A stretch of 64,000 nt of DNA, taken from the NCBI RefSeq assembly GCF_000183745.1, contig NC_014761.1:1798001-1862000 (forward strand). Direction: 5' to 3'. Below, in pieces: positions 1 through 64,000 of the stretch. Below the pieces are notes generated by a model. That model had not been told where the DNA came from. It worked only from the letters and a program-made list of their open reading frames with translations, and searched no databases. Within the stretch, counting starts at the first letter, position 1, and the number at the start of each line of letters is the position of its first letter. The translations under genes were made by a program, and so were the position numbers. This stretch comes from Oceanithermus profundus DSM 14977. Lineage in GTDB: Bacteria; Deinococcota; Deinococci; Deinococcales; Marinithermaceae.

Positions 1-1
1 C

Positions 2-466
2 TGGGGGCGGATGGTGGCCCGGGTAAACGACCGCGACGCCCTGGAGGCGCTGCTCGAGCACAAGCAGTTCATGGGCTACCAGCACCAGCTCTACTACCTG
101 CAAGAGTTCGTGGAAAAACCGGGCCGCGACGTCCGCGTCTTCGTGGTCGGCGACGAACCGGTGGCCGCCATCTACCGCTCGAGCGCCCACTGGATCACCA
201 ACACCGCCCGCGGCGCGGTGGCCGAGAACTGCCCGGTCACCGACGAACTGGCCGAGATCAGCCTGGCCGCGGCGGCGGCCGTCGGCGGCGGGGTGCTGGC
301 GGTGGACGTCTTCGAGTCGGAACGCGGCCTGCTGGTCAACGAGGTCAACCACACCATGGAGTTCAAGAACTCGGTGAGCGTTACCGGAGTGGACATCCCC
401 GGCAAGATCCTGAGCTACGCCGCCGCCCTCGGCCAAGCCGCGGCAGAGGCGGAGCGGCCGCGCTAA
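2..466 (+). CDS. lysX: LysW--alpha-aminoadipate ligase LysX, 3' part (starts left of window)
   Basis: ATP-grasp ligase that joins alpha-aminoadipate to the C-terminal glutamate of the carrier protein LysW, the first committed step of LysW-dependent lysine synthesis. The 154 visible residues are the C-terminal half of a RimK-type ATP-grasp domain: the [19 protein letters not shown] strand region, WITNTARGA, and the metal/ligand segment [14 protein letters not shown] near the end, which is typical of LysX rather than of RimK. The open frame runs off the left edge, so the start is not seen. The stop overlaps by four bases with the convergent gene that follows. The pathway partners lysY, lysZ, lysJ and lysK are downstream in this window. 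lysW itself is not visible and is presumably upstream. Confidence 0.9.
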
Positions 467-999
467 CGCGCGGCCGCTACCTTGCTCACGTAGAACGTCC
501 GGTAAGCGTGCGGCAGCTGCTCGGCGAAGAGCACCCGGACCTCGCCGCTCGTTACCAAGGGACGGGCAGACGCTTCACGGTGCCCGTAGGACACGAAGGC
601 GCTGAAGGGGTCGCTCCCGGGCATGAACCGCAGGCTCCAACCCGCCCAGTGGTCGGGCCGGGCCTCGATGTAGAGGAGCGGGTTGTAGGCACGGTCGTCC
701 CAAACGACGGCCGAAAAGACCAGATCGGAGCGGCCCGCGACCGGAACCCAGACCTGATAGGAGACGTTCGGCGTGAGGCGGTAGAACCGCAGGTCCGCCC
801 AAGCCCCCTCCCAGTCGAAGGTCAGGCCGTCCTGAGCGAGCACCGCGAAGACGTCCGCGAGCTGTTCCTTGACGACCTGAACGACGGATTCGGGCGCGGG
901 CTCGAGCCGTTCGGAGCCAAAGTAGGTCATGTTGGGGGGAACCTGGCCGAACGCCCCCAGGGCCAGCACCAGCACCGCAACGGCGATCACACGTTTCAT
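463..999 (-). CDS. Small secreted protein of unknown function
   Basis: A 178-residue protein whose first 18 residues ([18 protein letters not shown]) form a clear Sec signal peptide, so it is probably exported. The ATG at 999 is chosen over an upstream ATG because it is preceded by an AAAGGGGG ribosome-binding site and gives a proper signal peptide. No family is recognised. The mature part is rich in aromatic residues and beta-strand-like segments such as [17 protein letters not shown]. It is convergent with lysX and overlaps its stop by four bases. It resembles in general style, but not obviously in sequence, the secreted proteins at 14.0-15.2 kb. Confidence 0.7.
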
Positions 1000-1189
1000 G
1001 ATCCAAACCCCCTTTGGAATCGCTTTGCATTCTACCATCGTTGTCTAGACCATATATGAGAACAGGACCGTTGCGAGCCGATCCAGGTGGCGGTAGAGCG
1101 TCGGAGCCCAAACCTCGCCGGCGGCCTGACCCGAGCCCAGACGCCCCTGCCGCGGCCGCGGGCTCCGTTCGGGTATCCTGCGCTTGAGG

Positions 1190-1684
1190 ATGCTCTACAC
1201 CCTGGGCCACTCCAACCTGCCGCTCGAGCGCTTTCTCGAGCTCCTCAGCACCCACAACGTCGAGGTGGTGGTGGACGTTCGCGCCCGCCCCTTCTCGCGT
1301 CGCAACCCCCAGTACAACCACCGGCCCTTCGCCGAGGCGCTGCAGGAGGCCGGTTTCGGTTACGTCTGGATGGGCGACCGGCTCGGGGGCGTGCCCCACG
1401 GCAGCCGCCAGAAGCTAAACGTGGAGGCGCGCCTGCGCGACCCGGAGTTTCGTGAGGGCCTGGAGACGCTGGTGGAGCTCGCCAGCCGGCACGCTGTGGC
1501 CCTGGTCTGCGCGGAGGAGGACCCGCGCCGCTGCCACCGCCGCTTCCTGGTGGTGCGCGGCCTGATCGAGTTCAGCGCCCTGGAAGCGGAGGAGGTGGGC
1601 CACATTCGCGCAGACGGCCGCCTCGTCACCGAGGCCCAGCTTCGGGCGGAGGAGGCGCCGCTGTTTTCGGGTCGGCTGGATTAG
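1190..1684 (+). CDS. DUF488-family protein
   Basis: A 164-residue protein with the hallmarks of DUF488: N-terminal YTLGHSN, then VVVDVRARPFSRRNPQYN, GYVWMGDRLGG, and the C-terminal cysteine motif CAEEDPRRCHRRFL. Members are cytosolic and of unsettled function; the conserved Cys/His cluster suggests metal binding or catalysis. A TATCCT box at 1174-1179 lies upstream without a convincing ribosome-binding site, so the gene may be leaderless. An in-frame TTG at 1184 is an alternative start. The last 59 bases overlap the 3' end of the convergent membrane-protein gene, a long overlap for two real genes, but both frames carry protein-like sequence to the end. Confidence 0.8.
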   Translation: MLYTLGHSNLPLERFLELLSTHNVEVVVDVRARPFSRRNPQYNHRPFAEALQEAGFGYVWMGDRLGGVPHGSRQKLNVEARLRDPEFREGLETLVELASRHAVALVCAEEDPRRCHRRFLVVRGLIEFSALEAEEVGHIRADGRLVTEAQLRAEEAPLFSGRLD

Positions 1685-2672
1685 GCGCTTTCGTCGCTTG
1701 GCTGGCCGGCGGCCGCAGCCAGCCTTTTTGCAGGCCGAGCGAAAGCGGCGTCATTCCGACCAGATAGCCCATAACGAAGGCGTAGACGTTGAGCCGGGCG
1801 ATGCCCAGCACGTTCAGCGTTTCGGCCGCCGCGAGCCCGAGCGCGGTGAGGATGACCAGGCCGCGCACGAAGTGGTCCAGGTCGCGCGAGGGAGCGTTCA
1901 GGGCCAGCGCGGACGTGGCGCTTGCGGCCGCCATGGCCCAGATGAGGAAGAGGTTGAGCTCGAAGGAGGCTTCGGTTGCGAAGGGGCTGTTGATCCACAA
2001 GATGATGGCGAGCACAATCCCCATAAAAACGGCCGTCTGGACGGTCCAGCGCCCGTCGCACGCCGCCCAGCGGCAGAACGCTCGCGGCTGGGTGACCGCG
2101 AAGAAGACCAGGCCCAGGCCGAAGAGCAAGGTAACGCCGAGCGCCAAATCGGTGCGCCGTGCCCGCCGGTTTTCGAGGGACTGGAGGTAGGCGTAGGTGG
2201 CCGGCAGCCGGTCGCGGAAGATGCGCTCGCCCGCGCGGTCGTAGGCCGCGTCGGCGCCCGGGGGCACGTTCATGACGATGGCGTTCGCTCCCTGCAAAAC
2301 GCCGTCCAGGCTCCACGACACGGCCCGGATGCCGTAGGGAAACGCTTCCTCGCCGCCTGCCTCGAGCACCACCCGGGGGTTTGCCAGCCGGTCGTTTTCG
2401 AGCTCGAGCTCCAGCGTCACGGTCCACGGGCGCATAGCGGGAACGTGGGTTTCGGGCACCCGCACCCACGCGAGCTCGGGATCCGAAGGAAGCCGGTCCA
2501 GCCGCGCGCGCGTCAAGTCGAGGTGCACCCCGTCGGCCGCAAGGGCTTCGAGTAGGTCCGGATACGCGGCGTGCAGCTGCGCCGCCGGATCGAGAGCGCG
2601 CACCACCGGAGCGAAGGCGAGGAACAACAGCAACGGCAGCCACGATGCGCGGAATATCTTGGGCGGCAACAC
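1626..2672 (-). CDS. Membrane protein of unknown function with an exported N-terminal domain
   Basis: A 348-residue protein. An N-terminal hydrophobic segment (residues about 8-26) acts as signal or anchor, residues 27-170 form a likely extracytoplasmic domain, and four hydrophobic helices follow at about 176-195, 212-232, 242-260 and 270-310, before a proline- and alanine-rich tail. No family is recognised. It starts at GTG 2672, supported by a strong AAGGAGGG site five bases upstream. The tail overlaps the DUF488 gene on the other strand. The exported part has two-strand patterns similar in style to the secreted protein at 463-999 (both begin with a Pro/Asp-containing domain after the signal), but homology cannot be claimed by eye. 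Confidence 0.7.
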   Translation of the reverse strand: MLPPKIFRASWLPLLLFLAFAPVVRALDPAAQLHAAYPDLLEALAADGVHLDLTRARLDRLPSDPELAWVRVPETHVPAMRPWTVTLELELENDRLANPRVVLEAGGEEAFPYGIRAVSWSLDGVLQGANAIVMNVPPGADAAYDRAGERIFRDRLPATYAYLQSLENRRARRTDLALGVTLLFGLGLVFFAVTQPRAFCRWAACDGRWTVQTAVFMGIVLAIILWINSPFATEASFELNLFLIWAMAAASATSALALNAPSRDLDHFVRGLVILTALGLAAAETLNVLGIARLNVYAFVMGYLVGMTPLSLGLQKGWLRPPASQATKAPNPADPKTAAPPPPEAGPR

Positions 2673-2696
2673 GATCCCTCCTTGAAATCAGTATAG

Positions 2697-3812
<1,116 letters not shown>

Positions 3813-3856
3813 GACCGGGCCGGGCAAAGCGATAAGCAGCCGGTCCGTTGTGGGAA

Positions 3857-3892
3857 GAACCTATAGGAGGGTTAAAACCCTCCCATAGGTTC
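3857..3892. repeat. Strong inverted repeat / hairpin after lysY
   Basis: Arms GAACCTAT and ATAGGTTC (8 bp) enclose a second pair GGAGGGTT and AACCCTCC (8 bp), separated by a single A/C mismatch, with a two-base centre. It lies 45 bases after the lysY stop. There is no T-run, so it is either a factor-dependent or folded 3' end, or part of the repeat-rich spacer to 4251. Confidence 0.7.
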
Positions 3893-3934
3893 CGAACGCT
3901 TCGTACGGTTGCCTTGGTCGGGTCGCCGCCCTGC

Positions 3935-4076
3935 CCCGGACTTGATCCGGGATCCAGCCTCGCAAAAAGCCAAGATCAGGTTGCAACAAACCGACCCGCG
4001 CAAACTGTTATTCACGGCCGGGCGTTCGGGCCATACAACGCCGACAACCCCCACCCCGACCCTCCCCCAGGGGAGG
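3935..4076. repeat. Palindromic intergenic repeat region
   Basis: The 439-base gap between lysY and the radical SAM gene contains no credible gene. It holds a palindrome CCCGGA-CTTGA-TCCGGG at 3935-3951 and a second, CCTCCCC-CA-GGGGAGG, at 4061-4076 inside a CCCCACCCCGACCC-rich stretch. Such units look like dispersed REP-type elements. The rest of the gap (4077-4235) shows no clear feature. Confidence 0.5.
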
Positions 4077-4237
4077 ATGCGGTGTTTGCGACCGCCAAGC
4101 CGTGACGCCACGCAATCGCTGTTCCGCCCTTGCGGGGGACACACGGTTTACCCCTACCACGTACGGCGAACCACTTACCGCGTACCAGTTTTGGATCCGC
4201 CCCCGCGCGACCTGCACGCTGGCTTTACTCGGCCCGT

Positions 4238-4251
4238 TATTGTGATAAAAT
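4238..4251 (+). promoter_or_regulatory. Candidate -10 region of the AmmeMemoRadiSam operon
   Basis: Two overlapping -10 candidates: TATTGT at 4238-4243, which fits a leaderless start at 4252, and TAAAAT at 4246-4251, 16 bases after TTTACT, which would favour the internal ATG at 4288. The choice decides the start of the radical SAM protein. Confidence 0.45.
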
Positions 4252-5361
<1,110 letters not shown>

Positions 5362-5374
5362 AAAGGAGAAGGCG

Positions 5375-6157
5375 ATGGTACGCAAACCCGCAGTGGCCGG
5401 AAGTTTCTACCCGGCCGAACCCATGCAGCTGGCCCGGATGGTCGACGAACTCCTGGCCATGGCCACCAGGCCGCCCGCCCACGCCCCCAAGGCGGTGGTG
5501 GCCCCCCACGCCGGCTACGTCTACTCGGGACCGGTGGCGGCGTACAGTTTCCGGGCGCTCGAGCCGCTGGCCGGAAAGACCCCTACGGTCTTCCTGATGG
5601 GCCCCGCGCACTACCTCGCCTTCGAAGGGGTTTCCACCGGAACCTACACCTACTGGGAAACGCCCCTGGGGCAGGTACCGGTGGACACCGAGCGCGTGGG
5701 GGCGCTGCTCGAGCGCTCGGCGCTCTTCACCACCGCCGACGAACCCCACCAGCCGGAACACAGCCTGGAGGTGGAGCTGCCCTTCCTGCAGGCCGTCCTG
5801 GGCGGGTTCAAGCTGGTGCCGCTGCTCTTCGGGCTGGTCGACCCGCTGGCCGTCGCCGGCCACCTGGAGGCGGTGCTGCGCCCCGGGGACGTGCTGGTGG
5901 TGAGCACCGACCTCTCCCACTACCACCCCGACGCCGAAGCGCGGAAGCTCGACGCCGCCACGCTGGAGACCGCCCTGGCGCTGGACGCCCGGGGCCTCTC
6001 GCACCGCGAGGCCTGCGGCCGTCACCCCTGGGCCGCCCTCACCGCGCTGGCCGACCGGCGCTCCTGGCGGCCCGAGCTCCTGGCCTACGCCACCAGCGGC
6101 GACACCTCCGGCGACCGTTCGCGGGTCGTGGGCTACGCCGCGCTGCGTTACGACTGA
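5375..6157 (+). CDS. amrB: AmmeMemoRadiSam system protein B (Memo-like, LigB fold)
   Basis: A 260-residue member of the MEMO1 family, related to non-haem-iron class III dioxygenases. Visible signatures: RKPAVAGSFYP at the N-terminus, APHAGYVYSGPVAAYSF, LMGPAHYLAFEGVS, EHSLEVELPFLQ and VVSTDLSHYHP, giving the conserved histidines of the metal pocket. A good AAAGGAGAAGGC site precedes the ATG. It is second in the triad operon. Family proteins bind metal, but the bacterial reaction is not settled. Confidence 0.9.
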   Translation: MVRKPAVAGSFYPAEPMQLARMVDELLAMATRPPAHAPKAVVAPHAGYVYSGPVAAYSFRALEPLAGKTPTVFLMGPAHYLAFEGVSTGTYTYWETPLGQVPVDTERVGALLERSALFTTADEPHQPEHSLEVELPFLQAVLGGFKLVPLLFGLVDPLAVAGHLEAVLRPGDVLVVSTDLSHYHPDAEARKLDAATLETALALDARGLSHREACGRHPWAALTALADRRSWRPELLAYATSGDTSGDRSRVVGYAALRYD

Positions 6158-6169
6158 ACCTATGAAGCC

Positions 6170-6751
6170 ATGAAGGAAAACCTGCTCAACCACGAGGAAA
6201 AACGAAGGCTGCTCGACGTGGCCGAGTCGGCCATCGAAAACGCCCTTAACGGCGGTCCGCTGCACCCGCCGGCGCTTGCGGGCCTGCCCCCGCGGCTGGC
6301 GCAGCCGGGGGCCAGCTTCGTCACCCTCACCCAGGGCGGGCGGTTGCGCGGCTGCATCGGCAGCCTCGAGCCGGTTCGGCCGCTGGCCGAGGACACCCAC
6401 CGCAACGCCCTGGCCGCCGCCTTCCGCGACCCGCGCTTCCCTCCGCTCGCGGCGCACGAGTGGCCGCGCACCGACGTGGAGGTGAGCGTGCTCTCGCCGC
6501 CCGAGCCGCTTCCGTACGAGAGCCTGGACGACCTGATCCGGAAGCTCAGCCCGGAGATGGGGCTGGTGCTCGAGCATCCGCGCGGCCGCGCCACCTACCT
6601 GCCCCAGGTCTGGCAGCAGCTGCCCGACCCCGAGCGCTTCCTGGCCTCGCTGGCCCAGAAAGCCGGGCTTTCCCCGAGCGTCTACGCCGACCCCGCCACC
6701 CGGCTCGCCTTCTACACGGTCGAGAAGTTCACCCGCCGCGACCTGGCGTAG
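6170..6751 (+). CDS. amrA: AmmeMemoRadiSam system protein A (AMMECR1 domain)
   Basis: A 193-residue AMMECR1-domain protein. The diagnostic LRGCIG motif is at residues 59-64, followed by the usual AFRDPRFPPL and EVSVLSPPEPL segments and GRATYLPQVW. Function of the family is not established. It lies 12 bases after the Memo-like gene. The 3' part of this gene has a diverged second copy at 6889-7116, and the gene immediately downstream in both copies is (or was) the arginine kinase, so amrA-argK adjacency existed in two diverged lineages. Confidence 0.9.
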   Translation: MKENLLNHEEKRRLLDVAESAIENALNGGPLHPPALAGLPPRLAQPGASFVTLTQGGRLRGCIGSLEPVRPLAEDTHRNALAAAFRDPRFPPLAAHEWPRTDVEVSVLSPPEPLPYESLDDLIRKLSPEMGLVLEHPRGRATYLPQVWQQLPDPERFLASLAQKAGLSPSVYADPATRLAFYTVEKFTRRDLA

Positions 6752-6769
6752 GCCTATACTCGGGGCGAG

Positions 6770-6880
6770 ATGGCCTACCCCAACCCCGGCGGCGGCTCGC
6801 TGCTCGCCCGCTACCTGACCCCCGAGGTCTGGGCCGAACTCGAGGACCGCGAGACCCGCTACGGCGTGCGGCTCGAATAA
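6770..6880 (+). pseudogene. 5' fragment of an arginine kinase gene
   Basis: Thirty-six codons then a stop (MAYPNPGGGSLLARY onward), closely matching the first 36 codons of the intact kinase at 9082, with about 12 differences in 107 bases by eye. The upstream TATACT box (6755-6760) is also at the same nine-base distance as in the intact copy (9067-9072). After GTGCGGCTCGA the match ends abruptly and the reading frame stops. This is the remnant of the original arginine kinase gene next to amrA. Confidence 0.85.
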
Positions 6881-6888
6881 ACCAGCAT

Positions 6889-7116
6889 GATGCCTTGATC
6901 CAGAAGCTCACACCCGAGATGGGCCGGTGCCCAAAACACCCGCCCGGCCGCGCCACCTACCTGCCCCAGGTCTGGGAGCAGATTCCCGATCCGAAACGCT
7001 TCCTGGCCTCACTGGCCCGGAAAGCCGGACTTGACTCTACGGTGTACAGTGATCCTACTATTAATTTTTCTGTTTATTATGTTGATATTATTAAGTATTT
7101 GCTACGTCGGGTATAA
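6889..7116 (+). pseudogene. Diverged 3' fragment of an AMMECR1 gene
   Basis: Seventy-five codons without a start, homologous to the end of amrA: LIQKLTPEMG, GRATYLPQVWEQIPDPKRF and LASLARKAGL match amrA residues from about 121 on. The first 155 bases are GC-rich like the host. From about 7042 the DNA turns AT-rich, while the protein still aligns (VYSDPTINFSVYYV against VYADPATRLAFYTV). The last bases overlap the 3' end of the convergent reverse-transcriptase gene. It is a piece of a foreign or paralogous amrA brought in with the RT segment. Confidence 0.8.
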
Positions 7117-8985
7117 ACGCGCTGATACTCCACCCCGACCTTTACGCGAAACGCCGAGCAGGCGATCTGCCGCTCTTATATGCCTTTTCCATTTGAATAT
7201 TTCTATTTTTCTATCCCACATTTCTTGAATAAGTTCGCCAATGCCTTCTCCTGAGTTTTTAATCGGTATTTTCAACTGATCTACGTCAGGCCATGGAGCG
7301 AAATGCAAGCTATAGTAGAAAAGCCAGTCTTCACTTTTAAATGCATCTTCCATAGTAGAAAAGCGGGCAATTGAGGTTTCCGAATTGTCGATACGGTATT
7401 TTAGATTAACTATATAGCTCTTCACTTTTTCTGATCCTATCTGCTTCGACCACCAATATGAATAGCTGAGCAACTGCAATATTGTTACCGTGTCACGTAC
7501 TGTAGCAAATAACTTATCCATAATTTCATCCGAGATCAATATTTTGAAATGCATAGCTAACCACAGACTCCATGCAAGTTCAAAATGGTGATCGCTCAAC
7601 ACCGTCGCATTATCTATTATATTCTCTAACGCTACTTTTAAATACTTAGGGCTGTATCTTTGCCATTTTTCATACCACAAATATACGTCAGTGATTACAT
7701 CTATATATTGAGGATATGCCGTGAGTAGAGAACTAAGTTGCATATCTAAATACAAATAATATTCTTTTTGATCATTCATTAAATATGGTTTACCGTAACC
7801 CTTTGATGGGTATATTCGATTATTAAAATGTAATCTTCTAAGACCGTAAGTAATGACAGATTTATGTGGATTTTCATCTTGCAGTTGCCTAATAATCGCT
7901 AAATAATTTTTCAAATTCCAATAATCTATTTCAATGTATTTAAATTTATCTCTTTTTGCATATTTTCTATCTTGTTCACTAAACTCGTACATCTTTTCTT
8001 GCCCATCTGGCATAAAACTAGATATTCTTTCTGTCCAAGTATCATGTCGTATAGACGATGTTGTCGTCACGTTGAACTTCGCCTCATTAGGTGTTAAATT
8101 CCAAATGCGAAATGCTTTTCTTGCAGCTGCTAGAATCTCCTGAGGATTGCTATTAGTATATATGTGTATATCATCAACATGCCTAATTATAAAGAAATCG
8201 CCGTGCTTTCTTTGCTTAAGTTCTGCTATAAGACTTTTTATGATTGCTTTCCCTATTAACTCGGCAGCAACAAATGATGAATCTGGACCAATTGGAATAC
8301 CATATGTTTCAGCTGATTGAGCAGACCTTATGACGGTATCCAAGCTCCTTCCAGCCTCATAGCGCTCCTTCTCATCACTAGAGCAATTATTGCATTTATT
8401 TTTTGCATTATCTTTTCCAGCCAGCGCCCATTCAAATGAATGTGTATATATTGATGAGTAATATGATTGTATATCAACTTTAACCATATATTTATACGCA
8501 ATATGTATGCTATCCAATAGCGTGGAAATATTCGTATGTGTCATCGCGGGATTTATATACCGTATTTTTTCAGGATCCTCGAGCGGTAAGGAGGATTCAA
8601 TACAGCATTCGATATCTTCTACTAGCACCGAGCGGAAGAGTGGCCATCTATTTTTCAATTCGGTTCCAATACGGATTATTGAAACGGGATTCAATACGTG
8701 GCCAATGCGCCTCCTACCTTCGATTCCCGGTCGGGGAAATGTAAATACCACCGGGGCAAATTTATCGTTGGTGCCGATAGCTAAATTTGTTATAGTACTT
8801 ATCTTTTGAGATAAGGAGTGCATAGAAAATGACGGGGGGAGGCCTGCAGGCAATGCACCGTAACGGATAAATTTTAGTAAACTCCACTTCTTAGGAATTA
8901 AACCCGGTAGTGAATCCAACTGCATGTTGCGTTTATACTTATCACGAAACCGTCCTTGGAACTTATTTGTGCAGGCCTTTCCCAT
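7102..8985 (-). CDS. Abi/DRT-like (unknown-group) reverse transcriptase
   Basis: A 627-residue RNA-directed DNA polymerase with strongly AT-rich codons in a GC-rich genome, a clear sign of transfer. RT motifs: A, VKVDIQSYYSSIYTHSFEW (168-186, D171); B, GIPIGPDSSFVAAE (229-242); C, RHVDD (268-272); D-like, LTPNEAKF (297-304). The SIYTHS and GIPIGP words are typical of abortive-infection and defence-associated RTs (AbiK/AbiA/DRT, 'unknown group') rather than group II intron or retron RTs. Residues 310-627 have no maturase or HNH motif and look helical, as in that class. Motif C has histidine where Y/F is usual. The ATG at 8985 lies five bases after a TAATAT box. No partner protein gene is adjacent, so it would be a single-protein system, possibly with a non-coding RNA. 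Confidence 0.8.
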   Translation of the reverse strand: MGKACTNKFQGRFRDKYKRNMQLDSLPGLIPKKWSLLKFIRYGALPAGLPPSFSMHSLSQKISTITNLAIGTNDKFAPVVFTFPRPGIEGRRRIGHVLNPVSIIRIGTELKNRWPLFRSVLVEDIECCIESSLPLEDPEKIRYINPAMTHTNISTLLDSIHIAYKYMVKVDIQSYYSSIYTHSFEWALAGKDNAKNKCNNCSSDEKERYEAGRSLDTVIRSAQSAETYGIPIGPDSSFVAAELIGKAIIKSLIAELKQRKHGDFFIIRHVDDIHIYTNSNPQEILAAARKAFRIWNLTPNEAKFNVTTTSSIRHDTWTERISSFMPDGQEKMYEFSEQDRKYAKRDKFKYIEIDYWNLKNYLAIIRQLQDENPHKSVITYGLRRLHFNNRIYPSKGYGKPYLMNDQKEYYLYLDMQLSSLLTAYPQYIDVITDVYLWYEKWQRYSPKYLKVALENIIDNATVLSDHHFELAWSLWLAMHFKILISDEIMDKLFATVRDTVTILQLLSYSYWWSKQIGSEKVKSYIVNLKYRIDNSETSIARFSTMEDAFKSEDWLFYYSLHFAPWPDVDQLKIPIKNSGEGIGELIQEMWDRKIEIFKWKRHIRAADRLLGVSRKGRGGVSARLYPT

Positions 8986-9066
8986 TTACCATATTAAACA
9001 TTGCCTGTCTCTATTCTTGCAAGGGAATTTGAACGTTGGGAAATCATCCCCCTCGTCCGGCATGAC
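8986..9066. other. AT-rich spacer upstream of the RT and kinase genes
   Basis: Divergent spacer that must hold the RT promoter on the minus strand (TAATAT at 8991-8996, with TTGCAA about 20 bases further upstream). No gene is present. Such a position upstream of an unknown-group RT is where a short associated RNA could lie, but no convincing structure is visible by eye. Confidence 0.4.
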
Positions 9067-9081
9067 TATACTTAGGTAGAG

Positions 9082-10104
9082 ATGACCCTCCCCAACCCTC
9101 AGGGCGGCTCGCTGCTCGCCCGCTACCTGACCCCCGAGGTCTGGGAACAACTCAAAGACCGCGAGACCCGCTACGGCGTGCGGCTCGAGCACGTCGTTGC
9201 CTCGGGGCTCAAGAACCCCGACAGCGCCGTGGGCGTCTACGCCGGCGACGAGGAAAGTTACACCCTCTTCGCCCCCCTCTTCGACCCGATCATCGCCGAC
9301 TACCACGGCTTCGGACCGGAAGCCCGGCACGAAAGCGACCTCGAGCCCGCCCACCTGAACGCCCCCAACCCCGACCCCGAGGGCCGCTACGTCGTCTCCA
9401 CCCGCATCCGCGTGGCCCGCAACCTCTGCTGCTTCCCCTTCGGCTCCGCGCTCACCCGGCGCGAGCGGCGCATCGTCGAGGCGACCGTGGTGCGCGCCCT
9501 CGAGGATCTTTCCGGCGAGCTGGCGGGCAGCTACCATCCGCTTTACGCGATGGACCGGGCCACCAGGGAGCGGCTGATCCAGAGTCACTTCCTCTTCAAG
9601 GAGGGCGACCGCTTCCTTAAGGCCGCGGGGCTGAACCGCGACTGGCCCGACGCCCGCGGCATCTTCCACAACCCGGACAAGACCTTCCTCGTCTGGGTGA
9701 ACGAGGAGGACCAGCTGCGCATCATCTCGATGGAGCCCGGGGCCAACCTGCAGCGCGTCTTCGCCCGGCTGACGCGGGCGCTGGCCGAGCTGGAGCGCCG
9801 CCTGACCTTTGCATTCTCCGAGCGCCTCGGCTACCTGACCAGCTGCCCCACCAACCTGGGCACCGCCATGCGCGCCAGCGTCCACGTCCGCCTGCCCGGG
9901 CTGGCGGCGGACGAAGCGCGGCTGAAGGCCCTCGCCGCAAAGCACGGCCTGCAGGTGCGCGGCACCCACGGGGAGCACTCGCAAAGCGAGGGCGCGGTCT
10001 ACGACGTTTCCAACAAGCAGCGGCTGGGGATCACCGAGGTGGAGGCCGTGCGGCGGCTGGCCGAAGGGGTGGCCGCGCTGATCGCGGCGGAGCAGCGGAC
10101 TTAA
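9082..10104 (+). CDS. Arginine kinase (ATP:guanido phosphotransferase)
   Basis: A full two-domain phosphagen kinase of 340 residues, transferring phosphate between ATP and a guanidino substrate, most probably arginine. The N-terminal helical domain carries the FDPIIADYHGF signature (67-77), absent from the single-domain protein-arginine kinase McsB. The catalytic domain has STRIRVARNL (106-115), WVNEEDQLRI (205-214), the active-site cysteine C255 in LTSCPTNLGTAMRASVHV, and GTHGEHSQSEGAVYDVSNKQ (nucleotide loop). Substrate is inferred; creatine or other guanidines are not excluded. Such kinases are common in animals and rare in bacteria. A TATACT box is at 9067-9072. A 5' fragment of a second copy is at 6770. 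Confidence 0.88.
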   Translation: MTLPNPQGGSLLARYLTPEVWEQLKDRETRYGVRLEHVVASGLKNPDSAVGVYAGDEESYTLFAPLFDPIIADYHGFGPEARHESDLEPAHLNAPNPDPEGRYVVSTRIRVARNLCCFPFGSALTRRERRIVEATVVRALEDLSGELAGSYHPLYAMDRATRERLIQSHFLFKEGDRFLKAAGLNRDWPDARGIFHNPDKTFLVWVNEEDQLRIISMEPGANLQRVFARLTRALAELERRLTFAFSERLGYLTSCPTNLGTAMRASVHVRLPGLAADEARLKALAAKHGLQVRGTHGEHSQSEGAVYDVSNKQRLGITEVEAVRRLAEGVAALIAAEQRT

Positions 10105-10122
10105 AGTACGCGCCAGCGTGGA

Positions 10123-10160
10123 CCCCGGCTCGCGCAGGCCTGCGGCCTGCTTGGCCGGGG
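10123..10160. repeat. REP-like palindrome, copy 1
   Basis: Nested stems CCCCGGC/GCCGGGG enclosing GCAGGCC/GGCCTGC, with TCGC and TTG linkers. It is followed by GATTCGA. The same skeleton occurs inverted at 10307-10338. Confidence 0.75.
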
Positions 10161-10306
10161 ATTCGAGAATTTTACGATCTTCGCTTAGAGCCTTACCGCT
10201 ATTCTTCGTACCCGAGTACGCGCAAATCTGGAAGATCAAAACGGTACTCGCGCACTCCGGACCCCTCAAAACCCCAAACGCTTTGCTACTGCTTATTAAT
10301 CGAATT

Positions 10307-10338
10307 CCCGGCCAAGGGGCGAAGCCCCGCGAGCCGGG
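10307..10338. repeat. REP-like palindrome, copy 2 (inverted)
   Basis: On the minus strand it reads CCCGGC-TCGC-GGGGC-TTC-GCCCC-TTG-GCCGGG, the same design as copy 1 with a different but still paired inner stem. The 146 bases between the copies show no gene. Confidence 0.75.
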
Positions 10339-10400
10339 ATCCACGGCGGTCGTGCCCTGTGGCCGCACGAAACCCTTTTTATTACGTAACATGACGAACG

Positions 10401-10682
10401 ATGGCCTACATTGTATACATTTTGTCCAACCGCAAACGCGGGACGTTGTACGTGGGCCTGACGCGCGACCTGCGCCGGCGTGTGTGGGAACACAAAGAAG
10501 GCTTAAGTAGTTTTACGCGCAGGTACGGCGTCCATCGCCTGGTCTACTACGAAGTTCACGAAGACGCAAACGCCGCTTTGCAGCGCGAGCAACAGCTAAA
10601 ACGCTGGCGCAGATCGTGGAAGGTGGAGCTCATCGAGCAATCGAACCCCGAGTGGGAAGACCTTTTTTCCTCGCTAGCTTAA
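10401..10682 (+). CDS. GIY-YIG domain protein
   Basis: A 93-residue protein made of a single GIY-YIG nuclease fold: YIVYILSNRKRGTLYVGLT supplies the two motif strands (as VYI and YVG), R26/R28 and H31 follow in DLRRRVWEHKEG, and a glutamate lies in the ALQREQQLKRW helix. Related small proteins (YhbQ/UPF0213 type) are often next to palindromic repeats, as here with the pair at 10123-10338. Cellular role unknown. The base composition is a little lower in GC than the neighbouring lysine genes, fitting a mobile or recently gained segment. Confidence 0.85.
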   Translation: MAYIVYILSNRKRGTLYVGLTRDLRRRVWEHKEGLSSFTRRYGVHRLVYYEVHEDANAALQREQQLKRWRRSWKVELIEQSNPEWEDLFSSLA

Positions 10683-10796
10683 TTTTCGGCGCGACCTAAT
10701 TGTTATGCTGCTTTTTGTCGCGCATCGCCTCACCCATTCCCACTCCGACAACGGCGGCTTGCACCTTTATGCAAGACCTGAGAAGATACGGAACGT

Positions 10797-11612
10797 ATGG
10801 AAGACGGGCTGATCGTCGTCAAGGTGGGGGGTTCCGAGGGCATCGACTACGCGGCGGTGGCGCGCGACGCCGCGGCGCTGTGGAAGCAGGGCCGGCGGCT
10901 CGTGCTGGTGCACGGCGGCAGCGCCGAGACCAACCGCATCGCCGAAGCGCTGGGGCACCCACCGGTCTTCCTGGAACACCCCGGCGGCCTCACCAGCCGG
11001 CTGACCGACCGCAAGACGCTCGAGATCTTCGAGATGGTCTACGCCGGCAAGATGAACAAGCTCATCGTCGAGCTCCTGCAACGCGAAGGGGTCAACGCGG
11101 TGGGGCTGTCGGGCATCGACGGCCGCGTCTTCGAGGGGCGGCGCAAGAAGGCCGTAAAGTACATCGAAAACGGCAAGCTCAAGGTGCGGCGCGACAACCT
11201 CACCGGCAGCGTGGAGAAGGTCAACACCGAGCTCCTGAACCTGCTCCTCGGCGCCGGCTACCTGCCGGTGCTCACCCCGCCCGCGATCAGCTACGAGGGC
11301 GAGGCGATGAACACCGACGGCGACACCGCCGCCGCCCAGGTGGCGGTGCAGATGCAGGCCGAGGCGCTGCTGCTGCTCTCGAACGTGCCCGGCCTCTTGC
11401 GCAACTTTCCCGACGAGTCGAGCCTGATCGCCGAGATTCCCGCGGACCGGGTGGAGGACTTCATGAACTTCGCCCAGGGGCGGATGAAGAAGAAGGTGCT
11501 GGGCGCGGCCGACGCGGTGAAGGGCGGCGTGGGCCGGGTCGTCTTCGGCGACGCCCGCGTGGAAGCGCCCATATCCAAAGCCCTCGCCGGCGCCGGCACG
11601 GTGGTGCGTTGA
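10797..11612 (+). CDS. lysZ: LysW-aminoadipate kinase LysZ
   Basis: Amino-acid kinase of the ArgB family, 271 residues, phosphorylating LysW-bound aminoadipate in the second step of the pathway. Visible: N-terminal KVGGSEG, the HGGSAETN glycine loop, SGIDGRVFEGRRKKAVKY (a LysZ-like insert), NTDGDTAA and LSNVPGLLRNFP. Clustering with lysJ and lysK favours LysZ over ArgB. A TTGCAC element at about 10762 could be its -35. The start ATG at 10797 lacks a strong ribosome-binding site. It is separated from lysY by the inserted 7 kb region. Confidence 0.9.
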   Translation: MEDGLIVVKVGGSEGIDYAAVARDAAALWKQGRRLVLVHGGSAETNRIAEALGHPPVFLEHPGGLTSRLTDRKTLEIFEMVYAGKMNKLIVELLQREGVNAVGLSGIDGRVFEGRRKKAVKYIENGKLKVRRDNLTGSVEKVNTELLNLLLGAGYLPVLTPPAISYEGEAMNTDGDTAAAQVAVQMQAEALLLLSNVPGLLRNFPDESSLIAEIPADRVEDFMNFAQGRMKKKVLGAADAVKGGVGRVVFGDARVEAPISKALAGAGTVVR

Positions 11613-11761
11613 CAAAACGCTGGTCGGGAACGTAGGCTCGGGGAGATGAAGGCCTTGAAACCGCGCAAACCGGAGGTCCGGGGGAAGCCGTAGCCGCCCG
11701 TTGGCTCACCGGTTCCCTCGGCTCGCGTATGCGGGCCGAGTTGCGTTAAGGGGGAATAAAC

Positions 11762-14678
<2,917 letters not shown>

Positions 14679-14720
14679 GCCGCTCCTCCGTTCGGCCCCA
14701 GCGGACGGCCGGGGCCGCCC

Positions 14721-15233
14721 CTACTCCAAGACCAGCGTCACCACCAGGTCGCCCGTGCGCGAGAGCGCGTCGGTGTAGCGCAGCCAGGCCAGCAGGTAGG
14801 TCTGGCCGGGCTCGACCGCATCGGGCAGCGCGCCCCGAAGGATCAAGCTCGGGGGAAAGATGGGGGCGATCTCCAGGCAGGCGATCTTCTGCGCCGCGGC
14901 GTCGGCGCCCTTCATCGTCACGCTCCAAAAGAGCGAGCAACCCGAATTCTGTTCGAGCCGGTAACCGGTGGCCACCACCAGCGGGCCGGCTTCGAACGCC
15001 TTGCTCTTCGCGCCAAGCTTGCGGCCGTTGAGCCAGTACTCGACCGTTACCGTACGGGGCCGGTCGAGCTGCAACCGGTAGGCCTCGCGGTCCCAGGGCA
15101 TCCGCGTGAGCAGGGGGAACCCCGCGATGGTGTCGTCGTCGATCAGACCCGGATCCGCCACCGGCTGCACCGTCACCTGCGCGAACGCGGCCATCAGCAG
15201 CACCAAGCCTACGCCCAGCATCCTTGCCTTCAT
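14721..15233 (-). CDS. Secreted protein of unknown function
   Basis: A 170-residue exported protein (signal MKARMLGVGLVLLMAAFA). The ATG at 15233 is preferred to one six codons upstream because of the GGAGGTGGCGG site before it. Two cysteines (SGCSLFW, KIACLEI) might form a disulphide outside the cell. It shares with its downstream neighbour a layout of signal, beta-rich core and a strand close to YRLQLDRPRTVTVEYWLNG. Function unknown. Confidence 0.75.
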   Translation of the reverse strand: MKARMLGVGLVLLMAAFAQVTVQPVADPGLIDDDTIAGFPLLTRMPWDREAYRLQLDRPRTVTVEYWLNGRKLGAKSKAFEAGPLVVATGYRLEQNSGCSLFWSVTMKGADAAAQKIACLEIAPIFPPSLILRGALPDAVEPGQTYLLAWLRYTDALSRTGDLVVTLVLE

Positions 15234-15355
15234 CCGCCACCTCCGTTCCACTCGCGAAACCCAGGGTCGAAGCAGGCAAAACCGACGGAGTGCGCGAAGC
15301 CGCCCGCCGCACGAAGTTGGGTTGGTTTTATTTTATCCCATCGCCGCGCGGTTTT

Positions 15356-15805
15356 CTACGGCTCCGGGTTCTGACGCAAGACCTCGTAGACGGCCACGCC
15401 TACGCTCACCGCCAGGTTGAGCGAGCGGACCGGCCCGGGCATGGGGATGCGCAGCGCGGGGAAGCGCGCGAGCACCGCCTGGGGCAACCCCCGGGTCTCG
15501 GGACCGAAGAGCAGGTAGTCGTCGGGGTGGAAGCGGACCTCGTAGAGCGAGCGCTCGGCCTTGGTGGAGAACGCCCAGACGCGCGCCCCCGCGGGCAACG
15601 CCTCCAGGAAGGCCGTCCAGGAGTCGTGGAGGACGTAGCGTACGTGCGGCCAGTAGTCGAGGCCGGCGCGCTTCAGGCGCGGATCCCCCCAGCGGAACCC
15701 GAAGGGCCGCACCAGGTGCAGCTCGGTGCGGGTGGCCGCCGCGGTGCGGGCGACGTTGCCCACGTTCTGCGGAATCTCGGGTTCGTAGAGCACGATGCGC
15801 GGCAC
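15356..15805 (-). CDS. trmL: tRNA (cytidine/uridine-34-2'-O)-methyltransferase TrmL
   Basis: SPOUT-class methyltransferase of 149 residues, modifying the wobble ribose of tRNA-Leu species. The trefoil-knot motifs are clear: PEIPQNVGNVART at the N-terminus, LFGPETRGLP and MPGPVRSLNLAVSVGVAVYE at the C-terminus. Length matches bacterial TrmL (about 150-160). It is a stand-alone gene facing away from the ABC-class ATPase gene. Confidence 0.9.
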   Translation of the reverse strand: MPRIVLYEPEIPQNVGNVARTAAATRTELHLVRPFGFRWGDPRLKRAGLDYWPHVRYVLHDSWTAFLEALPAGARVWAFSTKAERSLYEVRFHPDDYLLFGPETRGLPQAVLARFPALRIPMPGPVRSLNLAVSVGVAVYEVLRQNPEP

Positions 15806-15843
15806 GGGTCTATTCTCCCACGCGGCCGCCGCCCCGGGCCCGA

Positions 15844-15849
15844 TAAACT
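15844..15849 (+). promoter_or_regulatory. Leaderless-type -10 box (TAAACT)
   Basis: TAAACT six bases before the GTG at 15856, with no ribosome-binding site between. Confidence 0.6.
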
Positions 15850-15855
15850 GTTGGG

Positions 15856-17556
15856 GTGAACGACCTCGGCGCCCTCGCGCAACTCCTGGAAAGCCTCGAC
15901 GGGCACGGCTACCGCGCCTACCGTCGCATCGAGGGGGCCTGGGTCGGCCCCGGGTTTACGCTGCTGGTGGACCACGTCCAGCCCGACCCCTTCGCCACCC
16001 CCACCCGGCTCCGCGTCCGCCTGCCCCACAGCGTCCACCGCCTGCCTCCGGAGCTCTGGTCGAACCGGGCGCGCCGGACGGGCCTGCTCGACTACCTGCT
16101 GCGGGTCTTCAAACGCGCGGTCCAGAGCTGCCCGGGCGTCGGCAGCGGGCGCTCCTGCCAGTTCTTCGTTGACGCGGGGGGCGCGGAGGTGCTGGAGCGC
16201 GCCGCCGCCTGTATGGGCCCCGACTACCTGGAGCTGCGTTTCCGCGTGGGGCTGCCCGCGCGCGGGCGCACCGTCCTGGGCCAGGCCGCCGCCCGGCTGC
16301 TCACCGAGGTGCTGCCGCAGGCGCTGCAAGCGCTCCACGCGGCGCGCCTGGACCTCGCCCAGGCGCGCGCCTGGGCCGACCTGACCGAGGACCACGCCCA
16401 CCTGCAGGCCCAGCTGGAAAGCCTCGGGCTCGTGGCTTTCGTGCGCGACGGCAGCGTGCTGCCCCGGGAAAGCGGCGTCTCCAGCCGCCCGCTTTCAGGG
16501 GCGGTCCCCTTCGAGAGTCCGCCCGAGCTGCGGGTGACGCTCGCGACCCTGCACCACGGCCCCGTGACCGGCATGGGCCTGCCGGAGGGGGTCACCGTCG
16601 TCACCGGCGGCGGCTTCCACGGCAAGACGACGCTGCTGGAAGCGATCGAGCGCGGGGTCTACCCCCACGTCCCCGGCGACGGGCGCGAGTGGGTCGTCAC
16701 CCGCTCCACGACGGTCAAGCTGCGCAGCGAGGACGGCCGGGCGGTGACGGGGGTGCACCTCACCCCCTTCGTCCACGACCTGCCCTTCGGCGCTTCCACC
16801 GACTTCTTCAGCACCGCCGACGCCTCGGGGTCCACCAGTCTGGCGGCGGCGATCCAGGAGGCGCTCGAGGTGGGGGCGCGGGTGCTGCTGCTCGACGAGG
16901 ACACCTCGGCCACGAACCTGCTGGTGCGCGACGCCCGCATGCAGCGCCTCGTCCGCCGCGAAACGATCACCCCGTTGATCGACCGGGTGCGTGAGCTCCA
17001 CGAGCGCCTGGGGGTCTCGACGTTGCTCGTCACCGGCGGCGGCGGCGACTACCTGGACGTCGCCGACCGGGTGCTGCTGCTGGAAAACTACCGGGTGCGC
17101 GACGCCACCGAGGAGGCGCGCGCGCTGGTGCGGGAACTTCCAACCGGGCGCGCGGTGGGCGACCCCGCCCACCCGCTGCGGGTGCGGCCGCGGGTGCCCG
17201 AGGCGGCGTCGTTCGACCCGCGCCGGGGCGGACGGGTGAAGATCAAGGCCCAGGGCACGGAAACGCTGCTCTTCGGCCGGGAGACCCTGGACCTGCGGGG
17301 GCTCGAGCAGCTCGTCGATCCCAGCCAGACCCGCGCCATCGGCCACCTGATGGCGCGGCTCCGGGAGCTCGCCGGCGACCGCACCCTGGCGCAGCTGCTG
17401 GCCCAGCTCGAGCGCGAGCTGGACGAGCACGGCCTGCACCATCTGGATCCGGCCCCCGAACTCGCGCGGCCGCGGCGCTACGAGCTCGCCGGCACGATCA
17501 ACCGGCTGCGCAGCCTGCGCGTCCGCCCCTGGCGTTCCGAAAAAAGTTCACCTTAG
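15856..17556 (+). CDS. Predicted ATPase of the ABC class (COG3044-like)
   Basis: A 566-residue soluble protein. The Walker A-like loop is TGGGFHGKTTLLEAIERGVYP (around 256-276), and a Walker B-like strand VLLLDEDTSATN (about 349-360) follows with TLLVTGGGGDYLDVAD. There is an N-terminal 240-residue family-specific region (LESLDGHGYRAYRRIEG, VDHVQPDPFATPTRLRV). No membrane partner is adjacent, so it is not a transporter subunit. The family function is unknown. The start is a GTG with a TAAACT box and no leader. Confidence 0.8.
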   Translation: MNDLGALAQLLESLDGHGYRAYRRIEGAWVGPGFTLLVDHVQPDPFATPTRLRVRLPHSVHRLPPELWSNRARRTGLLDYLLRVFKRAVQSCPGVGSGRSCQFFVDAGGAEVLERAAACMGPDYLELRFRVGLPARGRTVLGQAAARLLTEVLPQALQALHAARLDLAQARAWADLTEDHAHLQAQLESLGLVAFVRDGSVLPRESGVSSRPLSGAVPFESPPELRVTLATLHHGPVTGMGLPEGVTVVTGGGFHGKTTLLEAIERGVYPHVPGDGREWVVTRSTTVKLRSEDGRAVTGVHLTPFVHDLPFGASTDFFSTADASGSTSLAAAIQEALEVGARVLLLDEDTSATNLLVRDARMQRLVRRETITPLIDRVRELHERLGVSTLLVTGGGGDYLDVADRVLLLENYRVRDATEEARALVRELPTGRAVGDPAHPLRVRPRVPEAASFDPRRGGRVKIKAQGTETLLFGRETLDLRGLEQLVDPSQTRAIGHLMARLRELAGDRTLAQLLAQLERELDEHGLHHLDPAPELARPRRYELAGTINRLRSLRVRPWRSEKSSP

Positions 17557-17592
17557 TAGGAACGGACCCGCCGCTCCCCCTATATTGAGGAT

Positions 17593-19212
17593 GTGGCAGC
17601 CCTACCCGCGCTGGTGCTGATCGGCGCCGTCGCCGTACTTTGGCTCGTGGTTCGGGCCTTTCGCATGCCCAAGCTCGGGCCGCTGGCGGGTACCGCCCTC
17701 GCCCTGTGGGGCACCGCCTGGGCGCTCTACTTCGCCTCGCTGCTGGGGCTGCTGAGCCGCTCCCCCAACCTGAACGTCCTGCTCTGGCTGCTCCTCTTCG
17801 CCGGCTACCTCCCCTTCGTGCTGCTGCTGCGGCGGCTGGCGCAGGGGGCCCGCCTTCCGCCGGGGCTCTACGCGTTCGCCCTCTTCCCCATCGGCTTCAC
17901 CTTCGCGGCGATCCAGCACGTCCACCCCGCCACCCACCTCTACGTGCTGCTGCTCCTGCAACTCCTGCTTCTCTACTACGGCCTGCCCGCCTGGTACGCG
18001 GTGCCGCGCGGAAGGGCGCCCGAGGCGCGGCTGCTCTGGCTGCCCACCCTCGTCTTCGTGCAGATCGGGATCACCAGCTGGGCCACCCTGCCGCCGCTCG
18101 CGAGCTCCGAGGGGATGCAGTGGGGGTTCCTGATCTGGACCGCGAGCCTGTGGCTGATCGTCGAAGGGCTGCGGCTGGAAGCCGGCGCGCGCCGCATCGA
18201 GCCCGTCCACCTGATCGTCGCGGTGACGGTCTTCATGGCGATGTGGGCGCTGGTGGTCTTGAACTGGATGGGCGCGGAGGCTCCCCAGCTCACGGCCCGC
18301 TACATCGTCGCCTTGAGCAGCCTGGCCGCCTGGGGCGGCATCCTCTCGGTGATCCTGCCGCTGCACCTGGCCAAGACCCGTTCCGAGTCCAAACTGACCC
18401 AGTGGAGCAGCATCCTCGGCGACCTCGCCCTCTTCCCCGTCACCCGGCAGCCGCCCACCCCCGAAAGCCTGGCCCGCGAACTCTTCGAGCTCTTCCGGCG
18501 CGCCTGCGAGAACGTCGTGGGCCTGCGGCTGAGCGTCTTCGACGACCTGATCGTGGGCGAGCGCACCCGCTACGGCCGCACCCTGGAGGACCGCGGCATC
18601 CAGCTCGGACGCGTCTACCTGGGGGGCTCGCGCCGCTGCGGACCCTTCTTCAAGCTGCTGGTGCGCATGGTGGGCCAGCGCCTGGGCGAGGTGATCCGTT
18701 CCCTCGACTGGCAGATCCAGGCGCACACGGATCCGCTCACCGGCCTGTTCAACCGCCGCGGCTTCGAGGTGAAGCTGCCCTATGCCCTCGAGCGCGCGCG
18801 GCGCGGGCAGCGGGCGATCACCCTGGCCATGCTCGACCTCGACCGCTTCAAGCGGGTCAACGACCGCTACGGGCACGCCGCCGGCGACGTGCTCCTGCAG
18901 GCCGTCGCGGAGCTGCTCGAGCGCAACCTGCGCGAGGACGACCTGGCCGTACGCTGGGGGGGCGAAGAGTTCCTGGTGCTGCTCACCGACAGCGACCTGC
19001 AGCAGGCGGTGCAGATCTTCGAGCGCGTCCGTGCGCGCATCGCCGAACTGCGGCTGACCGACATCCACGAACGGGTCACCGCCTCCGTCGGCCTCGCGGG
19101 GGGGCGCATCCCCCACGACAGCGCCGAGGTCTTCCGCTGGATCCTGGAGGCCGACGACGCGCTGATTCGCGCCAAGCAGGAGGGGCGCGACCGCATCGTG
19201 ACCGCGACCTAG
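17593..19212 (+). CDS. Membrane diguanylate cyclase (GGDEF)
   Basis: A 539-residue protein with seven or so N-terminal membrane helices (residues about 5-260) and a C-terminal GGDEF domain (about 375-535) making cyclic di-GMP. The active site is RWGGEEF. The RxxD inhibitory site is present as REDD in the canonical position nine residues before the GG, so product inhibition is expected. A TATATT box at 17581-17586 lies six bases before the GTG start, so the gene appears leaderless. It is one of three GGDEF proteins in the window. Confidence 0.88.
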   Translation: MAALPALVLIGAVAVLWLVVRAFRMPKLGPLAGTALALWGTAWALYFASLLGLLSRSPNLNVLLWLLLFAGYLPFVLLLRRLAQGARLPPGLYAFALFPIGFTFAAIQHVHPATHLYVLLLLQLLLLYYGLPAWYAVPRGRAPEARLLWLPTLVFVQIGITSWATLPPLASSEGMQWGFLIWTASLWLIVEGLRLEAGARRIEPVHLIVAVTVFMAMWALVVLNWMGAEAPQLTARYIVALSSLAAWGGILSVILPLHLAKTRSESKLTQWSSILGDLALFPVTRQPPTPESLARELFELFRRACENVVGLRLSVFDDLIVGERTRYGRTLEDRGIQLGRVYLGGSRRCGPFFKLLVRMVGQRLGEVIRSLDWQIQAHTDPLTGLFNRRGFEVKLPYALERARRGQRAITLAMLDLDRFKRVNDRYGHAAGDVLLQAVAELLERNLREDDLAVRWGGEEFLVLLTDSDLQQAVQIFERVRARIAELRLTDIHERVTASVGLAGGRIPHDSAEVFRWILEADDALIRAKQEGRDRIVTAT

Positions 19213-19263
19213 CCGGGGCGCGCGCCCCGGGCCGCGTTGTACGGTAGGGGTAGGAGGCCACCC

Positions 19264-20754
19264 GTGGCGTATCTGTTAGCCCTCGATCAGGGGACCACCA
19301 GTTCGCGGGCGATCGTCTTCGACCTCAGCGGTCGCATCGTCGCCCTGGCCCAGGAGCCGTTCGAGCAGCACTTTCCCCACCCCGGCTGGGTGGAGCACGA
19401 CCCGACGGAGATCTGGCACACCCAGCTGGCCACGGCCCGGGCGGCGCTGGAGCAGGCGGGCCTGACCGCCGGGGACCTGGCCGCCGTCGGCATCACCAAC
19501 CAGCGCGAGACCGTGGTGCTCTGGGAGCGCAGCAGCGGGCGCCCCGTCAGCCGCGCCATCGTCTGGCAGGACCGCCGCACCGCCGAGCTGACGGACCGCA
19601 TGAAACGCGAGGGGCTGGAGGCGCGGGTGCGGGCCAAGACCGGCCTCGTCCTCGACCCCTACTTCTCGGCGAGCAAGCTGGCCTGGCTGCTCGAGGACCC
19701 GGGGCTGCGCCGCCGCGCCGAAGCCGGCGAGCTGGCCTTCGGCACCATCGACAGCTGGCTCGTCTGGAACCTGACTGGAGGCGCGGTGCACGCCACCGAT
19801 GTTTCCAACGCGTCGCGCACCCTGCTCTTCGACATCCACGCCGGCCGCTGGGACGACGAGCTGCTCGAGCTCTTCCGGGTGCCGCGCGCCGTCCTGCCCG
19901 AGGTGCGCCCCTCGGTGGGCGACTTCGGGGTCGCCGACCCCCAGTGGCTGGGCGGGCCCGTGCCGATCCACGGGGTGCTCGGCGACCAGCAGGCCGCGCT
20001 CTTCGGCCAGGCCTGCTTCGAGGCTGGGATGGCCAAGAACACCTACGGCACCGGCGCCTTCCTGGTGATGAACACCGGGACCGAGCCGCTCCAGGGGGAC
20101 GGCGTCCTCACCACCGTGGCCTGGCGGGTTCGCGACGAGCCCCTGCGCTACGCGCTCGAGGGCTCGATCTTCGTCGCCGGCGCGGCGGTGCAGTGGCTGC
20201 GCGACGGGCTGGGCCTGATCAAGGAGAGCCACGAGATCGAGGCGCTGGCGGCCAGCGTGGCCAGCAGCGAGGGCGTCTACTTCGTGCCCGCGCTCACGGG
20301 GCTGGGCAGCCCCTATTGGGACCCCCACGCCCGCGGCCTGCTCGTGGGGCTGACCCGGGGCAGCGGCCGCGCCCACATCGCCCGGGCCACCCTCGAGGCC
20401 ATCGCCCTGCAGGTCTACGACGCGGTGCACGCGATGGAGACCGCCGGGGTGCACCTGGCCGCCCTGCGCGCCGACGGCGGGGCCGCGGCCAACGACCTGC
20501 TCCTGCAGATCCAGGCCGACCTGCTGGGCCGGACGGTCGAGCGCCCGCGCGTCACCGAGACCACGGCGCTGGGCGCCGCCATGGCCGCCGCCGTGGGGGC
20601 CGACCTGGCGGACCTGCCCACGCTGGCGCGCGCCTGGCAGCCGGACCGGCGCTTTGAACCCGCGGGCGATCCGGAGGCACGCGCCCGCTTGATCGCGGGC
20701 TGGCACGAAGCCGTAGCACGCGCCCGAGGCTGGGCGGAAGGAGCTGGAGCATGA
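19264..20754 (+). CDS. glpK: Glycerol kinase
   Basis: FGGY-family kinase of 496 residues, making glycerol 3-phosphate. [13 protein letters not shown] at the N-terminus, ITNQRET, WQDRR, GILGDQQAA-like [24 protein letters not shown] and [16 protein letters not shown] are all as expected. The GTG at 19264 is preceded by TAGGAGGCCACCC. Its stop overlaps the glpD start (ATGA). No glpF or regulator is adjacent. Confidence 0.95.
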
Positions 20755-22361
20755 ACCGGGAAAAGCAGCTCGACGCACTGAAGAACCGGACCTTCGACCT
20801 GCTCGTCATCGGCGGCGGCGCCACCGGGGCGGGCATCGCGCTGGACGCCGCCACCCGGGGGCTGAGCGTGGCGCTGGTGGAGCGCGGCGACTTCTCCGAG
20901 GGCACCTCGAGCCGAAGCACCAAACTCGTCCACGGAGGGGTGCGCTACCTCGAGGCCGCGGTCAAGCACCTCGACCGGGTCCAGTACAACCTGGTGCGCG
21001 ACGCCCTGCGCGAACGCGGCATCATCCTGCGCCTCGCGCCCCACCTGGCCCACCCCATTCCCCTGTTGACGCCGCTCTACCGGGCCTGGGAGGTGCCCTA
21101 CTACTTCTCGGGCCTCAAAGCCTACGACCTGCTCGCAGGGCACGAACGCCTCAAGCCCAGCCGCTTCGTCCCCCGCAGCCGGGCGCTCGAGGAGTTCCCC
21201 CAGCTCAAGGAGGAGGGGCTCGTCGGCGGGGTGGAGTACTACGACGGCCAGTTCGACGACGCGCGGATGAACGTGGCGGTGATCCTGACCGCGCTGCGCG
21301 AAGGGGCGACGGTCGCCAACTACGTCGAGGTGACGGGCCTCGTCAAGCAGGGGGACCGGGTCGCCGGCGCCGAGGTGCGCGACCGCCTGGCGGACGAGGA
21401 CTTCACGGTGCGCGCCCGCACCGTGGTCAACGCCACCGGCCCCTTCACCGACCTGATCCGCCGCATGGACGACCCCGACGCCCCCCCGATGGTGGTCACC
21501 AGCTCCGGGGTGCACATCGTCCTGCCCGGCCGGTTCAGCCCCCCGGGCACGGGCCTGCTCATCCCCAAGACCGAGGACGGGCGCGTCCTCTTCGTGCTCC
21601 CCTGGATGGGGCACACCCTGGCCGGGACCACCGACGAACCCGCCGAGCTCAGCTTCCACCCGCGCCCGCAGGAGGAGGAGATCGACTACATCCTGCGGCA
21701 CCTGAAGCGCTACTTCGCGCTCGAGCCCGGACGGGACGACATCCTCGCCGCCTGGAGCGGGCTGCGGCCGCTGGTGCGGGACCCCAAGGCGCACGACACC
21801 GCCGAACTCGCCCGCGACCACATCATCAGCGAGTCGGACAGCGGCCTGGTCACGATCGCCGGCGGCAAGTGGACGACCTACCGCAAGATGGCCGAGGACC
21901 TGGTGGACTACGTGGTGCGCACCCGCGACCTGCACCCGGCGCGCGGCTGCATCACCGACCGGGTCTTCGTCGAGGGGGCCGCCGGTTTCGACGCGGACGG
22001 CTGGCGCGGCCTGGTCGAGCGCTTCGGCCTCGACGAGGACGTGGCCCGGCACCTGAACCAAAGCTACGGCGACCGCGCGCCCGAGGTGGCCCGCCTCGCC
22101 GCCGAGGGCTTCGGCGAACGGCTGGCGCAGGAGCACCCCTTCGTCGAGGCCGAGGTCGTCTGGGCGGTGCGGCGGGAGATGGCCGTCACCCCCATCGACG
22201 CGCTCGCGCGCCGCACCCGGCTGGCCTTCCTGGACCAGAAGGCGGCCCTCGCGGCGCTCAAGCGCACCGCCGACCTGATGGCGGCCGAGCTGGGCTGGAG
22301 CGTGGAAGAGCAACAGGCGCACGTGGACGAGGCGCGGACCCGCCTGCTCGAAGCGCTCTGA
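20751..22361 (+). CDS. glpD: Glycerol-3-phosphate dehydrogenase (FAD)
   Basis: Aerobic, membrane-associated flavoenzyme of 536 residues passing electrons from glycerol 3-phosphate to quinone. The dinucleotide motif [19 protein letters not shown] (19-37), [16 protein letters not shown] and [20 protein letters not shown] are diagnostic; the C-terminal DAO_C domain follows. Coupled to glpK by a four-base overlap, giving a two-gene glycerol operon. Confidence 0.95.
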
Positions 22362-22380
22362 AGACCGGGCCAAAGGAAAG

Positions 22381-22401
22381 GGCCGGGCAGTTTGCCCGGC
22401 C
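22381..22401 (-). terminator. Hairpin terminator between glpD and tRNA-Ala
   Basis: Perfect 9-bp stem GGCCGGGCA/TGCCCGGCC with a three-base loop. On the minus strand it is followed by CTTTCCTTT, so it fits termination of the tRNA gene best; it can also serve glpD on the other strand. Confidence 0.75.
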
Positions 22402-22405
22402 TTGC

Positions 22406-22481
22406 TGGTGGAGCCGAGGGGATTCGAACCCCTGACCTCCTGAGTGCGATTCAGGCGCGCTCCCAACTGCGCCACGGCCCC
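22406..22481 (-). tRNA. tRNA-Ala (anticodon CGC)
   Basis: A 76-nt cloverleaf with encoded CCA. Acceptor GGGGCCG pairs with CGGCTCC and contains the G3-U70 pair that identifies alanine tRNAs. The anticodon arm is CCTGA-ATCGCAC-TCAGG with CGC in positions 34-36; the T arm has GGTTCGAATCC. It reads GCG codons, abundant in this GC-rich genome. Confidence 0.97.
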
Positions 22482-22563
22482 ACGCAGGAACCATCTTAGC
22501 CGCCGGAGGCCGGGCTGTCTAGGGTTTTGAGCGTGCAGCGGCGCGAAAAGGCGACGAACAGGG

Positions 22564-22569
22564 TACAAT
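22564..22569 (+). promoter_or_regulatory. Leaderless-type -10 box (TACAAT)
   Basis: TACAAT seven bases before ATG 22577. It overlaps the earlier in-frame ATG at 22568, which argues against that start. Confidence 0.55.
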
Positions 22570-22576
22570 GGCGCCA

Positions 22577-23092
22577 ATGGACGACGCGGGCTGGGACGCG
22601 ATGCACGCGCTTCTGGAGGCCGGACCCCTGGGGACCGAACCTTCGGCCGCCGCCTGGCTCTACGAACAGCTCGACGCCGTCTGGGGGCCCGGCGGTTGGA
22701 GCTGCCGCTTCGAGGTGGCCTCCGTGCAGCCGCCGGCGGTGAGCTGCAGCCTCGAGCTGGGGGGCGCCGTCAAGAGCGGCGTCGGCACCGGCGCGACGCT
22801 GGAGGCCGCGGCGGAGGCCGCGCTCTGGCGGGCGGCGGCGCAGGCGGGCGTGGGGCGGCCGCCGGCCGCGCACCCCGAGGCCCGCCGCGAGGCGCCGCCC
22901 CGGGCCGAGGCCGCCAAACCCAGCGCCCAGGAGCTGATCGACCGCCTGATCGCGCGGCTGCGGGAGGCGGGCAAGGGCCGCGAGGCGGCGGCGCTCGTCG
23001 TCAAGTACGGCGGCTACGGCAGCGACCCCGAGACCACCAAACGCCTCTACGGCGAGCTGCGGGCGCTGCTGCTGGAAAAGGAGCCCTCCTGA
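22577..23092 (+). CDS. Rad52/DdrA-like protein (tentative)
   Basis: A 171-residue protein. Residues about 30-95 (VWGPGGWSCRFEVASVQPP, then KSGVGTGATLEAAAEAALWRAA) follow the pattern of the Rad52/DdrA annealing domain: a Gly-Trp-Ser strand, central strands, a G-x-G loop and an Ala-rich helix. A charged linker and a C-terminal helical segment (SAQELIDRLIARLREAG, VKYGGYGSDPETTKRLY) follow. DdrA binds single-strand DNA ends in Deinococcus. The assignment rests on pattern similarity only. The start at 22577 is chosen from the -10 box position. It overlaps the phosphoesterase gene by one base (TGATG). Confidence 0.5.
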   Translation: MDDAGWDAMHALLEAGPLGTEPSAAAWLYEQLDAVWGPGGWSCRFEVASVQPPAVSCSLELGGAVKSGVGTGATLEAAAEAALWRAAAQAGVGRPPAAHPEARREAPPRAEAAKPSAQELIDRLIARLREAGKGREAAALVVKYGGYGSDPETTKRLYGELRALLLEKEPS

Positions 23093-23862
23093 TGCCGCGG
23101 ATCGTCGCCATCGGCGACGTGCACGCCGAGTACGGCAAGCTCTGGCAGGCGTTGCGGCACGCCGGCGCCGCCGACGCCCACTACCTCCCCACCCCGGCGT
23201 TGCGCGCCGGCCACCTGCGGGTGGTGCTGCTCGGCGACCTGGTGCACCCCAAGACCCGCGAGGCCTACACCCGCCTCACCGGGCTCGAGCCCTACGACCC
23301 CCGCAACCCCGACCACCTGGCGCGCGCCGCCCGCGAACAGGTGCGCGCGCTGCGCCGCGTCAAGCACTTCGTCGACCAGGCGGGGGGCTTCGTGGTGGTG
23401 CTGCGCGGCAACCACGACCAGGCGGCGCTCGACCACAAGTTCCTGCTCGGCAACGCCTCGGGGATCGAACACGCCGAGTTCGACCCCGAGCGCGGCGGCA
23501 CCCCGCTGCCCGAAACCCTCGCCGAGTGGCTGGGCGGGCTGCCCAAGGAATTCGTGATCGACGGCATCCACTTCGCCCACGTCGGCCCCGCCCCCTGGCT
23601 CCAGGAGTACGACGACATGTTCTACCAGTCGAAGGAGCCCAAGCAGTGGTGGTTCACCCACCCCGACTACCTCGCCCGCGCCGGCTACCGCTTCGGGGTC
23701 TACGGCCACACCGTGATGAAGAAGGGGATCCGCGTCTTCGAACGGCACGGCTTCGCCCTCATCGACGCCCTCGACCTGGGCCAGTACCTCGAGCTGATCC
23801 CGCTCCCCGACGGCGTCGAGTGGCAGGTGGTGCGGTTTGCCCAATCTCCGGACCCGGGTTAA
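23092..23862 (+). CDS. Calcineurin-like metallophosphoesterase
   Basis: A 256-residue protein with the metal-binding motifs in order: GDVHAEYGKL (D-x-H), LLGDLVHPKT (GD), LRGNHDQAAL (GNHD), then FAHVGPAPW and YGHTVMKKG (GH). It is cytosolic and has no signal peptide. Related proteins include Ser/Thr-type and nucleotide phosphoesterases, so the substrate is open. The ATG overlaps the upstream stop, with AAAAGGAG just before, so it is coupled to the DdrA-like gene. Confidence 0.85.
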   Translation: MPRIVAIGDVHAEYGKLWQALRHAGAADAHYLPTPALRAGHLRVVLLGDLVHPKTREAYTRLTGLEPYDPRNPDHLARAAREQVRALRRVKHFVDQAGGFVVVLRGNHDQAALDHKFLLGNASGIEHAEFDPERGGTPLPETLAEWLGGLPKEFVIDGIHFAHVGPAPWLQEYDDMFYQSKEPKQWWFTHPDYLARAGYRFGVYGHTVMKKGIRVFERHGFALIDALDLGQYLELIPLPDGVEWQVVRFAQSPDPG

Positions 23863-23872
23863 GATGGCGGCC

Positions 23873-25166
<1,294 letters not shown>

Positions 25167-25183
25167 TCCCGCCGCGCACGCGG

Positions 25184-25189
25184 TATATT
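25184..25189 (+). promoter_or_regulatory. -10 box (TATATT) for metK
   Basis: TATATT about 45 bases before the metK start, giving a short leader too small for a SAM riboswitch. Confidence 0.5.
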
Positions 25190-25233
25190 CATAGCTGAGC
25201 GGCCGAGGCCGCACGAGCACCCGGGAGGCGACG

Positions 25234-26412
25234 TTGCTACGACTGGTGACATCCGAATCGGTAACCGAGGGGCACCCCGACAAGCTGGCCGACCGCATCT
25301 CCGACGCGATCCTCGACGCCATCCTGGCGAAGGACACCGCGGCGCGCGTCGCCGCCGAGACGCTGGTCAAGACCGGCATGGTCCTGGTCGCGGGCGAGAT
25401 CACGACCAAGGCCTACGTGCACCTGCCCGACCTGGTGCGGCGCACCGTCAAGGAGGTGGGCTACACCCGCGCCAAGTTCGGCTTCGACGGCGACACCTGC
25501 GCGGTGCTCTCGGCGATCGACGAGCAGTCCCCCGACATCGCCGGGGGGGTCAACACCGCCTACGAGGTGCGCGTGCTCGGCTCCACCGACCCCTACGACC
25601 AGGTGGGCGCGGGCGACCAGGGGCTGATGTTCGGCTACGCCACCCGCGAGACCGAGGAGCTGATGCCGCTGCCCATCACCCTGGCGCACCGGCTCACCCG
25701 CCGCCTCGCCGAGGTGCGCAAGTCGGGCGAGCTCCCCTACCTGCGCCCCGACGGCAAGGCCCAGGTCACCGTGGCCTACGACGGGGACCGGCCCCTCTAC
25801 GTAGAGACCGTGGTCCTCTCGGCCCAGCACGCCCCCGACATCGACCCCGACGAGCTGCGCGACGACCTGATCGAAAAGGTGGTGCGCCAGGCGATCCCCG
25901 CGGGGCTGCTGCGCGACGACACCCACTTCCTCATCAACCCTTCGGGCCGCTTCGTCCTCGGCGGCCCCCACGGCGACGCCGGCCTGACCGGACGCAAGAT
26001 CATCGTCGACACCTACGGCGGGGCCGTCCCCCACGGCGGCGGCGCCTTCAGCGGCAAGGACCCCACCAAGGTGGACCGCTCGGGGGCCTACTACGCCCGC
26101 TACATGGCCAAGAACCTCGTGGCCGCCGGCCTGGCCGAGCGCGCCCTGGTGGAGGTGGCCTACGCCATCGGCAAGGCGCGGCCCGTGGGCCTGCGCGTGG
26201 AGACCTTCGGCACCGGGACCCTGACCGACAGCCAGATCACCGAGGTGGCGCGCAAGGTCTTCGACCCGCGCCCCCTCGCGATCATCGAGGAGCTCGAGCT
26301 GCTGCGCCCCATCTACACCGAGACCTCGGCCTACGGCCACTTCGGGCGCGAAGGCTTCCCCTGGGAGGAGACGCGCCGGGTCGCCGATCTGCTGCAGGCG
26401 GCCGGGGGCTAG
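25234..26412 (+). CDS. metK: S-adenosylmethionine synthetase
   Basis: A 392-residue MetK making SAM from methionine and ATP. Motifs: [30 protein letters not shown] and [19 protein letters not shown]. It begins with TTG at 25234, supported by GGGAGG nine bases upstream; the protein starts [16 protein letters not shown] as in relatives. Its end overlaps the convergent GGDEF gene by four bases. Confidence 0.96.
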
Positions 26413-27527
26413 GCCTGGGCGGTCTGCAGCAGCTGGGAGAACGCCACGACGCGGTTGCCGCCGTTTTGCTTGGCGAGGTACATGGCCTGGTCGGCGCGCT
26501 GGATCAGGGTGTCGAGCGTGTCGCCCGGGCGGCAGCCGGCGACCCCGAGGCTGGCCAGCACCGGCCCCACCCGTTCGTGGGGTGAGCGCTCGAGCCCCCG
26601 CCGCACCTCTTCGGCCACGGCCAGGGCCGCGCGCTCCTCGAGGTCGGGAAGGACGATCAGGAACTCCTCCCCGCCCCAGCGGATCACCCGCGCGCCGCGC
26701 GGCAGGTAGCGCTGGATCAGCAGGGCGCAGCGCTTGAGCACGCGGTCGCCCACGTCGTGCCCGTGGCGGTCGTTCACCTTCTTGAAGCCGTCGAGGTCGA
26801 GCATGATCACGCTGAAGGTGCCGCCGTGTTCGCGCATCTGGCGGAAGAGGTGCACGAGCACGGCCTCGCCGTAGCGGCGGTTGGGCAGCTGGGTCAGGTG
26901 GTCGAGGTAGGCGAGCATGCGGTTCTCGGCGTAGCTCTCCTCGATCCGCGAGAAGGCGTAGAGGAGCATCGCGTAGACGATGCCGGAGATGTAGAACTGC
27001 AGCAGCGCGTTGAAGGCCCCGGCGTCCTTGTTGCGCCAAAGCTCTCCGAAAGGGGTGTAGAGGAGCCCCAGCACCAGCGCCACCACCCAGATGCCGGTGG
27101 CGATGCGGAAGGCCATGGCGCGGCGGTGCAGCAGGTAGGCCACCAGGTAGAGCATGGGGAACCAGAACATCGTCTCGGTGAAGGTGTGCAGCTCGGGAAG
27201 CGTGTAGCGCACCTGGTAGACCAGCATCGAAAGCCCGTAGAGCACGAGCATCAAATAGGCGGCGTTCTCGACGAGGTGCAGCTTGTCGGGGCGGTAGACG
27301 AGGGCCACCCCCATGCCCAGGAAGAGGACGAACATCAGGGGCAGGAAGGTGAGGTCGACGGGGTTCGTCGCCTCGATGGCGACCTGGAGGTAGAGCGCCG
27401 CCAGGCTGGCGACCGCGCCCAGCAGCAACACCCCGATGACGAGCACCCGGCGCACGCGCCCGAAGGGCGCGGAGCTGACCCGCTCCAGCAAGGTGATGTG
27501 TCCGGACCCCGTCGTGTGTTCCTTCAT
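26409..27527 (-). CDS. Membrane diguanylate cyclase (GGDEF) lacking an I-site
   Basis: A 372-residue protein with about six N-terminal membrane helices (30-200) and a GGDEF domain (about 215-365) with RWGGEEF. The position of the RxxD inhibitory site holds PRGA, so feedback inhibition through this site is unlikely. The ATG at 27527 is preferred over one 19 codons upstream because it follows a CGGGGGG site and a TAGAAT box lies just 5' of the longer start. Confidence 0.85.
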
Positions 27528-27626
27528 GCCCCCCGTACCTCGCCCCGGCCCGCACCCGCACGTCGCGTAGAAAGTACAGACCATTCTACCCCAGGCGTCC
27601 GCCCGGGTCGGTCCGCGGCGGAGCCG

Positions 27627-28814
27627 CTAGCCGATTACGCCAAGTTCGCGCCCCACCGCGGCGTAGGCCTCGAGCGCCCGGTCGAGCTGCGCGCGGGTGT
27701 GGGCGGCGGTGACGATGTTGCGGATGCGCGCCTTGCCCCGCGGCACGGTGGGGAAACCGATGCCCACGGCGAAGACGCCCCGCTCCAGGAGCAACCGGCT
27801 CGCCTCGAAGGCCGCCGGCGCCTCGCCGAAGAGGACCGGGGTGATGGGGGTCTGGCTGCCCATGGTGTCGTAGCCGAGGCGGGCCAGCTCCTCCTTGAAG
27901 TAGCGGGTGTTGCCCCACAACCGCTCGATGCGCTCGGGCTCGCGCTGGATGAGCTCGAGCGCCCCCACCAGCGCCCCCACCACCGCGGGCGGGTGCGAGG
28001 TCGAAAAGAGGTAGGGCCGCGCCCGGTTGATGAGCAGCTCGCGCAGCTCGCGCGCCCCGGCGGCGTAACCGCCCACCACCGCCCAGGCCTTCGAGAGCGT
28101 GGCCACCTGGACGACGTTGGGGTTCTCGTGGAAGCCGAAGTGGTGCACGGTGCCCCGCCCCAGCTCGCCCAGCACCCCCGAGCCGTGGGCGTCGTCCACG
28201 TAGACGAGCGCGCCGTACTTTTCCGCCAAGGGCACGATGCGGTCGAGCGGGGCCACGTCGCCGTCCATCGAGAAGACCCCGTCGGTCACGATCAGCTTAA
28301 GCCCGTCGGTGTCGTGGGCCTGCAACAGCTCCTCCAGGTGCGCCACGTCGGCGTGGCGGAAGACGTGGCGGGTGGCCTTGGTGAGGCGCAGCCCGTCGAT
28401 GATCGAAGCGTGGTTGAGCTCGTCGGAGAAGACGAGGTCGCCCGGCTGCAAGAGCGCCCCCAGCACCCCCTGGTTGGCGGTGAAGCCCGACTGCAGCACG
28501 AGGGCGCTCTCGGTGCCCTTGAAGGCCGCCAGCTGCTGCTCGAAGGCCTCGTGGTAGCTGAAGGTGCCGGCGATCGTGCGCACCGCGCCGCTGCCCGCAC
28601 CCCAGATTTCCAGGAACTCCCGCGCCCGCGCCTTCAGGTGCGGGTGGTTGGCAAAGCCCAGGTAGTTGTTCGAGGCCAGGTTGACGACCTCGCGGCCGTT
28701 CACCCGGGTCACGGGCTCCTGCGGGGCCTCGAGCACGGGCGGGGTGATGTACAGCCCCTCCTGCTTCAGCTGGTCGAGCACCGATCGGATGCGTTCGCGC
28801 AGACTCAGGCTCAT
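27627..28814 (-). CDS. kbl: 2-amino-3-ketobutyrate CoA ligase / 8-amino-7-oxononanoate synthase
   Basis: Alpha-oxoamine synthase, 395 residues, PLP-dependent. NNYLGFANHPHLK, GTFSYHEAFEQQLA, DDAHGSGVLG and the PLP lysine in ATLSKAWAVVGGYAAG are visible. Thermus relatives act both as Kbl (threonine breakdown to glycine) and as BioF (biotin synthesis); no tdh or bio gene is adjacent, so the role is not decided. Confidence 0.88.
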   Translation of the reverse strand: MSLSLRERIRSVLDQLKQEGLYITPPVLEAPQEPVTRVNGREVVNLASNNYLGFANHPHLKARAREFLEIWGAGSGAVRTIAGTFSYHEAFEQQLAAFKGTESALVLQSGFTANQGVLGALLQPGDLVFSDELNHASIIDGLRLTKATRHVFRHADVAHLEELLQAHDTDGLKLIVTDGVFSMDGDVAPLDRIVPLAEKYGALVYVDDAHGSGVLGELGRGTVHHFGFHENPNVVQVATLSKAWAVVGGYAAGARELRELLINRARPYLFSTSHPPAVVGALVGALELIQREPERIERLWGNTRYFKEELARLGYDTMGSQTPITPVLFGEAPAAFEASRLLLERGVFAVGIGFPTVPRGKARIRNIVTAAHTRAQLDRALEAYAAVGRELGVIG

Positions 28815-28831
28815 GCCCCCATTCTGCCACC

Positions 28832-28857
28832 AAAAGGCCCGCCCCGAAGGGCGGGCC
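28832..28857 (-). terminator. Intrinsic terminator after pntB
   Basis: 9-bp perfect stem GGCCCGCCC/GGGCGGGCC followed on the minus strand by TTTTGG. It separates pntB from kbl. Confidence 0.8.
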
Positions 28858-28876
28858 GGTCGGTCTTGCGCGGCGC

Positions 28877-30250
28877 CTAGAGGTTCTTGAGCGCCTGGAC
28901 CATCTTGTTGAGGGTCTCCGAGGCGTCGCCGTAGACCATGTTGGTGTTGTCGGCGTAGAAGAGTTCGTTCTCGATGCCGGCGAAGCCCTTGCCGCGCCCG
29001 CGCTTGAGCACGAAGACCTGCTTGGCCTTGTCCACGTCGAGGATGGGCATGCCGTAGAGGGGGCTGCCCTCGCGGCGCGCGGCGGGGTTGACCACGTCAT
29101 TGGCGCCGATCACCAGGGCCACGTCGGCGGTTTCGAACTCGGGGTTGATCTCGTCGAGGTCGAAGAGCTTCTCGTAGGGGATGCCGGCCTCGGCGAGCAG
29201 CACGTTCATGTGACCGGGCATGCGGCCCGCCACCGGGTGGATGGCGAACTTGACCTCGACCCCGCGCTTCTCGAGCTCCTCCATGAGCTCCTTGACCTTC
29301 TGCTGCGCCTGGGCCACGGCCATGCCGTACCCGGGCACGATGATCACCTTGTTGGCGAAGGCCATCAGGCTCGCGGCGTCCTCGGGCTCCATCGGCTTGA
29401 GACTGCCCTTGATCTCTCCGCCCTCCTGCTCCACCGCGCCGAAGGCGCCGAAGAGCACGCTGTAGAGCGAGCGGTTCATCGCCTTGGCCATCAGGATGGT
29501 GAGCAGGGTGCCGGCCGCGCCCACCACCGTACCGGCGATGATCATCGCCGGGTTGCCGATGGCGAAGCCCTCGAAGCCGACGGCCAGGCCGGTGAAGGCG
29601 TTGTAGAGCGAGATCACCACCGGCATGTCGCCGCCGCCGATGGGAATGGTCATGAGCACGCCGAAGAGGAGCGCCAGCACGAAGAACCACAGCACCACCC
29701 CGGTGCCCTGGGCGCCGAAGAGGTAGGCGAGGGCGAAGAGGACCGAGACGGCCAGCACCGCCATGTTGATCGGCTGCTGGAAGGGGAAGGTGACCGCGCG
29801 CGAATTGACGAGGCCCTGCAGCTTGGCGAAGGCCACCATCGAGCCGCTGAACGAGACCGCGCCGATGAGCCCGCCCAGCAGGGCGAGCACCAGCAGGCCG
29901 GTCGTCATCTCGCCCTGGCCGGCGCTGTGGCGCAGCAGCTCAACCGCGGCGATCGCGCCCGCGGCGCCGCCGCCCATGCCGTTGTAGATGGCCACCATCT
30001 GCGGCATGTCGGTCATGGCCACCTTCTTGGCGATGACCCAGGCCGCGCCGCCGCCGACGAGAATGCCGACGATGATCAGGAAGAAGTTGCCGAGGCCGGG
30101 CCAGGCGAAGGTGACGATCGTGGCCGCCAGCATGGCGTACCCCGCCCAGACGATGCCGCGCTTGGCGGTGGCGGGGTGGCTCATCTGCTTGAGGCCGAGG
30201 ATGAAGAGGAAGGCCGTGACGAAGTAAACGAGCTGAATGAAGGTCTCCAT
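28877..30250 (-). CDS. pntB: NAD(P) transhydrogenase subunit beta
   Basis: Membrane proton-translocating transhydrogenase subunit of 457 residues, with eight or nine helices and a C-terminal NADP-binding domain III (IIVPGYGMAVAQAQ, HPVAGRMPGHMNVLLAEA, GANDVVNPAARREG, KRGRGKGFAGIENELFY). It completes the three-subunit complex with pntAA and pntAB, three bases downstream of pntAB. It drives NADPH production from NADH using the proton gradient. Confidence 0.95.
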   Translation of the reverse strand: METFIQLVYFVTAFLFILGLKQMSHPATAKRGIVWAGYAMLAATIVTFAWPGLGNFFLIIVGILVGGGAAWVIAKKVAMTDMPQMVAIYNGMGGGAAGAIAAVELLRHSAGQGEMTTGLLVLALLGGLIGAVSFSGSMVAFAKLQGLVNSRAVTFPFQQPINMAVLAVSVLFALAYLFGAQGTGVVLWFFVLALLFGVLMTIPIGGGDMPVVISLYNAFTGLAVGFEGFAIGNPAMIIAGTVVGAAGTLLTILMAKAMNRSLYSVLFGAFGAVEQEGGEIKGSLKPMEPEDAASLMAFANKVIIVPGYGMAVAQAQQKVKELMEELEKRGVEVKFAIHPVAGRMPGHMNVLLAEAGIPYEKLFDLDEINPEFETADVALVIGANDVVNPAARREGSPLYGMPILDVDKAKQVFVLKRGRGKGFAGIENELFYADNTNMVYGDASETLNKMVQALKNL

Positions 30251-30253
30251 GGC

Positions 30254-30547
30254 CTAGCCCTCCTTCGGTTTCCGCTCGAACATCTCGAGCATCCGTTCGG
30301 TGACCGCGTAGCCGCCGGCGGCGTTGGCCGCGGCCAGCAGCACGCCGATGAAGCCGATGACCAGCTCCGGGGTGGTCTCGGCGTGGCCGAGGACCACCAT
30401 CGCCCCCACGAGCACGATGCCGTGGATGAAGTTCGATCCCGACATCAGGGGGGTGTGGAGCACCACGGGGACGCGGCTGATCACCTCGTAGCCGGTGAAC
30501 GCCGCGAGCATGAAGATGTAGAGCGCCGCCCAGGTTCCGCTGATCAT
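30254..30547 (-). CDS. pntAB: NAD(P) transhydrogenase subunit alpha part 2
   Basis: A 97-residue membrane subunit with three helices (about 5-20, 38-55, 62-80) and the typical SRVPVVLHTPLMSGSNFIHG segment. The ATG overlaps the pntAA stop by four bases. The split alpha subunit is usual in Thermus and alphaproteobacteria. Confidence 0.93.
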   Translation of the reverse strand: MISGTWAALYIFMLAAFTGYEVISRVPVVLHTPLMSGSNFIHGIVLVGAMVVLGHAETTPELVIGFIGVLLAAANAAGGYAVTERMLEMFERKPKEG

Positions 30548-31686
30548 GCCGCGCCTCCTTCCACGAGTTCGCGCGTGGGCGCGTGCTTGATCTCACCGTC
30601 GTGGACGAGCACGCTGCCCGCCAGGATCTCGTCGTCCCAGTCGAGTTCGAGCCCGCCCTCTTCGGTGAGGATGAGCTCCAGGAAGTTGTGCAGGTTCTTG
30701 GCGTACATCTCCGAGGCGTGCACCGCCAGCGCGCTCGGCAGGTTCAAGGGGCCCACCACACGCACGTCGCCCACCTGCACGGTCTCGCCCGGCTGGGTGA
30801 CCTCGCAGTTGCCGCCCGACTCGGCGGCCAGGTCGACGATGACCGAACCCGGCTTCATGCGTTCGACCATGTCCTTGGTCACCAGGATGGGCGCGCGGCG
30901 CCCGGGGATGTTGGCGGTGGTGATCACGATGTCGGCGGCGACGATGGCCTCCTCGACCATCGCGCGCTCCTTCGCCTTCTCCTCTTCGGTGAGCTCGCGC
31001 GCGTAGCCGCCCTCGGCCTCGGCGTCGATCTCGAGCTCCAGGAACTTGGCCCCGAGGCTCCTCACCTGTTCGCCGGCGGCGCGGCGAACGTCGTAGGCGC
31101 TGACGACCGCGCCCAGACGCTTGGCGGTGGCGATGGCCTGCAGGCCCGCCACGCCCGCCCCCAGCACCAGCACCTGCGCGGGCCGGATCGTCCCGGCGGC
31201 GGTGGTCAGCATGGGCAGGAAGCGGTCGATGGTGTCGGCGGCGATCAGGGCCGCCTTGTAGCCGGCCACGGTGGCCTGGCTGCTGAGCGCGTCCATCGCC
31301 TGCGCGCGGGTGATGCGCGGCACCAGCTCCATGGCGAAGACGGTCAGCTTCTTGTCGCGCATCTTCGCCACCCGCTCGGGGTAACGGTGCGGGTACATGA
31401 AGCCGATCAGCACGGCGCCCTCGGGCAGGGCGTCGATCTCGTCCTCGGTCGGCGGCTGCACTTTGAGCACGATCTGCGCTCCGCCGAGGAGCTCGGTTCT
31501 CCGTTCCACCAGCTGGGCGCCTACCTTTTCGTAGGCGTCGTCGAGGTAGTGCGCCCCCACGCCCGCGCCGCTCTCGACGGCGACGGCGTGCCCCTGTCGG
31601 ACGAGCTTGCCGGCGACCTCGGGCACGAGGGCGACCCGGCGCTCGCCCGGGGCTTCCTCCTTGGGTACTGCAATCTTGATGGCCAT
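30544..31686 (-). CDS. pntAA: NAD(P) transhydrogenase subunit alpha part 1
   Basis: Soluble NAD-binding subunit, 380 residues, of the alanine-dehydrogenase/PntA family: KIAVPKEEAPGERRVALVPE, GAGVAGLQAIATAKRLGA (NAD loop), and SVIVDLAAESGGNCE. The ATG at 31686 follows GGAGGGGAAAGAC and is preferred over a start five codons upstream. First gene of the pnt operon. Confidence 0.95.
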   Translation of the reverse strand: MAIKIAVPKEEAPGERRVALVPEVAGKLVRQGHAVAVESGAGVGAHYLDDAYEKVGAQLVERRTELLGGAQIVLKVQPPTEDEIDALPEGAVLIGFMYPHRYPERVAKMRDKKLTVFAMELVPRITRAQAMDALSSQATVAGYKAALIAADTIDRFLPMLTTAAGTIRPAQVLVLGAGVAGLQAIATAKRLGAVVSAYDVRRAAGEQVRSLGAKFLELEIDAEAEGGYARELTEEEKAKERAMVEEAIVAADIVITTANIPGRRAPILVTKDMVERMKPGSVIVDLAAESGGNCEVTQPGETVQVGDVRVVGPLNLPSALAVHASEMYAKNLHNFLELILTEEGGLELDWDDEILAGSVLVHDGEIKHAPTRELVEGGAA

Positions 31687-31719
31687 GTCTTTCCCCTCCA
31701 AGCGGCGTTAACCTAGTGG

Positions 31720-31748
31720 ATTATACCGATCGACCAAAAACCGCGGAA
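31720..31748 (-). promoter_or_regulatory. Promoter of the pnt operon
   Basis: On the minus strand, TTCCGC, a 17-base spacer and a perfect TATAAT (31720-31725), 33 bases before the pntAA start. Confidence 0.7.
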
Positions 31749-31771
31749 TGGGGCGTGTGTACCCGGTCGGT

Positions 31772-31777
31772 TAGGCT
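31772..31777 (+). promoter_or_regulatory. Leaderless-type -10 box (TAGGCT)
   Basis: TAGGCT six bases before ATG 31784. Confidence 0.5.
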
Positions 31778-31783
31778 AGGGGC

Positions 31784-32743
31784 ATGGACCAGCTCACGCA
31801 CCTGCTCGAGCGCCGCTCGATCCGCCGCTTCAAGCCCGAACCCCTCCGCGAGGGCGATTTGGAGCGCATCCTGGCGGCGGCGCGGCGCGCCCCCACCGAC
31901 GCGAGCGCCCAGCTCTACTCGATCCTGCGCGTGACCGATCCCCAGCTGCGGCGCGAACTCGCCCACCTGGCCGGCGACCAGGCGCACGTCGCCGAAGCGG
32001 CCGAGTTCTTCGTCCCCCTGGCCGACGTGCACCGCCTGGAGCGGCTGCTCGCGCACCGCGGGCAGGCGATGGCCCACTGGCCGCGCACCGGCCTGCACTT
32101 CGCCCTCGTCGACGCCACCCTGGCGGGCGCGCACCTGGCCGTGGCCGCCGAGGCGCTCGGCTACGGCATCTGCTGGATCGGCGGGCTGCTCAACCGCCCC
32201 GCCGAGGTGGCGCGCCTGCTCGAGCTGCCCCGCGGGGTCGTCCCGGTGAGCGGCCTGGTCGTGGGCGTGCCCGACGAGGACCCCGCGCCCCGTCCGCGCC
32301 TGCCCGAGGCGTTGGTCGTGCACGAGAACCGCTACCGCACCTACACGCCCGCAGACCTCGACGCCGCCTACGCCGCCATGGCGCCGGCGAGCCGGCGGGG
32401 CGACTGGCTGTTCGTGCTCGAACGCTACTTCGCCCGCGGCGGCACCATGGAACAGCGCGACCCCGCTTACGGGTTCCTGGCCGCCCGCCAGGGCTTCGTG
32501 GCCGACTGGCCGCCCGAGGCAGCCGAGGCGCTCTTCGTGCGCGGCCACGACGCCGGCAGCCTGGGCGAGGCCCTGGAAGCGTTGCTGGGCCACGGCTGGC
32601 GCGGGGTGCTCTTCGGAAGGGGTCCCTTCGAGGAAAGCGTCGTCTGGCTCGAGCACGAAACCGCCGCCGAACGCGGCGAGGGCAAGACCCCGGGCGAGGC
32701 CCTGGGCCGCGCCGTGGAGGCCGCCCTGCCCACCGAGGAGTGA
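31784..32743 (+). CDS. NfsA-like nitroreductase with a C-terminal extension
   Basis: A 319-residue protein. Residues 1-205 are an FMN-dependent nitroreductase domain: RRSIRRFKPEPL, AARRAPTDASAQLYSIL, AVAAEALGYGICWIGG, and VSGLVVGVPDED. The domain ends with the NfsA-like RYRTYTPADLDAAYAA. About 80 further residues form a separate unit ending in GEGKTPGEALGRAVEAAL, reminiscent of small phage ABA-sandwich domains. Substrate (quinone, flavin or nitro compound) unknown. Divergent from pntAA. Confidence 0.8.
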   Translation: MDQLTHLLERRSIRRFKPEPLREGDLERILAAARRAPTDASAQLYSILRVTDPQLRRELAHLAGDQAHVAEAAEFFVPLADVHRLERLLAHRGQAMAHWPRTGLHFALVDATLAGAHLAVAAEALGYGICWIGGLLNRPAEVARLLELPRGVVPVSGLVVGVPDEDPAPRPRLPEALVVHENRYRTYTPADLDAAYAAMAPASRRGDWLFVLERYFARGGTMEQRDPAYGFLAARQGFVADWPPEAAEALFVRGHDAGSLGEALEALLGHGWRGVLFGRGPFEESVVWLEHETAAERGEGKTPGEALGRAVEAALPTEE

Positions 32744-32750
32744 AACGGGC

Positions 32751-32774
32751 GGCCGGGCCCCTCGGGGCCCGGCC
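32751..32774. terminator. Bidirectional hairpin between convergent genes
   Basis: 11-bp perfect stem GGCCGGGCCCC/GGGGCCCGGCC with a two-base centre, between the nitroreductase and lipoprotein stops. No T-run. Confidence 0.65.
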
Positions 32775-32791
32775 GCGGAGGCGAAGCGGGC

Positions 32792-33778
32792 TCAGAAGTT
32801 CTTCTCGACGCTGACGTTGCCGCAGCCGTTGTAGGTGACCTTGGTGTAGTCGCCGGTCGTCAGGTTCTCGTGCAAAATCCAGCCGGCGTCGAAGCCGCCC
32901 ATCTTGTGGCCCAGCCGCCCGGCGTCGCGCGCAGCGCGCCAGCAGTCGCGGCTCCAGTGGAGCGGGGTCTCCCCTTCCACGTCGGTCGAGGTGGAGACCT
33001 GGAACTCCATGGTGTTGCCGTCGCGGGTCAGCGTGGCGTTGCCGCTGATCGAAACCACGCCGCCCACGGCGGGGGCGTCGGGGTCGTCGGGGGTGTAGGT
33101 CTTGGTCTTCTGGGCGGTCCAGGTGGCCTCGTGCAGCACCTCGCCGTCGACCTCGACCACGAAGTGGATGCTCAGGTCCTTGGTGAGGACGTAGCCCTCG
33201 GCCGGGCTGCCGCTGACGTCGACGCTGCCGTTCAGGGTGCGGGTGCGCTGGACCGTGTGCTCGCCGCGGGTGGTGGTGAGGCTGACGGTGAAGTCGCTGA
33301 GGGTCATGGCGAAGCCGGTGAACGCGCCGTCCTTGTCCTCGAAGTGGAAGCCGCCGCTCACCGCGAAGGCCTGCCCGCCGCCCAGGGTGCCGCTGCAGTC
33401 GAAGCTCGCGTCCACCAGGTCGAAGACGCCGTCACCGTCGGCGTCGGCGTAGCCGTTCGTGTTCACGTCGATGTTGCACTGCCCGTCGGCGTCGCCCGGG
33501 CGCGGCAGCCGCACGCCCCAGGCCTTCAGGAAGCGCACCGCCACGGTGGGAAGCCCCCAGGCCCCCGCCAAGTCGGCCACGTCCTGGTCCTCGACCGACT
33601 GCACCGAGGCCGCCGCGGCCCCGCCCAGGTCCTCGAAGATCGCGGCGTCGAGGTTCAGGTCGGTCTCGATCGCCAGCTGCTCGGCGTCCAGGCTCTCGCC
33701 GTCACCCAGGGTTCCCGTCGTCGAACAGGCCGCCAAAACCAGCACCAACAAAGCCATCATCCCGAAGTACCTTTTCAT
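32792..33778 (-). CDS. Lipoprotein of unknown function
   Basis: A 328-residue protein with a lipoprotein signal: lysine-arginine N-terminus, hydrophobic core and lipobox LAAC (C18). A stretch DVNTNGYADADGDGVFDLVD (about 120-140) has the Asp/Asn/Gly spacing of a calcium-binding thrombospondin type-3-like loop. The rest is beta-rich with many Thr, and several cysteines occur (SFDCSG, DCWRAARD, NGCGN). The ATG at 33778 follows GGGAGGTGCACG. No family recognised. Likely anchored on the outside of the cytoplasmic or outer membrane. Confidence 0.75.
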   Translation of the reverse strand: MKRYFGMMALLVLVLAACSTTGTLGDGESLDAEQLAIETDLNLDAAIFEDLGGAAAASVQSVEDQDVADLAGAWGLPTVAVRFLKAWGVRLPRPGDADGQCNIDVNTNGYADADGDGVFDLVDASFDCSGTLGGGQAFAVSGGFHFEDKDGAFTGFAMTLSDFTVSLTTTRGEHTVQRTRTLNGSVDVSGSPAEGYVLTKDLSIHFVVEVDGEVLHEATWTAQKTKTYTPDDPDAPAVGGVVSISGNATLTRDGNTMEFQVSTSTDVEGETPLHWSRDCWRAARDAGRLGHKMGGFDAGWILHENLTTGDYTKVTYNGCGNVSVEKNF

Positions 33779-33849
33779 CGTGCACCTCCCTGTGTGCAGC
33801 CTCAGCTTGCGCCCGACCATGGGGGAAGCACTTGAAAAACGGCTAAAGG

Positions 33850-33878
33850 GTTCTTAATTTTGAGCGTTGATTAAGAAC
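33850..33878. promoter_or_regulatory. AT-rich inverted repeat, possible operator
   Basis: Perfect 9-bp arms GTTCTTAAT and ATTAAGAAC with 11 bases between, 72 bases upstream of the lipoprotein start. Size and spacing (centre to centre 20 bases, two turns) suit a dimeric regulator, or it could form a hairpin. Confidence 0.5.
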
Positions 33879-33886
33879 GCATTAAG

Positions 33887-33909
33887 GCCGCCCGCGGCGG
33901 CCTTTTCGT
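33887..33909. terminator. Hairpin between lipoprotein and CoA-transferase genes
   Basis: GGCCGCC/GGCGGCC stem with a CGC centre at about 33886-33902, followed on the plus strand by TTTTCG. It lies just after the CoA-transferase stop on the minus strand. Confidence 0.5.
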
Positions 33910-33926
33910 CGGGTGGGTCGGGTGGG

Positions 33927-35144
33927 TCAGCCGGGGTTCTCATCCACGGGGGCGCTCCGGATCACGCCCTCGGCCTCCAGCCGCCCGAGCTCCGCCGCGT
34001 CCAGCCCCAGCGCCCCGGCGAGCACCTCGCGGGTGTGCTGGCCCAGCAGCGGGGGGGCCGCGGTGGGGGCGGCGGGGGTGCGGCTCATGTGCTGCAGCGG
34101 GCTGGCCAGAAGCGGCGTGGGGCCCAGGCGCGGGTGCGCGAGCTCCCAAAGCAGCCCCCGGGCCTCCGCCTGGGGGTCGGCGAGCGCCTCGCCCACGTCG
34201 TTCACCGGCGTGACCGGCACTCCGGCGGCGCGCAGCAACTCGAGCCAGACGGCGCGGTCGCGGCTGCGGAAGATGCGCGCCAGCTCGGCCACGAGCTCGC
34301 TGCGGTGCTCCACGCGTCCGGCGTTGGTCTGGTAGCGCGCGTCCTCCCACAGGTCGGGCCTTTCCAGCGCCTCGGTCAGCCGCCGGTACTGGGCGTCGTT
34401 GCCGACGGCGAGGATGAACCACTTGTCGCGGGCCGCGAAGGCCTGGTAGGGCACGATCTGAGGATGGGCGTTGCCCATGCGCGTCGGCGCGACCCCGGTC
34501 ATCAGGTAGGCCTGGGCCTGGTTGACCATCGCGGCGACACCGACGTCGAAGAGCGCCAGGTCCAGGTGCTGCCCGCGGCCGCTCACGTCGCGTTCGCGCA
34601 GCGCGGCGAGGATGCCCACCGCGGCGGTCAGCCCGGTGAGCACGTCGATCCAGGCGACGCCCACTTTCGTCGGGGGGCCGTCGGGCTCCCCGGTCACGCT
34701 CATGATCCCGGTCATCCCCTGCAGCGCCGCGTCGTAGCCGGGTTCGGCGGCGCGCGGCCCCGTCTGCCCGAAGCCGGTGATCGAAGCGTAGACGAGGCGC
34801 GGGTTCACCTCGGCCAGGCTGGGGTAGTCGAGGCCGTAGCGGGCGAGGTCGCCCACCTTGAAGTTCTCCACCAGCACGTCGGCCTGCTCGGCCAGCCGGC
34901 GTACGAGCCGCTGCCCCCGGGGGTCCTTGAGGTTGATCGCCAGGCTCTTCTTGCCGCGGTTGGTCGAGAGGAAGTAGGCGCTCTCCCCTTCGCGGAACGG
35001 CGGGCCCCAGCGCCGGGTGTCGTCGCCCCAGGGCGACTCCACCTTCCAGACCTCGGCCCCCAGGTCGGCGAGCATCTGGGTGGCGTAGGGGCCGGCGAGG
35101 ATGCGCGAGAGGTCGAGCACGACGAGGCCGTCGAGCGCCCCCAT
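33927..35144 (-). CDS. CaiB/BaiF-family CoA-transferase
   Basis: Class III acyl-CoA transferase of 405 residues. LDLSRILAGPYATQMLADLGAEVWKVE, YFLSTNRGKKSLAINL, VENFKVGDLARYGLDY, and the catalytic aspartate in EPGYDAALQGMTGIMS are present. The ATG at 35144 follows GAGGGGGACGGGC. The acyl substrate is not evident. It follows the M29/NicX-like gene closely and may act with it in a catabolic route. Confidence 0.88.
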   Translation of the reverse strand: MGALDGLVVLDLSRILAGPYATQMLADLGAEVWKVESPWGDDTRRWGPPFREGESAYFLSTNRGKKSLAINLKDPRGQRLVRRLAEQADVLVENFKVGDLARYGLDYPSLAEVNPRLVYASITGFGQTGPRAAEPGYDAALQGMTGIMSVTGEPDGPPTKVGVAWIDVLTGLTAAVGILAALRERDVSGRGQHLDLALFDVGVAAMVNQAQAYLMTGVAPTRMGNAHPQIVPYQAFAARDKWFILAVGNDAQYRRLTEALERPDLWEDARYQTNAGRVEHRSELVAELARIFRSRDRAVWLELLRAAGVPVTPVNDVGEALADPQAEARGLLWELAHPRLGPTPLLASPLQHMSRTPAAPTAAPPLLGQHTREVLAGALGLDAAELGRLEAEGVIRSAPVDENPG

Positions 35145-35155
35145 GCCCGTCCCCC

Positions 35156-36178
35156 TCATCGCGTGGTCTCGAGGACTTCCTCGAGCTGCAGCTTGCCCTC
35201 CTTGAAGAGGGGGAAGTCGTCGAGCCAGACGGTGGCGTCGTAGAGCACCATGTCCCAGTGGATGTCGCAGCCGTGGGAACCGCCGTAGAAGATGTCGTCC
35301 CCCAGGGCCACGTGCACGTTCCCCTGGGCCTTCTTCTCCTCTTCGAAGTCGCCGTTGTGCAGCGCTTCGGGGTTGAGCCCCAGGCCGATCTCGGCGATGT
35401 GCTTGGCGCACGGCAGGCGCGCGAAGACCGAGGCCAGCTGGCGGGTGCGGTTGCCGCCGCCGGCGATGCGCACCACCTCGCCGCCCTCGACCTCCACCTC
35501 GAAGGGGTCGAGGCCGCGCATCCCCGCCACCGGACCGTCGATGACGAGCTTGCCTTCGGCCGTCCCGGCGCGCGGGCGCTGGGAGACCTCGCCGTCGGAG
35601 AAGGCCGCCTCGCGCCCGGGCTCGCGGGCCAGACCGCACTCGACGATGACCGGCTGGCCCATCACCGGCTCCTTGGTCACGCCGGCGCGGAAGCGGGTGC
35701 CGCGCTGGGTCTCGATGCGGATCTCGTCGGCCGCGGCCCACAGCCCCGCCACCCGCTGCCCCAGGTCCTCGAGCTCCTCGTAGTCGGCGGTGGCGGCGCC
35801 CTTGAGGTAGTTGTCGAGCTCGCGCATCACCATCGAGAGCGCGCGGATCTTCTTGGCGCTGAGCAGCTGGGCCACCTTGCGCGCGTAGGTGGGCGCGCCC
35901 GAGGCCTTGGTCACCCCGATCAGCACGTCCGAGGCGTCGAGGGCGTGCTCGATGGGCCGCGTCAGGTAGGTGGCGCGGTCGCGGCCGCGCGTGGGCATCA
36001 ACGAGACCGTGAACTCGGCGCCCACCGACTGCACCGCCCCCGCGAGCGCCAGGTAGATCTCCATCTCGGTCTCGGGGTCGGCCACGATCAAAACATTTTC
36101 GCCCGGCTGCACGCTCAGATGCTGCCGGACGATCCGATGGGCCAGGTCGATTGCGTCGATGATTCGTTGTCGGTTCAT
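35156..36178 (-). CDS. M29/NicX-like protein (aminopeptidase T or dihydroxypyridine dioxygenase family)
   Basis: A 340-residue member of the family that includes thermophilic metallopeptidases (aminopeptidase T) and 2,5-dihydroxypyridine dioxygenase NicX. It has PGENVLIVADPETEMEIYLAL near the N-terminus, and metal-site candidates EIGLGLNPEA, VHVALGDDIFYGGSHG and CDIHWDMVLYD near the C-terminus. The ATG at 36178 follows GAGGAGGCGGC. With a CoA-transferase after it, an aromatic or amide catabolic role is possible, as is peptidase activity; sequence alone does not decide. Confidence 0.7.
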   Translation of the reverse strand: MNRQRIIDAIDLAHRIVRQHLSVQPGENVLIVADPETEMEIYLALAGAVQSVGAEFTVSLMPTRGRDRATYLTRPIEHALDASDVLIGVTKASGAPTYARKVAQLLSAKKIRALSMVMRELDNYLKGAATADYEELEDLGQRVAGLWAAADEIRIETQRGTRFRAGVTKEPVMGQPVIVECGLAREPGREAAFSDGEVSQRPRAGTAEGKLVIDGPVAGMRGLDPFEVEVEGGEVVRIAGGGNRTRQLASVFARLPCAKHIAEIGLGLNPEALHNGDFEEEKKAQGNVHVALGDDIFYGGSHGCDIHWDMVLYDATVWLDDFPLFKEGKLQLEEVLETTR

Positions 36179-36345
36179 GCCGCCTCCTCGGGAGGGTCGT
36201 TCGACTACCCCATAATCTGGCACAACCAACCGCAAAAGAAAAGGGGGTGCGCGCCCCGTCTTGCATAGTTATACCCGGTCTTGCTTTTTTAGCCGGCCCT
36301 ATATAGAGGAACGCAAACCCGTTGGGCGCCCCGGACCCAAGCGAA

Positions 36346-36374
36346 TTGACCCTCTCATCTCCACACGCTAAAGT
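36346..36374 (+). promoter_or_regulatory. Promoter of the TAXI binding-protein gene
   Basis: TTGACC, a 17-base spacer and TAAAGT, 42 bases before the start and with a separate AAGGAGGTAAG ribosome-binding site, so this is a conventional leadered transcript. Confidence 0.75.
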
Positions 36375-36416
36375 AGATACTGGCAATGCCAAGAATATCG
36401 CCAAGGAGGTAAGTGC

Positions 36417-37403
36417 ATGAAAAAGAGCAAGTTGATTCTCGCAGTCGTGCTGGGTATGGCCCTCGCCATGGGCGTATCGGCCAAGACCTTTATCACCATC
36501 GGGTCCGGCGGCACCACGGGGACGTACTACCCCACCGCCGTCGGTATCGCCAAGATTATCAACGAGAACCTGCCCGACGTGAAGGCCAACGCCATCTCCA
36601 CCGGTGGCTCGGTCTACAACGCCGGCGCGATCCAGACCGGCGACCTGCAGATGACGATGATCCAGAACGACATCGCCTACTACGCGTTCAACGGCATCGT
36701 CGTCGAGAAGTTCATCGGCAAGCCCGCCGACAAGCTGCGCGGCATGGCGACCATCTACCCCGAGCCCGTGCACGTCTTCGCCCGCAAGGACTCGGGCATC
36801 ACCTCGATCGCCGACTTCAAGGGCAAGAAGGTGTACGTGGGCGACATCGGCTCGGGCGTGGAGCAGAACGCCAAGCAGGTGCTTGAGGCCTACGGCCTGA
36901 CCTTCGACGACCTCGGCACCGCCGTGCGCGGTAAGCCCAAGCAGGCCGCTCAGCTGCTGCAGGACGGCCGCATCGACGCGATGTTCTACACCGCCGGCGT
37001 GGGCTCGAGCGCCATCGCCCAGGCGGCGCTGACCACCGACATCGTCTTCCTGCCCATCGAGTTCGCCAAGATCGACTTCCTCAAGAAGAAGTACCCCTTC
37101 TACGCCGAGATCATCATCCCGGCCGGCTCCTACAAGGGCCAGGACAAGCCCTTCCAGACCGTCGCGGTGAAGGCCACCCTGGCCGCCTCGGCGGACCTGG
37201 ACGCGGACGTGGTCTACCAGATCGCCAAGCTGATCTTCAAGGACAAGGTGGACCAGTTCAAGGCCATCAAGCCCGTGATCGCTCAGCACTTCTCCGTGGA
37301 CAAGGCCCTCGACGGGATGCCCATCCCGCTGCATAAGGGTGCGGCCAAGTTCTACCAGGAAGAAGGCATTGCCATTCCCGACGCCGCCAAGCCGATCGAC
37401 TAA
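36417..37403 (+). CDS. TAXI-family TRAP transporter solute-binding protein
   Basis: A 328-residue periplasmic receptor with signal peptide MKKSKLILAVVLGMALAMG(VSA). TAXI hallmarks: ITIGSGGTTGTYYPTAVGIAK, ISTGGSVYNAGAIQTGDLQM, and the repeated lobes ending in VHVFARKDSGITSIADF. It captures an organic acid or amino-acid-like ligand and delivers it to the permease downstream. The ligand (glutamate in some relatives) is not determined here. A hairpin separates it from the permease gene, which usually gives more binding protein than permease. Confidence 0.93.
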   Translation: MKKSKLILAVVLGMALAMGVSAKTFITIGSGGTTGTYYPTAVGIAKIINENLPDVKANAISTGGSVYNAGAIQTGDLQMTMIQNDIAYYAFNGIVVEKFIGKPADKLRGMATIYPEPVHVFARKDSGITSIADFKGKKVYVGDIGSGVEQNAKQVLEAYGLTFDDLGTAVRGKPKQAAQLLQDGRIDAMFYTAGVGSSAIAQAALTTDIVFLPIEFAKIDFLKKKYPFYAEIIIPAGSYKGQDKPFQTVAVKATLAASADLDADVVYQIAKLIFKDKVDQFKAIKPVIAQHFSVDKALDGMPIPLHKGAAKFYQEEGIAIPDAAKPID

Positions 37404-37423
37404 ATCCTGCGTCGGTACCTTAG

Positions 37424-37445
37424 CCCCCGGCCTTACGGCCGGGGG
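37424..37445 (+). terminator. Hairpin between TAXI receptor and permease
   Basis: CCCCCGGCC/GGCCGGGGG, four-base loop, followed by TATTTGTAT. Probably partial termination. Confidence 0.65.
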
Positions 37446-37504
37446 TATTTGTATACTGTGTTAGCGTACAGGCGAGCTTGCCCCCGCCCTTTGCGAGGTG
37501 ATCT

Positions 37505-39955
37505 ATGAAACCGGAAGAGTCCGATATCCGTTCCAACCCTACGCCCGCAGGCGACACCGGCGACCTGGACAAGGCCGTCGAGCTGATGCAGGAGGTCGAG
37601 TACGGGGCGCGCGACCCCCGGGCCGCCTGGCAGAAATGGCTGATCTTCCTGATCGCCGTCGCCTGGAGCACCTTTCAGGTCTGGGCGACCTGGAAGGGCA
37701 ACCTCGACATCCTGATCCTGGGCTCGATCCACCTGGCCTTCGCCTTCGCGCTGGCGTTCCTGGCCTACCCTTCCAAGAACCCGCCGCGCGACGCGGCGGT
37801 CGTCGTGCTCACGGCGGGCGTGGTGCTCAACATCCTCACCGCCGGCAAGTTCTTCGTCTGGATCGCGCTGGTCACCCTGCTGGCCGGCGTGGCCATCTGG
37901 TACGCCTCGCCCAAGCGGGCCCCGCGCGACCGCGTCCCCTGGATCGACTGGGCCGTGCTCGCCATGGGGCTGGCGGGGGCCCTGTACATCGTCTATGACT
38001 TCAACGGCATCGTCCTCCAGCGCGGCGGCGTCGCCAACACCACCGACATCGTCATGGGCACGATCGCGCTGGCGGCGCTCTTCCTCGCCACCATCCGCGT
38101 GGTCGGGGTGGCGCTCCTCGCCATCTCGGGCGTGCTCATCCTCTACGCCGTCACCGGCCCCAAGGGGCTGATCCCCTTCGAGCTGCCCGACATCATCTAC
38201 CTGCACTCGGGCTACCCCTGGCGGCGGATCGTCGAGCAGCTCTACCTGACGACCGAGGGCATCTGGGGCACCCCCATCCAGGTCTCCGCCCGCTTCGTCT
38301 TCCTCTTCGTCCTCTTCGGGGCGTTGCTCGACAAGGCGGGGGCCGGCAAGTACTTCGTCGACCTCGCCTACTCCGGGCTGGGCACCTACCGCGGCGGCCC
38401 CGCCAAGGCCGCGGTGGTGGGCAGCATGCTCACCGGCATCATCTCGGGCTCTTCCATCGCCAACGTGGTGACCACCGGCACCTTCACCATCCCGCTGATG
38501 AAGAAGGTGGGCTACCCACCGGAAAAGGCCGGCGCCACCGAGGTGGGCTCGTCCACCAACGGCCAGCTGATGCCTCCGGTCATGGGGGCGGCGGCCTTCA
38601 TCATGGCCGAGTTCCTCGACCTCCCCTACTACAAGCTGATCATCTACGCCGCGGTGCCCGCGGTCCTCTCTTACATCGGCCTCTTCTACGTGGTGCACCT
38701 GGAGGCGCTCAAGCTGGGCCTCAAGGGCCTGCCCAAGAGCGAGCTGCCGCCGTTCTGGCCGACCTTCTTCTCGGGGGCGCAGTACCTGATCCCGGTGGCC
38801 TGGCTGATGTACGAGCTGGTGGGGCTGCGCCACACCCCGGAACGTTCCGCGCTCAACGCCATGTTCATGCTGATCGGCATGATCGTCATGCAGCGCATCG
38901 CCGTCGTGATCCGGGGCCACAAGGGCAACTTCGCCGACTACGTCATCCCCATGGGGTTGATGCTCGCCTTCAAGCAGTACTTCAAGATGGAGTTCGAGTA
39001 CGCGGTGCCCATCGCGCTCGTCGTCTTCGTCGTCCAGGAATGGGTGCTCGCCCTTCGCGCCAAACACCCCGACATCGGGATGGGGACGCTCAAGGGTCTC
39101 TGGGAGGGCTTCGTCGACATCGTGCAGGGCTTCGAGGCGGGCGCGCGCAACATGACCTCGATCGCCATCGCCACGGCCGCGGCGGGCATCATCGTCGGCA
39201 TCGTGACGATGACCGGCCTGGGCTTCGGCCTCGCCGACATCGTCGAGGCGATGTCCGGCGGCAACATCATGTTGGTGCTGCTCATCTCGGCGGTGGCCAG
39301 CCTGGTGCTGGGCATGGGGCTGCCCACGACCGCGAACTACATCGTCATGGCCTCGCTGATCGCCCCGGTGATCGCCCACCTGGCCGACAAGGCCGAGTTC
39401 GCCGTTCCCCTGGTCGCGGTCCACCTCTTCGTCTTCTACTTCGGCATCCTCGCCGACGACACCCCGCCGGTGGGCCTCGCCGCCTACGCGGCCGCGGCCA
39501 TCGCCCGCAGCGACCCGATCAAGACCGGCGTCCAGGGCTTCATCTACGACATGCGCACCGCAATCCTGCCCTTCATCTTCTTCTTCAAGCCGGCGCTGCT
39601 GCTCATCCACCCCGAGGGGCACTGGGGTTACGTCGTCTACGTCGTCCTGACCGCGCTCGTGGCGATGCTGCTCTTCGTCGCGGGCACCCAGGGCTGGTGG
39701 CTGACCCGCGCCACCTGGCCCGAACGCATCGGGCTGCTGCTCGCCTCCTTCCTGCTCTTCACCACCCAGCGGATGCTGCACGCCATCGGCATCGACACGC
39801 TGGCCAACCTGCCCGACTTCCTGCGCAACACCCTGGGCATGCACGTCCTCGACGGTTTCCCCGACCTGGCCTACGCCATCATCGCCGCCATCTTGATCGC
39901 CGCCGTCTTCCTGAGCCAGCGGGCGCGGATCCGCCGCGAACCCCAGCCGGCCTGA
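37505..39955 (+). CDS. TRAP transporter fused permease (4TM/12TM)
   Basis: An 816-residue fusion of the small (DctQ-like) and large (DctM-like) TRAP membrane subunits, as usual in TAXI systems. The N-terminal part has four helices (residues about 45-170), then the DctM domain with GSSIANVVTTGTFTIPLMKKVG and NGQLMPPVMGAAAFIMAEF (ion-transporter motifs) and, near the end, GMGLPTTANYIVMA and DDTPPVGLAAYAAAAIA. It is sodium- or proton-driven. A hairpin with TCTTTTC follows it. Confidence 0.93.
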   Translation: MKPEESDIRSNPTPAGDTGDLDKAVELMQEVEYGARDPRAAWQKWLIFLIAVAWSTFQVWATWKGNLDILILGSIHLAFAFALAFLAYPSKNPPRDAAVVVLTAGVVLNILTAGKFFVWIALVTLLAGVAIWYASPKRAPRDRVPWIDWAVLAMGLAGALYIVYDFNGIVLQRGGVANTTDIVMGTIALAALFLATIRVVGVALLAISGVLILYAVTGPKGLIPFELPDIIYLHSGYPWRRIVEQLYLTTEGIWGTPIQVSARFVFLFVLFGALLDKAGAGKYFVDLAYSGLGTYRGGPAKAAVVGSMLTGIISGSSIANVVTTGTFTIPLMKKVGYPPEKAGATEVGSSTNGQLMPPVMGAAAFIMAEFLDLPYYKLIIYAAVPAVLSYIGLFYVVHLEALKLGLKGLPKSELPPFWPTFFSGAQYLIPVAWLMYELVGLRHTPERSALNAMFMLIGMIVMQRIAVVIRGHKGNFADYVIPMGLMLAFKQYFKMEFEYAVPIALVVFVVQEWVLALRAKHPDIGMGTLKGLWEGFVDIVQGFEAGARNMTSIAIATAAAGIIVGIVTMTGLGFGLADIVEAMSGGNIMLVLLISAVASLVLGMGLPTTANYIVMASLIAPVIAHLADKAEFAVPLVAVHLFVFYFGILADDTPPVGLAAYAAAAIARSDPIKTGVQGFIYDMRTAILPFIFFFKPALLLIHPEGHWGYVVYVVLTALVAMLLFVAGTQGWWLTRATWPERIGLLLASFLLFTTQRMLHAIGIDTLANLPDFLRNTLGMHVLDGFPDLAYAIIAAILIAAVFLSQRARIRREPQPA

Positions 39956-39971
39956 GGCCCGAAGCCGCCGG

Positions 39972-39993
39972 GAGCGCCCCCTTGGGGGCGCTC
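39972..39993 (+). terminator. Intrinsic terminator of the TRAP operon
   Basis: 10-bp stem GAGCGCCCCC/GGGGGCGCTC, two-base loop, then ATCTTTTC. Confidence 0.8.
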
Positions 39994-40005
39994 ATCTTTT
40001 CTGGC

Positions 40006-40011
40006 TAGGAT
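40006..40011 (+). promoter_or_regulatory. Leaderless-type -10 box (TAGGAT)
   Basis: TAGGAT six bases before ATG 40018, inside the trailing part of the TRAP terminator. Confidence 0.5.
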
Positions 40012-40017
40012 GGGCCC

Positions 40018-40629
40018 ATGGGGCTGCACACGCTGCACCTCGCCACACCCGAGCTGGAGGCCGACCTGGGCTTCTTCCAGGTCCTCGGGTACGCGCTTTG
40101 CGAACTGGAGGAGCCGCACGCGCGGCTGATCCCCGGTTCGGGTCCGGAGCTGCAGCTCGAAAGCGTAGGGGGCGGCGCCGCCCTCGTGCCCGTCTTCGAC
40201 GGCCTGGGGCCGCGGGAGGACCTCGAGGGCAACCCCCTGCGGTACGCGCCCCCGCCGCGGGGCGCCGTCTCCCGGGGCCAGGCCCGGGTCTGGGGCCCGG
40301 TTCTGCCCGTCGTGGACCTGCCCAGCAGCCTCGCCTGGTACGAACGGCATCTGGGCCTCGCCGAGGTCTTCTCCGAGGCCGACACCGGCTGGGCGGAACT
40401 GGAGCATCCCGAGGGCGGCCGGGTCGTCCTGGCCTTCGCCCCCGACCTCGACACCCCGGCGATGCTGGCCCTCGGGGTCCGCGACGCGGCCGCCGAGGTG
40501 GAGCGCCTGCGGGAGCACGACCTCCTCCCCGTCTGGACGCGCAGCGTCCCTTGGGGGCGCATGGCCGCCTACGCCGCGCCCGGAGGGCTGCCGGTGCTGC
40601 TGCTGGAGGCTAGTAGTAGTAGCGGTTGA
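40018..40629 (+). CDS. VOC-family (glyoxalase-fold) protein
   Basis: A 203-residue protein built of two VOC halves: HTLHLATPELEADLGFFQVLGY and VLPVVDLPSSLAWYERHLGLAEVF, each followed by strands with a candidate metal ligand. No catalytic family can be named. Its last codons overlap the mltG end through a (TAG)4 repeat, so length changes there would alter both proteins. Confidence 0.78.
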   Translation: MGLHTLHLATPELEADLGFFQVLGYALCELEEPHARLIPGSGPELQLESVGGGAALVPVFDGLGPREDLEGNPLRYAPPPRGAVSRGQARVWGPVLPVVDLPSSLAWYERHLGLAEVFSEADTGWAELEHPEGGRVVLAFAPDLDTPAMLALGVRDAAAEVERLREHDLLPVWTRSVPWGRMAAYAAPGGLPVLLLEASSSSG

Positions 40630-41638
40630 GCTTGCGCAGGTGTTCGTTGAAGGTGCTGCTCAGGTAGAGCCGGCCCCCGGCATGGAAGAAGTAGAAGTAG
40701 GGCAGGCCGTTGGCGTCGGTGCGCTGGGGGTTCAGGACGGCGAGCAACGCCTCCAGGCCGGGGTTGTCGATCGGCCCCGGGGGGAGCCCGGGGTGTTTGT
40801 AAGTGTTGTAGGGCGAATCGACGTCGAAGTCCCCCGCGTAGCGGTCGAGCTCGGGCAGCTTCTTGCCCAGCGCGTAGGCCACCGTCGGGTCGGACTGCAG
40901 GGGCATCCCGGCGTCCAGCCGGTTGAGGAAGACCCCGGCGATGGCGGGCATCTCCTCGGCGCCGCCCGCCTCGGCCTGAACGATGGAGGCCAGCGTCACC
41001 CAGCCGTGAATGCTGAGCTTCAGGGCCTCCGCGGCGCGGACGCGCTCGGGGGTGACCTCGCGGTCGAAGCGGCGCAGCATCACGGTGACGACCACCGCGG
41101 GATCCGCCCCCTTCGGCAGGTCGTAGGTGTCGGGAAAGAGGTAGCCCTCGAGCGTCGGCCCCTCGACGTAGGCGGGGGTCCACTCGGCGGGGGGGTTGCG
41201 GACGATCGACAGGAAGCCCGCCCCGTCGAAACCCGCCGCTTCAAGGCGTTCGGCGTAGTCGACGGCGCGCCAACCCTCGGGAAAGACGAGCCGCACCATC
41301 ACCGGTGCACGGCCGCCGGTGAGGTCTTCGACCAGCCGCGGCACGCCCCGGCCCTCGAGCTTGTAGTAACCGCTCTGCAGGCGGGCGGCCGCCCCCTTCC
41401 AGCGGGCGTAGAGGGCGAAGGCGCGCCCGGAGCGGACCAACCCGTTGCTTTCGAGGATGCGGCCCACGGCCTGGGCGCCCGCCCCCTCGGGGATCTCGAC
41501 GATGGCGCTGGCCCCGGTGGGCCCCAGCAGCCAGCCGATCCAGGCCGCGGCGCCGACGGCGAGCAGCAGCCCCGAAGCGGCGAGCGCCCAGGGCCAGATC
41601 CGGCGCTTGCGGGGGCGCGGCGGGGTCTCGGAGCTCAC
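40610..41638 (-). CDS. mltG: Endolytic murein transglycosylase MltG
   Basis: YceG/MltG-family protein of 342 residues, cutting nascent peptidoglycan strands. A single membrane helix at about 16-38 precedes the outer domain, which has the catalytic glutamate in LASIVQAEAGGAEEMPAIAGVFLNRL, LQSDPTVAYALG and YNTYKHPGLPPGPIDNPGL. It follows ruvX with a four-base overlap. The C-terminus ends in three tyrosines encoded by the trinucleotide repeat. Confidence 0.93.
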   Translation of the reverse strand: MSSETPPRPRKRRIWPWALAASGLLLAVGAAAWIGWLLGPTGASAIVEIPEGAGAQAVGRILESNGLVRSGRAFALYARWKGAAARLQSGYYKLEGRGVPRLVEDLTGGRAPVMVRLVFPEGWRAVDYAERLEAAGFDGAGFLSIVRNPPAEWTPAYVEGPTLEGYLFPDTYDLPKGADPAVVVTVMLRRFDREVTPERVRAAEALKLSIHGWVTLASIVQAEAGGAEEMPAIAGVFLNRLDAGMPLQSDPTVAYALGKKLPELDRYAGDFDVDSPYNTYKHPGLPPGPIDNPGLEALLAVLNPQRTDANGLPYFYFFHAGGRLYLSSTFNEHLRKLNRYYY

Positions 41639-42042
41639 GCGTTCCTCTCGAGGTAGGTCTCGAGGATGGCCACGGCCGCGGCTTCGTCGAGCCGTCCCTT
41701 CTGCTGGCGCTTCTTCCGGGGCAGGTGGGCCAGCGCCTGGGCGGCGACGCGGGTGGTGAAGCGCTCGTCGACGAAGCGCACCTCCAGCCCCGCGGCCTCG
41801 AGCGCCGCGGCGAAGGCGCGCACCTTGGCGGCCTGCGCCCCCTCCTCGCCCCCGGTGCGCCGGGGCAGCCCCACGACGACGCGCCCGGCCTCCTCACGGC
41901 GGGCCAGCTCGCACACCCGGGCCACGTCGTCTTCGAGGTCCCGGCGCTCGATCCAGCCGCGTCCGAAGGCGAGCGGCCGCCCCTCCTCGGCCACGGCCAC
42001 GCCGATGCGCGCATCCCCCACGTCGAGCCCGAGCACCTTCAC
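41635..42042 (-). CDS. ruvX: Putative pre-16S rRNA nuclease YqgF/RuvX
   Basis: RNase H-fold protein of 135 residues. KVLGLDVGDARIGVAVA, VVVGLPRRTGG, VRFVDERFTT and DEAAAVAILETYL supply the acidic residues. GTG start with a TAGCAT box (42049-42054) six bases upstream, so leaderless. It overlaps mltG. Confidence 0.9.
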   Translation of the reverse strand: MKVLGLDVGDARIGVAVAEEGRPLAFGRGWIERRDLEDDVARVCELARREEAGRVVVGLPRRTGGEEGAQAAKVRAFAAALEAAGLEVRFVDERFTTRVAAQALAHLPRKKRQQKGRLDEAAAVAILETYLERNA

Positions 42043-42195
42043 GCCCCCATGCTAGCAAACGCCGACACCCCCGTTTTGGGGCCCTCATTCGGGGGTACCG
42101 CCGCGGCGCTTTGGGGCCTAGCCTGAGGTTACGGAGCGCTGATCCCCCAACGTATTGCTCCTGGTACTGCGCGCGAGCGCACCACCTCCTTTCCC

Positions 42196-42227
42196 GGAAA
42201 ACGCCCGGCCGATGCCGGGCGTTTTCC
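42196..42227. terminator. Bidirectional terminator after alaS
   Basis: 14-bp perfect stem GGAAAACGCCCGGC/GCCGGGCGTTTTCC with a CGAT centre, giving a T-tract on either strand. It ends alaS on the minus strand. The 150 bases from here to the ruvX start contain no visible gene. Confidence 0.85.
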
Positions 42228-42239
42228 GCTGGAGGCCGG

Positions 42240-44927
42240 TCAGAGCCCGGCCAGGACCTCGTCGAGCGCCGCCAGCGCTTTTTCCACGTCGAAGCCCCCG
42301 CCCTGGGCCAGGTGGGGCTTGCCGCCGCCGCGCCCGCCGGTCCGCTCGGCGAGCGCGCGGATCACCTGCCCGGCGGCGAGGCCGCGCTGGACGGCGTCGG
42401 GGCTCACCTTGACGATGAGCGCGCCCCCCGCCCCCACGACGACGAGGTCGACGCCGTAGCGCTCGAGGATCTCGTCGGCCACCTGGCGCAGCGACGGCAC
42501 ATCGAGGCCGGCGAAGGCCGCGGCCACGTAGCGCCAGCCCCCGGCCTCGCGCACCGCGGGGGCGCCCCCGCCGCCCAGCTGGGCGCGCGCCAGGTCCGCG
42601 GCCAGCTTCTCGTTCTCGCGGCGCAGTTGCTTGAGCTCCTGCTGCAGCTTCTCGATGCGCTGCGGCAGCCCCTCGAGGCTGGTGCCCAGCGCCCGCGCCA
42701 GCGCCGCGTCGCGGTCGAGCAGGTCGCGGGCGTAGCGCACCGCCGCCTCGCCGGTGAGCGCCTCGATGCGGCGCACGCCCGCGGAGACCGCCTCCTCGGC
42801 GGTGATCACGAAGTAGCCGATCTCGCCGGTGCGGCGCACGTGGCAGCCGCCGCAGAGCTCCATCGAGCGCACCTCGGCCTCGAGGATGCCGGCGGTGTCG
42901 GGGCTGCCCTCCACCTTGACGACGCGCACGGTGTCGGCGTATTTCTCGCCGAACAGCGCCATGGCGCCGGCCTTCTTGGCCTCCTCCAGGGGCATGAAGG
43001 TCCAGCTCACCGGGAAGTCGGCCTGGACCCAGCGGTTGACGAGCAGCTCGACCTTGCGCACCTCCTCGGGGCTGAGGGCGGCGGCGTGGGTGAAGTCGAA
43101 GCGCAGCCGGTCGGGGGCGACCAGGCTGCCCGCCTGGCGCACCTGCGGCCCCAGCACCGCCCGCAAGGCCGCGTGCAGCAGGTGGGTGGCCGTGTGGTTC
43201 TTCTCGGTGCAGCGGCGCTCGGGGTCGACGACGGCGCGCACGGCGGCGCCGACGGCAAGCGCCCCCTCCTCGACCTCGACCTCGTGCAGGTGCAGGCCCT
43301 GCTTGCTCTTCTTGGTGGTCACGACCCGGGCGCGGCCTCCGGGCCACTCGAGGTAACCCGAGTCGCCCACCTGACCGCCGCCCTCGGCGTAGAAGGGGGT
43401 GCGGTCGAGGACGACCTGGCCGCCCTGGCCGGCCTCGAGGCGGTCGAGCTCGGCCTCGCCCTGAAGGATGAGGAGCACCTTGCCCTCGTCCTCGAGGCGC
43501 TCGTATCCGGTGAACTCGGTGGCGCCGTGGTCTTCGAAGACGCGCTCGAGCGCCGGGGCGGCGGCGGCGAAGACGTCGCCCGAAAAGGCGCTGGCGGCGC
43601 GGGCGCGCTCGACCTGTTCGCGCATGGCCCGCTCGAAGCCCTCGCGGTCCACCTTGACGCCGCGCTCGGCGGCGATCTCCTCGGTGAGGTCGAGGGGGAA
43701 GCCGTAGGTGTCGTGCAACCGGAAGGCCTCTTCGCCGGGGAGGACGTCGCCCTCCTTGAGGCCGGCCAGGAGCGACTCGAGCCTGCGGATGCCCTGCTCG
43801 AGGGTCTCGAGGAAACGCGCCTCCTCGGCGCGGATCGCCGGCTGGACGCTGGCGAGCTGCTCCTTCATCTCGGGGTAGTAGTCCCCCAACAGCTCGGCGA
43901 CGACCGGGGCGAGCTCGTGCAGGAAGGGCTCCTTGATGCCCAGCAGGTAGCCGTGGCGCACCGCCCGGCGCAGGAGGCGCCGGATCACGTAGCCGCGCCC
44001 GGTGTTGGAAAAGGTGGCGCCGTCGGAGAGCGCGGCGACCACGGCGCGCACGTGGTCGGCGATGACGCGGTGGCTCACGCTCAGCGCGCCCTTGTAGGGC
44101 ACGCCCGAGCGCTCGGCCACGAGGTCGATGAGCGGCTTGAAGGTGTCGGTGGCGTAGAAGTCCTCCACGTCCTGCAGGATGGCGGCCACCCGGTAGAGGC
44201 CCATTCCGGTGTCGATGTTCTTCTGCGGCAGGGGCTCGAGCACCCCCTCTCCGGGGATGGGGCCGGAGCGGTTGAACTGGGTGAAGACCAGGTTCCAGAT
44301 CTCCACGAAGCGGTCGCCGGATCCGGTGTTGGGCCCGGTCTCGTCCGGGCTGCCGAAGCCGGGGCCGCGGTCGTAGAAGATCTCGCTGCAAGGGCCGCAG
44401 GGGCCGTTGGGCCCCTCGCTGATCGCGCCCGCGGGCCAGAAGTTCTCGTCCTCGTCCCAGCGGCTGATCCGCTCCTCGGGCACCCCCACCACGTCGCGCC
44501 AGATGGCGTAGGCCTCGTCGTCGTCCTTGTAGACGGTGACGTAGAGGCGGTCGGGGTCGAGGCCCAGCCACTTGGGGTCGGTCACGAACTCCCAGGCCCA
44601 GGCGATGGCCTCCTTCTTGAAGTAGTCGCCGAAGGAAAAGTTGCCGAGCATCTCGAAGAAGGTGTTGTGGCGGGCGGTGCGCCCGACGTTTTCGATGTCG
44701 CCGACGCGCAGGCACTTCTGGCAGGTGACCACCCGGCGATGCTCCCCCTCGTGCCCGGGAAAGACCGGCTTGGCCCCCATGAAGTAGGGTTTGAGCGGCG
44801 CCATGCCGGCGACGATGAAGAGCAGGGTGGGGTCGTCTTCGGGAATGAGGCTGAAGGGCGGCAGCCGCAGGTGCCCCTTCTCCTCGAAGAAACGCAGGTA
44901 TTTTTCGCGGATCTCGGCGGTCGTCAT
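42240..44927 (-). CDS. alaS: Alanyl-tRNA synthetase
   Basis: A class II synthetase of 895 residues. FFEEKGHLRLPPFSLIP and FSFGDYFKKEAIAWAWEF in the catalytic domain, the editing-domain zinc motif HTATHLLHAALR with CGGCHVRRTGEIG, a coiled-coil section (LQQELKQLRRENEKLAADL) and a C-terminal DHHA1-like domain with GGRGGGKPHLAQGGG. No T-box leader; the transcript looks leaderless. Confidence 0.97.
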   Translation of the reverse strand: MTTAEIREKYLRFFEEKGHLRLPPFSLIPEDDPTLLFIVAGMAPLKPYFMGAKPVFPGHEGEHRRVVTCQKCLRVGDIENVGRTARHNTFFEMLGNFSFGDYFKKEAIAWAWEFVTDPKWLGLDPDRLYVTVYKDDDEAYAIWRDVVGVPEERISRWDEDENFWPAGAISEGPNGPCGPCSEIFYDRGPGFGSPDETGPNTGSGDRFVEIWNLVFTQFNRSGPIPGEGVLEPLPQKNIDTGMGLYRVAAILQDVEDFYATDTFKPLIDLVAERSGVPYKGALSVSHRVIADHVRAVVAALSDGATFSNTGRGYVIRRLLRRAVRHGYLLGIKEPFLHELAPVVAELLGDYYPEMKEQLASVQPAIRAEEARFLETLEQGIRRLESLLAGLKEGDVLPGEEAFRLHDTYGFPLDLTEEIAAERGVKVDREGFERAMREQVERARAASAFSGDVFAAAAPALERVFEDHGATEFTGYERLEDEGKVLLILQGEAELDRLEAGQGGQVVLDRTPFYAEGGGQVGDSGYLEWPGGRARVVTTKKSKQGLHLHEVEVEEGALAVGAAVRAVVDPERRCTEKNHTATHLLHAALRAVLGPQVRQAGSLVAPDRLRFDFTHAAALSPEEVRKVELLVNRWVQADFPVSWTFMPLEEAKKAGAMALFGEKYADTVRVVKVEGSPDTAGILEAEVRSMELCGGCHVRRTGEIGYFVITAEEAVSAGVRRIEALTGEAAVRYARDLLDRDAALARALGTSLEGLPQRIEKLQQELKQLRRENEKLAADLARAQLGGGGAPAVREAGGWRYVAAAFAGLDVPSLRQVADEILERYGVDLVVVGAGGALIVKVSPDAVQRGLAAGQVIRALAERTGGRGGGKPHLAQGGGFDVEKALAALDEVLAGL

Positions 44928-44934
44928 CAGCGGG

Positions 44935-44940
44935 ATTATA
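44935..44940 (-). promoter_or_regulatory. -10 box (TATAAT) of alaS
   Basis: Perfect TATAAT on the minus strand, seven bases before the ATG, so the mRNA is expected to be leaderless. Confidence 0.7.
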
Positions 44941-44973
44941 CCGCGCTCTACTTTTATTCACGCGCTCCTGGGC

Positions 44974-44979
44974 TAGACT
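44974..44979 (+). promoter_or_regulatory. Leaderless-type -10 box (TAGACT)
   Basis: TAGACT seven bases before the GTG at 44987. Confidence 0.5.
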
Positions 44980-44986
44980 CGGCCGC

Positions 44987-46126
44987 GTGGAACTCGTTCT
45001 CTTGGTCTGGCGCAACCTGACCGCACGCTTCACCCGCAGCCTCTTCACCTGGCTGGGCATCGCCGTGGCCACGGCCTCGATGGTGCTCTTCCTCTCCTTC
45101 GGCGAGGGGCTGCGTCAGGCGCTCGTCAGCGAGATGGGCAACTTCGGTCCCCAGATCCGGGTGGTGGCCGAGGGTACCGACGTCTTCAGCCCGCCCCAGC
45201 CCGAGCTGCCTCCGGAGATGCTCGAGCAGATCCGGGCCATGGCCCCCGAACTGGGCATCCGCAAGATCATCCCCTCGGTGATGCTGGTCCGCGGCGGGTT
45301 CGACCCGACGTCGAGCTTCATCTTCCACGGCCTGCCCGAAGGCGCGGACCCGCGCGACTTCTACCCGCCGGCCAAGGCGGCCGCGGGCAGGCTCGACCCC
45401 CATCCCGACGGCGCGGTGGTGGGGGCGAAGAAGGCCGAGCTGAGCAAGCTGACGCTGGGCAAGCCGCTGCGGCTGAGCCGCGAGGTCACCGTGCCGGTCG
45501 TGGGCATCCTCGAGCCCGCGAGCGGGCTGGTCGACAGCCTGATCTTCGTCCCCCTCAAGACGCTGCAGCAGGTGCTGGGCACCAAGAACTACGGCGTCTT
45601 CATGATCCTCCTCGACCCCGACGCCAAGGTCGAAGAGGTGGCCCGGAAGCTGGAGGCGGCCATCCCCGGCATCGACGCCCAGAGCACCAACGAGGCCCTC
45701 AAGTTCGCGGAGCGCTCGCTGCGCATCGGCGACCTGATCCGCTTCGGCATCAGCCTGGTCGCGCTGGTGGTGGGCGGGCTGCTCGTCGCCAACACCGTGA
45801 TGATGAGCGTCTACGAACGCACGCGCGAGTTCGGGGTGATGCGCGCCATCGGCGCGCGCCGCCGCTTCATCTTCGGTCTGGTGCTTTCCGAAGCGCTCTT
45901 CCTGGCGCTCGCGGGCGGCCTCGCGGGCGTGCTCGCAGGCGTGCTCGGTTCGGCGGCGATCAACGCCTACACCCAGGAGGCGGTGGGGCTCGCCCTCTCG
46001 GCGGTCACCCCGCGCCTGGCGCTGTTTTCGATGGCGGTTGCGCTGGTGCTGGGGCTGCTGGCGGGCCTGCTGCCGGCGCGCGGGGCCAGCCGCATTCCCG
46101 TGACCGAAGCGCTGGGGAGGGTCTGA
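44987..46126 (+). CDS. FtsX/MacB-type ABC transporter permease
   Basis: A 379-residue membrane protein with the four-helix FtsX layout: one helix at about 17-37, a large extracytoplasmic domain, and three helices from about 255 to 370. The TM segment [44 protein letters not shown] is standard. It pairs with the ATPase gene that follows with a one-base overlap. The exported substrate (lipoprotein, lipid or drug) is unknown. Confidence 0.9.
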
Positions 46127-46806
46127 TGCTGCGCGCGGAGAACCTGACCAAACGCTACCGCCAGGGCAGCGTCACCGTGACCGCCCTGGAAGGGTTCAGC
46201 TACGAGTTTCCCCCCGGTCCGACGGCCGTGGTGGGGCCGAGCGGATCCGGCAAGACGACGTTGCTCAACCTGCTCGCGGGCTTCGACCTGCCCACCGAGG
46301 GCGAGGTCGAGCTGGGGGGCGCCCGCCTCGACCGCCTGGGCGAGGACGAGCGCGCCGGGGTGCGGCTCGAGCAGGCGGGGTTCGTCTTCCAGAGCTGGAA
46401 CCTGCTGCCCACCCTGACGGCCCTCGAGAACGTCGCCTTCCCCCTGCTGCTCGCGGGGGTGGCGGCGGGGGTGCGGCGCGAACGGGCCATGGCGCTGCTC
46501 GAGCAGGTGGGGCTCGCGGACCGCGCCCACCACCGACCCAACCAGCTCTCCGGGGGCGAGCAGCAGCGCGTGGCCATCGCCCGGGCGCTGGCGCTCGAAC
46601 CCGCGGTGCTCTTCGCCGACGAACCCACGGGCAACCTCGACTCCGCCGCCGGGCACCGGGTGCTCGATCTGCTGCTGGAGCACGCCGTCGGCGAGCGCCG
46701 GCTCGTCCTCGTCACCCACGACCTCGAGATCGCCGCCCGCGCGGAACGGGTGCTGCACCTGCGCGACGGCCGGCTCGTCAAGATCGAGGAGCCCGCCGCC
46801 GTCTAG
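46126..46806 (+). CDS. LolD/MacB-type ABC transporter ATPase
   Basis: A 226-residue ATPase with Walker [15 protein letters not shown], the Q-loop in [17 protein letters not shown], signature [16 protein letters not shown], Walker [14 protein letters not shown] and the H-loop VTHDLEI. The TLTALENV and DEPTGNLDS words are those of the LolD/MacB/FtsE group. Works with the preceding permease. Confidence 0.93.
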
Positions 46807-46812
46807 CGGGGT

Positions 46813-48990
46813 TCAGGAACGGGGTTCGACCACCAGGCCGGAACGCTTGGCCTGGTACATGCGGGCGTCGGCCAGCTTGATCAGCTCGGAGGGGTCGCGG
46901 GTGTCCTCGGGGAAGGCCGCGGCCCCGATGTTCACCCCCACGCAGGTCGTCTCGACGCAGACCTGCTCGATGGCGCGGGCGTAGCGTTCCGCCGCCCGCA
47001 CGGCGCCCAGCAGCGCCGTGTGCGGCATGAGCACCGCGAACTCGTCGCCGCCCCAGCGGAAGATGCGGTCGCCGTTGCGGGTGATCTCGCTCAGCACCCG
47101 CCCCACGCGCACCAGCACCTGGTCGCCGGCGGCGTGGCCGTAGCGGTCGTTGACCTCCTTGAAGCGGCTCAGGTCCATGACCAGGATGGAGAGCGGGTAG
47201 CCGTAGCGCTCGGCGCTCTGCCACATCACCGTGAACTCGCGGTCGAAGGCGCGGCGGTTGGGCAGACCGGTGAGGGGGTCGGTGTGCGCCGCCCGCTCGA
47301 GTAGGTTGCGGTAGTGCTGTTCGTGCAGCAGCAGCGCCGCCTGCTGGGCGAAGAAACGCGCGGCCTCGATCGACTCGTCGTCAAAGGCCTCGGGGTCGGA
47401 GAAGGACTCGATGTTGAGGACGGCCAGCACCTCCCCCTGGTAGACGATCGGGAGGCAGAGGTTGGCCTTGATCTCGCGCACCCGCCCCGCCTGGTCGATG
47501 ACCTCGATCGGCGCGGTCTTGTAGCTCACCTCGGCGATGTCCTGCTCCACCGCGGAGAAGACGCGGGGCTCGCCGCGGCTCCAGGCCTCCTCGCCGGCGC
47601 CGTACCAGACGTCGCGCACGTCCTCGAGGCTGAAGCGGATCTTCTTCAGCCCCTCCTGCTCGTAGCCCAGGGAGGCGGTGTAGCGGAAGTCGTCCTCGGG
47701 GGTGCGCACCAGCAGGCTGCCGGCCTCGCCACCGGGCACCAGGCGGACGGCGTAGGCCAGCAGGCGGTCGTAGGCCAGCTCGATGGGGGAGTCGAAGACC
47801 TCGCGCTCGAGCCGCAGGAGGGCGTTCATGCGCTCGCGGGTCAGGAACTGCTCGGCCATCAACCCGAGGCCGCGGGCCACCAGGACCAGGAAGTCGCGCT
47901 CCTCGTCCTCCCAGGAGCGCACCTTTTCGTCCTGGATAACGAGGACGATGCGGGCGCGGCGCTCGCCGGAAACCGGCACGAAGGCCAGCGACTTCACCCC
48001 CGCCTCGTAGACCGAGTCGACCTTGAGGTCGAAGGCCCCGTAGTCGTCGATGAAGAGCGGACGGCGCTGGATGTAGCTGCGCCAGACCCCGCCCCAGCCG
48101 GCGGGCAGGCCGTTCTCCAGCAGCTCGCGCTCGGCCTCGGGGATCCGGCCCACCATGGCCAGGGGCTCGAAACGCCCCCCGCGGAAGATCACGACCAGGC
48201 CGGACGAGGCCCCCAGCACCGGCAGGAGGAGCTGGATCACCTTCTCCGAGGCTTCGGTCAGGCTGCGGCTGGAGGCCAGCGCGGTCATCAGGCGGCTGAA
48301 CTGCTCCGCCTCGCGGTTCTCCTGCAACCGCCGGCGCACCAGGCAGACCAGGTTGGCGAAGGCCGTGATCAGGTCGCGCTCGTCTTCTTCCAGGGGCCCC
48401 GCCGGCTCGACGCAGAGCACGTAGCGGTCGCACATGGGCACCAGGAAGCGGTAGGGGCCGCGGCCGCCGCCGTCGAGGTAGAGGGGTTCGTCGCTCTGGC
48501 TGGCGCGCAGCAGCGGCTCGCGCCACTCCTCGGGGCGGCAGTCGCCCGACTCGACGCGGACCTCGTCGTCCTCGACGCGGAGCACGCAGGCCCCGCGCGC
48601 CGGACCCTCCTCGAAGAAACGAGGCGCGCGCCGCAACAGCTCGTCGGGGTCCTCGAAGCGGGCCACCCGTTTGGAGGCGTGCAGGATGGCCCGCAGGCTG
48701 CCGCGGATGCGCGCCTGCCTGAGGCTGAGGGCGTCGGCGCGGCGCTTGAGCAGGTGGCCGCCCACGGCCACGAACGCCAGCCCCAGGGCGTCGAGCAGCA
48801 TCGTCCGGTCCGAGAGGCCGTGCCCCAGGTACATCAGCCAGGTGACCGCGGCGGCGCCCAGACCGGCGAGGCCGCCCCAGAACCAGGCGGCCATGAAGAC
48901 GGCGAAGGCGCCGAAGGTCATGGACTCGGTCCAGTACCCCAGCAACAGCAGGAGCACGACGATCAGGACAGGCACCCAGGGTCCGCGCAT
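46813..48990 (-). CDS. Membrane GAF-GGDEF diguanylate cyclase
   Basis: A 725-residue protein. About five N-terminal helices (1-85), two or three sensor regions including GAF-type domains (for example LLPVLGASSGLVVIFRGG and SFDEDAIEAARFFAQQAALLL-like FFAQQAALLLHEQHY), and a GGDEF domain (560-720) with RWGGDEF. The I-site RNGD lies nine residues upstream, so product inhibition is expected. The ATG at 48990 is chosen because a TACAAT box (48998-49003) covers the preceding in-frame ATG. Confidence 0.85.
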   Translation of the reverse strand: MRGPWVPVLIVVLLLLLGYWTESMTFGAFAVFMAAWFWGGLAGLGAAAVTWLMYLGHGLSDRTMLLDALGLAFVAVGGHLLKRRADALSLRQARIRGSLRAILHASKRVARFEDPDELLRRAPRFFEEGPARGACVLRVEDDEVRVESGDCRPEEWREPLLRASQSDEPLYLDGGGRGPYRFLVPMCDRYVLCVEPAGPLEEDERDLITAFANLVCLVRRRLQENREAEQFSRLMTALASSRSLTEASEKVIQLLLPVLGASSGLVVIFRGGRFEPLAMVGRIPEAERELLENGLPAGWGGVWRSYIQRRPLFIDDYGAFDLKVDSVYEAGVKSLAFVPVSGERRARIVLVIQDEKVRSWEDEERDFLVLVARGLGLMAEQFLTRERMNALLRLEREVFDSPIELAYDRLLAYAVRLVPGGEAGSLLVRTPEDDFRYTASLGYEQEGLKKIRFSLEDVRDVWYGAGEEAWSRGEPRVFSAVEQDIAEVSYKTAPIEVIDQAGRVREIKANLCLPIVYQGEVLAVLNIESFSDPEAFDDESIEAARFFAQQAALLLHEQHYRNLLERAAHTDPLTGLPNRRAFDREFTVMWQSAERYGYPLSILVMDLSRFKEVNDRYGHAAGDQVLVRVGRVLSEITRNGDRIFRWGGDEFAVLMPHTALLGAVRAAERYARAIEQVCVETTCVGVNIGAAAFPEDTRDPSELIKLADARMYQAKRSGLVVEPRS

Positions 48991-49024
48991 TTTCCGTATT
49001 GTATACATGCGAACCCTTTCCCCT

Positions 49025-50878
49025 CTAGAGGAGCCTTCGCTGGCTGTCGCGCTTTCCGGCCCAGCGGGGCCGCTGGGCGCCGTCGGCCTCGAGGACGAAG
49101 GCGTTCACGTCGTCGGCGAGCTGGGCGCGCAGCAGCCGCAGCAGCCGCTCGCGGGCCAGGGCGTCGGCGATCGGGAAGAAGACCTCGAGCCGGCGGTCGA
49201 AGTTGCGTTCCATCCAGTCGGCGCTCGAGGCCCACACCTCCCAGCCCTCCGCGGTCCTGAAGGCGGCGAGCCGGGCGTGCTCGAGGAAGCGGCCCACCAG
49301 GCTGATGCTCTCGAAGCGGGGGTGCAGCGCGGTGAGCGTGGAGCGCACCACCAGCCGCACCCGCGCCCCGCGGTCGGCGGCCGCGGCGAGCGCGCGCAGC
49401 AGGCGGGCGTCGGTGAGGTGGTTCACCTTGACGATCACCTCGCCGCGGTCGCGCGCCACGGCGGCGATCTTGGCGAGCAGCAGCTCGCGGGCCGCGGGAC
49501 CGCTGGCCAGGGTCTTCGGCTCCGGCGTCCGCCCCGCGGCCAGGGCGTCGAAGTAGCCGGCGACGTCGGCGGTCAGCTCCGGCCGGGCGGTGAAGTAGGA
49601 GAGGTCGGTGTAGAGGCGGCCGTTGTGGGGGTTGTAGTTTCCCGTGCCCAGGTGGGCGTAGACGCCGTGTTCGGCCTCGACGAGAAAGAGCTTGGCGTGC
49701 ACCTTGGCCCCGGGCGGGTAGTCGAGGACCCGCACCCCGTGCCCCTCGAAGTGCAGCCGCCAGTAGAGGTTGACCAGCTCGTCGAAGCGGGCCCGACCCT
49801 CGAGGAGCACCTCGACCTCCTTGCCGCGGTCGGCGGCCTCGATCAGCGCGTCCAGGATGGGGTTCTCACGGCCCACGCGGTAGAGCGTGGCGCGGAGGCG
49901 GCGCACCCCGGGGTCGCGCGCCGCGGCGCGCGCGAAACCGACCACCTGGCCGAAGTCGTCCCGCGGATGGTAGAGGGTGACGTCGCGTCCGCGCAGGCAG
50001 GCGAAGGGGTCGCTCGCGAAGCCGCGGCGGCGCCGGGGGCGCAGCGGGGGGAAGCGCAGCCCGGGCACCTCCAGGTCCGCGAGCTCGAAGAGGGCGCGCA
50101 GGTCGAGCGGGGGCGGCTGCTCGAAGACCTCGTCGTCGAGGAGTTCCAGGCTGCGGGCGAGGGCGGTGCGCCAGGGGAAGCCCGCCTCCAGCTCGAGGCG
50201 GCTGGGGGCGCCGTCGAGCCGCGTCTCCAGGGCCAGCGGCAGCTCCTCCCAGTCCATGCGCGCGGCCTCGAGCTGGGCGATGCGGGTCAACCGCAGCTCG
50301 TACATCGGCATCGGCTCGGGCAGGAAGAGGTCGCTGCGCGCGCGCACCAGGGCCCCCAGCCGCACGAAGGCGCCGGGGCGGCCGGGCACGGGAAGGAAGC
50401 GCCGTTGCTCGGGCTGGCGCAGCAGGTAGCGCAACCGCCGGTGCCCGGCTGCGAAGTACAGCGCCCCCGAGGAAAGGTCGTGCACCTGGGCGGCGTCGAG
50501 CAGGTCGGTCTTGGGGGCCACCTCCTCGGCCAGGTAGGCCCCGAAGTAGCGGGCCTCGGTGGCGCTGAGCTGGCGCGGCTCGAGCAGGCGCAGGCCCGCG
50601 GCCTCGAGCCGGGGGCGCAGCTCGCCGAAGAGCTCGCGGGCCTCGCGGACGTACGCCTGCACCTCGCCCAGTAGGGCCCGGTACTCGCGGGGCACCCGCG
50701 GGCGTTCGCGCGAGGCCCGGAAGAGGCGGTAGACCCGGGCGGAGAAGAACTCGTCGGTGTTGGCGGCGAAGATGGCCAGGTAACGCAGCTTCTCGAGCAG
50801 GGGCACGTCGTCGCGCCGGGCGGTGAGCAGCACCCGGTGGTTGAAACGGAACCAGGAGCGTTCGCGGCCGAGCTTCAC
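49025..50878 (-). CDS. ppk: Polyphosphate kinase (PPK1)
   Basis: A 617-residue PPK1, shorter than the usual 690 or so. The N-domain has RFNHRVLLTARRDDVPLLEKLRYLAIF; the catalytic domain shows YHPRDDF, RLRATLYRVG, and two phospholipase-D-like histidine motifs: VHAKLFLVEAEHGVYAHLGTGNYN (phosphohistidine site) and VIVKVNHLTD. It makes polyphosphate from ATP. It starts with GTG after GGAGGCCC, 26 bases from the divergent exopolyphosphatase gene, so the two opposing activities share a promoter region. Confidence 0.93.
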   Translation of the reverse strand: MKLGRERSWFRFNHRVLLTARRDDVPLLEKLRYLAIFAANTDEFFSARVYRLFRASRERPRVPREYRALLGEVQAYVREARELFGELRPRLEAAGLRLLEPRQLSATEARYFGAYLAEEVAPKTDLLDAAQVHDLSSGALYFAAGHRRLRYLLRQPEQRRFLPVPGRPGAFVRLGALVRARSDLFLPEPMPMYELRLTRIAQLEAARMDWEELPLALETRLDGAPSRLELEAGFPWRTALARSLELLDDEVFEQPPPLDLRALFELADLEVPGLRFPPLRPRRRRGFASDPFACLRGRDVTLYHPRDDFGQVVGFARAAARDPGVRRLRATLYRVGRENPILDALIEAADRGKEVEVLLEGRARFDELVNLYWRLHFEGHGVRVLDYPPGAKVHAKLFLVEAEHGVYAHLGTGNYNPHNGRLYTDLSYFTARPELTADVAGYFDALAAGRTPEPKTLASGPAARELLLAKIAAVARDRGEVIVKVNHLTDARLLRALAAAADRGARVRLVVRSTLTALHPRFESISLVGRFLEHARLAAFRTAEGWEVWASSADWMERNFDRRLEVFFPIADALARERLLRLLRAQLADDVNAFVLEADGAQRPRWAGKRDSQRRLL

Positions 50879-50904
50879 CGGGCCTCCGCGCGGTAGGGTG
50901 GGGC

Positions 50905-52404
50905 ATGGAACGCGTGGGCATCGTGGACCTGGGGTCGGGAACGGCCCGGCTCGTCGTCTACGCCTACGAACCCGGCCGCCACTACCGCCTCGTCGACGAG
51001 CTGCGCGAACCGGTGCGGCTGGGGCAGGGGCTCGCGGCCACGGGCCGGATCGCGCCCGAGGCCGCCTGGCGGGCGCTGGGCTTCCTGGCCGCGGTGCAGG
51101 ACTACGCCCGCGCCACCGGCCTCGAGCGGATCGACGCCTTCGCCACCAGCGCGGTGCGCAGCGCCGCGAACGCCCGCGAACTGCTGGAGCCGGCGCGGCG
51201 GATGGGGATCGAGGTGCGGGTGCTTTCGGGGGCCGAAGAGGCCCGCTACGGGGTGCTGGCCGTCGCCGCCGGCTTCACCTTCGAAGACGCCTGGGTCGTG
51301 GACCTGGGCGGCGGCAGCGCCCAGCTGAGCCGGATGCGCGGCCGCGGCTTCGCCGGCGGGGCCGCCTACCCCCTGGGGGCGGTGCGGCTCAGCGAGCGCT
51401 TCCTCGCCCACGACCCTCCGCGGGCGCGCGAGGTGGAGGCGCTCACCGCCGAGGTGAACGGGCAGCTGCAGGACGTCGTCTCCGAGCTGCGCGCGCGGCC
51501 GCTGCCGCTCGTGGCCATGGGCGGCACGGTGCGCAACCTGGCGCGGGCGGTGCAACGCGCCCGCCGCTACCCGCTCGAGCGCCTCCACGGCTACTTCCTG
51601 CGCGCCGCCGACCTGGACGAGCTGACCGAACGGTTGCTGGGCCTGCGCGCCGCCCGCCGCCGGCGGGTGCCCGGCCTCTCGCCCGACCGCGCCGACGTGA
51701 TCGTCGCCGGGGCCCTGGTCTACCGCACCCTGCTGCGGGCGGCCGGACTCCCCGGCTTGTGGATCTCGGGGCTGGGCGTGCGCGAGGGCGCCTTCTTCCG
51801 GCACTTCCTGCCGCCGCCGCACCGGCCCGCGTGCGTGCGCGAACTCCACCTCGCGAGCCTCGAGGCCCGTTTCCCCCAACCCGCTGCGCATACCCAGAGT
51901 GTACGCGACCTGGCCGCGCGGCTCTTCGCGGCGCTGGCGCCGCGGTACGGGCTGGACGAAGGCGACGCCCGCCTCCTCGACGCCGCGGCGCGGCTGCACG
52001 ACGTCGGCCTGGCCATCGACTTCTACGACCACCATAAGCACGGCGCCTACCTGGTGCTGCAGCACCCCCTCGCCGGCTGGAGCCACCGCGAACAGGCGCT
52101 TTTGGCCCTGCTGGTGCGCTACCACCGCAAGGGGCGGCCGCGGCCCGGGGCGCTCGCGGCGGTGCTCGAACCCGGCGACGAAGAACGCCTGGTGCGCCTG
52201 GCGGCGATCCTGCGGCTCGCCGAGCACCTGGAGCGCGCCCGCAGCGGCCGGGTGCGGCGGCTGGAGGTGGAACTCGGCGCGGAGGCGGTCACCCTGCGGG
52301 TGGGCGGTCCCGAGAACCCCTGGGTGGAGGTCTGGGAGGCGCAAAAAGACGCCGCGCTCTTCGAGCGCGCCTTCGGACTGCGCCTCGAGGTGCAAAGCCT
52401 ATGA
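50905..52404 (+). CDS. ppx: Exopolyphosphatase / pppGpp phosphatase with HD domain
   Basis: A 499-residue Ppx/GppA protein. The two actin-like lobes show VDLGSGTARLVVYAYE and VVDLGGGSAQLSRM, with SGAEEARYGVLAV and MGGTVRNLARAV. Residues about 325-480 form an HD-type domain (LHDVGLAIDFYDHHKHGAY). A TAGGGT box lies five bases before the ATG. Its end overlaps sixA by six bases. It releases phosphate from polyphosphate ends. Confidence 0.9.
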   Translation: MERVGIVDLGSGTARLVVYAYEPGRHYRLVDELREPVRLGQGLAATGRIAPEAAWRALGFLAAVQDYARATGLERIDAFATSAVRSAANARELLEPARRMGIEVRVLSGAEEARYGVLAVAAGFTFEDAWVVDLGGGSAQLSRMRGRGFAGGAAYPLGAVRLSERFLAHDPPRAREVEALTAEVNGQLQDVVSELRARPLPLVAMGGTVRNLARAVQRARRYPLERLHGYFLRAADLDELTERLLGLRAARRRRVPGLSPDRADVIVAGALVYRTLLRAAGLPGLWISGLGVREGAFFRHFLPPPHRPACVRELHLASLEARFPQPAAHTQSVRDLAARLFAALAPRYGLDEGDARLLDAAARLHDVGLAIDFYDHHKHGAYLVLQHPLAGWSHREQALLALLVRYHRKGRPRPGALAAVLEPGDEERLVRLAAILRLAEHLERARSGRVRRLEVELGAEAVTLRVGGPENPWVEVWEAQKDAALFERAFGLRLEVQSL

Positions 52405-52872
52405 AAGCCGGCGCAGCACCCCGGGCGTGAGCAGGTAGCGCAGCTCGGCGCCGCCGCGGCGGAGGCGCAGCGCCAGCAGCCCCGACTTCTTGAAGGCGAA
52501 AGCGTCCGTCCGCCCGGCATCGCCGGCGAGCAGGGCCGCCGCCACCCGGCCGAGGTCGGGTTCGTGGGCCACGACGGCCACGGTGCGGCCGCGCACGATC
52601 AGGCGCTCGAGCAGCTCCGGCCCCCAGCCGCCCGCGAGCGCCGGCTCCTCGGCCACCACCTCGGCGAGCGGGGCCAGGTGGTCGGCGGTCTGGCGCGCCC
52701 GCAAGAGCGGGCTGGTCCAGAGCAGGGCGTAGCGGACCTCCAGGCGCTCGAGCGCCGCGCGCAGCCGCTCCGCCTGCGCCTCCCCCGCCGCGGTGAGGGC
52801 GCGCTCGTCGTCGGGAAGGCCTTCGCGCCGGGGCTGCGCGCGGGCGTGGCGGATCAGGTGCACCTCGGTCAT
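52399..52872 (-). CDS. sixA: Phosphohistidine phosphatase SixA
   Basis: A 157-residue histidine-phosphatase-superfamily protein: the RHG-like LIRHARAQPR, SPLLRARQTAD and VVAHEPDLG motifs hold the catalytic histidines. The ATG overlaps the pstB stop, so it is the last gene of the pst operon. SixA removes phosphate from phosphohistidine proteins; a role in resetting a phosphorelay here is a guess from position. Confidence 0.85.
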   Translation of the reverse strand: MTEVHLIRHARAQPRREGLPDDERALTAAGEAQAERLRAALERLEVRYALLWTSPLLRARQTADHLAPLAEVVAEEPALAGGWGPELLERLIVRGRTVAVVAHEPDLGRVAAALLAGDAGRTDAFAFKKSGLLALRLRRGGAELRYLLTPGVLRRLS

Positions 52873-53633
52873 CAGCCGAACCGCCCGGTGATGTAGGCCT
52901 CGGTGCGGGGGTCGCCGGGGTTGGTGAAGAGGCGCTCGGTGGGCCCGAACTCGATCATGTCGCCGTTCAGGAAGAAAGCGGTGTAGTCGGAAACGCGCGC
53001 GGCCTGCTGCATGTTGTGGGTCACGATCACGATCGTGACCTGCTCCTTGAGGCCCGCGAGCAGGTCCTCGATGGCCTGGGTGGAGATGGGGTCGAGGGCG
53101 CTCGTGGGCTCGTCCATGAGCAGCACCTCGGGCTCGACGGCGAGCGCCCGCGCGATCGAGATGCGCTGCTGCTGCCCCCCCGAGAGCCCCACCGCGGGCT
53201 CGTTCAGCCGGTCCTTGACCTCGTCCCACAGCGCCGCGGCCTTGAGCGAGCGCTCGGCCACCTCCATGAGGCGGTCGCGGTCTTTCACCCCCACCAGCTT
53301 CAGTCCGGCGACGACGTTCTCGAAGATGCTCATCGTGGGGAAGGGGGTGGGGCGCTGGAAGACCATGCCCACCCGCCGACGGATCGCCACCGGGTCCACC
53401 CCCGGGGCGTAGAGGTCCTCGCCGTCGAGCAGCACCCGGCCCTCGATGCGCACGATCGGGTTGAGGTCGTGCATGCGGTTGAGGGCGCGCAGGAAGGTGG
53501 TCTTGCCGCAGCCCGAAGGACCGATGAGCGCGGTGATCTTGCGGTCGTGCACGGGGAGGCTGACGTTCCGCACGCCGGCGCTCTTGCCGTAGTGGACGGT
53601 CAGGTTCTGGGTCTCCATGCGCAAGGGTTCCAC
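52872..53633 (-). CDS. pstB: Phosphate ABC transporter ATPase PstB
   Basis: A 253-residue ATPase with Walker [19 protein letters not shown]-loop [17 protein letters not shown], signature [16 protein letters not shown], Walker [12 protein letters not shown] and [17 protein letters not shown] start at 53633 after GAGAGGAGC; an ATG five codons in is an alternative. Confidence 0.95.
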
Positions 53634-53644
53634 GAACGCTCCTC

Positions 53645-54472
53645 TCAGCTCCGGCGCATCGCCCGGCGCGCCAGGTAATTGGTCACCATCAGCATCAGCG
53701 CCAGCAGCAGCGCCGCGCCCCAGGCCTGGCGGATCCAGTCCTCGTAGGGCGAGATGGCGTAGACGTAGATCTTCAGGGGCAGGCTGTCCATCGGCCCCAG
53801 CGGGTCGAACGAGAGGAAGGGGTTGCCGAAGGCGGTGAACAACAGCGGCGCCGCCTCCCCAGCGGCGCGCGCCAGCGCCAGCAGCAACCCGGTCACGATG
53901 CCCCCCTTGGCCGCGGGCAGGATCAGGCTGAGGGTCACCCGCCAGCGGGGCAGCCCCAGGGCCAGGCCCGCCTCGCGCAGCTCCCAGGGCAGGATGCGCA
54001 GCACCTCCTCGGTGGCGCGCATGATGATGGGGATCATCAGGATGGCCAGGGCCACCGCGCCCGAGAAGGCCGAGAACCCGCCCATCGGCTCGACGACGAG
54101 GACGAAGGCGAACAACCCCATGAGGATCGCGGGCACGCCGCCGAGCACGTTGGCCACGAGCCTGAGCGGCCGGTTCAGCGGATGGTCGGGGTACTCGGCC
54201 ATGAGCACGCCCCCGCCCAATCCGAGCAGACCGCCCATGGCCAGCGCCATCAGGTCGATGACGAAGGTGCCCACGATCGCCGGCAGCATGCCCCCGCCGC
54301 CCTCGCCCGGCGGGGCCGGCGGCTGGGTGAAGAAGGCCCAGTCGAGGGCGCCGATCCCCTGGGTGAAGACGTGCAGCAGGATGAACCCGAGCGGCAGCAG
54401 CACCAGCAGCGTGCCCAGGTAGACGAGGGCGACCATGACGCGGTCGCGCAGGTAACGGCGGCGCAGGTTCAC
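53645..54472 (-). CDS. pstA: Phosphate ABC transporter permease PstA
   Basis: A 275-residue membrane subunit with six helices and the PstA signature [39 protein letters not shown] and [26 protein letters not shown] start overlapping the pstC stop (GTGA). Confidence 0.93.
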
Positions 54473-55413
54473 TTGCGCCCCTCCCCCACGCTCATGCGCC
54501 GCAGGATGAAGTCGGCGACCAGATTGACCGCCAGCGAAAGCAGCAGCAGCAGGAAGCCGACGGCCAGCAGGCTCGAAAGCTGGAGCCCGCCCTCGGCCTC
54601 GGCGAACTCGTTGGCGATCAGGCTGGCCATCGTCGCCGCCGGCCCGAAGACGCTGTAGGGCAGCTGGCCCGAGTTGCCGATCAGCATGGTGACGGCCATC
54701 GTCTCGCCGATGGCGCGGGCCAGCGCCAGGACCACGCCCGCGAAGATGCCTCCGCGCGCGTAGGGCAGCACCACCCGCCGCACCACTTCCCAGCGGGTCG
54801 CGCCGAGGGCGTACATCGCCTCGCGCTGGTCGCGCGGCACCATGCGGATGGCGTCGCGCGCCAGCGAGGAGGCGTAGGGCACGATCATCAGCGCCAGCAC
54901 CAGCACCGCCGAAAGCATGCCGATGCCGGTGGGCGGCCCCAGCACCCCCAGGAGGGCGGGCGCGTGCTCGGCGCTCCAGAGGAAGAGCGGCTGCTCCACG
55001 TGGTCGCGCACCAGCGGCACCAGCACGAAGATGCCCCACAGCCCGTAGACGACGCTCGGGAGCGCCGCCAGCAGGTCGATCAGGTAGGCCACGACCTCCG
55101 CGAGCCAGCGCGGGGCGTACTCGGCGACGGCGATCGCCGAGGCCAGCGCCGGCAGGAAGGCCAGCGTCAGGGCGGCGGCGCTGGTGATCACGGTACCGAG
55201 CAGGAAGGGCCAGGCCCCGAACTGCCCCGCCACCGCGTTCCAGGCGCTGCCGGCCGCGAACCCCCAGAAGCCGAAGGTGCGGAAGGCCTCCGCACCGCCC
55301 GAGGCCAGCTCCCAGGCCAGCAGGACGGCGACGAGTATCACCGCGAGGCCCAGCACCACGAGCAGGGCGGTGAAGGCCCGGTCGCCCAGTTTTCCGTACA
55401 GCCGGCTTCGCAC
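54469..55413 (-). CDS. pstC: Phosphate ABC transporter permease PstC
   Basis: A 314-residue membrane subunit with six helices, [47 protein letters not shown] and [24 protein letters not shown] start following GGGAGGAACGC. Confidence 0.93.
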
Positions 55414-55430
55414 GCGTTCCTCCCCGGTAG

Positions 55431-55455
55431 CCCCGCTGCGGCGACCGCAGCGGGG
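55431..55455 (-). terminator. Hairpin between pstS and pstC
   Basis: 11-bp perfect stem CCCCGCTGCGG/CCGCAGCGGGG with a CGA loop. No T-run, so it probably stabilises the pstS mRNA or attenuates downstream expression. Confidence 0.6.
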
Positions 55456-55472
55456 CGCGGTCGGCTACGATT

Positions 55473-56528
55473 CTACTTCGCCGCCACCGGCTCGCCGCGG
55501 TAGCGCAGTCGCTTCAGGTTGGCCTCGGTTGCGCGCACGGCCACCTCGGGCAGCGCCGCGTAGTGCAGCGCCTCGTTGTAGCGCTGGCCGTCGTGAACGA
55601 TCCAGTCGAGCAGGGCCGCGAGCGCCTTCGCCTCGGCGGCGGACTTGACCGCGCGGTCCTTGTCGAGGTCGCGGTAGACCAGGATCCAGGTGAAGCTGGC
55701 GATGGGGTAGCCCTCGGGGGCTGGGGTGTCGGTGATCGAGACGCGGGTGTCGGCCGGGAAGTCCTCGAGCTCGGCGGCGGCCCGGACCGAGGCCAGGTCG
55801 GCGAGCACGAACTTACCGGCGCGGTTCTGCACCGCACCGTAGGCGATCTTGTTCTGCACCGCGTAGATCAGCTCGTTGTAGCCGATCGCCCCCGGGGTCT
55901 GGCGCACCAGGCCGGCCACGCCCTCGTTGCCCTTGCCCCCGAGGCCGGTGGGCCAGGCGACGCTCTTGCCCACGCCCACCTTGGCCTTCCACTCGGGCGA
56001 GACCTTGGCCAGGTACTCGGTCCAGATGTAGGTGGTGCCGGAACCGTCGGAACGGCGCACCACGGTGATGGGCAGCGGCGGCAGCTTGACGCCGGGGTTC
56101 AGCGCGGCGAGGGCGGGGTCGTTCCACTTGCGGATCTTGCCGAGGAAGATGTCGGCCAGCACGGGACCGGAGAAGTTGAGGGGCCGGGTCACGCCCGGAA
56201 GGTAGTAGGTGGGCACCACGGCGCCGAGCGCGGTGGGCACGTGGATCACCTGGGTGCCGAACTTCTGCTCGAACTCGGCCAGTTTGGCGTCCGAGAGGGG
56301 GGCGTCGCTGGCCCCGAAGTGCACCGTCCCCGAGAAGAGCTGGCGGATGCCGCCACCGGAGCCGATGGACTGGTAGTTGACGCGTACGCCGGTGAGCTTG
56401 TGGTAGACGCTGAAGTATTTGGCGTAGAGCGGAAAGGGAAAGGTGGCGCCGGCGCCGTTGAGGGTCACGCCCTGGGCCAGGGCCAGGCCGAGGGTGAGCG
56501 CGAGAACCGTCAGAGCGAGCTTCTTCAT
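55473..56528 (-). CDS. pstS: Phosphate-binding protein PstS
   Basis: About 351 residues with an N-terminal signal peptide (MKKLALTVLALTLGLALAQG). The mature protein has GAGATFPFPLYAKYF, QSIGSGGGIRQLFSG, the phosphate-site segment DAPLSD and RRSDGSGTTYIWTEYL. Two starts are possible (56534 and 56528); 56528 has nine bases after GGAGG. Periplasmic receptor for the PstCAB importer. Confidence 0.94.
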   Translation of the reverse strand: MKKLALTVLALTLGLALAQGVTLNGAGATFPFPLYAKYFSVYHKLTGVRVNYQSIGSGGGIRQLFSGTVHFGASDAPLSDAKLAEFEQKFGTQVIHVPTALGAVVPTYYLPGVTRPLNFSGPVLADIFLGKIRKWNDPALAALNPGVKLPPLPITVVRRSDGSGTTYIWTEYLAKVSPEWKAKVGVGKSVAWPTGLGGKGNEGVAGLVRQTPGAIGYNELIYAVQNKIAYGAVQNRAGKFVLADLASVRAAAELEDFPADTRVSITDTPAPEGYPIASFTWILVYRDLDKDRAVKSAAEAKALAALLDWIVHDGQRYNEALHYAALPEVAVRATEANLKRLRYRGEPVAAK

Positions 56529-56576
56529 GGGCATCGTCCTCCGCGTCCAGGATGCCGCGGCCGTGTCAGGAAAAGG

Positions 56577-57236
56577 TCAGGACCCCCCGTCCGCGCCCTC
56601 GAGCTTGCCGGTGAGCCAGAAGAAGACGCGCTCGGCGATGTTCTCCAGGTGGTCGCCGAGGCGCTCGTAGCTGCGGGCCACGCGCATCAGGGTGAGCGCC
56701 TTGGAGAGCGTGCGCGGGTCCTCCATCATGTAGGTAAGCAGCTCGCGCACGATCTGCTCGTAGAGGTCGTCCACGTCGTCGTCGATCTTGAGCACCCGTT
56801 GCGCGGCGTGCAGGTCGCGTTCGGCGATCGCCTTGGCGATCAGGTCGAGCATCGTCTCGATGCGCTCGGCCATCTCGCCGAGGACGATGTACTTCTTCAG
56901 CGGCGGTTCGCCCGCGAGCGCCAGGGCGTCCTCGGCCACGTGGGCCGCGTAGTCGCCGGCGCGCTCCAGGTCGGTCAGCGCCTTGAGCACCGTCGCCAGG
57001 AAGCGCAGGTCGCGGGCGACCGGCTGGTGGCGGGCGATCGCCGCCAGCACCTCGTTCTCGATCTCGAGCTCGAGCGCGTCCACCTCGCGATCGAGCCGCA
57101 CGGCCGCCTTGGCGCGCTCCACGTCCTGCTCCACCAGGCCGGCGGTCGCCAGCTGCAGCTGCTCGCGCACCAGGCTGACCATGCGCAGGAAGTGCTCGGT
57201 AATCCGGTTCAGGTCACGGTCCAACGCTTCACGCAT
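56577..57236 (-). CDS. phoU: Phosphate-signalling protein PhoU
   Basis: A 219-residue all-helical PhoU with two repeat units, each with a metal-binding EDxxDxLE-type motif (VDALELEIENEV, DDDVDDLYEQIVREL) and ARDLRFLATVLKALTDLERAGDYA. It links PstSCAB to the PhoR kinase. It overlaps phoR by eight bases. Confidence 0.93.
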   Translation of the reverse strand: MREALDRDLNRITEHFLRMVSLVREQLQLATAGLVEQDVERAKAAVRLDREVDALELEIENEVLAAIARHQPVARDLRFLATVLKALTDLERAGDYAAHVAEDALALAGEPPLKKYIVLGEMAERIETMLDLIAKAIAERDLHAAQRVLKIDDDVDDLYEQIVRELLTYMMEDPRTLSKALTLMRVARSYERLGDHLENIAERVFFWLTGKLEGADGGS

Positions 57237-58134
57237 CCTCCACCCCTTCCCCTTCGGGCACGGTCACCCCGAAGGCGTTGCCCTCCTCCAGCCTACGGCC
57301 GTAGGCCTCGCCGCCCCAGCCGCGCGCGATGCGGCGCACCAGGGCCAGGCCCAGGCCGCTGCCGCGCACGCCGGCGGCGTGCATGCCCCGCCCGCCGGGT
57401 ACGAAGAGCCGTTCGTAGTCGGCGAGCGGTTCCCCGGCGTCCACCACCTCGACGGCCACCACCCCCGGGGCGTGGACCCGGGTGCGCACCTCGACGGGCG
57501 GCTTTCCGTAACGGAGCGCGTTCTCGACGAGGTTGAGCAGCACCTGGAAGATCGGGTCGCGGCCCGCGGTGACCGGGTGGGGCGTGGACCAGCGCAGGGC
57601 GCGCGCCCCGGGCAGCAGGCGCTCGAGCCGCGGCCGCAGCTCGTCGAGGCGCCACGGAGGCGTGCGCGCCTGGCCCTGCCCCTGGACGAGGCGCAGCAGA
57701 CGGGCCGCCTCCTCGCGCATCAGCGCCAGCGCCTGCTCGCGATCGCCGGGTTCGGGCCCGGACTCCAGCACCTCCAAGAGCGCCAGCAGCCCCGCCACCG
57801 GGGTGCGGAACTCGTGGGCGAGGAGCCGCCGCTCCTGCTCCAGGACCTCGCGCGCCCGCACCGTCTCGGTTTCGTCGCGCAGGAAGAGCGCCTCCCCCCG
57901 GGCACGCGCCGCCACCCGGCGGCCGTGCAGGGTCAGGGAGGTCGCCCCGCCGCAGCGCACCAGCTCGAGCAGCCGGTGGTGCCGCAGCACGAAGGCGGCG
58001 GGGCGGCCGACGGCGCGCCCGGCGTCGGTGTCAAGCAGCCGCGCCGCCGCGGGGTTCAGGTAACGCACCCGCTCCCCCTCGAAGAGGACCACCCCCTCCT
58101 CGCTCGCCTCCCAGGCCGCCCGCCAGGGGTTCAT
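57229..58134 (-). CDS. phoR: Soluble PhoR-like sensor histidine kinase
   Basis: A 301-residue kinase with an N-terminal PAS-like domain (about 10-90), HisKA phosphoacceptor H107 in LLAHEFRTPVAGLLALL, and an ATPase domain with NLVENALRYG and GSGLGLALVRRIA. No membrane helix is present, unlike typical PhoR. The ATG at 58134 overlaps phoB and follows GGAGGCCCC; the longer frame upstream is not supported. Senses phosphate status through PhoU/Pst by context. Confidence 0.88.
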   Translation of the reverse strand: MNPWRAAWEASEEGVVLFEGERVRYLNPAAARLLDTDAGRAVGRPAAFVLRHHRLLELVRCGGATSLTLHGRRVAARARGEALFLRDETETVRAREVLEQERRLLAHEFRTPVAGLLALLEVLESGPEPGDREQALALMREEAARLLRLVQGQGQARTPPWRLDELRPRLERLLPGARALRWSTPHPVTAGRDPIFQVLLNLVENALRYGKPPVEVRTRVHAPGVVAVEVVDAGEPLADYERLFVPGGRGMHAAGVRGSGLGLALVRRIARGWGGEAYGRRLEEGNAFGVTVPEGEGVEDA

Positions 58135-58790
58135 GGGGCCTCCGTGAAGCGGTAGCCCTTGCCGCGCACTGTCTCGATCCAACGCCCCCCCAGTTTCTCC
58201 CGCAGCTGGGCCACGTGCTGGTCCACCGTGCGCAGGGTGCCCAGGAAGTCGGGACCCCAGACCCGCTCGAGCAGCGTCTCCCGGTCGTAAACCCGGCCCG
58301 GATCCCGCGCCAGGAAAGCGAGCAGATCGAACTCGCGCCGCGTCAGGCCCACCTCGCGCCCCCCAAGCGTCACCCGGCCGCGCTCCGTGTCCACGACCAG
58401 TTCCCCGCGCCGCAGGACCTCCGCGCCGCGGCTGCGGCGCAGCAGCGCCACCAACCGGGCCGCCAGCTCGGCGGTGGAGAAGGGTTTGGTCAGGTAGTCG
58501 TCGGCGCCTCCCAGCAGCCCCTCCACGCGGTCGCGTTCGCTGGCGCGCGCCGTCAACATCAACACCGGCATCCGCTCGTATCGGGGCGTGCGGCGGAGGC
58601 GCGCCAGGAAGTTCAGGCCATCCTCGTCGGGCAGCATCCGGTCGAGGACGACCACCTCGGCCTCGTCGAGCCGCGCCCAGCCCTCGCGGGCGTCGGCGGC
58701 GTCGAGGACGCTGAACCCCGCCTGGCGGAGCCCGTGCGCCAGGGCAAAGCGCAGGCTGGGCTCGTCTTCGACCAGCAACACCCGGGCCAT
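58131..58790 (-). CDS. phoB: PhoB-like response regulator
   Basis: OmpR/PhoB-type regulator of 219 residues: receiver domain with phosphoacceptor D50 in VVVLDRMLPDEDGL and K in LTKPFS, and a winged-helix domain with LTRREFDLLAFLA, RVWGPDFLGTLRTVDQHVAQLREKL. A TAAACT box (58797-58802) is six bases before the ATG. Presumably controls the pho/pst operon in which it lies. Confidence 0.93.
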   Translation of the reverse strand: MARVLLVEDEPSLRFALAHGLRQAGFSVLDAADAREGWARLDEAEVVVLDRMLPDEDGLNFLARLRRTPRYERMPVLMLTARASERDRVEGLLGGADDYLTKPFSTAELAARLVALLRRSRGAEVLRRGELVVDTERGRVTLGGREVGLTRREFDLLAFLARDPGRVYDRETLLERVWGPDFLGTLRTVDQHVAQLREKLGGRWIETVRGKGYRFTEAP

Positions 58791-58796
58791 GGCCTC

Positions 58797-58802
58797 AGTT
58801 TA
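58797..58802 (-). promoter_or_regulatory. Leaderless-type -10 box (TAAACT) of phoB
   Basis: TAAACT on the minus strand, six bases before the ATG at 58790. Confidence 0.55.
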
Positions 58803-58823
58803 CGGGCGGGCGTCAGCGCAAGG

Positions 58824-59540
58824 TCAGCCCGGCTGCAGGGCGCGGATGGGGGCGGTGGTGTCGAGGGGCCGGAAGCTTCCGATGCGCAGGTCGTCGAGGA
58901 TCAAGCGCCCCAGGGGGTGCCGGGCCATGGCCTCGAGCCCCTCGCGCAGGCGCGGAAGCAGCGCCGCCCGCTCGGGCGCCAGCATCACCAGGTGCGCGAA
59001 CCGGCGGGCGTCGGAGACGCGCAGGGTGCAGACGCCCTCGAGGGAGAGCTCCTCAAGCTGGGCGTAGAAGTCCTTGTAGAGCACCGCGTGGCGGACCTCG
59101 CCGCGCCGCAGCGCCGCCAGCACCTCGCCCCAGGAAGGGTAGTAGCGCGCGGTGGCGGACACCCCCTCCTCGTGGAGCAGGGTCTGCGCGAGCAGGGTGG
59201 CGAACTGCCCCTCCACCGCCCCGAACGTCTGCCCCGCGAACGCGGCGATGCCGCCCCCGGTGTCCTCGGCGGCGACGAAGACGACCTCGTCGTAGTTGTC
59301 GGACATGGCCACGGGCAGAAAACCCCGCGCGCGCTCGATGCGCACCGCGTCGAGGGGGTTGGCGTAGACGAGGTCGACCTCGTCGAAACGGGCGTAGAAC
59401 TCGGGGAAGTCCGCCGCGTGCGCGTAGCCGATCTCGAGGCCGCTGAGCTGCCCCAGCACCAGGAAGAACTCGATCCAGGTGGGCAGGTTCTTGGCGGTGT
59501 CGTGGGGGCAGGCGCTGGCGGTGAGCGTTGGGGTCTCCAT
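58824..59540 (-). CDS. PhnD-like substrate-binding-fold protein without a signal peptide
   Basis: A 238-residue PhnD/SsuA-type periplasmic-binding fold: DEVDLVYANPLDAVRIER, VVFVAAEDTGG, GAVEGQFATLLAQTLL and YPSWGEVLAALRRGEVRHAVLYKDFY. The N-terminus METPTLTASACPHDTAK has no export signal, so it should be cytoplasmic. It precedes phoB by 33 bases, so it may sense a phosphate-related or other small ligand for this operon, rather than feed a transporter. Function inferred only from fold and position. Confidence 0.75.
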   Translation of the reverse strand: METPTLTASACPHDTAKNLPTWIEFFLVLGQLSGLEIGYAHAADFPEFYARFDEVDLVYANPLDAVRIERARGFLPVAMSDNYDEVVFVAAEDTGGGIAAFAGQTFGAVEGQFATLLAQTLLHEEGVSATARYYPSWGEVLAALRRGEVRHAVLYKDFYAQLEELSLEGVCTLRVSDARRFAHLVMLAPERAALLPRLREGLEAMARHPLGRLILDDLRIGSFRPLDTTAPIRALQPG

Positions 59541-59547
59541 TGCTACA

Positions 59548-59553
59548 AGTATA
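59548..59553 (-). promoter_or_regulatory. Leaderless-type -10 box (TATACT)
   Basis: TATACT on the minus strand, seven bases before ATG 59540. Confidence 0.6.
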
Positions 59554-59596
59554 TGCCGGGACTTTTGCCTTGAACCGCCCTTGGGGCACGCGGACG

Positions 59597-59602
59597 TAGA
59601 AT
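59597..59602 (+). promoter_or_regulatory. Leaderless-type -10 box (TAGAAT)
   Basis: TAGAAT six bases before ATG 59609. Confidence 0.5.
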
Positions 59603-59608
59603 GAGAGC

Positions 59609-60952
59609 ATGCAACTGACCACCTGGGGCGCCTGCGGTACGGTCACCGGAAGCTGCCACCTGCTCGAACACCAGGGGTTCAAGCTGTTGCTCGACTGCGG
59701 CATGTACCAGGGGGAGCCCAGAAGCGACAACTACGATCCCTTCGGCTTCGACCCCCGCGCGGTCGACGCCGTGGTGCTGAGCCACGCCCACCTCGATCAC
59801 GTGGGGCGGATCCCGCGGCTCTACCGCCTGGGTTTCGAGGGCCGGGTCTACGCCACCGCGCCCACGCTGAAGCTGATCCGGCCGATCCTCGAAGACGCGC
59901 TGAAGCTCATGAAGGAGGACATCAAGCGCGCGCGGCGCAAGGGGCTTCCCGTTCCCGAGCTGCTCTGGGACGAGGCCGACGTGCACGCGCTGCTGGGGCG
60001 GAGCAAACCCGTGCCCTACTACAGCCCGCGCAAGGTCGGGCCCTTCCGGATCACCCTCAGGAACGCCGGCCACCTGCCCGGAAGCGCCTTCGTGGAGGTG
60101 CAGGCGGGCGGCCGCACCCTCGTCTTCTCGGGCGACCTCGGCAACCGCCGTAAGGAGACCCTGCCCGATCCCGACTACCCGCGGGTGGCCGACCTGGTCC
60201 TCAGCGAGTCCACCTACGGCGACCGCCCCCACCGCCCCTTCCAGGCCACGCTGGTCGAGTTCGCCGAGGTGCTGGCCCAGACCCTCGACGGCGGCGGGAA
60301 GGTGATCGTCCCTTCCTTCGCGCTCGAGCGCGCCCAGGAGATCCTCTTCTACATCCGCCGCTTCGAGGCCGAGGGCGCCATCCCCAGCGTGCCGGTCTAC
60401 GTCGACAGCCCCCTGACCACCCGCATCAGCGAGATCTACGGCCAGATCCAGGAGGCCTTCAGCCCCCTGGTGCAGTCGTTCTACCGCCGCGGCCTCGACC
60501 CCTTCGCGCCGCAGAAGCTGCGCTACACCCAGAGCGTGGACGAGTCGAAGCGGCTGAACTTCCTGGAAGGGCCCGCGATCATCATCGCCGGCAGCGGCAT
60601 GCTCTCGGGCGGGCGCATCCTGCACCACCTGCGCCACCAGCTGCCCGACGCCCGCAACGCCCTCGTCTTCGTCGGATACCAGCCGCGCGGCGGTCTGGGG
60701 CACCGCATCATCGAGGGCGCGGACGAGGTGCGGATCCACGGCCACGACGTGCGGGTGCGGGCCAAGGTCTACTCCTTGGGCGGCTTCTCCGGGCACGCCG
60801 GCCGCGACGAGCTTCTCGACTGGCTCGCCGCCGAGCGGCGCATCGTCCTGGTGCACGGCGAGGATCCGGCGCGCGTCCGCCTGGCGCGCGCCTTGCGCGC
60901 CCGCGGCGCCAAGGTGACCCGCGCCCGCCTGGGGCAGCGGTTCGAAGTCTGA
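59609..60952 (+). CDS. Beta-CASP metallo-beta-lactamase RNase
   Basis: A 447-residue member of the CPSF73-like group typified by a Thermus exonuclease. Metal motifs are SHAHLDHVGRIP (HxHxDH), the histidine in RNAGHLPGSAF, and FSGDLG. The beta-CASP cap lies at about 190-360, with VPSFALERAQEILFY and IIAGSGMLSGGRILHH, and a C-terminal FSGHAGRDEL histidine motif. Acts on RNA in processing or decay. Confidence 0.9.
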   Translation: MQLTTWGACGTVTGSCHLLEHQGFKLLLDCGMYQGEPRSDNYDPFGFDPRAVDAVVLSHAHLDHVGRIPRLYRLGFEGRVYATAPTLKLIRPILEDALKLMKEDIKRARRKGLPVPELLWDEADVHALLGRSKPVPYYSPRKVGPFRITLRNAGHLPGSAFVEVQAGGRTLVFSGDLGNRRKETLPDPDYPRVADLVLSESTYGDRPHRPFQATLVEFAEVLAQTLDGGGKVIVPSFALERAQEILFYIRRFEAEGAIPSVPVYVDSPLTTRISEIYGQIQEAFSPLVQSFYRRGLDPFAPQKLRYTQSVDESKRLNFLEGPAIIIAGSGMLSGGRILHHLRHQLPDARNALVFVGYQPRGGLGHRIIEGADEVRIHGHDVRVRAKVYSLGGFSGHAGRDELLDWLAAERRIVLVHGEDPARVRLARALRARGAKVTRARLGQRFEV

Positions 60953-60964
60953 ACGGCGCGATCT

Positions 60965-62575
60965 TCAGTAAGGAAGCTCGGCGTCGACGCAGGTGCCCTC
61001 GCCGGGGGTGCTCCGCACCTCGAAGCGCCCGCCGCGGGCCTCGACGCGCTCGCGCATCTGCGCCATGCCGAAGCCGCCCAGCCCCGCGCTCAGCGGCTGG
61101 TCGGGGTCGAAGCCGACGCCGTCGTCGCAGATCTCCAGCCGCGCGCCCTTCTCGCCCAGGGCCTTCAGGCGCACGCGCACGCCGCCGGCGCGGGCGTGCT
61201 TGGCCACGTTGTTGAGGGCTTCCTGCAACACCCGGAAGAGGACGACCTCGGAGGCGGGCGTGAGCTTGACGTCGTCGGCGAGCTCGAGCCCGATCCCCAA
61301 CCCCACCTGCTCGGCGAAGGCGCGGGCGTAGCGCTCGATCGACTGCACCAGCCCGTAGCGCTCCAGGTCGATGGGGCGCAGGGCGAAGATGCTGCGCCGC
61401 ACCTCGCGGATCTGCCCGCGCAGGGTCTCCTTGACCTGGCCGATCTCCTGCTTGGCGCGCCCCGGGTCGCGGTCGAGCAGGCGGGTGGCCAGGTCCAGCT
61501 TGAGGGCCATGAAGGCCAGCGCCTGGGCAATGCCGTCGTGGATCTCGCGGGCGATGCGGTTGCGCTCCTCGTTGATGGCCAGCTCCTCGGCGCGCAGGTA
61601 GGCCTGGGCGTTGCGCACCGCCAGGGCCACCTGGCGGGCGAGCAGCCGCAGGAAGGGCATCTCCTCCTTGAGGTGGCGGGCGTTGCCGCGCAGCACCAGC
61701 ACCCCCACCGGGTCCTTGTCGTAGAGCGGGATGGCGAGCAGGTTGGGCTCGACGAAGGTGGGGGCGCGCTTGGCCTCCTCCCAGCGGCCGCTGGGGGCGA
61801 AGGAGTGGCGCGCTTCGGGAAGGTGCACCTCGGCCCAGGGGTGGAGGATGCCGTCGGCGTCGAGCAGGTAGACGACGCCCCCCTTGGCCCCGGCCCAGTC
61901 GATGATCTTGGAGAGCAGGCCGGCGAGCAGCTTCTCCAGGTTGGCCTCGGCCCCCATGGCCTCGTCCACCTCGAAGAGGGTGAGGAAGTCGCGGGTGCGC
62001 GCCTTGGCGGCCTCGAGCAGGCTGTCCACCTCGGCGGCGAGCAGGTCGAGGAACTCGGCGTCGCTCTCGCCGTCGGGCAGGATCAGCTCGAGCCGCCCGC
62101 CGCTGCGCACCAGCTCGAGGCGCTGCACCGGCAGGCCGCGGCGGGTGTAGAACGAGGGGGTCGACCAGTGGTAGCCCTCGAGTTCGAGCGAGGCGTCGGC
62201 CTCGAGCACGTCGGCGAGGGCGTTGACGACCCCGCGGATCACCTCTTCCAGGTTCTCGGTCGCCAGCGAACGGCTGAGCACCTCGCGCAGCGCCCGCAGG
62301 CGCTGGTTGGCCTCGAGCAGCTTGGCCTCGGCCTCGGCGCGCTCGCGCACCTCCTCGGAAACCCAGTCGAGGGTGAGCCAGATCACCAGCGGCCCCACGA
62401 CGCCGTAGAAGACGATCTGCAGGTAGAAGAGCCAGGGGTCGGGCGGCAGCAGGTGCAGCCACCACTCGAGCGCAACCACGATGCCGCCCACCAGCGGCGG
62501 CAGCACCTTGCGCGCCCAGCGGATGCGGGCGTAGAGCTCGCCGTAGGCGCCGGGGCGGGTCCGCGACCTAGTCAA
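60965..62575 (-). CDS. NarL-type membrane sensor histidine kinase
   Basis: A 536-residue kinase with two N-terminal helices (about 30-75), a coiled-coil linker, GAF-like sensor domain (about 200-325), a HisKA_3 domain with phosphoacceptor H346 in RIAREIHDGIAQALAFM, and an ATPase domain with FRVLQEALNNVAKHA and DDGVGFDPD. No cognate response regulator is adjacent. Start: the TTG at 62575 has a GGAGGGGAG site and overlaps the upstream stop; an ATG five codons earlier (62590) lacks such a site. Confidence 0.85.
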   Translation of the reverse strand: MTRSRTRPGAYGELYARIRWARKVLPPLVGGIVVALEWWLHLLPPDPWLFYLQIVFYGVVGPLVIWLTLDWVSEEVRERAEAEAKLLEANQRLRALREVLSRSLATENLEEVIRGVVNALADVLEADASLELEGYHWSTPSFYTRRGLPVQRLELVRSGGRLELILPDGESDAEFLDLLAAEVDSLLEAAKARTRDFLTLFEVDEAMGAEANLEKLLAGLLSKIIDWAGAKGGVVYLLDADGILHPWAEVHLPEARHSFAPSGRWEEAKRAPTFVEPNLLAIPLYDKDPVGVLVLRGNARHLKEEMPFLRLLARQVALAVRNAQAYLRAEELAINEERNRIAREIHDGIAQALAFMALKLDLATRLLDRDPGRAKQEIGQVKETLRGQIREVRRSIFALRPIDLERYGLVQSIERYARAFAEQVGLGIGLELADDVKLTPASEVVLFRVLQEALNNVAKHARAGGVRVRLKALGEKGARLEICDDGVGFDPDQPLSAGLGGFGMAQMRERVEARGGRFEVRSTPGEGTCVDAELPY

Positions 62576-63290
62576 CCCGCTCCCCTCCATGGGCGATCGC
62601 CCAGCGGCTCTGGCGCAAGAGGCCGCGCAGCCGCTGCACCTCGTTGGAGCTGAGCAGCGCCCGGTGGGCCATGCGCCGGAAGGCGCGCATCGCCCCTTCC
62701 AGGCGGTGCTCGTCGGTGTAGCGGATCTCGATCAGGTAGGCCTCCAGGTCGGCGAAGAAGCGCTCGAGCTCCTCGGCGGCGGCGGGCCGGGGGCGGGCCG
62801 TTTCCGTCAGCTCCGCCCGCGCCAGGAAGACCTCGTAGGCCACGAGCAGCACCGCCTGGGCCAGGTTGAGGCTGGCGTAGCCCCCGGTGGGAATGCGCCA
62901 GACCGCGTGCGCCCGGTCCATTTCCTCGTTGGAAAGCCCGAAGTTCTCGCGGCCGAAGAGCAGGGCGACCGGCCCCTCGGCGGTCATCGCGCGCACCCGG
63001 GGCGCCCCCTCGCGGGGGGTGCAGACCTCGCCGGCGTAGCCCTCGCGGGCGCGGGCGCTGGTGGCCACCACGTAGACCGCGCCCGCGAGGGCCTCGTCCA
63101 GGGTGGCCACGGTGCGCGCCTGCTCCAGCACGTCGGCCGCGCCGCGGGTGGCCAGCCGGTAGGCCGCTTCGTCGAGCGGCCGCTCCGGATTCACGAGCAC
63201 CAGCTCCTCGAGCCCGAAGTTCTTCATCGCCCGCGCCGCCGCCCCGACGTTGCGGGGCTCGCGCGGCTCCACCAGCACGACGCGGATCAT
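62568..63290 (-). CDS. TrmH/SpoU-family RNA 2'-O-methyltransferase (TrmJ-like)
   Basis: A 240-residue SPOUT methyltransferase. PREPRNVGAAARAMKNFG at the N-terminus, LFGRENFGLSNEEMD and IPTGGYASLNLAQAVLL are the knot motifs. A C-terminal helical extension of about 80 residues is typical of TrmJ-type tRNA enzymes. Target nucleotide not determined. A TAGGAT box lies seven bases before the ATG. Confidence 0.88.
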   Translation of the reverse strand: MIRVVLVEPREPRNVGAAARAMKNFGLEELVLVNPERPLDEAAYRLATRGAADVLEQARTVATLDEALAGAVYVVATSARAREGYAGEVCTPREGAPRVRAMTAEGPVALLFGRENFGLSNEEMDRAHAVWRIPTGGYASLNLAQAVLLVAYEVFLARAELTETARPRPAAAEELERFFADLEAYLIEIRYTDEHRLEGAMRAFRRMAHRALLSSNEVQRLRGLLRQSRWAIAHGGERVD

Positions 63291-63297
63291 TGCTCCG

Positions 63298-63303
63298 ATC
63301 CTA
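63298..63303 (-). promoter_or_regulatory. Leaderless-type -10 box (TAGGAT)
   Basis: TAGGAT on the minus strand, seven bases before ATG 63290. Confidence 0.5.
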
Positions 63304-63324
63304 CCGCGGGCGGGGCGGTTCGAC

Positions 63325-64000
63325 CTAGCCCTGCCGCCGGGCCCACTCGACCAGGGTCCGCACCCCGAAACCGGTGCCCCCGGCGGGGCCGAAGGCGTGG
63401 TCCTCGGCCGCGGGCGCGAAGCCGGGGCCGGCGATGTCGAGGTGCACGAAGGGCGCGTCCGCGAACTCGGCCAGGAAGAGGGCCGCCTGGATCGCGCCGC
63501 CGGCGCGGTCGCCCACGTTGGCCAGGTCGGCGACCTTGCTCTTCAGCTTGCGCTTGTAGGCCTCCTCCATCGGCATCGGCCAGACCTTCTCTCCGGCCGC
63601 TTCGGCGGCCCGCTGCACCTCGCGGCCCAGCGCCTCGTCGGCGGCGAAGAGGCCGGCGACCTCGCGGCCCAGCGCCACCACGCACGACCCCGTGAGGGTG
63701 GAGAGCTCGACGATCGCGTCGGGCTCGGCGCGCGAGGCGTAGGCCAGGGCGTCGGCCAGGGTGAGCCGGCCCTCGGCGTCGGTGTTGAGCACCTCGATCG
63801 TCTTGCCGTTCATCGCCCGGATCACGTCGTCCACGCGGTAGGCGTGCCCGCTGATCATGTTCTCGGCGGCGGCCACGTAGGCGCGCACCTCGACGGGCGG
63901 CTTCAGGGCGGCGATGGCCTTCATGGCGCCGATCACCGCGGCCGCGCCGGCCATGTCGCCCTTCATCGTCTTCATCGACTCGGGCGGCTTGAGCGAATAC
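63325..64000 (-). CDS. pepA: Leucyl aminopeptidase (M17), C-terminal part
   Basis: The gene enters from the right edge; about 225 residues are visible. The catalytic M17 domain is certain from [18 protein letters not shown] (metal-binding Asp), [17 protein letters not shown] (signature with Asp and Glu ligands and catalytic Arg) and [14 protein letters not shown]. It is a cytosolic, two-metal, hexameric exopeptidase. The N-terminal domain and start lie outside the window. Confidence 0.95.

Follow-up and report, generated by a model that had tools for sequence, protein, structure and literature searches.

A divergent UG12/DRT6 reverse transcriptase encoded in an AT-rich insert of the thermophile Oceanithermus profundus

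Introduction

The DRT6 family comprises reverse transcriptase (RT)-like enzymes that are thought to stop phages through template-free DNA synthesis. The class 1 systems studied so far act without a nucleic acid template (PMC13174585). Priming in AbiK, which forms hexamers, occurs from Tyr44 (PMC9508834), and AbiA primes from tyrosines of the loop that links its RT and helical domains (PMC11077055). Reviews describe DRT4 as making random ssDNA and name ORF55 as its trigger, which activates DRT6 too; the published characterisation of the DRT6 product is incomplete (PMC13213688, PMC13314766). O. profundus 506T grows at 40-68 C with an optimum of 60 C, and no CRISPR repeats are listed for it (PMC3111992).

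In this study, we analyse a stretch of 64,000 nucleotides of the O. profundus DSM 14977 genome (NC_014761.1, positions 1,798,001 to 1,862,000), called the window throughout. A preliminary description of the window had proposed that it carries an AT-rich, Abi/DRT-like RT as a transferred single-gene defence system, perhaps of a lineage not yet described in thermophiles. We show from profile scores, phylogeny, the predicted fold and the catalytic motifs that the window RT is a divergent member of UG12/DRT6, a family already named and structurally solved, and not a new lineage.

Results

RT gene and catalytic core

The RT gene is an open reading frame of 627 codons with an ATG start and no internal stop (Table 1), a length that would stay open by chance with a probability of about 5e-21 at the base composition of the gene. 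The words SIYTHS and GIPIGP, already singled out in the preliminary description, lie at residues 178-183 and 229-234. In an alignment of 72 sequences (the window RT and 71 relatives) all 18 invariant columns are retained, N300 among them, and the polymerase active site is intact, with D171, D271, D272 and K303 present. The window RT matches 62 of the 89 conserved columns, the fewest in the whole set, and three family positions conserved at more than 95% are altered, namely 226 (Q to E), 249 (D to I) and 559 (E to S), of which E226 is also found in its sister protein from a Trueperaceae metagenome-assembled genome (MAG). It is the most divergent UG12/DRT6 member among those sampled here. The HVDD form of the catalytic motif was considered as an oddity of this protein and dismissed, since histidine occupies that position in 20 of the 72 sequences. 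The only Pfam match was RVT_1, under its cut-off, and the Pfam search found no maturase, HNH or further domain, as the preliminary description had held.

Family placement

Of the PADLOC models, Drt6 (PDLC03748) ranks first with 238 bits, the next model reaching 194, and lower scores are given by UG15/Drt4 (PDLC03752, 150 bits), Drt3b (95 bits), AbiP2 (88 bits) and AbiK (72 bits). The UG15 profile is thus not the best one for the window RT, and the NCBIfam Drt4 model yields 127 bits against a cut-off of 450. Membership of AbiK is contradicted by the low score and by the lack of any tyrosine in residues 54-91, the fingers loop from which AbiK is primed. Group II intron, retron and DGR profiles of NCBIfam score about 14 bits or less and no family cut-off is passed, so that the placement named beforehand as refuting an Abi/DRT-like RT did not occur. 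Reference proteins of AbiK, AbiP2, Drt3b and UG15 each favour their own PADLOC model, and the 20 UG12-like relatives scanned score 441-610 bits with Drt6. On some UG12-like RTs (L074, L060, L063, L109, L100, L051, L041 and L047) the PADLOC "Drt4" models PDLC02177 and PDLC02179 beat the Drt6 model; the tool labels Drt4 and Drt6 therefore overlap.

A single-sequence scan of genome contigs with the window RT found no relative, and the 80 relatives used here were fetched from genome contigs by a query with a conserved-core alignment. None of them is more than 45% identical to the window RT, even across a short core segment, and full-length identity to 71 relatives is 20-28%. Other class 1 RTs were found in viral contigs, phages and plasmids, none of them closer to the window RT.

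Predicted structure

The single-chain model, built with 72 sequences, has a pLDDT of 84.9 and a pTM of 0.88. Its best match in the PDB is the hexameric DRT6 structure 9wy8 (E 3.5e-24, TM 0.88 of target), at about 20% identity when the two are aligned by structure, followed by UG15/DRT4, AbiK and Abi-P2, with group II, retron and DGR RTs far lower. Some 270 residues at the C-terminus are helical in this model, in line with the long helical part noted beforehand. The linker from the RT to the helical domain measures 57 residues, four of them tyrosines, vs 30-43 in all 71 relatives.

Phylogeny and distribution

In two trees the sister of the window RT is the RT of the Trueperaceae MAG (L036), with support of 100/99 and 28% identity. 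The branch of the window RT is 2.48 long vs 0.61 for this sister, which scores 441 bits with Drt6, inside the UG12-like set. A single clade of the UG12-like proteins and the window RT is not rejected (p-AU 0.51); the deeper forks of the trees are weakly supported and some branches are long, which leaves the exact depth of the window RT uncertain. The distribution is sporadic, with a UG12 match in 2 of 111 Deinococcota genomes, and the window RT is the sole RT of the O. profundus genome by the RVT_1 profile. Orthologues, which the preliminary description had suggested looking for in other Thermaceae, were not found among the Thermaceae sampled, the nearest relative being the one in Trueperaceae.

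Insert and genomic setting

The RT gene is the sole cargo of an AT-rich insert between an AMMECR1 gene and a phosphagen kinase gene (Table 1). Rfam gave no match near the RT gene, which still leaves room for an undescribed RNA. In four Oceanithermus species the junction is empty, AMMECR1 and kinase lying 22-26 bp apart; together with the RT-only insert, this agrees with the transfer of a single gene put forward before. In a fifth species the same junction holds an unrelated insert of 1.1 kb with 50% GC, where the 3' end of AMMECR1 is again repeated (L142). This other insert contains a 169-aa ORF without a Pfam match.

Table 1. Features of the RT locus (positions within the window)
Feature	Position	Strand	Remarks
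Native AMMECR1 gene, left neighbour	6170..6751	+	PF01871
Phosphagen kinase 5' fragment and short upstream region	6754..6876	+	87% to 9066-9188
AMMECR1 3' fragment, diverged	6889..7047	+	78% to 6527-6685
AT-rich insert	7048..9065	.	2,018 bp, GC 0.376; sole cargo is the RT gene
DRT6/UG12-type RT gene	7102..8985	-	627 aa; palm/fingers ~36-310; helical C-terminal domain ~355-610
Tyr-rich insert, ~20 residues	7930..8010	-	inside residues 326-352, in the RT-to-helical linker; beta hairpin in the model, with low confidence
Catalytic core	8170..8478	-	motif A VDIQSYYSSIYTHS (170-183, D171), GIPIGPD (229-235), HVDD (269-272)
Upstream region of RT gene	8986..9065	-	TAATAT 5 bases before ATG; M21 alternative start
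Two-domain ATP:guanido phosphotransferase gene (arginine-kinase-like), intact, right neighbour	9082..10104	+	PF02807 and PF00217

The AMMECR1 fragment is 75-77% identical to every copy of the genus, about equidistant from all, and contains a probable frameshift pair, so that import and local decay are indistinguishable. The insert may have arisen by tandem duplication, with the RT landing in the second copy, or foreign DNA may have been taken up and joined by homology at one end and illegitimately at the other, a route known from naturally competent bacteria (PMC3240628). A scan for promoter consensus sequences upstream of the RT gene yielded no more than chance and did not pick up TAATAT, which would fit a leaderless start, though weakly.

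The neighbours of the RT gene are of housekeeping type, and some relatives adjoin defence-type genes (SIR2, HerA, LmuB or AAA/helicase). The rhizobial DRT6 RT genes (L026, L027) come after genes for an AAA ATPase and an ATP-dependent helicase that recall Gabija pairs. Adjoining the insert, genes for a radical SAM protein, Memo and AMMECR1 stand in a row at 4252-6751 as an AmmeMemoRadiSam-like cluster, and a small GIY-YIG domain protein of 93 aa is encoded at 10401-10682. Phosphagen kinases that, like the right neighbour, carry an N-terminal as well as a C-terminal ATP:guanido phosphotransferase domain seem to be uncommon in bacteria.

Base composition

The gene is indeed AT-rich in a GC-rich setting, with a GC of 0.378 and a GC3 of 0.346 vs 0.679 in the flanks. 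UG12-like RT genes are more AT-rich than their own flanks at 77 of 80 loci (L035-L114), so AT-richness alone says little on the donor and was discarded as a mark of special origin, being a family trait; the gap seen here, 38% GC vs 68% around, is among the larger in the family.

Discussion

The window RT is probably, in our judgement, a defence-associated RT of class 1 that forms a single-gene system, was gained by horizontal transfer, belongs to a deep branch of UG12/DRT6 in Deinococcota and has a mechanism like that of DRT4 and AbiK. Like DRT6, which gives both the best profile and the best fold, it is a single gene for an RT and a helical domain with a SIYTHS/GPD/xVDD core; unlike DRT6, it has the Tyr-rich linker insert, a thermophilic host and several near-invariant positions changed. 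DRT4 (UG15; 9vdo, 9l9s), from which the mechanism is borrowed, shares the fold and the single-gene plan but scores lower (150 vs 238 bits), and in the tree the UG15 reference stands on a separate branch. AbiK and Abi-P2 have in common with the window RT the class 1 fold, with a template-independent, protein-primed model; they differ in their far weaker scores and, for AbiK, in the tyrosine of the fingers loop. The Trueperaceae RT shares the HVDD motif and a position between housekeeping genes, but has no linker insert and occupies another site (isopropylmalate dehydrogenase / aminotransferase).

By analogy with DRT4 and AbiK, the protein would assemble as a trimer or hexamer and make untemplated ssDNA primed by one of its own tyrosines. 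During infection, a phage DNA-binding protein may stabilise this ssDNA and render it toxic, with the cell or the phage being stopped. Phage resistance is what the family leads us to expect of the window RT. Conservation singles out no priming residue: the C-terminal tyrosine column of UG12 (Y in 48 and F in 18 of 72 sequences) holds phenylalanine in the window RT and its sister, and the fingers loop has no tyrosine, as in 18 of the 72 sequences, one of them a fragment. That the Tyr-rich hairpin supplies the priming tyrosine, as the AbiA linker does, which would make this a thermophilic DRT6 branch with its priming site moved within UG12, we regard as distinctly unlikely.

The imported DRT6 gene could instead be a fast-evolving relict, its frame open and its function being lost in this host. 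The long branch, the loss of near-invariant non-catalytic residues and the fragments of neighbouring genes around the RT gene would suit such decay, against which stand the retention of every invariant residue including the catalytic aspartates, the confidently predicted fold and the length of the open frame, though a recent arrival could also leave a frame open; on balance this is unlikely. A separate class 1 UG group next to UG12, differing from it in product and trigger, would account for the very low identity, for a Drt6 score far under that of the scanned UG12-like proteins and for a linker insert of its own, but the strongly supported sister scores within the UG12-like set, and we hold this to be very unlikely. 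A retron, DGR or group II intron RT is extremely improbable: the general RT fold and weak matches are all that such an assignment shares with the protein, which has no maturase domain, lies beside no recognised RNA, and whose profile scores and fold matches for these classes fall far under those for DRT6, DRT4 and AbiK.

The horizontally acquired DRT6 RT widens the known sequence range of a family that was itself already known. That two Oceanithermus species carry different inserts at the AMMECR1/kinase junction suggests a small site where genes are gained. Coming from a host with a growth range of 40-68 C (PMC3111992), this class 1 DRT could be a source of heat-stable DNA polymerase that works without a template, and could serve well as a target for structural work.
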